Source of the DNA: Batillaria attramentaria
Lineage: Eukaryota > Mollusca > Gastropoda > Batillariidae
Assembly: GCA_018292915.2 (NCBI GenBank)
Contig: JACVVK020000147.1
Span: 1,162,501 to 1,226,500, forward strand
DNA length: 64,000 nucleotides
Direction of reading: 5' to 3'
This document shows positions 1 to 64,000 of the stretch, one piece after another. The first letter of the stretch is position 1; the number at the start of each line of letters is the position of its first letter. Under the pieces are notes generated by a model. It searched no databases. It saw only the letters and a list, made by a program, of their open reading frames with translations, and was not told the DNA's origin. Made by a program: the position numbers and the translations under genes.

Positions 1-120
1 CACGCTCAATCTTTGTCATTACAAACGAACAAATTTACAAAGTAATATGCGAAAGACGATCTACAAAATACTTCTTGTAATAGTTCACACACACATACAG
101 ACATACACTGATACAGGCAC

Positions 121-600
<480 letters not shown>

Positions 601-1154
601 ATGTCGTCTGCACGGCTACATAAACTTGGCACTATGGTAAGGTGACGTGTTTTTCAGTATTGTTGGAGTTAGTTTTGGAAGATAGTGGTGTTTTTTTCCC
701 GTGTTTACCTGCTTGATATGACGTGTGTGTTGAGTAACAGGAAAACAACAGGGGGTGTAGATAGTGTGTGTGTGTGTGACATGTATAACTGCCTTGAACG
801 GAGCAATGTCGTCTGCACGTGTACAGAAACTTGCCACTATGGTAAGGTGACATGTTTTTTCGGTATTTTTGGAGTTAGATGTGGAAGATAGTGATGTTTT
901 TTCGTGGTTACCTGCTTGATATGTCGTGTGTGTTGAGTAACAGGAAAACAACAGGGGGTATAGATAGACTGTGTTTGGACAGAGCAATGTCGTCTGCAAC
1001 TTGGCACTATGGCTGAAGTTAGTCTTGGAATATAGTGGTGGTTGGTTTTTTTTTTCGTGTTTGCCTGCTTGATATGTCTGTACGCGTTCAGTGGCTTAAC
1101 GATGTTATGGCGTGTGTGTTGAGTAACAGCAAAACAACAGGGAGCGTAGAAATG
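601..1154. repeat. Three diverged tandem units of about 170-205 bp
   Basis: Each unit starts with AATGTCGTCTGCA (near 601, 806 and 985). Each also carries the blocks CTTGGCACTATGG or a close variant, GCTTGATATG, GTGTGTTGAGTAACAG and AAAACAACAGGGdG in the same order. The units differ by indels and substitutions, so this is an old tandem triplication rather than a homogenised satellite. Confidence 0.8.
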
Positions 1155-2382
1155 CCATACCATACCATACATGGCCCAGTCTCGTTGTTCTTACGTTACA
1201 ATGACCCGGTTTGTTCATGTTCTTTTATTGGGTGTGAGTGTAGGTTCGATTTACGGATCATGGCCATATGTTCGTTCGTCGGCTTGTTTCCGGTGTGGGT
1301 GTCGTAGTTTTAATGCTGTTTTTTCAAGTTGTTTATCGTACGTGAAGAACGGCCTACAGTTCATGTCATTGCCCCAAGCCAGGTTCACAGTTTATAGTTC
1401 TCGAGCTGATGGTCCTTGATCTTTAGCAGTGTAATAAAATTAGAGTTCGCTACGGCTTATGACACACAAGAGACGTTGTTGTTGGAACAAACATGGAGAA
1501 CAACTCAACACACGTTACGGAGAAATTAGCGCAAAAGTATGTTGTAGACGCATGTCACACGAGAAACACGGAAAAACACCATGTTCGTTGTTTGTTCGTA
1601 CTAAAAAAAAAAAACCTAAAAAAAAACCTCGGGACAGTGTGACATCGGCCTAAGTTATGTTTGACGTGTTGTAGTTCCGTTTTTTTTCCCCTGATAACTG
1701 TTGTCTACGCTTTTTTTGCTTCCGCAGATCAGTTTGCATCATTTGTCCAAAGTTGTTGTTGTTTGGGTTTTTGTTTGTTTGTTTGTTTGTTTTTTTGTTG
1801 TTGTTTTTTTTTTTTGTAGCAGTTCAGATCGACACACTTTGACGCAAATTAGTCTTTGTTGCTTGCGCAGCGTTAAGCTCTTAAAAAAAAAAAAAAAAAC
1901 CTCACTCACTCACCCAGTTTTTCTCCTGCCACCCACTAACCTCCTTCCTATTCGCAAAGAAGGAGACCTCTTCCCAGATGTTCAGTAGTGTTTCCGGAAT
2001 TGATCACTGGATACAAGAGCGCTGGCAGGTGCACCACAAGAACGTTCTTAGAATGTCGACAACCTCGAGTTTGTAACTGATAGTTTGGTACAGCCGGTAA
2101 ATGATCTGGAGTGTGTCGAGTGTACAGCGAGTGTTTGTGTGTCAAATAAATCGATGGCGAGCTTTTAAGAGAGCACTTGAAGCAGGTGGCGGCAGTACTT
2201 CACTGAAGTCACAGTGCCCTAAAAGCAGGACAACCATACTAACCCTGGTGAGACACCCTGGCGCCAAATAGTGGAAGGAGGTAGCGTTTTAAACCTAACC
2301 ATGTTTTCATGGTTTATTTATTTGGTTGTTTGCGATTAAAATCTCACGATTTGGCGAGCACTTCTCTAGAACCCTTATTGAC
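1155..2382. other. Intergenic DNA with homopolymer tracts
   Basis: T-rich and A-rich runs occur at 1740-1900. No conserved coding motif or credible exon was found. The 5' exon of the TEX36-like gene could lie here or outside the window, but I could not identify it. Confidence 0.4.
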
Positions 2383-2612
2383 TGGGAATGTTCGGCGCAC
2401 AAAATTCGAAAATAAATGCAATTCTAAAATTCCGAAACTTAAATTGCTGAGGTGGCCCTTTGCAACACGTGATGGTTATGCCTTCATGTCCAGTGTCCGC
2501 TGAGAGTATGAGTGTGATTCACGTAAGCGTGCGTGTTGGGTTTAGCTCGCGGCGTTCTGAGCCAAATATCTAGGATAAAGCGCCTATATTAATGCGATTA
2601 TTATTATTATTA
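2383..2612 (+). repeat. Truncated SINE-like copy with (ATT)n tail
   Basis: It shares the ordered blocks AATGTTCgGC, AAATGCAATTCTAAA, TCATGTCCAGTGT, GATTCACGT, GCGTGCGTGTTgGGTT and AAAGCGCCTA, then ends in an (ATT)n run. The same body and tail recur at 33.7, 38.6, 39.4, 57.2 and 57.7 kb. Only the 57.7-58.1 kb copy keeps a tRNA-like head. Confidence 0.8.
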
Positions 2613-2706
2613 TTACAAAGTCATGAAGGTTAGTGCAGCTTGAAAACTGACGATGTTACAGACATTTGTATAAGCTTGTGTGGTGTCAGTTGAAGGTTAA
2701 AATGAC

Positions 2707-2707
<1 letters not shown>

Positions 2708-2773
<66 letters not shown>
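2708..2773. repeat. (AC)n microsatellite
   Basis: Perfect AC dinucleotide run of about 66 bp. Confidence 0.97.
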
Positions 2774-3222
2774 GGTCGTCCTTCAGTGCACGGGCAAAAC
2801 AGCCAGTCATGTACTGGTGACAGCGCGACTGTAATTATAGACTTCGGGCCCGACGTGCCAGTGACTGTCGGATAATTTATGCTGAAAAGCGGATCGCTGC
2901 TCTATATGTATAGTGTCGGCTTTAGGTAAATTGCTTACCGAGTCGCCGGCGATGTGGTGCTATGCAGCTAAACTGAAACCAAACGACCGTTACCATTTCA
3001 GTCTTGGGGACTAAACCGAAAAAAAAATCAAAAAAAATCACGTGCTTTGTGGTAAACAGTACAGATTAGGGAGAGTGCGCAGGCTGCCTCACGGCTGAGG
3101 TGAATTTTTCGATTTAGTTCCTATCTTATTTCAGCAACTCTGAGTATGGAAATCGGGTCCAGTATGCCACGGTAACTGGTCCACTGTTTTCTCACACATT
3201 GAAATATGAAAGTTAGACATCA

Positions 3223-3390
3223 GCAGAACATCTGCTACAAGCTTGCCCACTACGTGAAGACCTGAGACCACAGATCTGGACGACAGAAACCCCAGTGGTG
3301 AAGAAACAGTATGGCAGCCTGGAGGATCTTCAGCCCACAGCGACAGGAAACCGGCGTGCCCATTCAGATAGTGATCGAGAAGAAGAATAA
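3223..3390 (+). pseudogene. 3' end of a Jockey/CR1-type non-LTR retrotransposon ORF2
   Basis: Reading from 3223 gives an open 55-residue C-terminus ending in TAA at 3388-3390. It carries AEHLLQACPLREDLR, then QIW, then KKQYGSLEDLQPTA. This is the conserved CCHC-like C-terminal tail of arthropod and mollusc Jockey-like reverse transcriptases (LLQ-x-CP-x4-LR ... LYGs-x-eDLr-TA). The rest of the element is absent, so it is a 5'-truncated dead copy. It ends 90 bp before an exon of the TEX36-like gene. Confidence 0.72.
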
Positions 3391-3479
3391 GGAAGAAGAT
3401 TTAACGGAACGAGCGTTCCTTCTTCTCTCTCTCTCTCTCTTTTAAAATGAATTCCAAACTCTTGTTTGTTTGTTTTCAG

Positions 3480-5142
3480 TTCCGGCATCGCGGGGCAGAC
3501 AACTCGGATGCGGGCCAGACGCGACGGGAGCTAACCAGTACGGGCAGAATGTTGGCGGCACCATTCACAGAACCCGCCAACACCAAGCCCAACCCCCCTC
3601 CTCCACCTTTCAATGCAAAATCACAGGTAACAATTGTCACTTTTTTTTTTCTTTTTTTTTTCTTTTTTTTTTTTTTTTTTGGGGGGGGGGGGGGGGGGCA
3701 TAGTCTAGCTGAACTGGACATGTGAGGCCTTTGAGCTTCAGATTGTTAAAGGTAATGATGTGAGTGTGATCAGTTTCGCTGTGTTATTACAATAATAACA
3801 ATAGTAATGAAGAGGAGGAAAATGATGTTTGGCAACAACTTGCCGAAAAATATCTCTGACTCAGTGTATTTATCGTTCAGCTGAAAGAAAAAAAAAACAA
3901 CAAAAAACTCAGACATATTTTACAAGGAAATATTTTTAGCCAGACCTCACTTGTTAATCTGCAGTTGCTACGAACCAGAGAGAGAGAGAGAGAGGGGGGG
4001 GGGGGGGAGACGTCAGTTAACGAATATTCTCCGTTTTCTTTCAGACTGTGTATCAGACAACAAATCCTTTCTCCCTGCACGACAACCGGAACTCCTTTCA
4101 AGGCCACGGAGTGTATTTCGGTGACGTAAGTATTTTTTGGCCGTTTCAAGGACTCGGAGAATGTGTTTTACTCTTACTACTTTGCTCAACACCGGCTGGT
4201 CTGACTCGAGTAGGCCTTGTGACTGTCGCGTATCACCAGCTTCCAACGGGACTGGATGTTCCTTCTACCGCCGCTTCAAAAATAAATCTAATTCGAGAAG
4301 GGGTGGGTGGGTGTTTGGGAGTTTAACGTCCTTTTCCACCACGTATGGGTGATATCAAAGACGGAGCAATGAGAAAAAGACCAGCACAAAATATTTGACC
4401 TCAGCCAGGATTCGAACTCACGACCCGAGCATTGAAAGTCCAACGCTCTACCGTTCGGCTATCCCGCCTCCCCGTCTAACTCGAGGTGAAATTTTGAACG
4501 TTCCGCTTGGCTGGCTTGCGCCATATCAGTCTGACGAAAGGTTAACATTTATGTTCCAGCATTTATTTAAATTTATTTATTTATTTATTTATTTGTGCTG
4601 TTTTCCTAGGCTCTGCATTTTGGTTTGCTTAATGCGTACGTCTTGTAAGATCCAGAAGTCGTTGTTGATTCGAACGTGTACACATCATGTTTCAGGGCAG
4701 CGCGTCCCGACCCTTGGGCCGGCGGCTCCACCCGATCCAAACCCGCCTCCACCACACAGACCGGGACTTTCTCATGCACAAGTCACGTGACCCCGTCAAC
4801 TTCGACTACAGGACGGAGTCGGCCACATCTTACACGGGAAGACCGACCGCAGAACCTCCCACCGCGCGCCGCTTTCCCAGAAGTCACGGTGACCCGCCGT
4901 CAGGTCCCCAGACCTTGAACACGAGCACGACGGACTGGTTTCAGCCTGCCTACAGCCCGACTACGTCATCAACCAGGGTGCTGGCCATCAGCCAGCAGCC
5001 CTATCCCAAGCACAACAGCTGGAAGTACTCGTACAAGCCGCTGCACAAAGTCTACCCGCCCTACGACACCAACCGCATGCCTCTAGTGGATAACGTGTTT
5101 AATCGCTACGGGGCGGCCTTCACCACGGGTGCCGGCAGTTAA
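3480..5142 (+). CDS. TEX36-like: TEX36-like HDNR-domain protein, three 3' exons
   Basis: Three phase-0 exons join: 3480-3626 (49 codons, acceptor TTTTCAG, donor GTAACA), 4045-4125 (27 codons, donor GTAAGT) and 4696-5142 (147 codons plus TAA). The joined 223-residue product has the signature NPFSLHDNRNSFQGHGVYFG, containing the HDNR motif that names Pfam HDNR. It is preceded by RRELTSTGRML and followed by RRFPRSHG, all in the same order as vertebrate TEX36 (testis-expressed 36). The family is testis- and cilium-associated and its biochemical role is unknown. The C-terminal 90 residues are rich in Tyr, Pro and Ser and extend beyond the vertebrate protein. The exon carrying the start codon was not found; in TEX36 it encodes only about 20 residues. 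The second intron contains a SINE and the upstream flank a retrotransposon tail. Confidence 0.82.
3639..3698. repeat. Poly-T to poly-G homopolymer junction
   Basis: A broken T run passes directly into about 18 G. The same T-then-G switch recurs near 35.07, 35.37, 46.05 and 50.46 kb, and at 50.69 kb. Confidence 0.95.
4301..4473 (-). mobile_element. tRNA-derived SINE, family A
   Basis: On the minus strand it reads from a tRNA-like head with B box GAGTTCGAATCC to the family tail GATATCACCCrTAyGTGGTGG, then AAAAGGACGTTAAAC and CACCCACCCACCC. It is inserted in intron 2 of the TEX36-like model. Confidence 0.88.
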
Positions 5143-5229
5143 TGCTGAGGAGTCCATGCTCTAGGACTTACAGTATTGGTTGCGGGGGAAAGGGTGGTGT
5201 TTTGGGGGTGGGAGGGGTGACTGCTGGTG

Positions 5230-5760
5230 TACATGTGTGGGACACCACAGACGATTTCAAAGCCAGAGACTGACAAAAGTTTCCAACACTGGGCATGTTT
5301 AGTGGGACGTCTGTCTATGCTGGAAATATGATTGAAAAATTTCTTTGTTTGAGAAGAAATGTGCATCACACAATCAGGCATGTTGAGGAGGACTTCGTAA
5401 GGAGGACTTCGCTGAGCAGTGTAACCCATTGACAAGTAAATTAGGCTCACATGGCACTGAGAGGCCGCGAGCGGCTAACGCGCTGCGATCAGCTAATGTG
5501 CCTAATTTGTATGTAAATTGTTTACGCTGCTCAGTGGTCCTCCTTACGAAGTCCTACTAAACACGCCTATACATACTGTATCGTCGCGTTTCAGCACTGA
5601 CAGCGTAATCTATAAAGAGACCCAGGTTTCATCATCATGGTCATGTCTTGGCGTTGAGTTGGACTGGCTGACAGTGTACGGAAAACCACAGACGATTTCC
5701 AAGCCAGAGACGGATTAAAGTTTTTCAACAAGACCCGGCGTAGCAGTGACAGCATAATTT
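5230..5760. repeat. Imperfect inverted repeat downstream of TEX36-like gene
   Basis: The block at 5391-5415 (minus sense CTCAGCGAAGTCCTCCTTACG) recurs on the plus strand at 5528-5550. In addition, ACCACAGACGATTTC with AAGCCAGAGAC appears at 5235-5265 and again at 5687-5715 in direct orientation. The structure looks like a decayed fold-back repeat. No ORF in it is credible. Confidence 0.6.
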
Positions 5761-6242
5761 ATAAACAGACTCATATTTTCAGTTAGGATCAGTAAAGGTC
5801 TTGTGGGTAAACTAAGTAAAAAAACCAAAAAAACCTACAAATTAAAAGAAACCACTTGTGTGCGATACGTCGGTTTCGAAGTGTGGTTTCAGTATACTTC
5901 TATGATGGCGTTCAGCTTATGTGTGTCTCTGCCTTCAAAACTCCTGTTGAGGACACAAGGTGGATACTCTACTACTGTGGGATTTCGCTTTTTTACTTGT
6001 TTTGCCGAGTCGTATATTTATGCATCATCCGAGAGCAAGTTTTGTTCATTTCGTCAGTATTCCAGTCATGGAGCACTGGATCCAGTTTGATCTCTTAAGT
6101 ATGAAGCATATTAAACTGCTAGACAACAAATCTTATAGAAGTTATCTGATGTATCGACCAGCTAAATAATAAATTTAACGGTAACACTCCTCTGCTGACT
6201 TTTACCACATTTCCAGCAGGTATTCTGTTGTTGTACTTGACT

Positions 6243-6421
6243 GGGGAGCCAGGATAGACGAATGGTAGAGCTTTGGATTTTCATTACTCGGGACGTGAGT
6301 TCGTCGGCCGGAATCCCGGCTGGGGCCAAATATTGTGCTGGCCCAATTCTCGTTGCCTCGTCTTTGATATCATCCTTACGTGGTGGAAAAGGACGTTAAA
6401 CTGCCAAACACCCACCCACCC
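6243..6421 (+). mobile_element. tRNA-derived SINE, family A
   Basis: Full-length head (GGGGAGCCAGGATAG, diverged A box, B box region AATCCCGGCTGGGGCC) and tail GTGGTGGAAAAGGACGTTAAA, ending in CACCCACCCACCC. Confidence 0.88.
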
Positions 6422-7734
6422 TGTTTGTGACTGCTGCCGTTCCAGGACTAAACATTTCCAGGACTATTTTAACTATTCCAGGACATGTAGGGCAAAGCGG
6501 ACCCCGACTTGATAATGGTTCAGGGGAGATAAGAGATAACTCTGTAAAGCCCAACAGGGCGACAGTGAGTGGTCTAAAGGGAGTGGCAGGTACACAATGT
6601 ACCCACCCCTTTCATGCTGATGAAGACCAGCACAGATATTTTCCCCTTTCCTTCTGTTATTATTGATTTATATATCAATATTATTTTGTGTGGGGATTTG
6701 TTATGGATGCTGCTTACTAGTGCTTATTCTTGATCTCTTGCTCTTTGCAATAATTGTAATTTTTAAGAAACTTGTTGCTGTGATAAAACATTGTTATTGG
6801 ATGCAGGAAAATGAACCATCAGTATTTGTTGTGTTATGTATTAAATACATACTTTTATGCATCTGTGATCAGACACAAAATGGTGGCACTTTGTGTGTGT
6901 ATAATTGCATGTGTGTGTGTGTGCGTGTGCATGGGAGTGTGTGCATTTGTTGGTTCGCATGTCATTTCCCATACATTAAGCAGACTCACAACTCAACACA
7001 CACACTATGAACCATGGATGTTCAGAAAATATGCTTTACAATCTCAAATTCCTGTACAATGTTAATCACGGACAAGCGTAGATGTGATTACAATGTGTAC
7101 GTACATACACATTTTTGCACCAGTAAAACAAGGTGGCAATAATGTTTTCGTTCTCTTAAACTTATAAAAGTGTTTATGCCTTTCTAAAATCCACATAACA
7201 TTACAGCTGTTTTTATCACATTTTGGCAAAGAGTGCAATAAAAAACCCAAAGAAAAAAAAAACCAAGCAACAAACAAATGAAGGTAAAAAAACTGCCCAG
7301 TTCAGAGGTGAATATTTCGTAAAAACACAAATGCTGGCATCATTCTGAAATGCCAAACATATTTATAAATGTTACTAATACATGTACAAGAAACTGTTGC
7401 CTCAAAAAGTGCAGTCAGATCGCTAAAGTAATGCAGTATGCACATATCTGAAATTCTGCATACATTTTTTAATACACAACCAGTAAAAGGGTGGTGTACA
7501 ATATCAAAAGGGCGCAGGGTGCATAAGTTTTATAAAAAAAAAACTTGAGCATAAATGAATACAAGCCACATATACGGAAAAGCTCTTGCAGTAGGAAAAA
7601 GTAAAAAGTTTTTTGCATATTACATGTAACTTCTTAGAACAAAAATAGATTTGCAAACTTAATTGTGCAGTATATCACAGTCTACATGGGGTGCCACTTC
7701 TCAAGGCATCCAGCACGAGTAAAGTTTCAAGCCA
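6422..7734. other. Intergenic DNA
   Basis: No credible exon seen. The 7.0-7.7 kb part is AT-rich and unique-looking. Short ORFs show no conserved motif. Confidence 0.4.
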
Positions 7735-8033
7735 AACAGGCGAGAGTGGTGGTTTAATAAGTAGCACGACGGACTTTGCTACTGAACGGCCATCACCTCT
7801 GTTACAGTGATGAAGCGTGGGTTCGAGCCCAGGTCAAGCTTGTGATATGTGATATCGGTTTTTCCTGGCTACCAGGCTGCTCAACGGGGGTTTCTCTCTG
7901 GCTTATCCGGCTTTCCTCCACCAGCAAAATTGAAAAAAAAATATAGGATAGATATTGGGTGGTGCTGCACCGCGACAACGCACTTCCCCCAGGGGAAGCA
8001 GCCCAAATTTCCAGAAAGGGATACAGTGTAATA
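7735..8033 (+). mobile_element. tRNA-derived SINE, family B
   Basis: It contains the B-box-like GGGTTCGAGCCCAGG at 7809-7823, then GCTTGTGATATGTGATATC, a pyrimidine-rich body with TTATCCGGCTTTCCTCC, and an A-rich 3' end. A second copy in inverse orientation lies at 9285-9445. It differs in body sequence from family A. Confidence 0.7.
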
Positions 8034-8312
8034 AAGTGGTAAGGAAAGAAAAAAATAAAATAAAATGATGGACAGTTCTTTGAATTTTAACTTCTTAGTA
8101 CAAAAAAAAAATTATTTGCACACTTAATTGTGCAGTGCATCACAGTCTACTTGGGGCGCTACTTCTCAAGGCATCCAGCACAAGTTAATTTTCAAGCCAA
8201 ATAGAAATCCATGAAATCATGGACATGAGTTACCCCTTGAAAGTCTATTTGAAGTTCTTTTGTTAAGAAGCACAGCCACAAGAATTCATCCAGGAAGTTC
8301 CACCCAAGTAGA

Positions 8313-10967
8313 TCACCAGCACTTGTTCTGCTTCTCAAAATAGTTGAGATCAGCAAGGAAAGTCCCGGACAAAATGATCAGCTTTTGCTGCACCGTGACA
8401 CCATCAGAAACTGCAAAGACGAATGTGAAGAGTGTTAGTCAAGTACATCAAACATTTTACAACAAAAGCAGACATTGGATGCATGCGCTGTTGCTGTTCA
8501 AAAGTACCAACAGTGGTGGAGGAGATTCCTACCTGTACACAAACAGTTGACACCCCCCACCCCCCACCCACCCACCCCAAAAAAAAAAACAAAAAAAAAA
8601 AACAACAAAACAACTACATGTATTTAAAAAAAAACTTTTTAAAAAATCCTTAAATTTTTTTTTTAAATGATGCCTGCAAAAAGCAGAATTTCTAAAGCTC
8701 AGCAAGTATTAAAAATGGACAATTCTTGTTTATTTTTATCAAACAAAGTTTTTGTTTTTTTGTTACATATTTAAATGTTGTAGAAGGTGTTATCTGTCTG
8801 AGGCAAAACTAGAACATTATTTAAGAAATGTGAGGGAAAACGTATGGCTGAGTCAAGTTTTACAAGTTCACACTACACGCAAGTTCACCATCACAAACAT
8901 AAGCAAGTAAAATGTTTAAAAAAAAAAAAAAAATTAAAGGACAAAAAAGATAAATGTACAGTATTTGTAAAACATACACTGAATAGAAAAGCTGTTGGCT
9001 GCCCCAATCAGTTCTTTACATCCCTGCCAGGATCTGGATACAGTGGCTGATACATCACCGTCTGGTGTGATGAACTGCAACAGTTGTGAGGTATCATGCA
9101 AGTCTGCTAGAGTATTATAGGAGACAAGAAAACCAACCGTTAAAAGTATGCTGAAAGAAACAGAGTCAAAAGAAACTTAATTTCAAAATTTCAGCGCTTT
9201 GAAATATGTGTATCGAGAAAATTGTTTTGTCTTCTCATTGCCACGCAATACCTGCTGTATTTTTTTAATTTGCTGGGTGAGGAAAGCCAAATAAACTGGA
9301 GAAAAGCCCCCGACGAGCAACCTCATAGCAAGGAAAACTGGTATCACATATCACAAGCTCACCTGGGCTCAAACCCATGCTTCATCACCATGACAGCGGT
9401 GATGGCCGTTCAGTAGGCAAGTCCGAAGCGCTACCTATTAACTAGTCACGGTTTCCCCTCTCCCGATGTGTCTTCCCCAAACACTCATGGGTTAGCCCGA
9501 ACTACCTATTAACACACTGCTCACCCCTATTATGAATGTGCAGAACACATAAAAGGATTTTAAGACAGTTTAGTATGTGCTTCAATAATATTTTTAACCA
9601 TGCTACTGGGCTGGCACTGCAGAAACCTCTCAGTACCTTTCCCCAAAGGGAAGTAGCACCACTTTCTGCAAATTGTAAATTTAAAACAGTGCTTTCCCCT
9701 GCCTTAGTCTACTCGCTGCTTTGTTGATTCAGACACTGATCTACTTTTGAAAACAGAAATACAAGGGCAGTGTGGGAGAAGAATGAAAATACATTTAACC
9801 TTTACTTCTCAACTTAGTACCTGAAAACTGATCTCACAACAGCAGCAGCGACAATGGCAGACACTTCCCATCACAGTCCACAAGAGTTGTCCATCACCGT
9901 CTGTTACCCGGTAGTGAGGCAAACAGCAGCTCCATCTAAGGAAAACCAAAATGAGGCACACACTCATCCACAGAACTACACTGGCATTGGTATTGGTATA
10001 TATTCTACAGAGATCGCTGCAGACTGCAAGATAGTGGCTTGAAGTGGCTCCAAGCGATCTGAAGATTTCAAGTAAAACTGAGATTTTTGCATGGGCTTTT
10101 AACCCTCTTTGTCTCAGAGCGCCCAGCACTCAAGCAGCTCCATAATTAGCATACCAAGGGAAGTGACTCCGCCACTTTTGGTGGGTGAACTATTTGAAAT
10201 TTTTTTTAAAAAAATACATAACTCATGTTTTACAATTTGTTTTTTATTTATTGTACAAGTAGATAGAACAAACATTACTTTTCAGTAACTTGCATTTCCC
10301 AGTAAGTGTTTGCAATATCACAGAAAAAAATCTGAAAATCATGCTTGGGTCTATCACCCATCACAGCTCTCCAGAAATCCATCTTGGCTGCTCTCTCAAA
10401 GCACTTGACAAAAAAATTTGTTTTTCTTGAAAAAATTGCGTCACAACTTGCAAGCACACGTTGTTAAGGAAGCGAAGCCTTTTCAGATCACGGAAATACA
10501 AGTTTTCGCGAGACTTGGTTGCCATGGAAAACATGTCGAGAAGCTGTAAACATGTGGCGGATAGCAGCCGCTACCACGCGCTCTGAGCGATACTACTGTT
10601 ACTTTTTAACGGCCGCTGGCGGCCGCAGCGCGACAAAGAGGGTTAAGAAGTATGTGATATCTTGTAGAGGTCAAGCTCTCCTGGATAATTATGAATGATA
10701 AGGAATGTTGGACTTTCAATATATACTGATGGTTTACAGCGATACCTACACTTCATGCATGCTAGCGATGACAGAACCAGAGGGCAAAACAATGTCCATT
10801 TGCTGCAAGTTGCAGCATGCCCAGCAGCAGCGACTGCTGCATGCACCTGGTCGCCGTAGAAGCACAACATCCTGCTGATCCTCGTCTGTCATCTTTAGGA
10901 CCAGTCCACGCATCGCTCCTGTCACCTGACGCATCAGACACACAGAGGCTGTGCACACATGCACCCG

Positions 10968-11033
<66 letters not shown>

Positions 11034-11440
11034 AGCTGACAATTTAAACAAATGCTAAATGGTTATAGATCTTCTAAAAACTTGTGACCATTTACCTTGA
11101 AACAAACAAATCTCCAAGTGTATGTATTCACTACACTTTCACTGTACTTGGACACATGTATTCTTGTTTAAACATAACAGGCATATCATTCCAGTAAGCA
11201 TTTGTCACAAGGAAAACAAGTCTTTCTGGATGAATGTACCAAGACATTACAACAATAACAACAACAACAACACCAACACAACAGAGATTGTGAAACAGAC
11301 TGTTTACCTTCATAAACATAGAATATTTGCTCTCCTTCTTCATTGTAGATGCAGTAACGGTTGTTTCGAGCCCATCCAAGACACACTGAAAATCATCAAA
11401 TGTTTCCTTTAGTTGCAGTATCATGTCTCCCAACGAAAGA

Positions 11441-11509
<69 letters not shown>

Positions 11510-11795
11510 ACAGTAAGGGTCTGCCGCTGTGTGTTTTGTAAGGACCATTGTTGTTTTTACCTTCTAGAAAGTCCAATCGTTGTTCAACCTCCAGCTTCGA
11601 GACCTTTTGCAGTGCCGACAGACCTCTCCCAAGCACAGCATTGTCCGTGTTTCCATCAGTGTTAGCATTTGTCGTCTGCCAGCCTGCGCCACCATGAATC
11701 TCTGTGTCTTTTGTCTCTCTGCTCGACGATCCTCGATCGTCCACGCCTTTTATTTGTGAGCGAGGCTGACTCTGGATTACCTGCTTCTCTGCCAT
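8313..11795 (-). CDS. PLSCR-like: Phospholipid scramblase, complete six-exon model
   Basis: Exons in coding order: 11561-11795, 11308-11385, 10750-10948, 9821-9935, 8978-9074 and 8313-8410. Phases (1, 1, 2, 0, 1) all match, giving 273 residues and a TGA stop. The family moves phospholipids between membrane leaflets in response to Ca2+. Landmarks in family order: LDFLEVCLGWARNNRY (human LLEVLTGFETNNKY), the palmitoylation-type cluster CSSRCCWACC, WSCCLPHYRV (human WHPCLPKFTI), a second Cys cluster CHCRCCCC, SWQG, and the C-terminal hydrophobic helix VTVQQKLIILSGTFLADLNY ending six residues before the stop. The N-terminus is hydrophilic and poor in the Pro repeats seen in vertebrate PLSCR1. The Ca2+-loop equivalent, GAANSFSIQFSD, lacks the two leading Asp of human DADNFGIQFPLD. 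The exon 3 acceptor lies in an AC-rich tract; a second possible acceptor (GTGACAG) 30 nt downstream keeps the frame. Confidence 0.93.
8540..8600. repeat. C-rich then A-rich low-complexity tract
   Basis: CCCCCCACCCCCCACCCACC passes into poly-A, the reverse-strand form of the T-to-G junctions seen elsewhere. It lies in scramblase intron 5. Confidence 0.9.
9285..9445 (-). mobile_element. tRNA-derived SINE, family B, 3'-truncated copy
   Basis: The minus strand shares ACTGAACGGCCATCACCGCT, GGGTTTGAGCCCAGG and GCTTGTGATATGTGATA with the copy at 7735. It sits in scramblase intron 4. Confidence 0.7.
10099..10646. mobile_element. TTAA-flanked MITE (piggyBac type), 548 bp
   Basis: The ends are exact inverted repeats: TTAACCCTCTTTGTC at 10099-10113 and its reverse complement at 10632-10646. 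Both terminate in TTAA, the target site duplicated by piggyBac transposases. It lies in scramblase intron 3. A 60-residue minus-strand ORF inside (10275-10457) shows no recognised domain. Confidence 0.72.
10979..11031. repeat. (AC)n microsatellite with one AT interruption
   Basis: Dinucleotide run immediately upstream (in gene sense) of scramblase exon 3. On the gene's sense strand it is GT-rich, so this acceptor lacks a normal pyrimidine tract. Confidence 0.95.
11443..11506. repeat. (GT)n microsatellite
   Basis: Perfect GT run in scramblase intron 1. Confidence 0.97.
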
Positions 11796-12398
11796 CGTGT
11801 GCGCATCGTTGAAAGGCTACTCTGAGCCCTGTCAGGTGCATAAGTTCACGGATGAGACGAAACAAGTGTCATGCAAGACGCCATCTTGTTTAAGGGAAGC
11901 TACCCATATTGTTTCGGCCAAAATTTCTCTCGATGCTTTCCCTTGCATTGTGCATCCTGTGAGGCACTCAGTCGATTGAGCGCCTGATGTACATTTGTCT
12001 ATTACCAAAGATAGAGGATGTTTGCTATTACTGTATTACTGTGTTAATTTTGTTCTGTTCATTTGCCCGCGCAATTTGAAGTGTGTGTACACGTGTGAAT
12101 CCTGCAACAGGTGACAATATTTAATTATGTATGTTCCTTTTTTTCCGCAGTGTCCCTAGAAAATCGGTTTTGATTTGACTGACTTGACTGCATTAGGTCA
12201 CAGCTTCCTGGGTAACATTTTCTCCGCAATACGTCTACAAAAGTTGCTTTAAAAAAAAAAAAAAAATTCGTCGAATCGTTGGCGGCTGAGTTCTCAAATG
12301 CACTATGATATAGGAAGAGCCGGGGGAGGGGAGGGTGGTGGTGTTCAGGATGTTTCTTTTCTTTCCTCTGCTTGTATAGATCTTCATGACTGGTCTCA
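11796..12398. other. Scramblase 5' flank and intergenic DNA
   Basis: It should contain the scramblase promoter and 5' UTR on the minus strand. No TATA box or initiator is clear enough to call. A poly-A run occurs at 12249-12267. Confidence 0.35.
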
Positions 12399-12571
12399 TG
12401 GGGAGCCGGGGTGGCCAAATGGTAGAGCGCTGGACTTCCAATACTCGGGTCGTGAGTTCGTATCCCGGCTGCGGCCAAATATTTGTGCCGGCTTTTTCAT
12501 CGTTGCCCCGTCTTTGATCTCACCCGTATGTGGTGGAAAAGGACGTTAAACCCCCAAACACCCACCCACCC
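12399..12571 (+). mobile_element. tRNA-derived SINE, family A, with 15-bp TSD
   Basis: The copy is bounded by the perfect direct repeat TCATGACTGGTCTCA at 12384-12398 and 12572-12586, proving insertion by target-primed reverse transcription. The head has A-box-like TGGCCAAATGG and B-box-like GAGTTCGTATCCC. The tail ends in GTGGTGGAAAAGGACGTTAA and CACCCACCCACC. This is the best-delimited member of the family (173 bp). Confidence 0.93.
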
Positions 12572-12586
12572 TCATGACTGGTCTCA

Positions 12587-13079
12587 GTGCTGCTCTTCAC
12601 TGAACCACCTCGCCTCCTGGGTAAATTAATTAATATTTCGGAAAAAAGAAAACTAATTGTCGATTATTCAGAGGTTTTTTTTTATTATTAAAACAATAAC
12701 AACAAGAACAAAATACTTTAGTAAATATCATCCCTTAAAAAAATATATAATCCCCCCCCCCTCCGTCAGACATACAGAGAAAAAAAAAAACCATGGTCTC
12801 TGAGATATCGGTTTGGATTGTCTCCCATGAAAGAGGTGCCCCTCGCCCAGTTTGTTCGGTGGACATTGAATATTGCTGGGGAAAAAAGAGGGAGGGGTGG
12901 AGGGGCGGGGGTGGGGTGAGGGATCCAGGGAGGAGGGCGGGGGGGGGGGGGGGGTGAAGGGGATGAGGAGCGGGAACACGAAAATAAAATGACCTGCCTA
13001 CATTTCATATACATTTGGGATGCATCCAGGAAACCAGAGGGTGGCAAATCTACTCGGTATGCGGAGAGTTAATCGTCAA
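12587..13079. other. Low-complexity intergenic DNA at the 3' end of AADAC-like gene
   Basis: G-rich tracts at 12890-12975 and C or A runs at 12750-12792. No coding feature supported. Confidence 0.5.
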
Positions 13080-16000
13080 TCAACTATTCACAGCTTGTTT
13101 CATGAAATCAAACATTTTTTCGTAAGCGTCCTTCGCCATCTCTGACGCAGGGTCGGGCATCATAACGGCCAGCGAAATGTGGTGAGCAGTCTCCAACAGC
13201 AGTGATGTCACGGGGACCCGGGCGGCGCGCAGACGACGCACAAACAGCAGAGAGTCATCCCGCAGAACGTCGTATCGTGCGCTCACCACCATCGTCCGTG
13301 GCAGACGTTGTAACGAAGACTCCTCTGCCAGTAGCGGCGAGAACAGCGGGTTGAGAAAGATCGGTTCGGCCAGAGCGGCCAGGGAACGGTTTGCTGCCGC
13401 CTGGTTCTCCGCGGGCTGAACTTCCTTCAAAGAAGTAAAAGAGAAAAGGAGTAGGATGACAATCCAGGTATCTACCGTTATTTTGTTGTACCACATGACC
13501 GTTGTGCACAGCGAATATGGGGTTAGTTAGTTAGTTAGTTAGTTAGGGCTTAACGCCGCGCAAGCAACAAAGACTATTTCGCGGCTATACAGAGTGCCTT
13601 ACTGCCAGGTCCTTTAAAACATAAAATAAACGGTAAACTGTGTCCAGCTTAAAACATGACCGAATATAGGAAAAAGGAAAGCGGTCAAGACATGATCATG
13701 AGGCCAATCCAGGTATCTACCGTTATTTCGTTGTACCGTTTGACCGCTTTGCACGCCGAATATAGGAAAAAGGAAAGCGGTCAAGACATGATCATGAGGC
13801 CAATCCAGGTATCTACCGTTATTTCGTTGTACATGTACCGTTTGACCGCTTTGCACGCCGAATATAGGAAAAAGGAAAGCGGTCAAGACATGATCATGAG
13901 GCCAATCCAGGTATCTACCGTTATTTCGTTGTACCGTTTGATCGCTTTGCACGCCGAATATAGGAAAAAGGAAAGCGGTCAAGACATGATCATGAGGCCA
14001 ATCCAGGTATCTACCGTTATTTCGTTGTACATGTACCGTTTGACCGCTTTGCACGCCGAATATAGGAAAAAGGAAAGCGGTCAAGACATGATCATGAGGC
14101 CAATCCAGGTATCTACCGTTATTTCGTTGTACATGTACCGTTTGACCGCTTTGCACGCCGAATATAGGAAAAAGGAAAGCGGTCAAGACATGATCATGAG
14201 GCCAATCCAGGTATCTACCGTTATTTCGTTGTACATGTACCGTTTGACCGCTCTGCACGCCGAATATAGGAAAAAGGAAAGCGGTCAAGACATGATCATG
14301 AGGCCAATCCAGGTATCTACCGTTATTTCGTTGTACATGTACCGTTTGACCGCTTTGCACGCCGAATATAGGAAAAAGGAAAGCGGTCAAGACATGATCA
14401 TGAGGCCAACCCAGGTATCTACCGTTATTTCGTTGTACATGTACCGTTTGACCGCTTTGCACGCCGAATATAGGAAAAAGGAAAGCGGTCAAGACATGAT
14501 CATGAGGCCAACCCAGGTATCTACCGTTATTTCGTTGTACATGTACCGTTTGACCGCTTTGCACGCCGAATATAGGAAAAAGGAAAGCGGTCAAGACATG
14601 ATCATGAGGCCAATCCAGGTATCTACCGTTATTTCGTTGTACCGTTTGACCGTTGTGCACGCCGAATATAGGAAAAAGGAAAGCGGTCAAGACATGATCA
14701 TGAGGCCAATCCAGGTATCTACCGTTATTTCGTTGTACCGTTTGACCGCTTTGCACGCCGAATATAGGAAAAAGGAAAGCGGTCAAGACATGATCATGAG
14801 GCCAATCCAGGTATCTACCGTTATTTCGTTGTACCGTTTGACCGCTTTGCACGCCGAATATAGGAAAAAGGAAAGCGGTCAAGACATGATCATGAGGCCA
14901 ATCCAGGTATCTACCGTTATTTCGTTGTACATGTACCGTTTGACCGCTTTGCACGCCGAATATAGGAAAAAGGAAAGCGGTCAAGACATGATCATGAGGC
15001 CAATCCAGGTATCTACCGTTATTTCGTTGTACATGTACCGTTTGACCGTTGTGCACGCCGAATATAGGAAAAAGGAAAGCGGTCAAGACATGATCATGAG
15101 GCCAATCCAGGTATCTACCGTTATTTCGTTGTACCGTTTGACCGCTTTGCACGCCGAATATAGGAAAAAGGAAAGCGGTCAAGACATGATCATGAGGCCA
15201 ATCCAGGTATCTACCGTTATTTCGTTGTACCGTTTGACCGCTTTGCACGCCGAATATAGGAAAAAGGAAAGCGGTCAAGACATGATCATCGAGGCCAATC
15301 CAGGTATCTACCGTTATTTCGTTGTACATGTACCGTTTGACCGCTCTGCACGCCGAATATAGGAAAAAGGAAAGCGGTCAAGACATGATCATGAGGCCAA
15401 TCCAGGTATCTACCGTTATTTCGTTGTACCGTTTGACCGCTTTGCACGCCGAATATAGGAAAAAGGAAAGCGGTCAAGACATGATCATGAGGCCAATCCA
15501 GGTATCTACCGTTATTTCGTTGTACCGTTTGACCGCTTTGCACGCCGAATATAGGAAAAAGGAAAGCGGTCAAGACATGATCATGAGGCCAATCCAGGTA
15601 TCTACCGTTATTTCGTTGTACCGTTTGACCGCTTTGCACGCCGAATATAGGAAAAAGGAAAGCGGTCAAGACATGATCATGAGGCCAATCCAGGTATCTA
15701 CCGTTATTTCGTTGTACATGTACCGTTTGACCGCTTTGCACGCCGAATATAGGAAAAAGGAAAGCGGTCAAGACATGATCATGAGGCCAATCCAGGTATC
15801 TACCGTTATTTCGTTGTACATGTACCGTTTGACCGCTTTGCACGCCGAATATAGGAAAAAGGAAAGCGGTCAAGACATGATCATCAGGCCAATCCAGGTA
15901 TCTACCGTTATTTCGTTGTACATGTACCGTTTCACCGTTGTGCACGCCGAATATAGGAAAAAGGAAAGCGGTCAAGACATGATCATGAGGCCAATCCAGG

Positions 16001-19000
16001 TATCTACCGTTATTTCGTTGTACCGTTTGACCGCTTTGCACGCCGAATATAGGAAAAAGGAAAGCGGTCAAGACATGATCATGAGGCCAATCCAGGTATC
16101 TACCGTTATTTCGTTGTACCGTTTGACCGCTTTGCACGCCGAATATAGGAAAAAGGAAAGCGGTCAAGACATGATCATGAGGCCAATCCAGGTATCTACC
16201 GTTATTTCGTTGTACCGTTTGACCGCTTTGCACGCCGAATATAGGAAAAAGGAAAGCGGTCAAGACATGATCATGAGGCCAATCCAGGTATCTACCGTTA
16301 TTTCGTTGTACCGTTTGACCGCTTTGCACGCCGAATATAGGAAAAAGGAAAGCGGTCAAGACATGATCATGAGGCCAATCCAGGTATCTACCGTTATTTC
16401 GTTGTACCGTTTGACCGCTTTGCACGCCGAATATAGGAAAAAGGAAAGCGGTCAAGACATGATCATGAGGCCAATCCAGGTATCTACCGTTATTTCGTTG
16501 TACCGTTTGACCGCTTTGCACGCCGAATATAGGAAAAAGGAAAGCGGTCAAGACATGATCATGAGGCCAATCCAGGTATCTACCGTTATTTCGTTGTACC
16601 GTTTGACCGCTTTGCACGCCGAATATAGGAAAAAGGAAAGCGGTCAAGACATGATCATGAGGCCAATCCAGGTATCTACCGTTATTTCGTTGTACCGTTT
16701 GACCGCTTTGCACGCCGAATATAGGAAAAAGGAAAGCGGTCAAGACATGATCATGAGGCCAATCCAGGTATCTACCGTTATTTCGTTGTACCGTTTGACA
16801 GCTTTGCACGCCGAATATAGGAAAAAGGAAAGCGGTCAAGACATGATCATGAGGCCAATCCAGGTATCTACCGTTATTTCGTTGTACCGTTTGACCGCTT
16901 TGCACGCCGAATATAGGAAAAAGGAAAGCGGTTTGTTTTACCGTTTACCGTTTTCAACATTGCAAATAGGAAAATGCACAACGGTTGGTTTTCCTGTTAC
17001 CGTTTTCGACATTGCAAATAGGAAAATGCACAACGGTTGGTTTTCCTGTTACCGTTTTCAACATTGCAAATAGGAAAATGCACAACGGTTGGTTTTCCTG
17101 TTACCGTTTTCAACATTGCAAATAGGAAAATGCACAACGGTTGGTTTTCCTGTTACCGTTTTCAACATTGCAAATAGGAAAATGCACAACGGTTGGTTTT
17201 CCTGTTACCGTTTTCAACATTGCAAATAGGAAAATGCACAACGGTTGGTTTTCCTGTTACCGTTTTCAACATTGCAAATAGGAAAATGCACAACGGTTGG
17301 TTTTCCTGTTACCGTTTTCAACATTGCAAATAGGAAAATGCACAACGGTTGGTTTTCCTGTTACCGTTTTCAACATTGCAAATAGGAAAATGCACAACGG
17401 TTGGTTTTCCTGTTACCGTTTTCAACATTGCAAATAGGAAAATGCACAACGGTTGGTTTTCCTGTTACCGTTTTTAACATTGCAAATAGGAAAATGCACA
17501 ACGGTTGGTTTTCCTGTTACCGTTTTCGACATTGCAAATAGGAAAATGCACAACGGTTGGTTTTCCTGTTACCGTTTTCGACATTGCAAATAGGAAAATG
17601 CACAACGGTTGGTTTTCCTGTTACCGTTTTCGACATTGCAAATAGGAAAATGCACAACGGTTGGTTTTCCTGTTACCGTTTTCGACATTGCAAATAGGAA
17701 AATGCACAACGGTTGGTTTTCCTGTTACCGTTTTCAACATTGCAAATAGGAAAATGCACAACGGTTGGTTTTCCTGTTACCGTTTTCAACATTGCAAATA
17801 GGAAAATGCACAACGGTTGGTTTTCCTGTTACCGTTTTCGAACATTGCAAATAGGAAAATGCACAACGGTTGGTTTTCCTGTTACCGTTTTCGACATTGC
17901 AAATAGGAAAATGCACAACGGTTGGTTTTCCTGTTACCGTTTTCGACATTGCAAATAGGAAAATGCACAACGGTTGGTTTTCCTGTTACCGTTTTCGACA
18001 TTGCAAATAGGAAAATGCACAACGGTTGGTTTTCCTGTTACCGTTTTCGACATTGCAAATAGGAAAATGCACAACGGTTGGTTTTCCTGTTACCGTTTTC
18101 GACATTGCAAATAGGAAAATGCACAACGGTTGGTTTTCCTGTTACCGTTTTCGACATTGCAAATAGGAAAATGCACAACGGTTGGTTTTCCTGTTACCGT
18201 TTTCAACATTGCAAATAGGAAAATGCACAACGGTTGGTTTTCCTGTTACCGTTTTCAACATTGCAAATAGGAAAATGCACAACGGTTGGTTTTCCTGTTA
18301 CCGTTTTCAACATTGCAAATAGGAAAATGCACAACGGTTGGTTTTCCTGTTACCGTTTTCAACATTGCAAATAGGAAAATGCACAACGGTTGGTTTTCCT
18401 GTTACCGTTTTCGAACATTGCAAATAGGAAAATGCACAACGGTTGGTTTTCCTGTTACCGTTTTCGACATTGCAAATAGGAAAATGCACAACGGTTGGTT
18501 TTCCTGTTACCGTTTTCGACATTGCAAATAGGAAAATGCACAACGGTTGGTTTTCCTGTTACCGTTTTCGACATTGCAAATAGGAAAATGCACAACGGTT
18601 GGTTTTCCTGTTACCGTTTTCAACATTGCAAATAGGAAAATGCACAACGGTTGGTTTTCCTGTTACCGTTTTCAACATTGCAAATAGGAAAATGCACAAC
18701 GGTTGGTTTTCCTGTTACCGTTTTCAACATTGCAAATAGGAAAATGCACAACGGTTGGTTTTCCTGTTACCGTTTTCAACATTGCAAATAGGAAAATGCA
18801 CAACGGTTGGTTTTCCTGTTACCGTTTTCGACATTGCAAATAGGAAAATGCACAACGGTTGGTTTTCCTGTTACCGTTTTCAACATTGCAAATAGGAAAA
18901 TGCACAACGGTTGGTTTTCCTGTTACCGTTTTTAACATTGCAAATAGGAAAATGCACAACGGTTGGTTTTCCTGTTACCGTTTTTCAACATTGCAAATAG

Positions 19001-20982
19001 GAAAATGCACAACGGTTGGTTTTCCTGTTACCGTTTTCAACATTGCAAATAGGAAAATGCACAACGGTTGGTTTTCCTGTTACCGTTTTCAACATTGCAA
19101 ATAGGAAAATGCACAACGGTTGGTTTTCCTGTTACCGTTTTTAACATTGCAAATAGGAAAATGCACAACGGTTGGTTTTCCTGTTACCGTTTTCAACATT
19201 GCAAATAGGAAAATGCACAACGGTTGGTTTTCCTGTTACCGTTTTCAACATTGCAAATAGGAAAATGCACAACGGTTGGTTTTCCTGTTACCGTTTTCAA
19301 CATTGCAAATAGGAAAATGCACAACGGTTGGTTTTCCTGTTACCGTTTTTAACATTGCAAATAGGAAAATGCACAACGGTTGGTTTTCCTGTTACCGTTT
19401 TTAACATTGCAAATAGGAAAATGCACAACGGTTGGTTTTCCTGTTACCGTTTTTAACATTGCAAATAGGAAAATGCACAACGGTTGGTTTTCCTGTTACC
19501 GTTTTCAACATTGCAAATAGGAAAATGCACAACGGTTGGTTTTCCTGTTACCGTTTTTAACATTGCAAATAGGAAAATGCACAACGGTTGGTTTTCCTGT
19601 TACCGTTTTCAACATTGCAAATAGGAAAATGCACAACGGTTGGTTTTCCTGTTACCGTTTTCAACATTGCAAATAGGAAAATGCACAACGGTTGGTTTTC
19701 CTGTTACCGTTTTCGACACTAAAGACTGGAAAAAGGAAAACGGTTCGTCTACCCTTTACCGTTTTCAACACTGAACATAGGAAAACAGTTCGTTTACCTA
19801 TTACCGTTTGTCCTTCCTGGTTTCAAGTAAAATTGCAATTTTTCAATGGGTTTTCAAAAGTGAACTCAGTGGTGTCATACAAAATATGGTTCATAATATA
19901 TGGTTTCTCACAATAATGCGATCTAAGTTTAAGTCTAACTTAACTGTCGAGTTAACTGACAGATGCGGTCTGCACTCAGAACGAAAGAAGAAATCAGATT
20001 CTATTTACTTTCAATCAATCGCTCCAACTGGGAAAAGTGCGTACATAGTCCACACTTTATCACTTTAATCATTTACTAACTTTCAGTCACTCGCCAAGGC
20101 TGCTAATACTTACCTGTTCAATTTTCAAAGTCTTCGACGTTCGCTCCAGTTCTTCCTTCACCAGGTTCCTGTGCACGTACTTGGCTAACCGGGCCTTCGT
20201 CTCGGGCAGCACGTGCTGGTTGCGCATGACCTGCTGGACCGTATCCGGCGAGAGGTCAAGGCCGGCGTAAGACAGCAAGAAGGAAGCCATGTCCTCGCGC
20301 GACAGCAAGCCTCCGGTGAAGACCTCGTTGGCTGTGGACGGAAGGTTGAGGTCAACGGCTTGCAGCGACGCCATGAGAAGCACCTGGTAGCGGAGTTTGG
20401 GCAGCGTCTGGAACTCTGGCTCCTGCAGGCGGAGTGATACTGTTGCTGCCAGATTCCCGCCAGCACTCAAACCTGTCACGTGACAACAAAATGGTCGGCA
20501 TTGTTAGTGGGTTTCAGGAGCATCGTTCAATTTCGTTTCCCCATCACTCCTAGCAAAGTGATCGTTCTTTTGCACATTTGGCCCTGTGATCTGGAACTCC
20601 GGCGCCTCCCTCTGAGATCAGGCACTCGCAGTCCATGGTTTATCTTAAAATCAGTTTTGAAAACCTTGTTTCAGCAGTCAAAACAGACTACCAGAACACG
20701 GCGCCAGTCCTAGCTGTACATATTTATTTCATTTTATTCACGTTTGTCTGTGTGTTGAAGGTGATTTTTGTAAGATAGTATCTGAAACTGCTTAGTAATA
20801 TGTTTGTATTATTGTAACACAACCACCCCACCCCCACGACCACCACCACCACCCCCGCCCCCATCCCGCTTCCTTTTTTGCCGCAAGACAGTCTTTGTTA
20901 CTCAGTTAGGCCGCTCTGCTACCCCTGCCTAGCTGCAGGATGGTCTCTGTTGCTTGTGCGGCTCCCCCACCCCCACCCCCCT

Positions 20983-21040
<58 letters not shown>

Positions 21041-21564
21041 TCTCCCGTTTGTACGGCGCTTACAGCTTCCCTGGGTCGTGAGTTCGAGTCCCGGTGGGAA
21101 GCAAAAACTTTGTCTGGACTTTTCCTTCGTTGTCCCGTCTTTAATATCGCCCATGTGTGACGGAAAACCAACCAACCAACCATCCCACCCACCCACCCAC
21201 CTTCCATTCAAGCTTCGTGGCGGGAAATGTGATGATTTGTAGCCAATTACTAACAACAAAAATACGTTCGTACTTTAAAACTGTTGGGAGATTTTCAACC
21301 GACGAACTTACCCGCGACCCCAACTTTATTGGTGTCAATGCCAAGTTCATGGCCATTTTTCAGCACGTGCACAATGGCCGCGACACAGTCGTCCAAGGGA
21401 GCTGGGAATGGATGTTCCGGGGCTAAGCGGTACCTGCAAACGACCCAATATATTAAAAGGAATTTGTTATATTTCCATTACGGAATTTCCATCACCGGCT
21501 TTGTTAGGCCCCAGGAATTACGTTTCGGGATGCTTTACTTGTCCATGTCAAAATCATTCTAGCG

Positions 21565-21634
<70 letters not shown>

Positions 21635-24600
21635 CACCCACCCCCCTCCGCCACCCCCACCCCCTACCCCATCCTCCTAAAATTTGGAAGGAACATACAG
21701 TGTTTTGAATCCTTAAATCTAATACTCTTGTAAAGCGAAACGTACTCCACTGCTACCACTACCACCTGCGAGTGCCGAGCGATGTATCGGGACGGTTTTT
21801 CCAGCTCATCTGCAACACACAGGGAGGGAGACGGGGGGAGTAGGGTTTTGTAGTTATGTGTAAGTAAACGGCCACTATGCTACACGGCGAAACACCGAAA
21901 TTCGCAGGAAACAGAAGTACGGAGATTTGCCATTTTCAAAAGTGAGTAGCGCCCCGCATCGGCAGCTGGACGTATCTCGTTTTGTTAGCGTGAAAGGGGC
22001 CGTTTATCAACAACAGGAGATACTTCCAGGATGCAAAGATGTGTGCATGATCAGGGCGGGTAAACGCCCTTGGTTTGTGATACGCTGTGCGGTGGTGATA
22101 TTTAGGTAAAAACACACTAGCTTGCTTTTTTTTTCGGCAAGAGGGCATAATTTGACACCTATCGGCGAGATGTTAGTGTGCTAACTTACAGCCATTTTCC
22201 GAGCTTTACCTGCTCAAACGTATATGTACTTTGTCAGTGTGCTAGTCTGAGGTGATTTTTGTTGTCATGAAAAAGCGTGATTTTCGTGATTTTTGTGTTA
22301 TGTAGGTCGAGGTGCATGCCAGGCAGTCACAAAAAGAAGCAAGCTGCCAGTGAAGCTGGGACTTTTTGCACAGAGGTCGGACACAGGTGACTCAAGCGGA
22401 TTGTGTGAAATGGCTCTTTGGTCTAAAGAGAAAGTAGACGTGCATTACTTCAGTGAGGCCTGAGCGGAAAGGAGACATTCAAATTTGTTTAAACCCCTGT
22501 CAGGTGCGTGCCTTTGAATGGTCTGTTCATAGTATTAATTGCTTCTAGACTGAAATATTTTTAGGGGTGACTATGATGCCTGAGACTAATAGGGAATATA
22601 TAGGCATTTTGAGGCCCTGTGTATTTGTGTTCTTCGACCAGGTGAACACCCAAAGGAGCAAAATTGAACGGCAGTCGTTTCTTCTACACACCTCACAAAC
22701 AAAAACTTACGTTATCCTCAAAAGAAAGTTATTGACACTCACGGTAAATGGAGCCTACGGACCATCCCCCGCCGTGGAAATGCATGAGTGCAGGAGTGGG
22801 TACAGACGCACTGCGTGGTCGGTACACGCGTACCGGTACATCGTTAAACACGAGATCGGTCACCTGCACACACACACACAAAAAAACCAAGCACTTTATT
22901 CTGAAATACCCAAAGGGTCAAAACATGACAGTGGAAAACGGGCTTACTCGAGGTAAAGGGGGCCAGCTATTATTATGCCATTTCCTGCTCACAGATGGGT
23001 CTGAGCTGTTTTCTGAGCGCTCTTTCAGTTTTGGCGCTCCAACTTTTGGAATTCCCTGCCTGCAAATCTGAGAAATGCGCCTACACTGTCTGTTTTCAAG
23101 GGAAATCTTAAAATGTTCCTTTTTTTTTTTTTTTTTTTTTGCAAAGCCTTCCAGTAATGTCCTCAGCCGCAAGTTGGTCTTTTTGCTTAAGCGGCGTGAG
23201 GACACAAATAAGTAACTCCAGTAATTTCCTTTTTAACTAGTCAGACTCACCAGTGTATGTCTGTCCATCGTTGTAAGATGCGCGTGTGTGTCAGTGAGTG
23301 ACTGGCGCACTGAGTTTTTAAGTACAGACTTCAACATAAGTCAAGGACCACTTGCAAACACAAACAAACTCCTGGAAGATGTCCGTGCAGCACATGGTGG
23401 TTTTTTCAGCTTCAGCAAGCTTTGCAGGATGCATTGTTAACCCTTTAACACTTTCACAGCAAAAAATTTTGAAAGATTCCTTGATCTCTATTTTTTGGTG
23501 AATTCTTAAAAATTAGACCTGTTAAGGTGGTCCTTGACTTATGTTGAAGTCTGTATTTAAAGAAAAGTGCCGTACAAATACCTTTATCATAATATATAAA
23601 TATCCCTGTTCCCCCTGATGAGGTTTCTGGAAATAAACTGAACTGAACTCCATTTAACTGATGTTCATACCTCAAGGTCCGGATCGGCATCTGGGGGCGG
23701 TGTGGGTGACATGGCTTTCAGTATCGCACGGCCCGACTGGAACCGGTTCGTGTGACCGAACCATACTCGAGCAATCCATTCCTGCCGCAGAACACCATAT
23801 TAACCTCCAATCAGCGTTTCATAAGAAGTGTTTTAACAAATAGACTGGAGTGGTATTAATGCAGAACAACAACAAAAAAATTTATTGGGTCGTATCGTAG
23901 GAGTGTGAGATGTAGTTAGAGTGATGTAAGGTTAGATACGATAGCAGGGCTGCCACTTTCTGAGAGGCAAAAAGCCTGAAAATTGAGCCTCAAAATCTGA
24001 ATGGAAGGAAAGCCAGACTCCAGGGAGCCAGTGGAAGGAAGGACTTTGCCCAAAGAAAGTGAAAGCGGGGGGGGGGGGGGGGGGGGGCATCCTAGGATGA
24101 TTTTGACTTTACACACACTGTGTGTGATTTGAACTGTTCTCTATGGTATTCCAGTAAAACATGGTAAAACAGAAACAAACTTTGTCTAAAATGGTCTCAT
24201 ATTGCTTGGGAAGTGTATCATGTTGTTGTATGCTCTTGCACATGGTCATTCGGGATGATTGGTTCATGACGCATCAAAATAAACAAACAAAAATGACTCA
24301 CCATTTTTCAAAAACGTTTATTTTCCCCAGGAGAAGTCAGAACTGATTAACGAATTCCAAGATGGAAGTGCAAGATCACACAAAGTCTGAAACTAACAGC
24401 AAGACCCTGGGGTCTATAAATGGACTTGTCAGTGTTGTACAGTTCGATACTGGCTCAGATACTTTGGCGTGTCCTTTCACACATTACACACACAGTATAG
24501 CAATGCGAGAACATAATCATGATAATGCAGATGACCCCAAGCACTGTGATGAAAAGTCTGAAATTACCCACATCAGTTTTGTCTAGAACTCGCACACTGT

Positions 24601-27600
24601 TCTTTTCTTCTTGGAACTTTGGCAAAGAACGACCTGATATCTGAAGAACTTGTAGTTTTTCTTTTCAAGGTCTCACCCTCAGTCGACTTGATGGGGAGGC
24701 AAACAACAAAATGGTTTGGCTTCCACCTGGCCTCCGATGTCTGCATGCCATGGATATTGGTCCACATGATCCCATATTGTAATTTAGGAACCTGAACATC
24801 TGATTGGGCTACACGTGGGGTCAAAATGTTATTAAGATCCCCACGGACGGTGTGTCCAGCATACTGTGGATATATTGAATACAATGCTGTACCAATAATT
24901 GAAGAGACAGCTTGCATCTGCCAGATGCCCATGTACGTAGAGGGCACAACTGCTTGCATTGCCTCCTTTTCATAGACATCCTTTGTCTGCCCAGAATATT
25001 GTGAAAACTGGGCATACACATCACTTCGTGGACCTGCCAGGTAGTGGTCTTCATGCACTGCCAGTTCCACAGCAATACGCACACGCATTTCCTCATAGAG
25101 TGTATGCTCACTGCCGCTAGCCAAAAGTGACCCACACCTTGGGAGGCAATTACCATCACCAAAGATTCTTACGGGCATGAGGTCCACAGGGGCATCTGTT
25201 GGGTATAAACATTGGGAAAGAAGGTCTGGGCTGAATTCATCAGCCTGCAGCAATGACTGACACTGGATGGGCCATCTTTTAATTTCCTTCTCTGCCTTCT
25301 GGGAAATTTCTTGAAATTCCTTGAAAGAAGACGCCTCCTGCAGGTTTCTGCTGAGCTCTTTGAAATACTGACTCCTGTCACTGGAAGATGAAGGAGTATT
25401 TCCACTGGAGCAGCCCGCAAGACCTTCATCAGCCTGAAACAAAATTAACAGAATCGATTCTGTTTAAATACTTTGGGAACCAAGGAAAACTTCATCTTGT
25501 TGGGAAAACAAAGGGCAAACATATCATCTTTGTAACTATTACCATTACTGATTAGTATAAAAACTGAGTAACCCTGATTTTCAAGTTCTATACATTAATG
25601 ATTATCATCCTTCTGCCAAAGACTTAGGATGATATTCTGCTGCATAACTATTCTGGTGTTATGTGAAGACACAGGGAAACTCTCTCTCTCTCTCTGACAC
25701 ACAAGCACACAGGTTGAGGGCCTACCTGACCTACCTTTTGTTCAGAGTTTGTCGCCTTGCCAGTACTACAGCTGCTTGTAGAGGCCTTTCCCCTGAAGGT
25801 GGTTGAGCCTGATGTAGCCTTCCCTCTGGAGCTGCCTGCTTCACCATTGTCAGTCTGAAAGTGAAACAAAATATCGTACAATAGCTTAGTTTGGGGAACC
25901 GGTGGCAGTCACTTTGACAGTGGGATGGGGGTAGGGCATAGTAAACTGTATTATGTTTGCTATTTCATATTACAATCAATAATAATTATTCTCATATCAT
26001 CTTTGTAACTATTACCATTACTGATTAGTATAAAAATTGAGTAACCCTGATTTTCAAATTATCCTTCTACCAAAGACTTTGGATGATATTCTGCTGCATA
26101 ACTATTCTGGTGTTATATATGTGAAGACACAGGGAAACTCTCTCTCTCTCTCTCTGACACACAAGCACACAGGTTGAGGGCCTACCTGACCTACCTTTTG
26201 TTCAGAGTTTGTCGCCTTGCCAGTACTACAGCTGCTTGTAGAGGCCTTTCCCCTGAAGGTGGTTGAGCCTGATGTAGCCTTCCCTCTGGAGCTGCCTGCT
26301 TCACCATTGTCAGTCTGAAAGTGAAACAAAATATCGTACAATAGCTTAGTTTGGGGAACCGGTGGCAGTCACTTTGACAGTGGGATGGGGGTAGGGCATA
26401 GTAAACTGTATTATGTTTGCTATTTCATATTACAATCAATATATATATTAATAATTTAAATTATTCTCATATCATCTTTGTAACTATTACCATTACTGAT
26501 TAGTATAAAAACTGAGTAACCCTGATTTTCAAGTTCTATACATTAATGATTATCATCCTTCTGCCAAAGACTAAGGATGATATTCTGCTGCATAACTATT
26601 CTGGTGTTATGTGAAGACACAGGGAAACTCTCTCTCTCTCTCTCTCTCTGACACACAAGCACACAGGTTGAAGGCCTACCTGACCTGCCTTTTGTTCAGA
26701 GTTTGTCGCCTTGCCAGTACTACAGCTGCTTGTAGAGGCCTTTCCCCTGAAGGTGGTTGAGCCTGATGTAGCCTTCCCTCTGGAGCTGCCTGCTTCACCA
26801 TTGTCAGTCTGAAAGTGAAACAAAATATCGTATAATAGCTTAGTTTGGGGAACCGGTGGCAGTCACTTTGACAGTGGGATGGGGGTAGGGCATAGTAAAC
26901 TGTATTATGTTTGCTATTTCATATTACAATCAATAATAATTATTCTCATATCATCTTTGTAACTATTACCATTACTGATTAGTATAAAAATTGAGTAACC
27001 CTGATTTTCAAATTATCCTTCTACCAAAGACTTTGGATGATATTCTGCTGCATAACTATTCTGGTGTTATATATGTGAAGACACAGGGAAACTCTCTCTC
27101 TCTCTCTCTGACACACAAGCACACAGGTTGAGGGCCTACCTGACCTACCTTTTGTTCAGAGTTTGTCGCCTTGCCAGTACTACAGCTGCTTGTAGAGGCC
27201 TTTCCCCTGAAGGTGGTTGAGCCTGATGTAGCCTTCCCTCTGGAGCTGCCTGCTTCACCATTGTCAGTCTGAAAGTGAAACAAAATATCGTACAATAGCT
27301 TAGTTTGGGGAACCGGTGGCAGTCACTTTGACAGTGGGATGGGGGTAGGGCATAGTAAACTGTATTATGTTTGCTATTTCATATTACAATCAATATATAT
27401 ATTAATAATTTAAATTATTCTCATATCATCTTTGTAACTATTACCATTACTGATTAGTATAAAAACTGAGTAACCCTGATTTTCAAGTTCTATACATTAA
27501 TGATTATCATCCTTCTGCCAAAGACTAAGGATGATATTCTGCTGCATAACTATTCTGGTGTTATGTGAAGACACAGGGAAACTCTCTCTCTCTCTCTCTC

Positions 27601-30600
27601 TGACACACAAGCACACAGGTTGAAGGCCTACCTGACCTGCCTTTTGTTCAGAGTTTGTCGCCTTGCCAGTACTACAGCTGCTTGTAGAGGCCTTTCCCCT
27701 GAAGGTGGTTGAGCCTGATGTAGCCTTCCCTCTGGAGCTGCCTGCTTCACCATTGTCAGTCTGAAAGTGAAACAATATATCGTACTACAATAGCTTAGTT
27801 TGGGGAACCGGTGGCAGTCACTTTGACAGTGGGATAGGGGGTAGGGCATACAATACTGTATTACGTTTGCTATTTAAATATATATCAATTTAATAATTAT
27901 TAGTACCAAAATTGAGTAACCTAGGCCTCATAACACCATTCATTCATCGTTAAGGTTCTGTCAACATTTTCGTTGCATCATTACTCTTGTGTGCATGTGA
28001 AGACACAGCCAAATTCTCTCTCATACACTCACATAAAAATTTAAATCATGTATGCTCACCAACCTTTTCTTTGGGTTTCTCTGCCACGTTTGTCTCTTTC
28101 CCAGACATCTCCCCTATGTGCTCCTCTGTCATCTGTGAAGCCATATATCTAGAATGGCTGTATTTGACGGCACGGCGCATCTTTTCTGAGACATTCATTG
28201 TTGCAGCAGTCTGGCCTAAGGCACATAGTCTTTGCTTAATGACAGCTAGGGCCTCATAGTGTTCAACAGTCAATGCAGTCCGATCTTCTTCCACGATGTC
28301 TCCCATGATGTTGAAACTACTCTCCACTATTGGCCCACTGAAGACCGTCAACAATCCTTTGACAAGGGTGGTAAGGGTGGGATAGCACAGCTGCCCTTTG
28401 TGTTCCATCTTCATGACCTTGGACCACCAGTGTGAGTCAAGCCTGAAGTTCTTGGAGGTCTCATCTGCTGAGATTTTGCTGACATTTTCATCACACCCAT
28501 ACTGTTTCACCTCGCGGTCAAGTTTCCCAAGGTCTTCTATTGGGATGACATTTGGGAGTCGTTTTGCCAAGTTCATCACTGATCGCGGTGTTCCTTCGCT
28601 TCGTTGTAGCCCAGGATCAAGAGCTGAGAGGGCAATCAAGTTTTTGTTCAGCAGCGGCAACTTCTTGATGAACATAGCACCTCTCTTGTAGGCACTTCGC
28701 AAGGTGCTGTAAAATCTGGGAAGCCATACAGAATGCTTTGCTTTATCCCTCCGGCAGAGAAGAAGAGGAGTGTAGCAGTAGTCTCCAACACCAAGCTCAC
28801 TGTCTGGAAGTTGAATGGAATCATCCTCAACATCAATGTTGAAGAGCGCATGAGCATCCTCAAGAGGCAATGACTGTGACTGGATGAAATTTTTAAAATA
28901 CTGTTTGATCAAATGGAACATTTCTCCATGTAGTTTATGGACCATTGGCTTTGTGTTTTGAAACAGCAATGCATATCCTTCAAATTCGCGCAGAATACCC
29001 CGGTGCAGCTGAACAGCCACAGTTGTCTGTGCCTTCTTGTGGAACAAATGCAGAAGTATTCTGTCCTTTCTTTCTGTGCTGGTGGACGATTTCTGCTGCT
29101 GTCGCTGGCTGTGCAGTAACTGCTTGATCTTTCTTGCTTGCTGGGTGTTCACCTTGTTTCGTGAAAAGATTTCTTGTATTTCTTTCTCGAAAGACTTCTG
29201 CTCTTCAGCTGTCAGGAAACAGGAATAGTATATGGAGAGGGCATCACTCACTTCATCCAGTCTATCTGCCACTTGACGCATCTGAAGGAACCTGATTTGA
29301 AAAAATTATATATCCACAGTATCAGTTTCTCAGTTGTAGCTTTATACTTCTGAAATCTACTTTCAAATTTATCTTTTTCTCTCAAAGAAAAATAAACAAA
29401 CAAAGAAGTTATTATGTCACCAAAATTAACTCTCAAAGAGAAGAACCAGCTGTAAGTTGTAACAGAGCAATTTGATTCTGAAGTTTACCAGAAGACAGAA
29501 GTGTAGAAAATACACTGTTTTGTTTTCTATCAGAAATGGAGTGTTGAACTGACATAACAAAGAACACTCGCATTACAATTAAAAGTTTTTTTTTTAAAAA
29601 CTACCTACTTTATTTTTTTTTTAATTTCTAACTGATGTAAATTGTAATGACTAATCCAAGTGTTTTTTTCCCACCGAATTTTGTATACAGTATTTAGCAT
29701 TTTCGCATTATACATTTTCTGAACAAATAACCAGCACTTTGTGAAAAGCAGGTTGATTTGGCCAACCCTGCTAAGACGTTTGATTTCACAATATTCAGCT
29801 ACCATTTGTGTCACCATGCATGGTAAACTAAATAGTGCTTGACCATGATAAAGAAAAAGGCAGTAGCAAGTACACAATTCGCCCTCTTGGAATTGGATCA
29901 CGAGTCCGACACTCTCCTGAGCTTTTCCTGTATCCCTGCTAAACTAGAATAACAATACCAAACAATGCACACACACATACCTGGAAACCAAGAGATTACA
30001 TGCGGACATGTACCTGTTGGAAATTGGTCGAATCAGTCTCTTTCCACCCATACCCATGAGGCTCTGGATCTCTTGAAAGATGCTACTGGCTTTTGGAGAC
30101 TCCTCAATGTCATAGTACAGGTCACTGGCCAGTGCCTGCAGAGGCAGAAAATCCTTTTCCATGACTTCAAAGAAGCGACTGGCAGTAGTGTGAACCTGAT
30201 GCACAGTTTCTCCACCAATGTCAAGGAGATGCTCGTTAGCTCTCCTTGCCAGACTCTCAACACCTCCCTTGGAGCCCCTCATCACATTACAATTGTCAAA
30301 GAGGCAGGACAACACTTGCTTCCACTGAAGCCCACGACACTGCAAGATGTCACTAACTGCCTCAAAGATATTGACAGCAGTTCCAATATTTACGACTCTG
30401 GATCCAAGGTGATCTAAAGAGACTTTGCAGAGGTCATCGTCATAGTACTGGACCATGACATTCACAATCTTTTCATTTGCAGCATTGGTTGCCTCGTCAA
30501 TGTTCAGTGAAAAGACAGTTTGTCTCAGTTTCTCATCGACGTCTTCCATGAACGCATGTGCAACCCCGTAAGTTGTCGTGTAGGTGGCACATGAGCGAGC

Positions 30601-31866
30601 CATCGACATGGATGCAAGTGCTTTCAGGCAGTTATCCGTTTTGGTGAGTCGACGACAAAGTGCTAAGAGCTTGTCAGAAAGTGAAAATGGAAGGCAATGT
30701 TCTGAAATGAAAGAGCACACGATCGCCTTCAGCTCCGCAACTGTGTCTGCAACACCCACTGCTGTAGCTATTGTTGGTGTCGCTCCGTCCAAAACAGTGT
30801 TCTCTTGTAGGGTTGTAACGATGGTGCAATGTTTGGGCTTGCTGGCATGTTTTTTTAAGGCATTCAATCCGGCTGAGCCATACACAACCACCTTGCGACA
30901 AGCCGTACAGTACGCCTCACCTTGCTCCGAAATTTTCCTACACCACAAGCTCAGAGGATGGCCGAGTTCATCTGTCTTCGTAAGCCAATCCCAGTTCCAT
31001 TTGTTTCTAACATCCTTTTCAAGTTCGGCAAGGAAATCACGGTCTTCTTTTTCCCTCAGGAAAGTGAGAGCATTCGCCATTCTATCGCCAGAAATTTTCT
31101 TCAAGTCTTCGTGTGGTGGTTGGTGGTTGAGCCATGTCTTCATGTCGCCCGCGTGGTGATAAAAAGAATGCGGAGCAGACGAAAAACTTTACTGTGATTG
31201 GAGGAAAAAGGCTTAATACAACCTACATTTTTATTTTTGACCAATCAGATGAGCGGTCAGGCTTCGGCCCGCAAAGACAGCTTACCGCAGTGCTATCGGG
31301 AACGTCCCCGACGAATATGAGGCGCAAAATGCACCTTACCCGGGAAGGCCGACGGTCCAGCGATAGACACAGACTCGCGGTTTTTGGCCCCAAAAAAGCC
31401 GGAAAAGCCGGAAAAGCCGGAACACGCTTTAAAAAGCCGGAAAGCTCTTCACAGCCGGTTCAAAAAGCCGGAAATCAGGCCACAGGAGGAAGAGTGGCAG
31501 CCCTGCGATAGTCTCACTGACTGGTGGGGCAGGCAGAGCTGAATTAGCAAGGTCGTGCTCTCAAACAGTCACTGATCGACTAGTAGACACACTCACACCC
31601 TCTCTCTCTCTCTCTCTCTCTCTCTCGGACTATTTGAATGTTCAACCGATCGTGCAAAGTGTAAACAACATTGCATTGCATTCTGAGCTGTAGTAATCAC
31701 CAAGAAAGAGTTCCGTCAAGTAGTTAGACAATTGCAGCGAAGGGGAAACTATTGCTGTGTACGGACTACCCTGGTGGGAGTGCCGCCGGATTCATTGTTA
31801 TGGGTCAACGGCCTAACAATAAATGATTGAGTTTGAGTCTCACGGACGCACGCACGCTCACCGTGA

Positions 31867-31921
<55 letters not shown>

Positions 31922-32125
31922 AAGTAGAGGGTGGGGGGGGGGGGGAGAGAGAGTGACGTAACTCACCGCCTGAAAGAATTTAAAAATTTTCTTGATGGCA
32001 GATGAAATTTGTACCATGCGCGGTTGGTCGATATCAGCAGGTACAGGGGTCCATAAGCAGTACGCGACAATGGCAACAAACACAGCAAAACCCGCAGTCA
32101 GTCTCACAAACACCCCCATGATCAT
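13080..32125 (-). CDS. AADAC-like: Arylacetamide deacetylase-like serine esterase, complete seven-exon model
   Basis: Exons in coding order: 31967-32125, 23671-23781, 22743-22863, 21746-21809, 21312-21433, 20114-20472 and 13080-13424. Phases 0, 0, 1, 2, 1, 0 agree at every junction and give 426 residues (human AADAC has 399). Residues 1-25 form a type II signal anchor (VRLTAGFAVFVAIVAYCLW) followed by the family's TPVP, so an ER-membrane, lumen-facing hydrolase is expected. Catalytic features: oxyanion motif HGGGW at 120-124, YRLAPEHPFPAPLDD from 153, nucleophile elbow GLSAGG with Ser195, Asp364 in YDVLRDD, and His393/394 in ETAHH. The family normally has GDSAGG, so Leu replaces Asp before Ser. 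Intron 1 carries a 7.56-kb hAT transposon in the same orientation. Intron 6 carries two long minisatellites. Substrate is not predictable; carboxylester or amide hydrolysis is expected. Confidence 0.94.
13462..13520. repeat. Single diverged unit related to the adjacent minisatellite
   Basis: Starting 38 bp upstream (gene sense) of the last AADAC-like exon, this block shares AATCCAGGTATCTACCGTTA, GTTGTACC, TGACCG and GAATATrGG with every unit of the 13.66-16.93 kb array, with several mismatches. It is probably the ancestral copy from which the array expanded. A short (TTAG)n run follows. Confidence 0.85.
13659..16931. repeat. Minisatellite array 1: about 33 units of 96 or 102 bp
   Basis: Units are almost identical and differ mainly by presence of the 6-bp block ACATGT after TTGTAC (102 bp) or its absence (96 bp). 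Both lengths are multiples of three and no unit has a stop in one frame on either strand, producing spurious ORFs over 500 residues on both strands. Each unit has an 11-bp inverted repeat, TTGACCGCTTT and AAAGCGGTCAA, around a 23-nt loop. A single inserted C near 15290 breaks the frame. The array lies wholly in the last intron of the AADAC-like gene. Confidence 0.97.
16945..19717. repeat. Minisatellite array 2: about 53 units of 52 bp
   Basis: Units contain GCAAATAGGAAAATGCACAA, CGGTTGGTTTTCCTGTTACC and GTTTTCAACATT. Variants are CAACATT, CGACATT, TTAACATT and a 53-bp CGAACATT form. The CGAACATT variant and its neighbours recur exactly 573 bp apart (17.84 and 18.41 kb), showing an 11-unit higher-order repeat. 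Array 1 runs directly into it, and two degenerate units follow to about 19810. It shares GGAAAA and CGGT-type cores with array 1. Confidence 0.96.
20988..21039. repeat. (AC)n microsatellite
   Basis: AC run in AADAC-like intron 5, abutting a truncated SINE. Confidence 0.96.
21068..21200 (+). mobile_element. tRNA-derived SINE, family A, 5'-truncated
   Basis: It keeps GGGTCGTGAGTTCGAGTCCC (B box) and the diverged tail CGTCTTTAATATCGCCC, ATGTGTGACGGAAAA, ending in (CCAA)n and (CCCA)n. The upstream part of the head is missing. Confidence 0.75.
21569..21630. repeat. (CT)n microsatellite
   Basis: CT run with one TT interruption in AADAC-like intron 4. Confidence 0.96.
22990..23128 (+). pseudogene. 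3' end of a CR1/L2-type retrotransposon ORF
   Basis: The translation includes ERSFSFGAPTF and, after a one-base frameshift, WNSLPANLRNAPTLSVFKGN then LKMFL. This is the standard C-terminal motif of CR1/L2-clade ORF2 (RaFs-x-aP-LWNSLP ... SFK-x-x-LKt-LF). It lies in AADAC-like intron 2. Confidence 0.78.
23325..23553. mobile_element. TA-flanked MITE with 27-bp perfect terminal inverted repeats
   Basis: The left end CAGACTTCAACATAAG... (23325-23351) and the right end (23527-23553) are perfect reverse complements. Both are flanked by TA (23323-23324 and 23554-23555), as expected for Tc1/mariner elements. It is 229 bp long, non-coding, in AADAC-like intron 2. Confidence 0.78.
24061..24088. repeat. 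Poly-G tract
   Basis: About 20 consecutive G near the 3' end of the hAT element. Confidence 0.95.
24573..31143 (-). CDS. hAT transposase fused to OTU-like cysteine protease
   Basis: Exons in coding order: 30014-31143, 28064-29291, five 120-bp exons (27641-27760, 27149-27268, 26689-26808, 26195-26314, 25735-25854) and 24573-25433. Phases are compatible throughout (2, then 0 everywhere), giving about 1272 residues if all are used. Exon 1 encodes a BED-like finger (CTAC ... KKHASKPKHC), FISEHCLPFSLSDKLLALC, NIDEAT (first catalytic Asp) and LFDNCNVMRG (second Asp). Exon 2 encodes the DDE-fold remainder and a hAT C-terminal dimerisation-like segment (SGPIVESSFNIMGDI). The last exon has the OTU signature VRIFGDGNCLPRCGSL, with Cys in DGNC, and a late KPNHFVVCLP supplying the candidate His. 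The 120-bp exons encode a Ser/Thr/Gly-rich linker. The exon 2 donor (GTTGGT) is the weakest junction; GTGAGC 5 nt downstream would break the frame. Transposition and deubiquitination are family-based inferences. Confidence 0.86.
25735..27760 (-). repeat. Five tandemly duplicated 120-bp coding exons
   Basis: Exon copies start at spacings of 460, 494, 460 and 492 bp, so a two-copy block of about 954 bp was itself duplicated. Each exon is exactly 40 codons, phase 0 on both sides, with acceptor TTTCAG, and encodes TDNGEAGSS...NSEQK. Copies at 25735, 26195 and 27149 use donor GTAGGT. Copies at 26689 and 27641 have GCAGGT at the same place, which requires a rare GC-AG intron or a shifted donor. The OTU exon begins ADEGLAGCSSGNTPSSS, similar to the exon start, suggesting the exon derives from the OTU-exon edge. 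Each intron unit also carries a (CT)n run. Confidence 0.9.
28064..29291 (-). CDS. hAT-OTU gene exon 2: transposase C-terminal half
   Basis: The exon starts after CAAATCAG with one base completing an Arg codon, so the junction reads ISNR-FLQMRQVADRLDE. It runs open for 409 codons. Recognisable hAT features: a Trp pair in DSHWWSKVM and the C-terminal SFNIMGDIVEEDRTALTVEH, where hAT transposases carry their dimerisation segment. No internal stop or frameshift is present. Confidence 0.85.
31390..31475 (-). promoter_or_regulatory. Subterminal AAAAGCCGGA repeats of the hAT element
   Basis: At least four near-perfect copies of AAAAGCCGGA lie within 90 bp of the element's right end, all in direct orientation. 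The left end has only degenerate counterparts (AAAAAGCCTGA near 23970). In Ac/Ds and related elements such clusters are transposase-binding sites; that role here is inferred. Confidence 0.6.
31512..31966. other. AADAC-like intron 1 proximal part
   Basis: It contains a (CT)n run at 31601-31626, an (AC)n run at 31868-31919 and a G tract at 31934-31945. It also has AATAAATGATTGAGTTTGAG at 31820-31839, which resembles a retroelement 3' end. Confidence 0.6.
31868..31919. repeat. (AC)n microsatellite
   Basis: AC run 48 bp from the donor of AADAC-like exon 1. Confidence 0.96.
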
Positions 32126-33726
32126 TGGCTGGAGTTTCTAGGCTGCGCCTGATATCAGTGGATATCGCCCGGCCGTAAATTTCACATCAGCTGCGTCAGT
32201 TTTTTGGACAGACGTGTGCACAAGTTGTCCGCAGCAGAACTGACGTCACATTGACAGTCACATGCACTGATAGGAAGGTGAAATGTTTGTCACCGGCTCA
32301 AGTGTGGCGGTCGCAACGTTATGGATTTTGTATGTAGTCCTCTGTCCCAGTGGCCCGGCAAGTTGGTTGTACACGGCACTGTAGTTTGACCCCGATTTTG
32401 CCAGGTACGATGTCAAGGCTGCTGATACATAGGCTCTGTCTGTCGAAGTTCAGCGCACGACCTATTGACACAGAGTTTCTTGACACACACTGAGTGCAGC
32501 AGACACCCTATGAATCAGCTTATGCACCGGTTTGGGGTGTATGAGTACACCTAGTGTCCGTGCGATTTGCACGGCTATACCGAACGGCACGAGAGAAAGA
32601 GAGAGCCTAAATAGACAGGCACACAGTCCAAATAGACAGGCAAACAGACCTCAGGAAAGCGACAGGCCGACCTGCGTTGTCGATCTTTACTTACTATAGA
32701 ATATCACAAGACGTCATATCTGGCGAGTAGACACTGAATTCTGTAGCTCCCATAGAAATAGAAATACAAATATATTCAGTACTACCGGCTAAATTATAGA
32801 TCACACTTAGGATAACTGCCAAACAACTCAGGGCTGTTTGACCCCTAAAGCAAATTAATTGGCCGATTTGCTAAAAATGCAAATTGTTCTGACTACTACA
32901 CCACTGAGCATCATTAGAGAATTAGAGAATTTGAACGCTTGATTCAGTTATGAGCATAAAGGACTGATCCCAACGGTCAACACACACTGCTAACGACGTT
33001 TATGAAAACAGGTACTAGCCATTCGGCTGTCCCGACTCCCCCCCCCCCCCTCCCCGTATTCTACAGCCAGTAAAGATAGATAATCCAGGTCGGCCTGTGA
33101 GCAAAACAAAGAATCAGTCACAGTTCATACTTCGGCCCTAAAAATCTACCTCAAACCTGGTAACCTGAGTGCTATCCCTTACCCGTGCCGGCTGTGGACC
33201 AGAGAGTACGTGATTTTTCCGGCTGAAGTGTAGACTGAGTCAACCAAGGTAGAGAGAGATTTGTTTTTCTTGTTAAACAGTTTTAGAGTTAGTATGTATG
33301 ATTATTTGTTTTAAATTGTTTGTGAAGTCTGTTAGACCTTAACGTTCAACCCTATTTCATTTTTATATTTTAATCAAGATCTTTAATGACTGTACTTTAT
33401 CCTGTCTGTTACAGAGCATCATCTGAGGCCAAAGAAACAGACAATACAGTATTTTGAATTGAATTGGATTGAATTGAACCCTCAACCAACCAACCAACAA
33501 ATAAACAAACTTCAAAAGAGAACAACACAGCTGAAATTATACATTCGCTCTTAAATTCGTTTGAAATTCGTTTATTTTTACAATGACGACAGTGAAGGCA
33601 AAGATGTCACTTGAGGAATAAAGTTTTATTGAACCTTGAATCTTCTGGCGTATTCAGAACAGAATCTGTTGTGGACTCATAAGGCAACACATGGCAAAGC
33701 GCTGTATGAAACAATAATGATAACTG
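32126..33726. other. Intergenic DNA between AADAC-like and vax genes
   Basis: The AADAC-like promoter should lie at its left edge (minus strand), but no core element is clear. Fragments seen: a 33-bp remnant of a family A SINE head (33014-33046, CCATTCGGCTGTCCCGACT), a degenerate copy of the 45.8-kb mariner MITE (about 33121-33240), and a retroelement-like 3' end with TGAATTGAATTGGATTGAAT at 33456-33475. Confidence 0.5.
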
Positions 33727-33957
33727 TTTATTGTGTGGGCGCTTTACCCAGTTCCTTGAACTGGTTCAAAGCGCCTCGAGTTCAAGCAAACACGATCGCT
33801 CAAGTGAATTACACGCATTCTCTCACACACTGGACTTGAACATATTACAATCTAGTGGGCGCGAAGGGCCAGCTCATCTATTTAAATTTAGAATTGCATT
33901 TATTTTTTGATTTCGTGGGCTGAACATTTCCAAAGCAGGCCTACTTTACAAACTGCC
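33727..33957 (-). repeat. Truncated SINE-like copy, family E body
   Basis: Minus strand carries GCTTTGGAAATGTTCAGCCC, AAATGCAATTCTAAA, ATGTTCAAGTCCAGTGTGTG, GAATGCGTGTAATTCACTTG and GGTAAAGCGCCCACAC in family order. Confidence 0.82.
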
Positions 33958-34163
33958 TTTTTGCATATGAACAGTTCATTTCATTTTTCATGAACAAAAT
34001 ATATATATACAATGCGCATTCACATACAGCCTCCATACAGGGGCAGACATGTATACTCAGTGTCCCGGTGTACAATAAATAATATCATGTCGATGTCATG
34101 TGCAACTGTAAGCGTCACTCTCGGTGTGGTTCATATTTGCTTCTCAGTCAGGGAGCCCACGGG

Positions 34164-37100
34164 TCAAGACATTCCTTGTGACATGCTCGGGTAGGGAGCC
34201 CAGCCTGCTGGTAACCTCACCGCCGGTACTTGTGGTACAAAAGGTCCAAATCGAGACTGGCACGTGAAATACGGATCGGCCACCAAACTATCACGAAGGT
34301 CCATAATGTAGCCTCTCTGGGCAGGACGCGGCTGATGCTCAGGTACAGGAACAGGAAGACCCACACTGAGACCCACCCCGAATCCCGGCACGACCCCGGG
34401 CTGGGGAGCTGGAGGGAGGGAGACATTGCGCAGGCCAGTTTGGGCGCTCGCCTTGGGTGGCGAGGGTGACTTGTGGTTGGCCGGCGGCTGGAGGAGGTGC
34501 AGCAGGTTCTGAGTGGCCAGTGACTCGGCCTTCGCCTCCCGCTGCTCTGCCTGTCGCTCCTTGTCTCGCTTGTGTTTGGTGCGCCTATTCTGGAACCACA
34601 CTTTGACCTGAAATGCACGTGCAACGTTAGCGTTACTCACAAAATGCATGCGTCGTCTGAAACTAGGTTTGGCAAGAGAGAAAATGCTGCATCGTGACAG
34701 TACATAATTACATGTAAAATGAAAGCGGTTACTCATCAACAAAGATGAGAAACCGATGTTTTGTCACTGATTCTTCGTTAGTTTTCTCAGGACCCTTTCA
34801 TTTATACATTCATCTCTTGGTGTGATCCATATTGTTCAAAAGAAGACACCAGCAGCAGCAGCTAGTTAGGATCTCACTATTTCTCTCGATCGACAAAGTA
34901 GTGCTTGACAGGAACGTACAGTTAAGTTGTTGTTGTTGTTTTTGTCGGGGGAGAGGGGGGGGGGTGTCTGTTTTTGGTTTTGTTTTTGGTTTTTGTTGTT
35001 GTTGTTGTTGTTGTTGTTGGGTTTTTTGGTTTTGTTGTTGTTGTTGTTGGTTTTTTTTTTTTTTTTTTTTTTTGGGGGGGGGGGTGTTTTATGTTGCTGT
35101 TGTTGTGGCTGTTTTGGGGGTTTGTTTGTTTTTGTTTTATGTTGTTTTTGTTTTTTGTTTGTGGTTTATTTGTTTGTTTTGTTTTTGTTGCGTTTGTTTT
35201 GTTTTGTTTGTTTTTAATTGGGGGGGGGGAGGGGGGAGTTGTTGTTGTTTTACGTTTGTTTATTTGTTTTTGGTTTTGCTTCTTTTTCTGTTGTTGTTGT
35301 TTGTTTGGCTGGTTGGTTGCTGTTGTTGTTGAATAGTTTTGTTTTTTGGCGGTTTTTTTTTTTTTTTTTTGGGGGGGGGGGGGTGTTGTTGTTGTTGTTT
35401 GGGGGTGGGGGGCGGTGTTCTTCCGAAGTTAAATCTGTGCCATCGCTTGTAATTAACCCATTGTAAAAACAATCTACAGTCAAAACGGATATATAACATG
35501 ACATAGCTATAAGTATCTGTATAACAACCTGAGTTTCCGACAAGCCGAGGTCTTTCGCAAGTTGATTTCGTTCTCTTCCAACTAGATACTGATTGGCTGA
35601 AAACTCCGCCTCCAGGCGCTCGAGCTGGTCACGTGAGAAGGTGGTACGAGCACGTTTTGGTCGATCCAGATCCAAGGCCTTTGGGAACACCAGTTCCTTC
35701 AGCACACCGTTACTGTCTGCAACAACAAGAGAGAGAAACTGTGAGGTTTAAAAAAAAAAATCTTGTGAACTTTACCGGCCCCCGTACTGTAGTGATCAGC
35801 ACTTCGGACCATGGACCGGGGGCTACTGGGTTCGAATCCCATTTGAGGCAAACGGGATATTACCTAACTGGCTCGGGTGCTATCCAGAGCTGGTTCAACG
35901 GGAAAGCTATTGCCGCACAGCTGAGACTCACCCACTGCAGATTTCGGCCCTGTCGCGCAGTCCCAAACCACATGCATTAGCGGATATACCCGGCTTTGCC
36001 CAGGTTGGTGACGTGATCTGTCTAGTGTTTTCTGGTCTCCCTGTTTAGAGCCGAACAGGTCAGTCTCTGTATATGTATGGGAGGTAATCAAGGTGAAATC
36101 GCCGAACTGACAATGGAGTTACCACCCGTCGACCATATCCATAGACACGGACACAGTTCATTTATCATTCAGAAAAGACACTGTTTAGCTTGAAAACAGT
36201 GTTTTTAAACCCTTCCAAAGGCCAAAATTGACCCTGAGGTTATTTATTTATTTATTTATTTATTTATTTCGCACACCTTCATTTCCCGTCCTGGGTCCTA
36301 AGTAGCTCGTCTTTATGCTACTGGGCGTGTAAGTAATTGCAACCCGCCTGGTTCTCTCCCTCGTTCACACCCTCGTTCACTCTATTCAGGCTATCAGCCA
36401 CCACAGGCGAGCTTTTCAGCGACGGTCCTCCATCAAACTCATGTTTTGAAGCTGACAGGCTCTCGGCGTATGAACAAGCATTAAGGCAGCCAAGACCACT
36501 CGAGCGAAATTAAAGTCAATTAGGGTCCACCACAAAACACACACGCTTTTTCTGTTTTCATGCATGTGCAAAGCGCTCGACAAAGCCAAAAAAAAAAAAA
36601 AAAAAAAGTCCTTTGCCGGCAACTCCATCTGTTTTCTAAGTGCAGCTCTCGAGTTTCGTGAACGCATATATGCGACAGTGAAGTCGTTGTTTTGATACGC
36701 ATTGACCAGCGAAAGTGTTTCCTACTCACGTCAGATGGAGGAGCCGCTCAGGGGAAAGGGGGGAGGCAACTGCCTTCCGGGAGCCTGATGGACCAAGTCA
36801 TTGACTACAATGAGCACGACCTCATTGAATGAATGAATGAACGAGTGAATGAAAGACGGAACGAGGCACCATAAAAAAATGAAACGTTCATCTCGTCTAC
36901 CGTTTGCGTGGCAGTGATGTGCGTAAAATTCAATTTAAAACAGAAAAACGAATTTCATGTTGTGTAGTTTTTGTGTAGTGAGGATTTGGATCGGGCACAG
37001 TTTCTTACGACGCACAGTACTTAAAAACAACAACAACAACAACTAGAACAACAAGGAAAAAACACCACCTTCATGTTGAAACTTGAAAGATAAGCTATTG

Positions 37101-40100
37101 AAAGCTATACAAGACCAGCTGAAAACCATTTAAACCAGTGAATAGCTGAAATTAAACCTCGTGAAAGAATAAACAGCCGAGAAGATTATTAGGACGTTGT
37201 TAACAGACTTCTTCACAACTGACTTGATAATTACATACCTGTGTAATAAACATCACTCACACGGGCCCCTAGACCCTGGCATGTTTGACACTCAGCTGTC
37301 ATACACAAACTTCACTGCACCACGGGGTGTAATCAAAATGGACGAGGGTGTTTCTGGTGCCACTCCGCTTCATAAGTTTCGGAAATTTCATACCGAACTA
37401 AGGCGGAATTGGACTGGTAGCCAATGGAGTTCACGCAGGTCACAAAGCATAATAAATTATATTAGGCAGGTTACGGAATAAGAGGACGTGCGTTATGAAA
37501 ATGAATTTCCCCCTTTGTCCTGGTTTTGTTTTTGTTTTGTTTTTTAGAGTTGCTAAAGGCGCATTTGACCCCAGATTTTGTTTTTGGTGAAAAGAGGGAT
37601 GTTTGATGTGTTCAAAAATGGCAGCTTTGATTTGAGGGGTGACCTATTTTTTACCATATCCTTGGGCATGTGCCAGGGCATGAATGACGGAGTGCACAGT
37701 TTTGTGTATGGGGTTAGGAAGAACGTCGCATCAGCAGACTATGAAAGTTACGTTATCGGGGCTTGGTTTTTAGCAAGAAGCTTGTGTCCTGCTTCTGGAA
37801 ACCGTTGTCTGTTTTGGATGGAAAATCTGTTTTCAAGGAGTAGCAATTAACTGTATTTGTGTGACCAGAAGTGGTGTTACCTGCTCTCGCGCCGGCGGCA
37901 CCAAGAACACCCACATCCGCGTTGACTACATCCCGTGCTGCACACACTTCACCTCAACCCGCACGTCGAATTGCCGGGCACCCAGCTGGGATAATTAGGG
38001 CGCGGGGATCGTGTCACACACCGCCGCGTGACAAACAACATCAACACAACCAGCCGAGGACCAGCGCGGCCCCCAGTGGAAAAGTAGGGAAGGGCGGGGC
38101 CGTCCGCCACACACCGGTGAGTACACAAGAGAGCCCACTCTTTTTACAATCACCTACTTTAACGAAGCAACAGGGTCCTGTACTGTACTATAAGTTTCGC
38201 AGATACTTTATTCCTTTCTCTCCATTTCGGTGGATGGGGGGGGGGGGTGTTAACGTCCTTTTCCACCACATACGGGTGATATCAAAGACGTTGCAACGAT
38301 GAAAAAGCCAGCACAAATATTTGGCCCCAGCCGGAATACGAACTCACGACCCGAGCATTAGAAGTCCAATGCTCTACCATTCGGCCACCCCGGCTCCTCT
38401 GGCTTATGGGGGAGGGTGGGTGAGTGTTTGGGGGTTTAACGTCCTTTTCCACCACATACTGGGTGTTGGGGAATGTCATACATGATTCATGTAACATACT
38501 GAAATATTCACAAATAGTTGTATGTAAAACAAAAGAAATCACAATTTTTAAATGTTCAGCCCACAGAATTTGAAATATAAATTAATGCAATTCTAAATTC
38601 GGAAACTTAAACTGCTGAGATGACCCTTCACACCATGTGACTGTAATGTGTTCATGTCCAGTGTGTGAGAGAATGTGTGTGGTTCATGTGAGCGTGCGTG
38701 TTAGGTTCAACTCGCGGCGCTTTGAGCCCGCTAAAGATACTGGGTAAAGCGCCTACACAATACTCAATTATTACTATTATTATTATTTTTATCATCATTA
38801 TTATTATTATTATAATTATTGTCATTATTAGTATTGTCATTGTTATTATTATTATTGTTATTATTATAATTATTGTCATTATTATTATTATTGTCATTAT
38901 TATTATTGTCATTATTATTATTATTATTGTTATAATTATTATTGTTGTCATTATTATTATTGTCATTATTATTATTATTATTGTTATAATTATTATTATT
39001 GTCATTGTTATTATTATTATTGTCATTATTATTATCATTATTATTATTAAAACTAGAAAGCATAAAAATAAACAGACAATAGCTCATGTGTGCAAGGTAT
39101 ACAGCATGCCACCAAAATAGTTACATGTACTACACTGTGACGATTTTCCTATTTCTAATGAACTTAGCCAAGTTCAACAAAGTTTTAGTGCGGAGGTGAT
39201 CTGTTCTGTTCCTCATAATCGTAGGTCCTGTCTTTACGAGTAACCAGAGTGTGAGGAATGTGTAGCCGGTGACCTTGTGTCGAGAAGACCTGCTGCTCTC
39301 TCTCTCTCTCTTCTCGTTCAGCGATGTAGAACAAAGTACAGTAACGAGGATTCTCTGTGCAGAGACTATTTATTCCACTGTGCGTAATTTTCAGCAGGGA
39401 TGTGTGAACAATGTAAATAATAAGAATGATAACTGAGTATTGTATAGGCGCGTTACCCAATTCCTTCAGAATCGGCTCAAAGCGTCGCGAAACTGAACCC
39501 AACACGCACGCTCACCTGAATCACACGCATTCTCTCACACACTGGACATGAACACATTACAATCACGTGGTGCGAAGGGGACAGCTCAGCTATTTAAGTT
39601 TCGGAATTTAGAGTTGCATTTATTTTCAAATTTTGTGAGCTGAACATTTCCAAAGCAGATGTATGACAATTTTTCTGTGCTAGATGCATTTCTTGATTGT
39701 GAGATTGCAGACCTTTATCCTCTGTAGGCCGACTGACGTAGGGTGGGTGTTTGGGGGTTTAACGTCCTGTTCCACCACATACGGGTGATATCAAAGACGG
39801 GCAACGATGAAAAAGCCAGCACAAATATCTCAGTGGCCCCAGCCGGGGTACGAACTCACGGCCCGAGCATTGAGAGTCCAACGCTCTACCATTCGGCCAC
39901 CCCGGCTCCCCGACTGACGTCAGACCTTCCTCCAAGACCCCAACTTGTTACACACGGGTGCCGTACCCGGCCTTTACTATTGTGGCAGTTACGCCTAATG
40001 ACGGTGTCTAGCTACCAATTTACCCTGACACCTGCATCCATTCACACACCCTGACCCCCAGCCGCTCCAACTCAATGAAACGATGAGGGTTCCCCCCACC

Positions 40101-41493
40101 GGGTACCACAACCCCTTCAACTATGAAGCTCGCTAATTTCTCACTTCTAGTTTGTCCGTCACTGGGTGATGGGACTATAATTTTACCACAAAGGCCAGAC
40201 AGCTTTCTTTTGCAACCTGGCTTTTGCACGGTTCGTATGTTTTCACACATTTTTTTTATTCTTTTCCAAACATCCCCTATGGAGGCGGATTTTGACACGA
40301 TTCTTGCATTTTCCCCGAGTTTCTGTTCTGTCAGAATTGGCCTTTGTGAGGTCTTTGCGTCGGAGGGACATAGGGTTGAATCGGGTATTAAATCCCAGAG
40401 TCAAACTCTTTTTTTTCTCCTCTCTTTTCATCTTCTCTCTCACTTCTGTGTGTTCGCAGTATGAAGGAGGTGGTTGTACGAGGAAAGACTCAGTTAATCG
40501 CTTGGCCCTCCCACCTTAACGCGGACGTGTCTGTGGCAATTTGTGTATTGTGCTGGGTGTGAAAAGAAGGCATTGTGTTTATATTGCCGACGTAGGTTTA
40601 AAAAAAAGTCAGTCTCCCATCTGTCATCATTTTCCAACGTCCTATATTATTACATTGGCTGTTAACGATTCATCGACCACCTGTGATTTGGAAAGGTATG
40701 TTCAGAACGCGAAATACAATTTAACTTTTAAATGAAATATTTTCTATAAATCAGGTGAGGAAATTTCACGCCAGCTGATCGACTTTGTCCACGCTTTCAA
40801 GTAATTTTTTGACAATTTTGAGAAACAACCTCGCGTTTAAGGTTATCATTATTTAACCCATGAAAAAATCATAATAAAAATTTCTTTTTATCACTTCAGT
40901 ATTTATTTATTCATTCATTTATTTATTTATTTATTAGATGATGTATTTATTCATTAAATTAATAAATTAAATAGGGGTTACATATTATAAAATAATTTAT
41001 TTATTATTTATTTATTTATTTATCTATTCATTTGTTTATCTATCTATCTGTCTCTCTATCTATCTATCTGCCTATCACCGGCTCAAACAAAATTTTCAGT
41101 CAATGGAAGTGATCCTTCCATAATACCCCGTATGTGGAGGACAAAACACTCATTTAAATTCTGAGACGTGAATCATGTTTCGTTTTGTTGTTGTTGTTGT
41201 TGTTGTTGTTGTTTTGCAATGAATGCCTAAGCCCGTTTTAATCCATGGGAAATATACGCATTTCAATGCAAGGTGTAACGCTGGCAAAGTTGCACGTAAC
41301 ACTAAACGCTAGTTGAAGTGCATGGTGCCAAGGGCGAAAAGTTGTCAGTATATTTAAATTCCTAGCTGGAATGACGTGCTGTCTGGATCTTGACGGAAGA
41401 GGGAAAATACCGTAGTTCTAATTACGACTAATTAAGGTTGGGGGGGTGGGGGGTGGGGTTGGGGTTGGGGGGGAGGGTTGCAAGTTATGTCAT

Positions 41494-41552
<59 letters not shown>

Positions 41553-42936
41553 CTGTATATATCAGGAAGTAGTCGAACTAGCAGACCGTTGCACTTTCAA
41601 TGCTCGGGTCGTGGGTTCGAATCTAGACTGGGGCCAGATATTTGGGCTTTGGGCTTTTACCCATTTGCTCCCGTCTATGGTCCGCATGGGATGGAAAATG
41701 ACGTTAAACTCTTAACCACCAAAACTCACCAACTTATATATTATGTGTAAAGCGCCTATAGTTAATGTAAGGCTGGGCGCTGTACAAAAATTCTATTTTT
41801 TTATCATTATTATTATTATAAAAGTAAAGCATCGGCAAAGCAGATCTTACACAGGATCGGGTATGCAAAAACCACGAGTTTTGTGTTCGTGCTGTCTTTC
41901 CGCTTGTACTCGAATGAGATCTTTTTTGTGTGTGGACAATGGCGACTAGTGCCCTATTCAAATATAATAGAATCATTTAACGTGCCACAGGCTTCGCCAC
42001 AAAGGGCCTTTAAGGGCAGACTGGAGTAAGTAGGGTTCAGAGAAGAATGTGCGAGTCAGAATGGTAGACAAGAATTACAGATCAAAAGCTGCACGCAGTC
42101 CCCTTAAGGTCAGACAGGCTCACTTCTATTGCAGTCAATGTATTGCATTGCAAATATGTTTATCATCATTCGTTTCTTTTTCTAACTGCAATTAAATACT
42201 AAAAACGTCATATTTTTATTATAGTTCATAATCACGAAAATTGTAATATTAATGACTTTATTATTATATATTGATACTTATATAGCGCTCTTTCTTACAG
42301 AGAGCTCACTGCGCTTTACAAGGAAAAGAAAAGAAAAACATTGGAACAATACAGTCACATATGAACAAAGCATATCACATAAATACAAATATTTTTTGTT
42401 TTAAGATTTTTTAAATCTAAAATCAACCAACCAAACAAAAAAAGTCCAGAAGTTATAAAACAGAACTCGCCTATCTGCAATAGTTGCAACTAAATAAACG
42501 AATTTAATAAAAAAAAAACTAAAATACCGTGGATAGGTCGGAAAAAAACATGTATTCTATTTTACGGCCGGTTTTTTAAGGACTTAAACTAAAATTCTTT
42601 TGAAGTTGGGAGGGAGAATAATCTGTCAGTGCACCCGGAAACCTTTCTTCCTGGCTTGTTAGCTCAGTACAGTTCCCTGTCACTTTAGCCTGCTTTTCCT
42701 GTGCTCGGGCACACTTTTTAACGAGGGACAAGACAAGAAAAAAAATCCTGCCACTTACACAGAGCCACTACTCACAATTTATGTGAACAGATACACACCA
42801 GAGTTGTTACATTTCTTCTAACAAATGATGATTACATCTGGATGACGCTCGGGATGTTAAGAAAATTTTATTCATCTACATCAAGAACGACTGCAGCAGC
42901 TGACCGCTGTTGAAAAGAGGGTGTTCTCCAACGAAG

Positions 42937-42972
<36 letters not shown>

Positions 42973-44089
42973 CGTATCCCGGCTTGGGCCAAATATTTGT
43001 GCTGGCCTTTTCATCCTTGCCCCATCTTTGATATCACCCGTATGTGGTGGAAAAGGACGTTAAACACCCAAACACCCCACCCACCCTCTCTCTCTCTCTC
43101 TCTCATTACTCTTTTGTTTGTTTATTAATGACCTGCCTCTACAACTTACTGACAAACAGGTTGTGTGCGATTTGTTTGCGGATGACGCAACTGTCCATAC
43201 ACCTGGTAAAAATTTAGCAGCTGTTAACTCACGCCGTCAGCAAAGTTTACATGAGGTCTCAGATTGGTGCTCCTCCAACTCCATGATTTTAAACCCATCA
43301 AAAACCAAATGTATGATTATAGCGACTCGCCAGAAGCATCAGCTCTCCCCCTGTCTCGACCTGTCCTGAACGACACCACCATAGAGCAGGTGACTGAACA
43401 GCGCCTACTAGGACTCACTGTTGACAATCAGCTTAGATGGCAGTCCCACATCAACAATGTGTGCAAGCGGGTTTCTAAAAATTTGAGCTGAGGTTTATCA
43501 CGGACATCGATTCACGGACAATGTTTTATAATGCCCATATAAAATCTCACATCGACTATGTATCAACAGTGTGGGATGGTTCAAGCGACGTTCACATGAA
43601 AAGATTGAATTCTCTGCATAGGAAGCAGCGAAGTTGCTGTTGTCTGATCCAAATCTTTCCACGGATCAGAAGCTTAGCACACTAGAAATGCTTCCCCTGA
43701 AACTTCAGCTTGACTATAACAAATGCATATTTATGTACAAACTGTACAAACAATCCAGCCCGGCTTATCTTGTCAAATTATTTTCAAAAACATTCTGTCA
43801 ACAGTCCAGATCCGGGCAACATTTTAAGGTTCCATTTCCTCGGATAGATATGTACAAATCAAGCCTCTCATATTCAGGCAGTTTTCTTTGGAACTCGCTT
43901 CCAGAAAATATCCGAAATGCAAAATCACATTCAAGAACAGTCTCTTCAAACATATGTCAAAACTAAATCATCCATAATCATCATATATTATCCTATGGAA
44001 AGCATTCATGTGCCTGCTAGCATTTTTTTTTTCAAATGTTTTTGCTTTTGATGACTTATTTCGAATGTTTGACATGTATTGATGAATTC

Positions 44090-44156
<67 letters not shown>

Positions 44157-44543
44157 TCTTACAACTCCTTTGATGTAGATTTAGCCTTTTTGTAGATTTA
44201 GCAACGGCAAGTTTGAAAACTGGTCTTTTGATCAACAACTTTTTACCGTTGGAAAATAAAGTTCATTTTCATTTTCATTTTTCTCTCTCTCGTAATTTGT
44301 AATCACTTTGTAATTTGCCATTGCAAGGTTGCCACAAGTGAATGTTTATTTTGTTAATGCTCAAACTGTTTAAACCAAGAAAATGTTCAGTATTCTCATT
44401 CTTGGTTGATGCATTCTCGCACTGTTATGATTTTTGTACTAACCTGTGAAAGACAGGGTCCGGCAGTAGTCAGGATACTTGCTGGTCAGTTGTCCGCTCT
44501 GTGACTGGTCATCCGAAGAAGGCTCCGGTACCGACATCTTCAT
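34164..44543 (-). CDS. vax: Ventral anterior homeobox transcription factor, complete three-exon model
   Basis: Exons in coding order: 44444-44543, 35529-35716 and 34164-34607. Junction phases 1 and 0 match, giving 243 residues. Exon 1 has [12 protein letters not shown], aligning with vertebrate Vax ADPDYCRRILV. Exon 2 has [20 protein letters not shown], where Vax reads [19 protein letters not shown]. The homeodomain runs from [20 protein letters not shown] through [20 protein letters not shown] to [16 protein letters not shown], split by an intron just before recognition-helix VKVWF. After it, [13 protein letters not shown] matches the Vax motif LATSNILRLLE. The C-terminus is Pro-rich. The protein is a nuclear DNA-binding factor; in vertebrates Vax patterns ventral forebrain and optic tissue. 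EMX/NOTO homeodomains are close, but PDYCR and LDLDRPKR favour Vax. Intron 1 is 8.7 kb and filled with SINEs and a dead retrotransposon. Confidence 0.93.
34926..35410. repeat. G/T low-complexity tract in vax intron 2
   Basis: (GTT)n, (GTTT)n and two T-to-G homopolymer junctions (35050-35085 and 35351-35384). The long hydrophobic ORFs here are translations of this bias. Confidence 0.96.
35775..35995 (+). mobile_element. tRNA-derived SINE, family C (single copy seen)
   Basis: It has A-box-like TGTAGTGATCAGC, B box GGGTTCGAATCCC at 35829-35841, and a body with GCTGGTTCAACGGGAAAGC. It differs from families A, B and D. It lies in vax intron 1, 60 bp from exon 2. Confidence 0.65.
35996..38227. other. 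vax intron 1, mostly unique DNA
   Basis: An (ATTT)n run at 36240-36269 and a poly-A run at 36588-36607. No exon supported. The ORF at 37578-37850 has no recognised motif. Confidence 0.4.
38228..38397 (-). mobile_element. tRNA-derived SINE, family A
   Basis: Minus strand shows the head GAGCCGGGGTGGCCGAATGG, B-box region GAGTTCGTATTCCGG and the full family tail. A second, 5'-truncated tail lies immediately beside it at 38410-38470. Confidence 0.9.
38410..38470 (-). mobile_element. SINE family A tail fragment
   Basis: Only the tail is present (CAGTATGTGGTGGAAAAGGA, then CGTTAAACCCCCAAACAC), adjacent to the fuller copy. Confidence 0.8.
38558..39055 (+). repeat. Family E SINE-like copy with 290-bp (ATT/GTC) tail
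   Basis: The body (38558-38765) ends GGGTAAAGCGCCTACAC and continues into an exceptionally long imperfect trinucleotide tail of ATT, interrupted by GTCATT and ATAATT variants, to about 39050. ORFs of I, M, N and D repeats are artefacts. Confidence 0.85.
39425..39657 (-). repeat. Truncated SINE-like copy, family E body
   Basis: Minus strand runs from GCTTTGGAAATGTTCAGC through TCATGTCCAGTGTGTGAGAG to AACGCGCCTATACAATACTC, the same boundaries as the copies at 33.7 and 57.7 kb. Confidence 0.85.
39740..39909 (-). mobile_element. tRNA-derived SINE, family A, with 11-bp TSD
   Basis: It is flanked by CCGACTGACGT at 39729-39739 and 39910-39920, marking exact ends. Head TGGCCGAATGGTAGAG (A box) and B-box region GAGTTCGTACCCCGG are visible on the minus strand. 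It lies in vax intron 1. Confidence 0.93.
40020..40420 (-). pseudogene. Possible non-LTR retrotransposon linker fragment
   Basis: A minus-strand ORF contains [16 protein letters not shown] and later [10 protein letters not shown]. This resembles the endonuclease-to-RT linker of Jockey-like elements (vWkkIrki ... eKAelLa-F). No catalytic motif is present and the frame breaks upstream, so the assignment is tentative. Confidence 0.3.
40740..41495. other. AT-rich vax intron 1 segment
   Basis: (ATTT)n and (ATCT)n runs at 40900-41070, (GTT)n at 41187-41214, G-rich tract at 41438-41477. No coding feature. Confidence 0.6.
41498..41551. repeat. (GT)n microsatellite
   Basis: GT run immediately upstream of a diverged SINE. 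Confidence 0.96.
41576..41730 (+). mobile_element. tRNA-derived SINE, family A, diverged
   Basis: It retains CGTTGCACTTTCAATGCTCG, GGTCGTGGGTTCGAATCTAG (B box) and a degraded tail GATGGAAAATGACGTTAAAC. The following 41740-41825 is a family E tail ending in TGTAAAGCGCCTATAG. Confidence 0.78.
42969..43087 (+). mobile_element. tRNA-derived SINE, family A, 5'-truncated
   Basis: It begins inside the B box (GTTCGTATCCCGGC) directly after a (CT)n run and keeps the complete tail to CACCCACCC, followed by another (CT)n run. Confidence 0.85.
43100..44275 (+). pseudogene. 5'-truncated, frameshifted CR1/L2-type non-LTR retrotransposon
   Basis: The segment starts within the RT palm: [18 protein letters not shown], then FADDATVHT (catalytic FADD box), [34 protein letters not shown], then [13 protein letters not shown] and LHRKQ. 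The C-terminus is [19 protein letters not shown]. These pieces fall in different frames (breaks near 43350, 43490 and 43620), so it is dead. It ends with AATAAAGTTCATTTTC and a short (CATTTT)n tail. A (GT)n run (44093-44154) has expanded in its 3' UTR. It is antisense to vax, inside intron 1. Confidence 0.88.
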
Positions 44544-45798
44544 TGTGGATCTCTCAAAGATCTCGTGGAAGACAGAACCAACCAGGACGCTTTCTTCTTC
44601 TGTTTGGTTTTTGTTTGTTTGTTTGTTGTTGATTTCCCTTAGTGATTCTGTGTTGAAGTCTGGTAGTTATTCTTGGACTTGATGTCTTGGCTGTTTGTTT
44701 TTTCACCAACTATGTCGTGCGTTCAACTCAGCGTTAGTGTATTTGTTACAGTCAAATTCCGCGCGGAAATATTGTATTTCAACTTCACGAAAACCTGTGG
44801 AAACTTTGCTTTTACAAGGAGTCCATTTTCGCATTAAGTCATAACGATGCGATGTACATAATTTGTACCCCTTGATAATTAAGTATATCCAAAGAACACA
44901 AAGAGTAGATATTTTTATGTGTATTTCCAATCTGTGGCCTTATTTGACAATGAGGCGACAAGCTGTGACTGTAGACAATCTACTGGCAGGTTTTTGTCCC
45001 GATGAAGTGAGGCGGCGCTGAAACGTCGACCTGTTTTGTCTTTGTGTCTGAGTCAAGTTGGGTTTCAAAAATTTTCGCTGCTTCCGTACGCTGCAGCTTC
45101 CCCTGGAAAAGTCTTCGATACACTGCGAAATCCGAGCACTATAAACTTGCTGGTTGTAAAGAAGACGACCGATTGAACCTTACGGCCTTGTATGAATATG
45201 GTCAGACGATGAGCAGTACGATGGACACACCAGAGCCTTGTATTGTCACAGAGCTTGTCATGAGTGTTTCTGGATACACACGTCCTGCTGGTCGCGGCAG
45301 ATACAGGAATCACTGAAACTAGAAGAATCGCTGATCGTGTGGTAGCCGGTGTCTGTCAGGACAGTGCGAGGCTAAGTGACAGGCGACAGACTTTGGGTCC
45401 CATTTCAGGCGTTCACACTGCCCCTCCCCCCAGGCCTCTGCTCTTACACCCTTTCCCCTCCCCCCTCCCAAAATACCCTACTCCACGCAAACGCTCGCTA
45501 CGTCATGTTAAACGTTACTGGGGGGAGGGGGTGGAGGGGGTGGGGGGCTTATAGAGCGCAAGAGTGCCGCGAGGAAAGGGGACGGAGTGGGGGACGAGGG
45601 GTTGGTGGAGAAGGGGGTGGGGGAGGAGGTTGAGCACGTGGATGTTTGGGTGGCCCGCAGTTGGATACAAGTTTCCACGGTGCAATGAGACATCCAATAT
45701 AGCATTCAATTGCAGGTTGCGAGGTAAATCACAGTCTAACGACACTGCCATACTAATGACGCTGCCATACTTGAAGAGTTTCTTTTTGTTACGTTATA
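44544..45798. other. vax 5' flank and intergenic DNA
   Basis: The vax promoter is expected at the left edge, minus strand, but no TATA or Inr is clear. G-rich and C-rich tracts occur at 45420-45640. No gene supported. Confidence 0.35.
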
Positions 45799-45900
45799 CA
45801 GTTCAGATTTCAGCCCGAAAAATCCAGCTCAAACCTGAGATAGCCTGCGTGCTGCGCACTACAGAGCACTTGATTTTTCACCGGGCTGAGTCCTGAACTG
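45799..45900. mobile_element. 102-bp TA-flanked MITE (Tc1/mariner type)
   Basis: Ends are CAGTTCAG and CTGAACTG with imperfect inverted continuation (left TTTCAGCCCGAAAAATC, right GATTTTTCACCGGGCTGA), flanked by TA at 45797-45798 and 45901-45902. A degenerate relative lies near 33121-33240. An (AC)n run follows. Confidence 0.7.
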
Positions 45901-45908
45901 TATAGGTG

Positions 45909-45948
<40 letters not shown>

Positions 45949-45959
45949 TAATGAAACGT

Positions 45960-46183
45960 CCAATGTACGCTTTTCTACTGTTTGGTTTGGTTTGGTTTGG
46001 TTTGGTTTGGTTGGTTTTTCTTAGTTAGTTTTGCTTGTTTTTTTTTTTTTTTTTTGGGGGGGGTGGGGGTGGATTTTTTTAGGGGGGGGAAGGGGGTGTT
46101 TTGCTTTTTTGCTTTTTTGTTTTGTTTGTTTGTTTGTGTGTTTGTTTTGTTGTTGTTGTTGTTGTTGTTTTGTGTGTGTGTGT

Positions 46184-46236
<53 letters not shown>

Positions 46237-46400
46237 TTTTTGTGCTGTTTTTTTTGTTTTTGTTGTTGTTGTTGTTGTTTTGTTGTTGTTGTTGTTGTGG
46301 TTTTTTTTGTTTGTTTGTTTTTTTGGGGGGGGTCGTTTTTTCCGGGTCGCTTGGTTCGGGTTTTGTTGTTGTTGTTGTTGTTGTTGTTGTTCAGTTTGTT
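45960..46400. repeat. G/T low-complexity block with (GT)n core
   Basis: (TTTGG)n, T-to-G junctions near 46039-46069 and 46320-46331, a (GT)n run at 46190-46234 and (GTT)n runs. All ORFs here are compositional. Confidence 0.96.
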
Positions 46401-47388
46401 CACGTTGTCTTTATCGTTTTCATTCTTAAGTTCTTTGTTTGACTTTGGGTTTACCTCCCGCAGAGTTTATACTGACAAAAGGTGCAGGTAACATCAACAT
46501 AATACAGTCAGCCTTAAGCTTGTACAGCCCTCTTCAACTGCTCGTTATGCAGATTTCAACATCCCTTAACCCTTCTCCCTATAATCATATGCTGTTTAGG
46601 ACGCGTCTGAACTCCGTCGTGTGTTACAGACGTCAAGTACAGCTAAGCAAGAGGCAGACCTGCGGCGCCGCCATTCGGCGACTATCCGCCCGTTCGTCCG
46701 TCCGTGCGCCAGCGGGCGTTCAGGGTGAGATGGTAATTTTCCTTAATTCCCATTATGTCAACAATCATATCGGATTATGCCAGCGGCCGTCATTTCAAGT
46801 TCACTTGGCGATGCTTGCAAATTGCCCGTACAGATTGTCAATCATCGGAAGGAAATGTTGGGGCGGCAAATATGGCCAGATGCTATCTCGCAACCCCTCA
46901 CCGACCACACGACGCCAGAGCGAGGGGGAGTAGGTAAGACGCGCATTATATGCCAACATGCCGCCAGCACAAAGAAGACAAAAGTCGGAACATCAACGCT
47001 GCTTCTCGTCCTTTTGCGACCACGCTTTCCGAGCCGCTAGCTCCGCACAAAACCAGCGCCGGTATACCCACATCGATACGATCGGCAGTCTCCGCTCGGT
47101 GAGCCCGAGCGGCGACGCTCGCCGAGACGGTTAACCGGGTGTGACAGGCAGTCCCACACCTTAAAGATCCGTCGGAAAGGGGAGGTTAAGCCCAAGGTTT
47201 CCACACTCAAAGTTATCTGAGGTGTGTGGTAAATCCTTTCCGTTTTATCGTCCATCCCCAGCATTAAATCCTTGATCGACCGTCATGAAATGAAAACGTT
47301 TGAGACTAATCGTCAGTAATTTAGGTGGAGAGTGAGTAAGGATTAGAGAACATAAAAGTTTCAAAGAACGGAGACAGCGTGATGAAAA
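46401..47388. other. Repeat-poor intergenic DNA upstream of vax
   Basis: About 1 kb without microsatellites or recognised mobile elements, which is unusual in this window. No coding motif was found; ORFs at 46439-46933 and 47037-47264 have no recognisable domain. It might be regulatory, but nothing in the sequence proves this. Confidence 0.3.
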
Positions 47389-47950
47389 CACGTCCTTATC
47401 CAGGACTGTGACTTCATATCCGTGGGAAGTATACTGGGACATATCTCCTGGCTAACTGAAAAAGTATAGGAGATTAGTCCTGAAAAATAAAACACGTCCT
47501 AATCCAGGACTGTGACTTCATATCAGTGGGAAGTATACTAGGACATACGTCCTGGCTGACTGAAAACGTATAGGATATTAAATTTTGTCCTGAATAAAAA
47601 TAAAACCGTCCTAATCCAGGACTGTGACTTAATATCCGTCGAAATATACTAGGACATATTATGTCCTGGCTAACTGAAAAAGTATAGGACATTACTCCTG
47701 AATAAAATTTAAAAAAAAAAAAACACGTCCTAATCCAGGACTGTGACTTCATATCAGTGGGAAGTAAGCTTATACTAGGACATACGTCCTGGCTAACTGA
47801 AAAAAGTATAGGAGATAAGTCCTGAATAAAAAGAAAACACGTCCTAATCCAGGACTGTGACTTCTTATCCGCGGGAACTAGTATAGGACACATGTCCTGG
47901 CTGAGAAAAAGAATAGGATATTTGTCCTGAATAAAAAAGAAAACCATAAT
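47389..47950. repeat. Five tandem units of about 103-120 bp
   Basis: Units start with CGTCCTwATCCAGGACTGTG near 47391, 47494, 47607, 47726 and 47840. They carry ATACTrGGACATA and GTCCTGGCT, with GTATAGGA and TCCTGAATAAAA behind. The GGAC/GTCC pairs within a unit make local inverted repeats. The 171-residue minus-strand ORF is a translation of this array. Confidence 0.88.
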
Positions 47951-48799
47951 AGGACATCTGTCTGCCTCGTTCAGACAATCATCGGACATTTAACTCTTTC
48001 CGTGTATGCGGCCCTATAGTGCACATCGGTTTCAGACGAACAGCCGCATATACGGATTATGATTTTTTTTTTTTTTTTTGGTTTGTTTGTTTTCTGGGTT
48101 TGTTGTTGTTGTTGTTGTTGTTGTTGTTTTGCTCTTTTTTTTTTTTTTTTGGTACAACATGACTGTCAACAAAGATATTTCAGTTTGAGAGTTTGAAATT
48201 TCAGCAATAGATGCATAAATATGTTAGGTAACTACCCTGAAAATTTCAAATCTGTACCTTGTTTTGTTATTCTTCATGATTTTTTTCTCTGAACCTCACA
48301 AATCAGCCCGTCTATAGGCCCCTACTTAAGACATTAAGCGTCTATGATGGGTATGAAATCCTGCATTTATTGAACATTGTGCTGTCACTGGATTCAGAAA
48401 ATAAATTTAAAAAAAAAATTCGCCCGACTCCGAAGTCAGTTAGGAAAGACCAAAAGAATTTTTTAAGCTGTTGTTTTAATACTGTAACCCCTTCAAGATT
48501 TGCCTTTAACTTATTCTGTTTCCTTTGTTTCCTTTTTTTTTTACCACGCATTTGAAGAACGATATGACCGAATGGCTCAAGAGAAAATACTGTTTAAAGG
48601 TTCAAATGCTACCATTTTATGCTCACAGATCGTTGTGAGCTGTTGAAATTGTGAGTTTGTGCAGTTTTGGGAGACAAAAAGGTGGATTTTAGTTGGAAAT
48701 AACTACAAATCTGAAAAATTTCGATTTTCACATTGGATCAAATCCGCAAATCTAAGCGCTAAAAATAACCGGTAGATGAAATAACTGACGCTTTCAGAA

Positions 48800-48851
48800 C
48801 GGACGCAAAAAATTCGAGTTTAACACACACACACACACCACACACACACAC

Positions 48852-48891
<40 letters not shown>

Positions 48892-49080
48892 ATATTGAGG
48901 CCGCGGCGATGATTCCCCATGTCCCCTATCCACAAGCTGTCACTGGCCATACTGAACATTTCATTTCAATTCAATTTCAATTCAATATAACTTTATTGTC
49001 TGTCGATGGCAGAAAATTTTCTTCTGGCTACACACACACACACACACACACACACACCACACACACACACACATTAATTT
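48800..49080. repeat. (AC)n runs flanking a retroelement-like 3' end
   Basis: AC runs at 48823-48889 and 49031-49072 surround CATTTCAATTCAATTTCAAT followed by ATAACTTTATTGTCTGTC (48960-49005), which resembles the 3' end of a non-LTR element. Confidence 0.75.
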
Positions 49081-49296
49081 ATCTAGACATATAAATCCAT
49101 ACATATTAAACACAGATCCTAAAGTAATGTGTGATGTCCAAGTCTAATACTATGCAACTAAACTAAGAAATCTAAACTAAAAGATGAGCAAGGGCATAGC
49201 GGACATGACACAGCTGAGGAGCAAGCACAGTTTTGAAATCTCATTCGTGTCAGTACTTTACCTTCTTTTCTTCTAGTTTTTTTTGTTTTTTTTCAG

Positions 49297-49642
49297 CTGG
49301 TGCAAAAACACGAGAAACAGAGTCCTAACTTCCCAATGGGGTTCCACACCACTGAACATCACGAATCCAGACTATTGTACAGCCTTCTGGAGCCATACTG
49401 AGCAAATTCGTGTCGCTAGCTTCCTGACGGCATTCAGTTACGAAAGTTGGAGAGGCGCACAGGTGCACATGAAGGCCACCGCTCAGCCAGAGGTGTCACA
49501 GTTGCTGTGCTGGTCTGGACTCTGTAGGCTTGGCGTGAGGTGTAACGAAGGCAAGGGTTCTGGAGATGGGGACGTACAATGTCAATGTTCTTCCCGTCTC
49601 GCTCGTTCTAGGTCTAAACTGCTCAATAGCTTGCAGATTTGA
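49297..49642 (+). CDS. Possible orphan Cys/Ser-rich terminal exon
   Basis: A T-rich tract ending TTTTCAG (49296) precedes an open segment of 114 codons to TGA at 49640-49642. It contains WCKNTRNRVL, PLNITNPDYCTAFW, LLCWSGLCRLGVRC and VQCQCSSRLARS. Codon use looks less biased than the surrounding repeats, but no family was recognised and no upstream exon was found. Confidence 0.28.
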
Positions 49643-49679
49643 ATAGAAGTTGCAGTAACTCATTGACAGAACTCTCTCT

Positions 49680-49729
49680 CTCCCTCCCTCCCTCTCTCTC
49701 TCACGGAGTGTGCGTGCGTGCGTGCGTGC

Positions 49730-49770
<41 letters not shown>
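49680..49770. repeat. (CT)n, (GTGC)n and (GT)n compound microsatellite
   Basis: Three different simple repeats abut. A similar GT/GA compound occurs at 49884-49937. Confidence 0.95.
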
Positions 49771-49772
<2 letters not shown>

Positions 49773-49905
49773 ACAATCGCTGTGTCTCTTATTGTTCGCT
49801 CTGCCATTTTATTTTATCTTATTTTTCTGCAGTCCTTACGAGTTTACTTTTCAGGTTCATGGTTTCATGTTTCAATTTTAGGGGTGTGCGTGCGTGCGCG
49901 CGCGC

Positions 49906-49937
<32 letters not shown>

Positions 49938-50084
49938 ATTTAAACCCTTGAGCTACAGTCGCATGATCTGATCTTTAAAAAAAATGCGGATGATATCTAC
50001 AAATTACTTTTTTTTTTAAATTCAATCGTTCTCCTTGTTTCCCACGGAATGGCTGAGAATTGAACCAATTGACACAAGTACACC

Positions 50085-50240
50085 GTCACTTGCTAGCATC
50101 TGGTATTTATGTCTCCACTTGCTAGATGTCTGTAGTTCCGTCATTACGTGCCGGATGTCTTTTTAAATACGTCACTATGCACGTCAACACTTGCAGGACA
50201 TCTGTATAAATACGTCACTATACCAGCTCCGGATGTTGCG
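50085..50240. repeat. Diverged short tandem repeats
   Basis: The block tACGTCACTa/TTGC...GGATGTCTGTAtAAATA recurs about four times with heavy divergence. It is an old minisatellite with no coding support. Confidence 0.5.
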
Positions 50241-52263
50241 TATGGCCAGTAACCGGTGATGACACGTCCTGTGTCCCTGGTCCTCGCCAAACTGCCAAAG
50301 TTGCCGTGAGAATGTCTGCATGCCCAGCCTTAGTGTTGTAAACCAGTTACGTGACGTTTTGGCTGTATTGAGTTTGTCAACGGTGTCACAAACAGTGTTC
50401 GCGTACGCAAGAATGAGTCGGTTTTTTTTTTCTTTTTCTGTTCTTTTTTTTTTTTTCTTTTTTTGGGGGGGGGGTTGTTGTTGTTGTTGTTGTTTTTGTC
50501 TTTCTTTTGTTGTTGTGGTTGTTGTCGTTTGGTTGTTTGTTGTTTCCTTCTTTTGTTTGTATGTGTTGTTGTTGTTTTGTTTTTAAGTTGTTTCTCTATA
50601 GATAGAGTGTTTTGTTGTGTGTGTGTGGTGTGTGTGTGTGTGTTGTGTGTGTGTCTGTGTGCACGCGCGTGCGTTTTTTTTTTTTTTTTTTTTGGGGGGG
50701 GGGTATTAGCAGTTAATCAGGGGTAACCTAGCTGAGTACTATCGTGTGCACAGAGGGGGAAATATCTAGTTGCCTTTAGCACATGCCTCATTGCCTGACG
50801 CTGTGTTTTCTAGTTCCCCAAATCTACTTTCTTCGTCATTGTAGTAGTCTGAAAACTTTGCAGACGTCGCACGTTAATGGTTGCGGTCATTTCAACACCT
50901 GACACTCGTCAGACTCGCACAGAAAACTAATGATGCTCGAACAGCGGCACAGAGGACACATTTGGCCCACTTGATGTCCCGCGGCCCACCATGGGCACAG
51001 GACAATATCTGCGCTGCTGGGACTCATAAATCTCTCGCTTTCGAAATTCACGTGGTGTTTTGGGCCCCCGTCCCTGTTACACCCTCCCTGGCCTTTAATT
51101 CCAGGCTCCTGTCCCGCTGCCCCGCCTTCCAGTGACCACCTCTCGCCGCGGTCCTTGTGACCCCTGACCCCCCTGCGTGTCAGACGCGAGGGCGGTATTG
51201 TTAGAGTTGTTTCCCTTCCAACAGCCGCTAATGGCGGCGTGCTGAGCGACAAATGAAGCAATCATGTCCCCCAAACAGACAGTTACCGCTTAATGAGCTG
51301 CTCTTCATGCTCGCTTGTCTAAAATAAAACTCATCAAACAGATCCCATGTTGGGGCGGGAGGAATGGGAGGGCGAGGGGGTGGGGGGTCGCCCGGTGAGG
51401 GAAGGGTCTGGAGTTCAGATCCCCTTCTCAGTCAGCGTGGCTCGTGGCTTGAACAAGGAGTGGGGGAATAAAGGCGGATACTGGTGACAAGTGCAGGCTG
51501 TCACACACAACCACTCAAGAACGTGATTTTCCTCGAAAGAATTCTTTGGACAGAGGACACTCTTTATGTTTTACCTCTCCGCTCTTCCAACAAAAATATT
51601 CAGAAATCAGTATCAAGATACTGAGGCTGTTTACACTAACCGATTTTACTGGTTAAGACCCGCGTCGGTGCGTTTGCATTTGACCAACCCCTCCTCAAAG
51701 CAAAACAAAAAAACAAAAACAAAAAGTTGGCACACCGGCAATCTGTCCAAGAAGATGCGCAAGTCATGGGAAGCTTAATTCTTACACAGCTTCACAGTGA
51801 CGACGGTCACTCCAGCCAAACAGTGAAGGTGGGAGGTGGAAATGAAGTGGGCAGTGTAGGAAACTCCAAGACATGAAGGTGTGTGTGCCCTCCGGTGGGT
51901 CTTCATGCTCTAGATACTCGTACTTTTCTCCCACCTTGTACGAGAATGTTCTTGCTCACCGCGGTCTTACATGAACAGAGGGAAGGCCTGTGGGAAGTGA
52001 AAATCAATTATTATTATTATCATTTCCATCGTCATCGTCGTCACCGTCGTCATCATCATCATCGTCATCATCATCATCATCAGTAGTAGTAGTAGTAGTA
52101 GCAGCAGCAGCAGCAGCAGTAATAGTAGTGATTTATAATGGTTGTTACACGAGAATTAAGCAAACATAGCAAACAACAATGACAACGAGGACAATGCGAA
52201 CAAACACTACAAAGACGAGGTCACAACCACACCCACACACGCGCGCACAGACACACACACACA

Positions 52264-52303
<40 letters not shown>

Positions 52304-52329
52304 CTTGCGCGCGCGTTGGTTTTACTTAC
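50241..52329. other. Intergenic DNA upstream of vax, downstream of the Ig exons
   Basis: T-to-G junctions at 50447-50476 and 50677-50703, (CAT)n and (AGT)n tracts at 52016-52125, and (AC)n/(CT)n at 52253-52299. The 50880-51300 segment is repeat-free, but no exon with a domain was found. No lectin (fibrinogen-like, C-type) exon was found here. Confidence 0.45.
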
Positions 52330-52529
52330 TAGCCAGAGTTATATTGAGGGTATGGTTGCCGTACTGGTTGTAAGCAAAGCACACGTAGGTTCCGAAGTTG
52401 CTACGCACTATAGAGCGAACCTTTAGAATGGAGATCACAGTGTCGTTCCGGGGTTTCCTTTCATCAAGCTGGGAGAATCAATCAATCAATCAATCAGAAT
52501 CAATCAATCAGAATCAATCAATCAATCAG

Positions 52530-52563
<34 letters not shown>

Positions 52564-52763
52564 ACCATATAATCACATCTTTATATTCATCAAATGGAAA
52601 ATGTTGTGGACTTCACAAACAACAGATGCACTTCTCAGGAGTCAAGGACAACCCCTTCCAGTGAGATGGTTTTGAAATGAAATGAAATGAAATGAGACTT
52701 TATCTGTCAACGGTAAAAGACATTGGTCTAGTAGTCCAGTTTTCAGTCTTGGCGTTGCTAATG

Positions 52764-52843
<80 letters not shown>

Positions 52844-53012
52844 GTTGTCTAACTACGGACGGACGTAGGCACAACACACAAACGGTACATAGGTATCAAT
52901 GCAAACATGTTTTCATACAGGGAGAGTGTTTGTGCAAGATGACGTGGTGGTCCATGAAGATTTTGGTTATATTGGTCGCCATTTTGGTCGAAACATGTTG
53001 TTGCGTGTTTAG

Positions 53013-53056
<44 letters not shown>

Positions 53057-53071
53057 TGTGTGTGTGTGTGT

Positions 53072-53108
<37 letters not shown>

Positions 53109-53618
53109 AATGTATCCTAACACTACTACTGACACCACTTTTACAGAACCAAAAATCGTCGGCCAAAAAGTGGCATTGCGCATATAAAGGGTGGGTGGGT
53201 GTTTGGGAGGTTTAACGTCCTTTTCCACCACATACGGGTGATATCAAAGACGGGGCAACGATGAAAATCCCAGGACCATTATTTCACCCCAGCCTTGTTA
53301 CGAACTCGCGACTCGAGCATTAAAAGTCCAACGCTGTAACATTGCGCTTATAAAACAGTGAGTCCATGATACGTAAAAGGCAACTCAGATCCCTCTGCTG
53401 ACACCAGCATCCGTCACATTCCACAGGTGAAGACTAAGACACTAGGTCTTTATCTTTATCGTGGTCCACTTCTTTGGAGACTGAAAACTGGACCACTAGA
53501 CCAATGTCTTTTAATACCGTTCTGCCTTTTCACGTTCGTCATGCTGAGTCGGTTGACTCATTCAAAACTGTGTTGAAGACACATCCTTTCCGGCTGCATT
53601 ACAAAGACTGAATCAGTT

Positions 53619-53653
<35 letters not shown>

Positions 53654-54053
53654 GTTTAGTAAGAATGTATTGTATGACTGTGTATGTAATGTATGTCATG
53701 TGTATGTAATGTTCTGCTATTGTAAGGCGCCCAGAGGAGCAGCAGGAGGTTAGGCGCAAGAAAAAACATCATCACGATCATCATCATCATCGTCGTCATC
53801 ATCATCATCATTTTATCATCATAATCATCATCATCATGATTATGGCTATGATTATTATCATTATTATTATTAAAAGCATTGAAGAGAGTGTGATTCAGTC
53901 TCACCCAATACTTCCAGTTGGTTTCGATGAGTTGGCCGTTGAAGGTCCACCTAATCTGAGGCTGGGGTATCCCTCTGGCTTGACACGTCAGGTGTGCGTC
54001 ACGTCCTCTGCGTTCAAACACTACGGTATCCTGGCTGCATATTCGCGGAATTG
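52330..54053 (-). CDS. Immunoglobulin I-set-like domain encoded by two exons
   Basis: Exons 53905-54053 and 52330-52468 join in phase 0 and are bounded by phase-1 introns, the usual symmetric 1-1 Ig module. The 95-residue domain has the B-strand Cys in DAHLTCQARG, the core Trp in QIRWTFNG and the F-strand Tyr/Cys in SNFGTYVCFA. Acceptors are TGTCTCCAG and TTCTCCCAG; donors are GTGAGA and GTAAGT. Flanking exons of this gene were not identified, so the full protein is unknown. The first exon is the one copied at 59685-59833. A cell-adhesion or immune-type secreted protein is possible. Confidence 0.82.
52472..52562. repeat. (AATC)n minisatellite-like tract
   Basis: Runs of AATC with GAATC interruptions begin right at the acceptor of the second Ig exon. 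Confidence 0.9.
52767..52842. repeat. (AC)n microsatellite
   Basis: Perfect AC run in the intron between the two Ig half-exons. It is preceded by (AAATG)n and ACTTTATCTGTCAACGG (52692-52708), a non-LTR-type 3' end. Confidence 0.96.
53012..53106. repeat. (GTGC)n/(GT)n compound microsatellite
   Basis: GTGC tetranucleotides pass into GT dinucleotides. Confidence 0.95.
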
Positions 54054-54152
54054 CTGGAGACAAAATTTAACCCATTTAGGCCCGATTTGTTGATGATGAT
54101 GTTGTACACAGAATGGTATAGTGTTTGTGTGTGTGTTTGTGTGTGTGTGTGT

Positions 54153-54194
<42 letters not shown>

Positions 54195-54211
54195 TGTGTC
54201 TGTGTGTGTCT

Positions 54212-54248
<37 letters not shown>

Positions 54249-55075
54249 CTGGTTGCCGTTTTTTCTAATATATATAGATATCTTTGTTTCTCTATATCAG
54301 TCTTGAATGTTGCTTTGTAAAGCGCTAAGAGTGGATTTCGCGTTATATACGAATTATCACTTTATCATGATTATTGTTGTTGCTGTGTGCTGTTGTGTTG
54401 TTGTTGCTGCTGCTGCTGTTGTGTTGTTGTGTTGTTGTTGAAGTTTTTGAGGTTGTTGGTGTTGGTGTTGGAGCTTTATTATGCGTCACGCACCGCTCAC
54501 AGGGGGGGGGGGGGGGGGGGTTGGGAATTTAACGCCCTTTTCACATAATATGGGTGATATCAAAGAGGGGCAACGAGAGAAAGGCCAGCACAAATATCTG
54601 GCCCCAGTCAGGATTCGAACTCACGACCCGAACAATGAGAGTCAAACACTCTACAGGGATGGATTTAACTGGTAATTACCGGTAAAATACTGGTTTGAAA
54701 AGGAAAATCAGTAGCCTGGTTGGAAAATCAGTAGCCGGAATAACCTACCGGTTCTTATTTTGTTTGACTGGTTTCAAAAATAAAGGAAAAGAGAGGAAAA
54801 GTCTCTGAGTCAGAGATAGAGAGAGAGAGAGCCGTGCCGAGATGTAGTAGTGAGTGTATGACGCCTGTCATTTAATTAATTGACAAACACCGTAACAGTT
54901 ACAGTTAGCAATTAACTTAACACTGCATTCGTCGGCAGATTTTCGGTGGCAAATTAGTTACTGGTTTCCGTGACTGGCCTACCGGTTCGCGTGCGAGTAG
55001 GTTTGTTTACTGTGACGTCGTACCGGTTTGGAAAATGCCTAGCGCGATCACTGCTCTACCATTCGGCTATCCCGG
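53187..55075. repeat. Segmental duplication, copy 1 (1889 bp)
   Basis: It is nearly identical to 58965-60858 in direct orientation, offset 5778 bp. Differences are almost all microsatellite or homopolymer lengths. It contains, in order, a family A SINE (about 53190-53345), a CR1/L2 tail (53500-53611, LPFHVRHAESVDSFKTVLKT), (ATC)n, the first Ig half-exon, long (GT)n runs (54120-54247), and a second SINE split by a 400-bp MITE. Confidence 0.97.
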
Positions 55076-55081
55076 CTCCCC
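54527..55081 (-). mobile_element. tRNA-derived SINE, family A, interrupted by a MITE
   Basis: Tail and body lie at 54527-54653 and the head (GGGGAGCCGGGATAGCCGAA in minus sense) at 55054-55081, separated by the 400-bp element at 54654-55053. Confidence 0.85.
54654..55053. mobile_element. 400-bp non-autonomous element inside a SINE
   Basis: It begins CAGGGATGG and ends GATCACTG, with the SINE sequence CTCTA repeated on both sides (54649-54653 and 55054-55058). The uninterrupted SINE has this sequence once, so insertion is certain. CAG...CTG ends fit hAT-like MITEs, but the 5-6 bp duplication is short for hAT. Confidence 0.8.
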
Positions 55082-55604
55082 GCACCGCTCATAGACCGAA
55101 TCATTTTCGAAATGTACCTCAAACCCGCTTTGGTTTGAAGTGACAAAAACGTGGAAAGAAAGCAGTAAGCCCATTGACGTCATCTGAGTAAGAGTCAACT
55201 GATTCGTCTAGATCTATATCGCTCACCATGACAGTTTTTCTGAGTCGGAGTACAGATTCTGGTAGCAAACATCACACGTGTCAAAGTTGCGCCGATGTCT
55301 TTTGGTCTCCCGCTGTCTCGAAAAAGTTAGGTAACTCTCGAGTTTGTATTTTGGTCAGCTGAGTGACTCTCCTTCTCTGTGTGTGTCCCACACCACAAAA
55401 CAAAATAATTGAACCAAGCCCATGTGTGTTTCAGCGGTGAGCGTACTCCGGAAAGCTGACACGTGATACACGCATAAATTATGCCTCGCCCATAATTATA
55501 ATGGTTATGGTTTAGATGTGAATCTGAATTTGGGTCTATGCAATGTCTTTTTCCCCATAAAAACGCGAAAAAAAGAAATATTTTGCTATACCTTTTGCTA
55601 TACC

Positions 55605-56235
55605 TTCTATACACAAAGGTATAATGTATAATTAAGGAATGCTGCATTGCTTTTTTCCCCGCTTTAACACTTTCCTACCGCGGTCGGTACCAGGTACCGA
55701 CCAGTGGGGCCCGCATCACTGTCCTAGGTCGGTACCTGGTACCGACCACATCGTGGAACAAACTACAAATTTCAACCCCAATAACTGATGCAATTTTCAT
55801 TGACATTGTTCAAAAGTCAGTACACATATCAAACAATGTATTATAAAACATGTCTCCAAATTTAAAGAAAATCCATCGAGAACTTAAAGAGTTATTAGCT
55901 TTAGAAAGCAGTAACCCATACTCATGCCTGGAAAACGCTCAGCAGAGGCTGCATGCGTGACCTAGATTCCTGTAGGGCTGAAAGTGTTAATCTCGTTTTA
56001 ATGATGTTTGAAACGGCAATATTTTCTTCTCCTTTCTCGCAACACAGTTCTAACCACATTCATATACAGGGTAGAAATGAAAGTACTTTGCTACACAAAG
56101 GTATAATTAAGGAATGCCGTAGTGCTTTTTTCCCGCTTTAATTTCGTCTTAATGTTGTTTGAAACGGCCATATTTTCTTGTTCTTTCTTGCGACACAGTT
56201 CTAACCACATTCATACACAGACTAGAAATGCATGT
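55605..56235. repeat. Tandem duplication, one copy disrupted by a MITE
   Basis: The unit CACAAAGGTATAATTAAGGA ... TTCTAACCACATTCATA occurs at about 56091-56235 and, split by a TTAA element, at about 55610-55667 plus 55987-56085. Confidence 0.85.
55664..55990. mobile_element. TTAA-flanked MITE (piggyBac type), about 320 bp
   Basis: It is bounded by TTAA at 55664-55667 and 55987-55990, with terminal CACTTTC and GAAAGTG. The neighbouring duplicate at about 56140 reads GCTTTAATTTCG and represents the empty site with one TTAA. Inside are two 21-bp perfect palindromes (55682-55702 and 55727-55747). Confidence 0.85.
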
Positions 56236-56258
56236 TACAGTCTTTACCTGGGTAGGGA

Positions 56259-56684
56259 CTAGGGCAGCAAAAATTCTTCATCTCCGACCTGTTCCTTCAG
56301 CTCCTTGACAGCGGTCTCTGTGGCGTCATTCCGCTGCCTCAGCGCTGTGCTAACTTCCTGCAGCTTTGTGTAGTTGCCTCTCAGCTCTGTGTTCACGTTG
56401 TCCATGACGGAGAACTTGCTTCTCAGCTGCTCGCTGGCTCTTTGTGTGGCGTCGACCTGGCTTCTCAGCTCCTTCTCAACATTCTGCATGGCTGTGACCT
56501 TGTTTCTCAGCTCCTCGCTGGCTCGCTGTGTGACATTGACCTGGCTTCTCAGCTCTGTGTTCACTTTCTGCATGGCAGTGACCTTGTTTTTCAACTCCTT
56601 GCTGACTTTTTGCGTGACTATGACCTGGCGCCTCAGTTCCATCTCCACACCCTGCATAACAGAGACCTTATTTTTCAGGAACAC
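56259..56684 (-). CDS. Coiled-coil segment of 14-residue repeats
   Basis: In-register units such as LRSQVNVTQRASEE, LRNKVTAMQNVEKE, LRSQVDATQRASEQ and LRSKFSVMDNVNTE show two alternating types (MQ and TQ), so the repeat probably grew by duplication of a 28-residue (84-bp) pair. Heptad spacing of Leu, Val and Val supports an oligomerising coiled coil. Confidence 0.85.
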   Translation of the reverse strand: MFLKNKVSVMQGVEMELRRQVIVTQKVSKELKNKVTAMQKVNTELRSQVNVTQRASEELRNKVTAMQNVEKELRSQVDATQRASEQLRSKFSVMDNVNTELRGNYTKLQEVSTALRQRNDATETAVKELKEQVGDEEFLLP

Positions 56685-57161
56685 CGCCGTCTGTCCGTGA
56701 CGCGTTGACCTCGTTCCTCAGCTCGACGTTCTCCTGTTTGATCTCTCGGATTTGGGATTTCAGTTGTGACGTGTCGTGTGTGATGGCGCTGGTGATGGCC
56801 AGTATGATGTCATCGCTTCCGACGTAAGCTGTGTCTGATCTGAAGCAGTCCTCTCTACCTTGATAGTTCTGCCCGACACACCCGTACAGCCCTTCACTTG
56901 CCCGTGGACTCAGCAGAAACGTGAAGGTCTCGTTTGAAGAACTCGAAGCCGTCATGATTGTTCCCTCCGGGGTCTGTGTAGACAGATACACCAGCACATC
57001 AAATGGAACTCAGGGGATTTGTTACGCTTGCGGCGAAGGAAATGCTGCCATGCGCCGTACACATTGGGCGATGACTGACCACAGAAGAGAACTCACACTG
57101 TCCCGTTGAGATATGTGTCAAACAATACTTACTTCCATACTACTACTACTACTACTGTTAC

Positions 57162-57199
<38 letters not shown>

Positions 57200-57686
57200 A
57201 TAGTAAAGCGCCTGTATAATAATAATAATAATTATTATTATTATTATTATTATGCAGGTATCATATTTCTCGGATCAAGGCTTCGCAAACTGAACCCAAT
57301 ACGCACGCTCACGTGAATCACACGCATTCTCTACACACCTAGGACATCATTACATTACAATCACACGTTGAGAAGGGTCAGCTCAGCTATTTTAAGTTTA
57401 AAAATATAACCTTAGAATTGCTTTTTTTTTTAAATTGATTTGCAGATTATCTGTTATTGTAAGATACAATGAACCTGAAGACAAAGCCATTGCATTCAAA
57501 CTGACCATCAGGTAAACGGTGAGGTTGGTGTCCTTACGCTGATTTCTAGGGACGAAACATTTGATGGGAAATTTCCACTTCTCACTTTCCTCTTCCTGAA
57601 CTGCGCGTCGCCCAAACTCAAAGCGCAGGCATTTTGTGATGGTTTTTGGCTTTTTGGATTGGTCTGCAGTCAAATAAAAAAGGTGT

Positions 57687-57722
<36 letters not shown>

Positions 57723-58951
57723 ATTGTATAGGCGCCTTACCCAATTTCATGAATCATCTCAAAGAGCCGCGAACTAAACCCAACACGCACGCTCACGTGA
57801 ATCACACGCATTCTCTCACACACTGGACGTAAACACATCACAATCACGTGGTGCGAAGGGTTAGCTCGGCTATTTAAATTTCGGAATTTAGAATTGCATT
57901 TATTTTTCAAATTTGGTGGGCCGAACATTTCCAAAGCAGAGGGGGAGGAAGCCGGAGTACCCGGAGAGAACTCCGACGATCGGACCGAATGAACGGTGCC
58001 ACATACGAGAAGGAAAAATTCTTTGCCCCGAGTGGGACTCGAACCCCTGACCTCTCACATTGGTGACAAGTCTCTTAACCACTAGACGACCGACCGCCCC
58101 CGGCTTGCCATGCCGCAAAATATTGTCACGATGATAATGATGCTTGATGGTATAGTACTTCTCTTCGGCGCACATATCCATCTATACTGAAATGCTCTTG
58201 GCGCCGCCGGGCTAGAGGACGAAGCAGTAAAAGCCTGCTGCCAATATTTTGTGTGCAAACCTCCACCCTGCTATTCACTCTGGTGCGTTCGACAGTATTT
58301 TCGATTACCACGCCACCGGCCACAGCATACTCTTCTTCGAAAGATGAACGTGGGGTGCACACTTGATATTTGTGTGTGTGTGTGTGTGTGGGGTGTGTGT
58401 GTGTGTGTGTGTGTGTGTGAAGTCGGAAACCTTTACCACTAGACCAAATCCCGTGTCGCTTTAGTGGCTGATTGCCTCCCTTACATGCGTCGATACTTTG
58501 AATACTGGGGAACTGCGATTGTGGATTGTGGATTTATCCAGGCTCCTACACGTGGTGATGGTGATTCGAGTGCAGTAAGCATTTCTTTGTAAGGGGGAGG
58601 GCGAGGGAGGGGGGTGATGTTTAAAAAGAGAATGTATTTCGATTGTACAGACACCTTGAGTTATCGTTATGACAAGCCCATCTACTGGAAAACCTATTTT
58701 TAGAAGAGTTTTAACAAACTCCTCTAAAAACAAAAAAATCGCCTGGTGGATCAGCCGGTCCTCTGCCTCCAGATGTATATGGTCGAGTGTGCAAGCTAAC
58801 TAGAAAATAGGTCTAATCGATCAAATCAATCATCAAATTCCAAGAAGCAATCCCCATCGAGATGGTACGAGGAATGTGGAATAACACACAACACGGAACA
58901 TACCTGCTACTGCGAGAGCCACTGGAAGCTTGTCAGGTTTGGCACCGGGTC
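56259..58951 (-). CDS. Ig-domain and coiled-coil protein (FREP-like architecture), partial, frameshifted
   Basis: Exons in coding order: 58904-58951 (linker, PGAKPDKLPVALAVA), 57506-57663 and 56259-56973; phases 1 and 0 match. The second and third form an Ig-like domain: Cys in KFPIKCFVPRN, then ETFTFLLSPRASEGLYGCVG. It continues through SDDIILAITSAITHDTSQL into a coiled coil of nine or so 14-residue repeats (LRxxVxxxQxVxxE). One extra base near 56684-56690 breaks the frame between the Ig part and the coil; removing it restores exact 14-residue register. The coil frame then stops at 56259. Two Ig modules, a short linker and a coiled-coil interceding region are the layout of gastropod FREP/CREP immune lectins. 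No fibrinogen or C-type lectin exon was found, so this may be a pseudogene, a truncated member or carry an assembly error. Confidence 0.7.
57113..57425 (-). repeat. Family E SINE-like copy with (ATT)n, (ACT)n region
   Basis: The body lies at about 57265-57425, minus strand, with tail TTATACAGGCGCTTTACT near 57205 and (ACT)n/(AAT)n runs at 57130-57255. Confidence 0.8.
57690..58112 (-). mobile_element. Full-length composite SINE: tRNA-like head (D) plus family E body
   Basis: On the minus strand the head reads GGTCGGTCGTCTAGTGGTTA (A box TCGTCTAGTGG), then GGTCAGGGGTTCGAGTCCCA (B box). It continues through CTCTCCGGGTACTCCGGCTT into the family E body starting GCTTTGGAAATGTTCGGCCC and ends with GCGCCTATACAATACTC and (ATT)n. 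This explains the other family E copies as 5'-truncated members. Confidence 0.85.
58113..58903. other. Intron-like DNA of the Ig/coil gene
   Basis: (GT)n runs at 58372-58418. No exon supported. Confidence 0.5.
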
Positions 58952-59396
58952 CTGTCTTCTCGCCAAGGGTGGGTGGGTGTTTGGGAGGTTTAACGTCCTT
59001 TTCCACCACATACGGGTGATATCAAAGACGGGGCAACGATGAAAATCCCAGGACCATTATTTCACCCCAGCCTTGTTACGAACTCGCGACTCGAGCATTA
59101 AAAGTCCAACGCTGTAACATTGCGCTTATAAAACAGTGAGTCCATGATACGTAAAAGGCAACTCAGATCCCTCTGCTGACACCAGCATCCGTCACATTCC
59201 ACAGGTGAAGACTAAGACACTAGGTCTTTATCTTTATCGTGGTCCACTTCTTTGGAGACTGAAAACTGGACCACTAGACCAATGTCTTTTAATACCGTTC
59301 TGCCTTTTCACGTTCGTCATGCTGAGTCGGTTGACTCATTCAAAACTGTGTTGAAGACACATCCTTTCCGGCTGCATTACAAAGACTGAATCAGTT

Positions 59397-59431
<35 letters not shown>

Positions 59432-59684
59432 GTTTAGTAAGAATGTATTGTATGACTGTGTATGTAATGTATGTCATGTGTATGTAATGTTCTGCTATTG
59501 TAAGGCGCCCAGAGGAGCAGCAGGAGGTTAGGCGCAAGAAAAAAAACATCATCACGATCATCATCATCATCGTCGTCATCATCATCATCATTTTATCATC
59601 ATAATCATCATCATCATGATTATGGCTATGATTATTATCATTATTATTATTAAAAGCATTGAAGAGAGTGTGATTCAGTCTCAC

Positions 59685-59833
59685 CCAATACTTCCAGTTG
59701 GTTTCGATGAGTTGGCCGTTGAAGGTCCACCTAATCTGAGGCTGGGGTATCCCTCTGGCTTGACACGTCAGGTGTGCGTCACGTCCTCTGCGTTCAAACA
59801 CTACGGTATCCTGGCTGCATATTCGCGGAATTG
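59685..59833 (-). CDS. Duplicated first Ig half-exon
   Basis: Identical in translation to 53905-54053 (49 codons plus 2 nt, same acceptor and GTGAGA donor). No second Ig half-exon lies between it and the next exon at 58951. If spliced onward, it would join a phase-1 linker from a phase-0 donor and lose frame. It is probably a non-functional copy, or it pairs with an exon I could not see. Confidence 0.75.
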
Positions 59834-59932
59834 CTGGAGACAAAATTTAACCCATTTAGGCCCGATTTGTTGATGATGATGTTGTACACAGAATGGTATA
59901 GTGTTTGTGTGTGTGTTTGTGTGTGTGTGTGT

Positions 59933-59980
<48 letters not shown>

Positions 59981-59997
59981 TGTGTCTGTGTGTGTCT

Positions 59998-60030
<33 letters not shown>

Positions 60031-60436
60031 CTCTGGTTGCCGTTTTTTCTAATATATATAGATATCTTTGTTTCTCTATATCAGTCTTGAATGTTGCTTT
60101 GTAAAGCGCTAAGAGTGGATTTCGCGTTATATACGAATTATCACTTTATCATGATTATTTGTTGTTGCTGTGTGCTGTTGTGTTGTTGTTGCTGCTGCTG
60201 CTGTTGTGTTGTTGTGTTGTTGTTGAAGTTTTTGAGGTTGTTGGTGTTGGTGTTGGAGCTTTATATATGCGTCACGCACCGCTCACAGGGGGGGGGGGGG
60301 GGGTTGGGAATTTAACGCCCTTTTCACATAATATGGGTGATATCAAAGAGGGGCAACGAGAGAAAGGCCAGCACAAATATCTGGCCCCAGTCAGGATTCG
60401 AACTCACGACCCGAACAATGAGAGTCAAACACTCTA

Positions 60437-60836
60437 CAGGGATGGATTTAACTGGTAATTACCGGTAAAATACTGGTTTGAAAAGGAAATCAGTAGCCTG
60501 GTTGGAAAATCAGTAGCCGGAATAACCTACCGGTTCTTATTTTGTTTGACTGGTTTCAAAAATAAAGGAAAAGAGAGGAAAAGTCTCTGAGTCAGAGATA
60601 GAGAGAGAGAGAGCCGTGCCGAGATGTAGTAGTGAGTGTATGACGCCTGTCATTTAATTAATTGACAAACACCGTAACAGTTACAGTTAGCAATTAACTT
60701 AACACTGCATTCGTCGGCAGATTTTCGGTGGCAAAATTAGTTACTGGTTTCCGTGACTGGCCTACCGGTTCGCGTGCGAGTAGGTTTGTTTACTGTGACG
60801 TCGTACCGGTTTGGAAAATGCCTAGCGCGATCACTG
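60437..60836. mobile_element. 400-bp non-autonomous element, duplicate copy
   Basis: Same CAGGGATGG...GATCACTG element as 54654-55053, carried along by the segmental duplication. Confidence 0.8.
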
Positions 60837-61190
60837 CTCTACCATTCGGCTATCCCGGTGTAGGATCCGGTCCGGTCCCCCCTCTGAAGTAGTCCCCCGG
60901 GGGACCAATTCGTGGCAAAAACTGCTCTATAATGGTCCCCCCTTAGACATCCAGCCTCGTTTTCGACTGGTCCCCCTGGGCGATTTTGGTCCCCCCTCGC
61001 ATCCAAAATAGGCCCCCTCTCGAAGTGGTCCCCCTCTTTTCTAACCAATGTAGTCAGTATTTATTTTTAACTTTATTGTTATAGTGTGTGTCAACTCAGT
61101 AGAAAACGTGACTCTGGATCTCTCTCACTCTCTCTCTCTCTCTCTCTCTCTCGCCCCCCACACTTTCTCTCCTCCCCCCATCTCTCAACA

Positions 61191-61254
61191 CACACACACA
61201 CACATTATGCACGCACTCACGCACGCGTGCACACTCACTCACGCACGCACGCAC

Positions 61255-61324
<70 letters not shown>
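61191..61324. repeat. (AC)n/(ACGC)n microsatellite
   Basis: AC runs with CACGCA interruptions in the leader of the Ginger-like element. Confidence 0.96.
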
Positions 61325-61326
<2 letters not shown>

Positions 61327-61411
61327 CTCTTTCGTTATATGTATAATTATTTTCATTTTTGTACAGAGATGTTATTCAAGATGATCTTGAACTGGGTCAA
61401 GGTTACAGTGT

Positions 61412-61597
61412 CAAATCTAAACTTTTAAAAGTGATTTAACTTCGTAGATTTGCCGTTCTATGTAGCCTATACTTTTGTTTTTTATTTTCTCTTTTTTTTT
61501 GTGGGATGAGAAAACGGTCGCCACTAAAAAACAAAAGTATAGGCTACATAGAACGGCAAATCTACGAAGTTAAATCACTTTTAAAAGTTTAGATTTG
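61412..61597. repeat. 73-bp perfect inverted repeat with 40-bp spacer
   Basis: 61412-61484 and 61525-61597 are exact reverse complements. The spacer (T-tract, GTGGGATGAGAAAACGGTCG, CCAC) is itself repeated directly after the right arm (about 61600-61643), so the structure is arm, spacer, inverted arm, spacer. Confidence 0.95.
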
Positions 61598-61637
61598 TTT
61601 TCTCTTTTTTTTTTTTTTTGTGGGATGAGAAAACGGT

Positions 61638-61734
61638 CGCCACGCTTCTTGACACGTCACGTGACTCGTGTCAAACATCGCCACGCTTCTTGACACGTCA
61701 CGTGACTCGTGTCAAACATGCCTATAATTATAAG
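61638..61734 (+). promoter_or_regulatory. Tandem 41-bp repeats with TCACGTGA cores and TATA-like box
   Basis: Two exact 41-bp units (61638-61678 and 61679-61719) each contain TTGACACG, TCACGTGA (palindrome with E-box CACGTG) and CGTGTCAA. CCTATAATTATAAG follows at 61721-61734, 53 bp before the integrase ATG. The arrangement looks like a promoter for the transposase gene; this is inferred. Confidence 0.45.
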
Positions 61735-61786
61735 TACACGACAATTCATTCCGTCAACCAGTCTTCGTTTTTCATTGACTATCATC

Positions 61787-64000
61787 ATGGACGACACTCT
61801 GTATGACAACGTGTTGAACTATTTGAAAAATGGCACTTACCCTCTGACCGCGAAAGGGGAAAACCGTGATGTGACTAAAGTTAAAAAGAGACAGTTGAGA
61901 AAGACTGCTGCAAAATACACAATTCGAGAGGATGTGCTCTACCACGACGGAATCCTCGTGGCAAAGAGGAACCAGGTTCCAGAGATATTGCAAGAGTTTC
62001 ATGACAACTATGTGAGCGGAGGACATTTGGGGATGAACAAGACTTATAAGAAGGTGAGCACCCGTTTTTGTACTCCCAGTTTTAACAGGCTTTAGAATGG
62101 GAACGAGGTTTTGTGTGTTTCTGGTATGTCTGGTATAACCAACACATCGGATATAGCGGCCACTTTTGTCCTGGTGGACGTTATATCCGATGACTCCGTA
62201 TATAACGTAAATTTTCCGGTATAGCCGATGTCTTCGGTATATAACGGACATTTTCCGGATTGAAGACATTTCCTTTGCTGGCTCTCTCTCTCTCTCTCTC
62301 TCTCTCACTCACACCCCCCCCCCCCCCACACACACACACTGTTATCTACCAGTTATCTTTAAGACATAGTATTTATAAATATTTCATTACTCTTTTTTCT
62401 CTCTAGGTCTTGGAGCGTTACTTCTGGCATGGAATGAAACAGGAGGTTGAAGACTACTGCAGATCATGCTGTGTGTGCCAGAACATGAACGCTTGCAGAA
62501 AGAAGCCAGCAGCACCGCTTCACCCCATCCCAGTGCCCAAAAAGAAGTGGAGCCTCGTTGGAATGGACATCATAGGACCTTTGCAGGTCACTGACAGAGG
62601 TAACCAGTACATTGTTGCCCTCACAGACCACTTTACAAAGTTTCCCGTTGCCAAGGCCATCCCGTGCAAGAGTTCAGAGGAAGTTGCCAGATTCATGTAC
62701 GAAACCATCTGCATCTTTGGCGCGTTTGATTCCCTCATAACTGACCAAGGCCGTGAGTTCATTAACTTTGCGCTTGATATTCTCACCGACCGTTTCAATA
62801 TCAACCATCGCATTTCTTCGGCCTACCACCCTGAGACGAACGGCCAACGGGAGAGGGACAATAGGACACTCAAAGACACTTTGGTAAAGATCACAGACAA
62901 TGATGATTGGGATGAACTCTTGCCAGCAGCCCTGTTCGCCTACCGAACATCCGTTCACAAGTCTACACAGTTTTCACCCTTTTTGGCATTGTATGGTGAG
63001 CAGGCAAAACTACCATTTGACGTCACTGGTGATGCCAACGAGCAAGATCTGAACGAAGAAATCATGGACACTATGAAGGGGATTCACGAGGAAGTCAAGA
63101 ACAAAATTGGTGAAAACATTTCAAGGGCGCAGAAGAAGCAGAAAGAGTACTATGACAGCAGGCGTGCATATGACCACGGGTTCCGCATCGGAGACAAAGT
63201 CTTAATCATCAATGCTGCACGAGTACACAGAATGGGAGGCAAGATGGCACCAAGATTCGTCGGGCCATATGAGGTCATAAGTGTGTTGCCGAAGGGTCGA
63301 CTTCAACTGAAGAACACTAAAAGTGGGAAAATACTGAAGAATCTCTACAATATCAGCAACGTCAAATTGTTCCATGATCGTACACAGGACAACGCTGACC
63401 CCTCCCATGCTCCACAGGCTGACCCCTCCTATCATCCACAGGCTGACCCCTCCCATGCTCCACAGGCTGACCCCTCCTATCATCCACAGGCTGACCCCTC
63501 CCATGCTCCACAGGCTGACCCCTCCTATCATCCACAGGCTGACCCCTCCCATACTCCACAGGCTGACCCCTCCCATGCTCCACAGGCTGACCCCTCCTAT
63601 CATCCACAGGCTGACCCCTCCTATCATCCACAGGCTGACCCCTCCCATGCTCCACAGGCTGACCCCTCCTATCATCCACAGGCTGACCCCTCTTGCCAGC
63701 CGCCATTGAGAATGAAGTTCCACCCCGTTGATGGTGCCTGGCAAAAGGATCGGGCCTCCAGTTTGAATTTCCCCAGACTTTTCAGGCGGCACCCCTCAAG
63801 GGAAAGTGTTGAAGTTGACATTACGGCTACACCTCTCGATAGCGTTAGCGTAAAAGGAGATGGGAATTGTTTTTTCCGGTCTGTGAGCTTTGTTGTTTTG
63901 GGGACTGAGTCGAAATATAAGGAATTCCGAAATATCATTTGCGATTGGATTGAAAAGAATGACAAACGCTTCTACGGAACGAGCGCACGTGAAAATTACG
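61787..64000 (+). CDS. Ginger1-like DD35E integrase fused to OTU-like protease, 3' incomplete
   Basis: Exon 1 is 61787-62053 (89 codons, ATG in ATCATGG, donor GTGAGC). Exon 2 starts at 62407 (acceptor CTCTCTAG) and is open to the window end, 620 residues so far. Domains: H2C2 zinc finger (FHDNYVSGGH ... YCRSCCVCQ), integrase core with Asp143 (VGMDIIGPL), Asp202 (LITDQGREF) and Glu238 (NGQRERDN), exactly 35 residues between the last two, then GPY/F module (KMAPRFVGPYEV). A linker of twelve 8-residue repeats (ADPSHAPQ or ADPSYHPQ) follows, then VSVKGDGNCFFRSVSFVVLG, an OTU signature with candidate Cys at 63868-63870. The OTU His would lie beyond the window. The integrase half resembles animal GIN1. 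Known Ginger1 elements are reported to carry OTU or Ulp1-type domains, so the fusion fits the family. Confidence 0.9.
63394..63705 (+). repeat. 24-bp coding minisatellite in the transposase linker
   Basis: Twelve exact-length units (63394-63681) plus one degenerate unit, each encoding ADPS-(HA, YH or HT)-PQ. Two unit types mostly alternate, suggesting duplication of a 48-bp pair. The frame is preserved throughout. Confidence 0.97.

Follow-up and report, generated by a model that had tools for sequence, protein, structure and literature searches.

Does this locus of Batillaria attramentaria hold one mobile element whose only gene joins a hAT transposase to an OTU protease, or does an OTU gene merely lie next to a hAT gene? 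The window, the whole stretch of 64,000 nucleotides that was analysed, was read together with the rest of the genome and with related proteins. Judged by its sequence, the locus was identified as a hAT element with a one-gene hAT-OTU fusion, with a probability of about 0.93. The element is a hAT6-like (6-bp duplication), recently mobile cut-and-paste transposon, its single predicted gene encoding a transposase with a C-terminal OTU domain.

The B. attramentaria hAT element was 7,561 bp long (window positions 23945-31505), as delimited by terminal inverted repeats (TIRs), a target-site duplication and the same termini at an independent site, C617. The 13-bp perfect TIRs reported in the initial annotation were recovered: the left TIR CAGGGCTGCCACT (23945..23957, plus strand) matched the right TIR AGTGGCAGCCCTG (31493..31505, minus strand) at 13/13 bp, and no further such 13-mers occurred within the window. 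The flanking duplication CGATAG described there was likewise present on both sides (23939-23944 and 31506-31511). Among 420 non-simple inverted 13-mer pairs lying 2-12 kb apart, however, one other place in the window also had a flanking match of at least 6 bp, showing that the window data alone were insufficient against chance; that place was part of a 41-bp inverted repeat. The boundaries were settled by C617, where the same TIRs stood at a different site with a different 6-bp duplication. Five subterminal CCGGCTTTT motifs were located at the gene's 5' end (31394..31471, minus strand) and a single GGCTTTTT near the other end on the same strand (23969-23976); from general hAT biology, we take these motifs to be possible transposase-binding sites. 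TIRs of hAT elements are short and begin with CAG, and the CAGGG termini of the element agreed with this over the 13/13 bp. Instead of the 8 bp usual for hAT elements, the duplication measured 6 bp at each of the two full-length sites, the length that defines the hAT6 group of Kapitonov and Jurka (2007), according to a passage of PMC12730594; the same paper counts groups with 5-, 6- and 7-bp duplications as hAT.

Further copies were sought in 715,342,989 bases on 863 contigs (863 scaffolds and 0.715 Gb in passages of PMC10382545). A 206-bp DNA query from the left end gave full-length matches of 98-100% at C147 (the window), C534 and C617 (40 of 1,099 candidates scored). With 306 bp of the right end as query, these three places matched at 97-100% and others at 81-88% (40 of 433 scored). 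The flanks and duplication at C534 were identical to those of the window, indicating that a second contig carries the window insertion once more, in all likelihood as the other haplotype. By contrast, C617 was a separate insertion site with a TCTAGG duplication, whose 6,598-bp element had these termini and, between them, this gene. Outside the tandem array of linker exons described below, the window and C617 copies differed by one substitution and seven gap events in ~5.2 kb, a near identity indicating that the element moved recently. Among the 40 of 1,099 left and 40 of 433 right candidates scored, many short derivatives shared roughly the outermost 143 bp of the element's left end or 192 bp of its right end. 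Of 44 such loci, 11 had no flanking duplication and 2 repeated one element, leaving 31 distinct derivatives with a duplication. Its length was 6 bp in 29 of them, as at the two full-length sites, 4 bp in one and 8 bp (a CA repeat) in another. The 29 six-bp duplications comprised 21 different sequences; because some share a duplication sequence, some of these derivatives are not independent insertions. Solo-hAT derivatives of the element may also be present in the genome.

The gene lay on the minus strand and in the window copy comprised 8 exons encoding 1,278 residues with no internal stop. Exon 1 (30014..31143) contained the start codon, a BED-like C2-H2 finger and the first half of the RNase H-like core, and ended at the donor CAG/GTACAT in phase 2. 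Exon 2 (28064..29291), assigned by profile and relatives, encoded the remaining hAT core and the C-terminal dimerisation region. The last exon (24573..25433, stop codon included) encoded 286 aa with the OTU domain and a C-terminal tail, and an AATAAA polyadenylation-type signal followed at 24317..24322, still inside the element. The junctions 30014/29291, 28064/27760 and 25735/25433 proposed in the initial annotation were all GT-AG and phase-compatible by sequence, and the donor at 30014 was backed by relatives reading ISNR/FLQM or alike. An alternative donor at 29981 was rejected, as relatives favoured 30014; the query of the full-length protein search had run to 29981 and carried 11 extra residues, and the later protein search used 30014. 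One open minus-strand gene was thus retained from the first exon series, which had missed five tandem linker exons between 27760 and 25735, all on the minus strand and all in phase 0-0: R1 (27632..27760, 43 aa), R2 (27149..27268, 40 aa), R3 (26680..26808, 43 aa), R4 (26195..26314, 40 aa) and R5 (25735..25854, 40 aa). These exons were near-identical, and C617 had three. Since all five are in phase 0-0, any number of them keeps the reading frame. Two-exon units U1-U2 and U3-U4 (952 and 954 bp) agreed at 951 positions, the exceptions being 1 mismatch and 2 gap positions, and such near identity indicates that the array grew by very recent duplication. The predicted linker is a variable, low-complexity tether of repeated exons between transposase and OTU, and with near-identical exons its length can vary among copies of the two fused enzymes.

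Integrity of the gene differed among the three assembled copies. Exon 2 was identical in the window, C534 and C617, and the OTU exon of C617 differed from that of the window by one base; the OTU exon of C534 was 2 bp shorter, and its frame ended differently. Exon 1 had one 1-bp deletion in C617, and in C534 it had 15 gap events and 10 mismatches, being a net 16 bp longer. Only the window copy was fully open, so the earlier description of an intact element holds for the window and not for C534 and C617, in both of which exon 1 was broken. Because gaps outnumber substitutions, the exon 1 gap of C617 may be an assembly error; the damage in C534 is less easily explained in this way. Two deposited B. 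attramentaria proteins, P0024 and P0025, whose source contigs correspond in length to C534 and C617, were 96% identical to the element protein in the full-protein search and 100 and 99% identical in the OTU part. P0024 matched residues 328-1167 of the element protein with 0 mismatches; P0025 had 8 mismatches in 852 aligned columns, with gaps where linker exons were fewer. The P0024 model exited the OTU exon early and continued into a host esterase, an exon of which begins at 23781, 164 bp beyond the element; this junction appears to be an artefact of the annotation. For that annotation of B. attramentaria, ab initio prediction was combined with evidence from transcripts and proteins, according to a passage of PMC10382545.

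In the transposase part, the finger C79-x2-C82-x16-H99-x5-H105 (30826..30909, minus strand) was preceded by NKWNWDWL. The C2-H2 spacing of the BED-like finger first proposed was present in the sequence; a Pfam zf-BED match to the element protein was absent, with weak matches to other fingers among those listed. All five motifs named at the outset (NIDEAT, LFDNCNVM, ESSFNIMGD, DGNCLPR and NHFVVC) were in frame. The first catalytic Asp, in NIDEAT (30496..30498), adjoined Hermes TIDLWT where the HMMER alignment was weak, and the catalytic Glu, in VESSFNIMGD (28322..28324), was HMMER-aligned to Hermes SERTFS; the second Asp, in LFDNCNVM (30295..30297), was placed by motif only and was conserved in relatives (all minus strand). 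Profile comparison and a relative's fold both pointed to a Hermes-like RNase H core with a helical insertion. The Pfam hAT C-terminal dimerisation domain PF05699 scored 18.3 bits in the window protein, below the cut-off of 21.4, and 26.2 and 27.4 bits in the relatives P0026 and P0036. Together with the TIRs and the 6-bp duplication, the DDE motifs and Hermes-type core uphold the original assignment to hAT.

The OTU exon was predicted to fold with a pLDDT of 86, and all 50 PDB matches listed (50/50) were OTU proteins, a fold otherwise familiar from enzymes that strip ubiquitin off proteins. The closest folds among the matches listed were those of A20, OTUD7B/Cezanne, TRABID and VCPIP1, which we group as A20-type OTU deubiquitinases; yet identity to these cellular signalling enzymes was only 10-16%. 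From the aligned ranges of the structural matches, the OTU core covered exon residues 78-252 (24678..25202, minus strand). Cys96 of DGNCLPR (25146..25148, minus strand) was Cys in 24/24 rows of alignment A4, and His241 of NHFVVC (24711..24713, minus strand) was His in 22/24 rows and a gap in the other 2; A4 held 24 of 36 OTU-bearing sequences, the 12 omitted including fragments without the Cys region. Pfam OTU did not match the window OTU exon, and 8 of 23 family members matched at E<=1, the best with 20.2 bits at a cut-off of 23.3. That cut-off is a detection threshold and not a defining trait of OTU, and the element protein is predicted to have an OTU fold with conserved Cys and His. By DNA search, the OTU exon occurred at 3 places in the genome (3/3 candidates scored), two of them the same insertion site. 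All three lay inside element copies, as expected if the OTU exon belongs within the termini, its presence outside them having been named beforehand as the finding that would speak against the fusion.

Independent instances of the fusion were found elsewhere. P0036 of Babylonia areolata (1,135 aa) contained a BED-like finger, hAT and OTU; in Nucella lapillus, P0001 had a hAT C-terminus plus OTU and P0002 a finger plus OTU. P0019, whose source name is that of a Trinity transcript, had the finger and hAT start joined to the OTU end, with the middle missing. A protein search of the Batillaria genome with the OTU gave 41 matches (49/49 candidates scored), 3 of which were the element, and the surroundings were inspected at four of the other places, C306, C406, C420 and C214. 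C306 read from hAT core through linker to OTU in one frame, with 39% identity over 579 columns (E 7.8e-129; window-protein residues 468-1013, counted with a single linker exon). The 3.3 kb examined at C306 did not contain the window TIR, and Pfam did not detect PF05699 in the C306 frame. Given the single frame of C306 and the fusions in other gastropods, the hAT-OTU join is not an artefact of splicing prediction.

As to function, we lean towards a fuller reading in which the OTU of the fusion is an active deubiquitinase that aids transposition; activity of the enzyme, taken alone, is favoured to the same degree. The finger would bind the subterminal repeats, and the hAT core would excise the element and insert it elsewhere. 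The tethered OTU, as an active A20-like deubiquitinase, would strip ubiquitin off the transposase or off repair or chromatin proteins at the break, and this could lengthen the lifetime of the transposase or steer repair of the excision site. The transposon may thereby interfere with host control of protein tagging or DNA repair during its movement. As the main substrate, the transposase itself is proposed tentatively. A rather less probable target is the set of host DNA-repair and replication proteins, on which the OTU would act in place of the transposase, editing ubiquitin signals where the element leaves or enters the DNA; a repair role of this kind is proposed for Ginger1 by its authors, in a passage of PMC2836005. 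A putative resemblance to a PCNA-binding motif points the same way: the C-terminal SDIRSFF (24624..24644, minus strand), which we liken to a PIP box from the PIP consensus, lacks the Gln, and 11 of 46 sequences had [ILMV]xx[FY][FY] close to the C-terminus, compared with a mean of 1.5 and a maximum of 5 in shuffled tails (n=500). The Gln at the PIP position was present in the OTU-less hAT relatives P0026 and P0028 and missing from the OTU-bearing hAT proteins; moreover, the 11 tails are related (two identical, two near-identical) and not independent. The resemblance of the tail to a PIP box is a lead only.

It is unlikely that the OTU is catalytically dead, or a module for ubiquitin binding or protein contact only. 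Its divergence from Pfam OTU and the residue two after the His, which is neither acidic nor Asn (HFV), would fit an inactive domain. However, in A4 the Cys was retained throughout, the His in 22/22 non-gap rows and Asn95 in 24/24, and the best fold matches were the A20-type enzymes. The A20 triad uses an upstream Asp, and the upstream D70, kept in 22/24 A4 rows (1 His, 1 gap), could serve in the same manner.

Still less probable is that the OTU is a passenger, a host domain recently trapped by one element and without a role in transposition. The full-length search returned 12 proteins, of which P0024 and P0025 had the OTU and ten (P0026-P0035) had no GNCL motif (seven examined in full and all ten in alignment; P0033 was cut short), indicating that hAT transposition in general can do without the OTU. 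Nevertheless, the hAT-OTU order occurred in three genera and in two different families of the Batillaria genome, and the catalytic residues were kept. On the tree of OTU sequences, one change sufficed for the four hAT-linked rows (two identical) in 66% of bootstraps, and a single clade of hAT-linked OTUs was not rejected (p-AU 0.358). That tree used 30 of 46 sequences, omitting 14 that lack the GNCL motif as well as P0024/P0025, and is compatible with a single origin of the OTU in hAT without demonstrating it. The hAT tree, of 11 rows, placed the long-branched Babylonia protein with the OTU-less P0034/P0035 (100/100), away from the window clade, which suggests two OTU gains, or losses, or exchange. 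A tblastn search for a phage origin of the OTU gave no match in the phage collection. Among the matches listed by a fold search of viral proteins were baculovirus VP80 and proteins of a nairovirus, a fish herpesvirus and giant viruses, and no origin was drawn from them.

That two genes or an annotation artefact underlie the join, an OTU gene merely adjoining a hAT gene, is hardly credible: although the join in the window depends on predicted introns and the public model P0024 continues into the host esterase, every junction was phase-compatible, the Trinity-named P0019 linked a BED/hAT N-terminus to an OTU C-terminus with the middle missing, and C306, where a single frame without a break spans hAT core and OTU, sustains the single gene first described.

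The one-gene hAT-OTU fusion was compared with known systems. The hAT6 group has the same CAGGG termini, Hermes-type core and 6-bp duplication, a likeness resting on these three features, and the Batillaria element adds the OTU domain and the repeated linker exons. Ginger1, also present in the mollusc Aplysia, has a transposase with a C-terminal OTU, but of Gypsy-integrase type according to a passage of PMC2836005; a Gypsy-type integrase core was not found in the Batillaria element, whose core is of hAT/Hermes type. Helentrons, in passages of PMC9741609 and PMC4067079, are likewise DNA transposons bringing their own deubiquitinase-like domain (OTU and/or VTD), but through a rolling-circle Rep/helicase and with the OTU in additional ORFs (the latter in PMC4067079). 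Their combination of Rep/helicase without cut-and-paste TIR and duplication was not that of the present element, which has both, and a hAT core. Literature searches on transposon-borne OTU showed no hAT-OTU fusion among the papers listed (at most 20 of up to 637 per search), Repbase reports, which lay outside them, being a place where one may be recorded; 'OTU' and 'hAT' were absent from the main text of a paper on domain fusions (PMC12062965). What appears to be new is the hAT carrier, as OTU domains on DNA transposons are already published for Ginger1 and Helentrons. For the hAT superfamily, a transposase structure has been solved (Hermes) and transposition can be assayed in the laboratory. 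With hAT added to Ginger1 and Helentrons, why transposons carry ubiquitin proteases would become testable, as the element is recent and the OTU domain could be expressed alone.

The same OTU family also occurred in the C-terminal part of DDE_1 and vertnin-like proteins of Littorina, Mya and the Batillaria genome, which differ from the element in their non-hAT N-terminal parts. A further reading is quite improbable: one A20-like OTU module would have been acquired repeatedly by unrelated mollusc mobile-type proteins (hAT, DDE_1, vertnin-like) and, lying just ahead of the PIP-like tail in hAT, would make these transposases clamp- or fork-directed deubiquitinases that switch the ubiquitin of PCNA or repair factors at excision and couple transposition to replication. 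At C406, C420 and C214 the OTU was accompanied by vertnin-like N-terminal parts, and among proteins with a DDE_1 transposase and OTU the DDE_1 match reached 149 bits in P0040 and 37.6 bits in P0044.

The target-site duplication CATCTG was common to six of the short genomic derivatives that share the element's ends, five on contig C274 and one on contig C607 of the Batillaria attramentaria genome, suggesting that a larger unit holding the short element was duplicated. Within the hAT-OTU gene itself, a linker exon and its intron formed a tandem array of five copies (window 25680-27885). Two unit types, of 460 bp and 492-494 bp, alternated along this array, and units of one type were at least 99% identical to each other. 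The OTU family of the last exon was also joined to vertnin-like proteins in long open frames at three loci elsewhere in the genome: L066 on contig C420, L067 on C214 and L065 on C406.

An Abhydrolase_3 esterase exon started at window 23781 on the minus strand, 164 bp beyond the element. This exon lay on the same strand as the transposon gene, and the two were fused into one gene in the public protein model P0024; the join may reflect either exon trapping or an annotation artefact.

A perfect 41-bp inverted repeat, its arms 10 kb apart (window 43025-43065 and 53210-53250), had no flanking duplication, and the pair possibly marks another element. Repeats at window 18271-19104 translated into CTTVGFPVTVFNIANRKM-type peptides.
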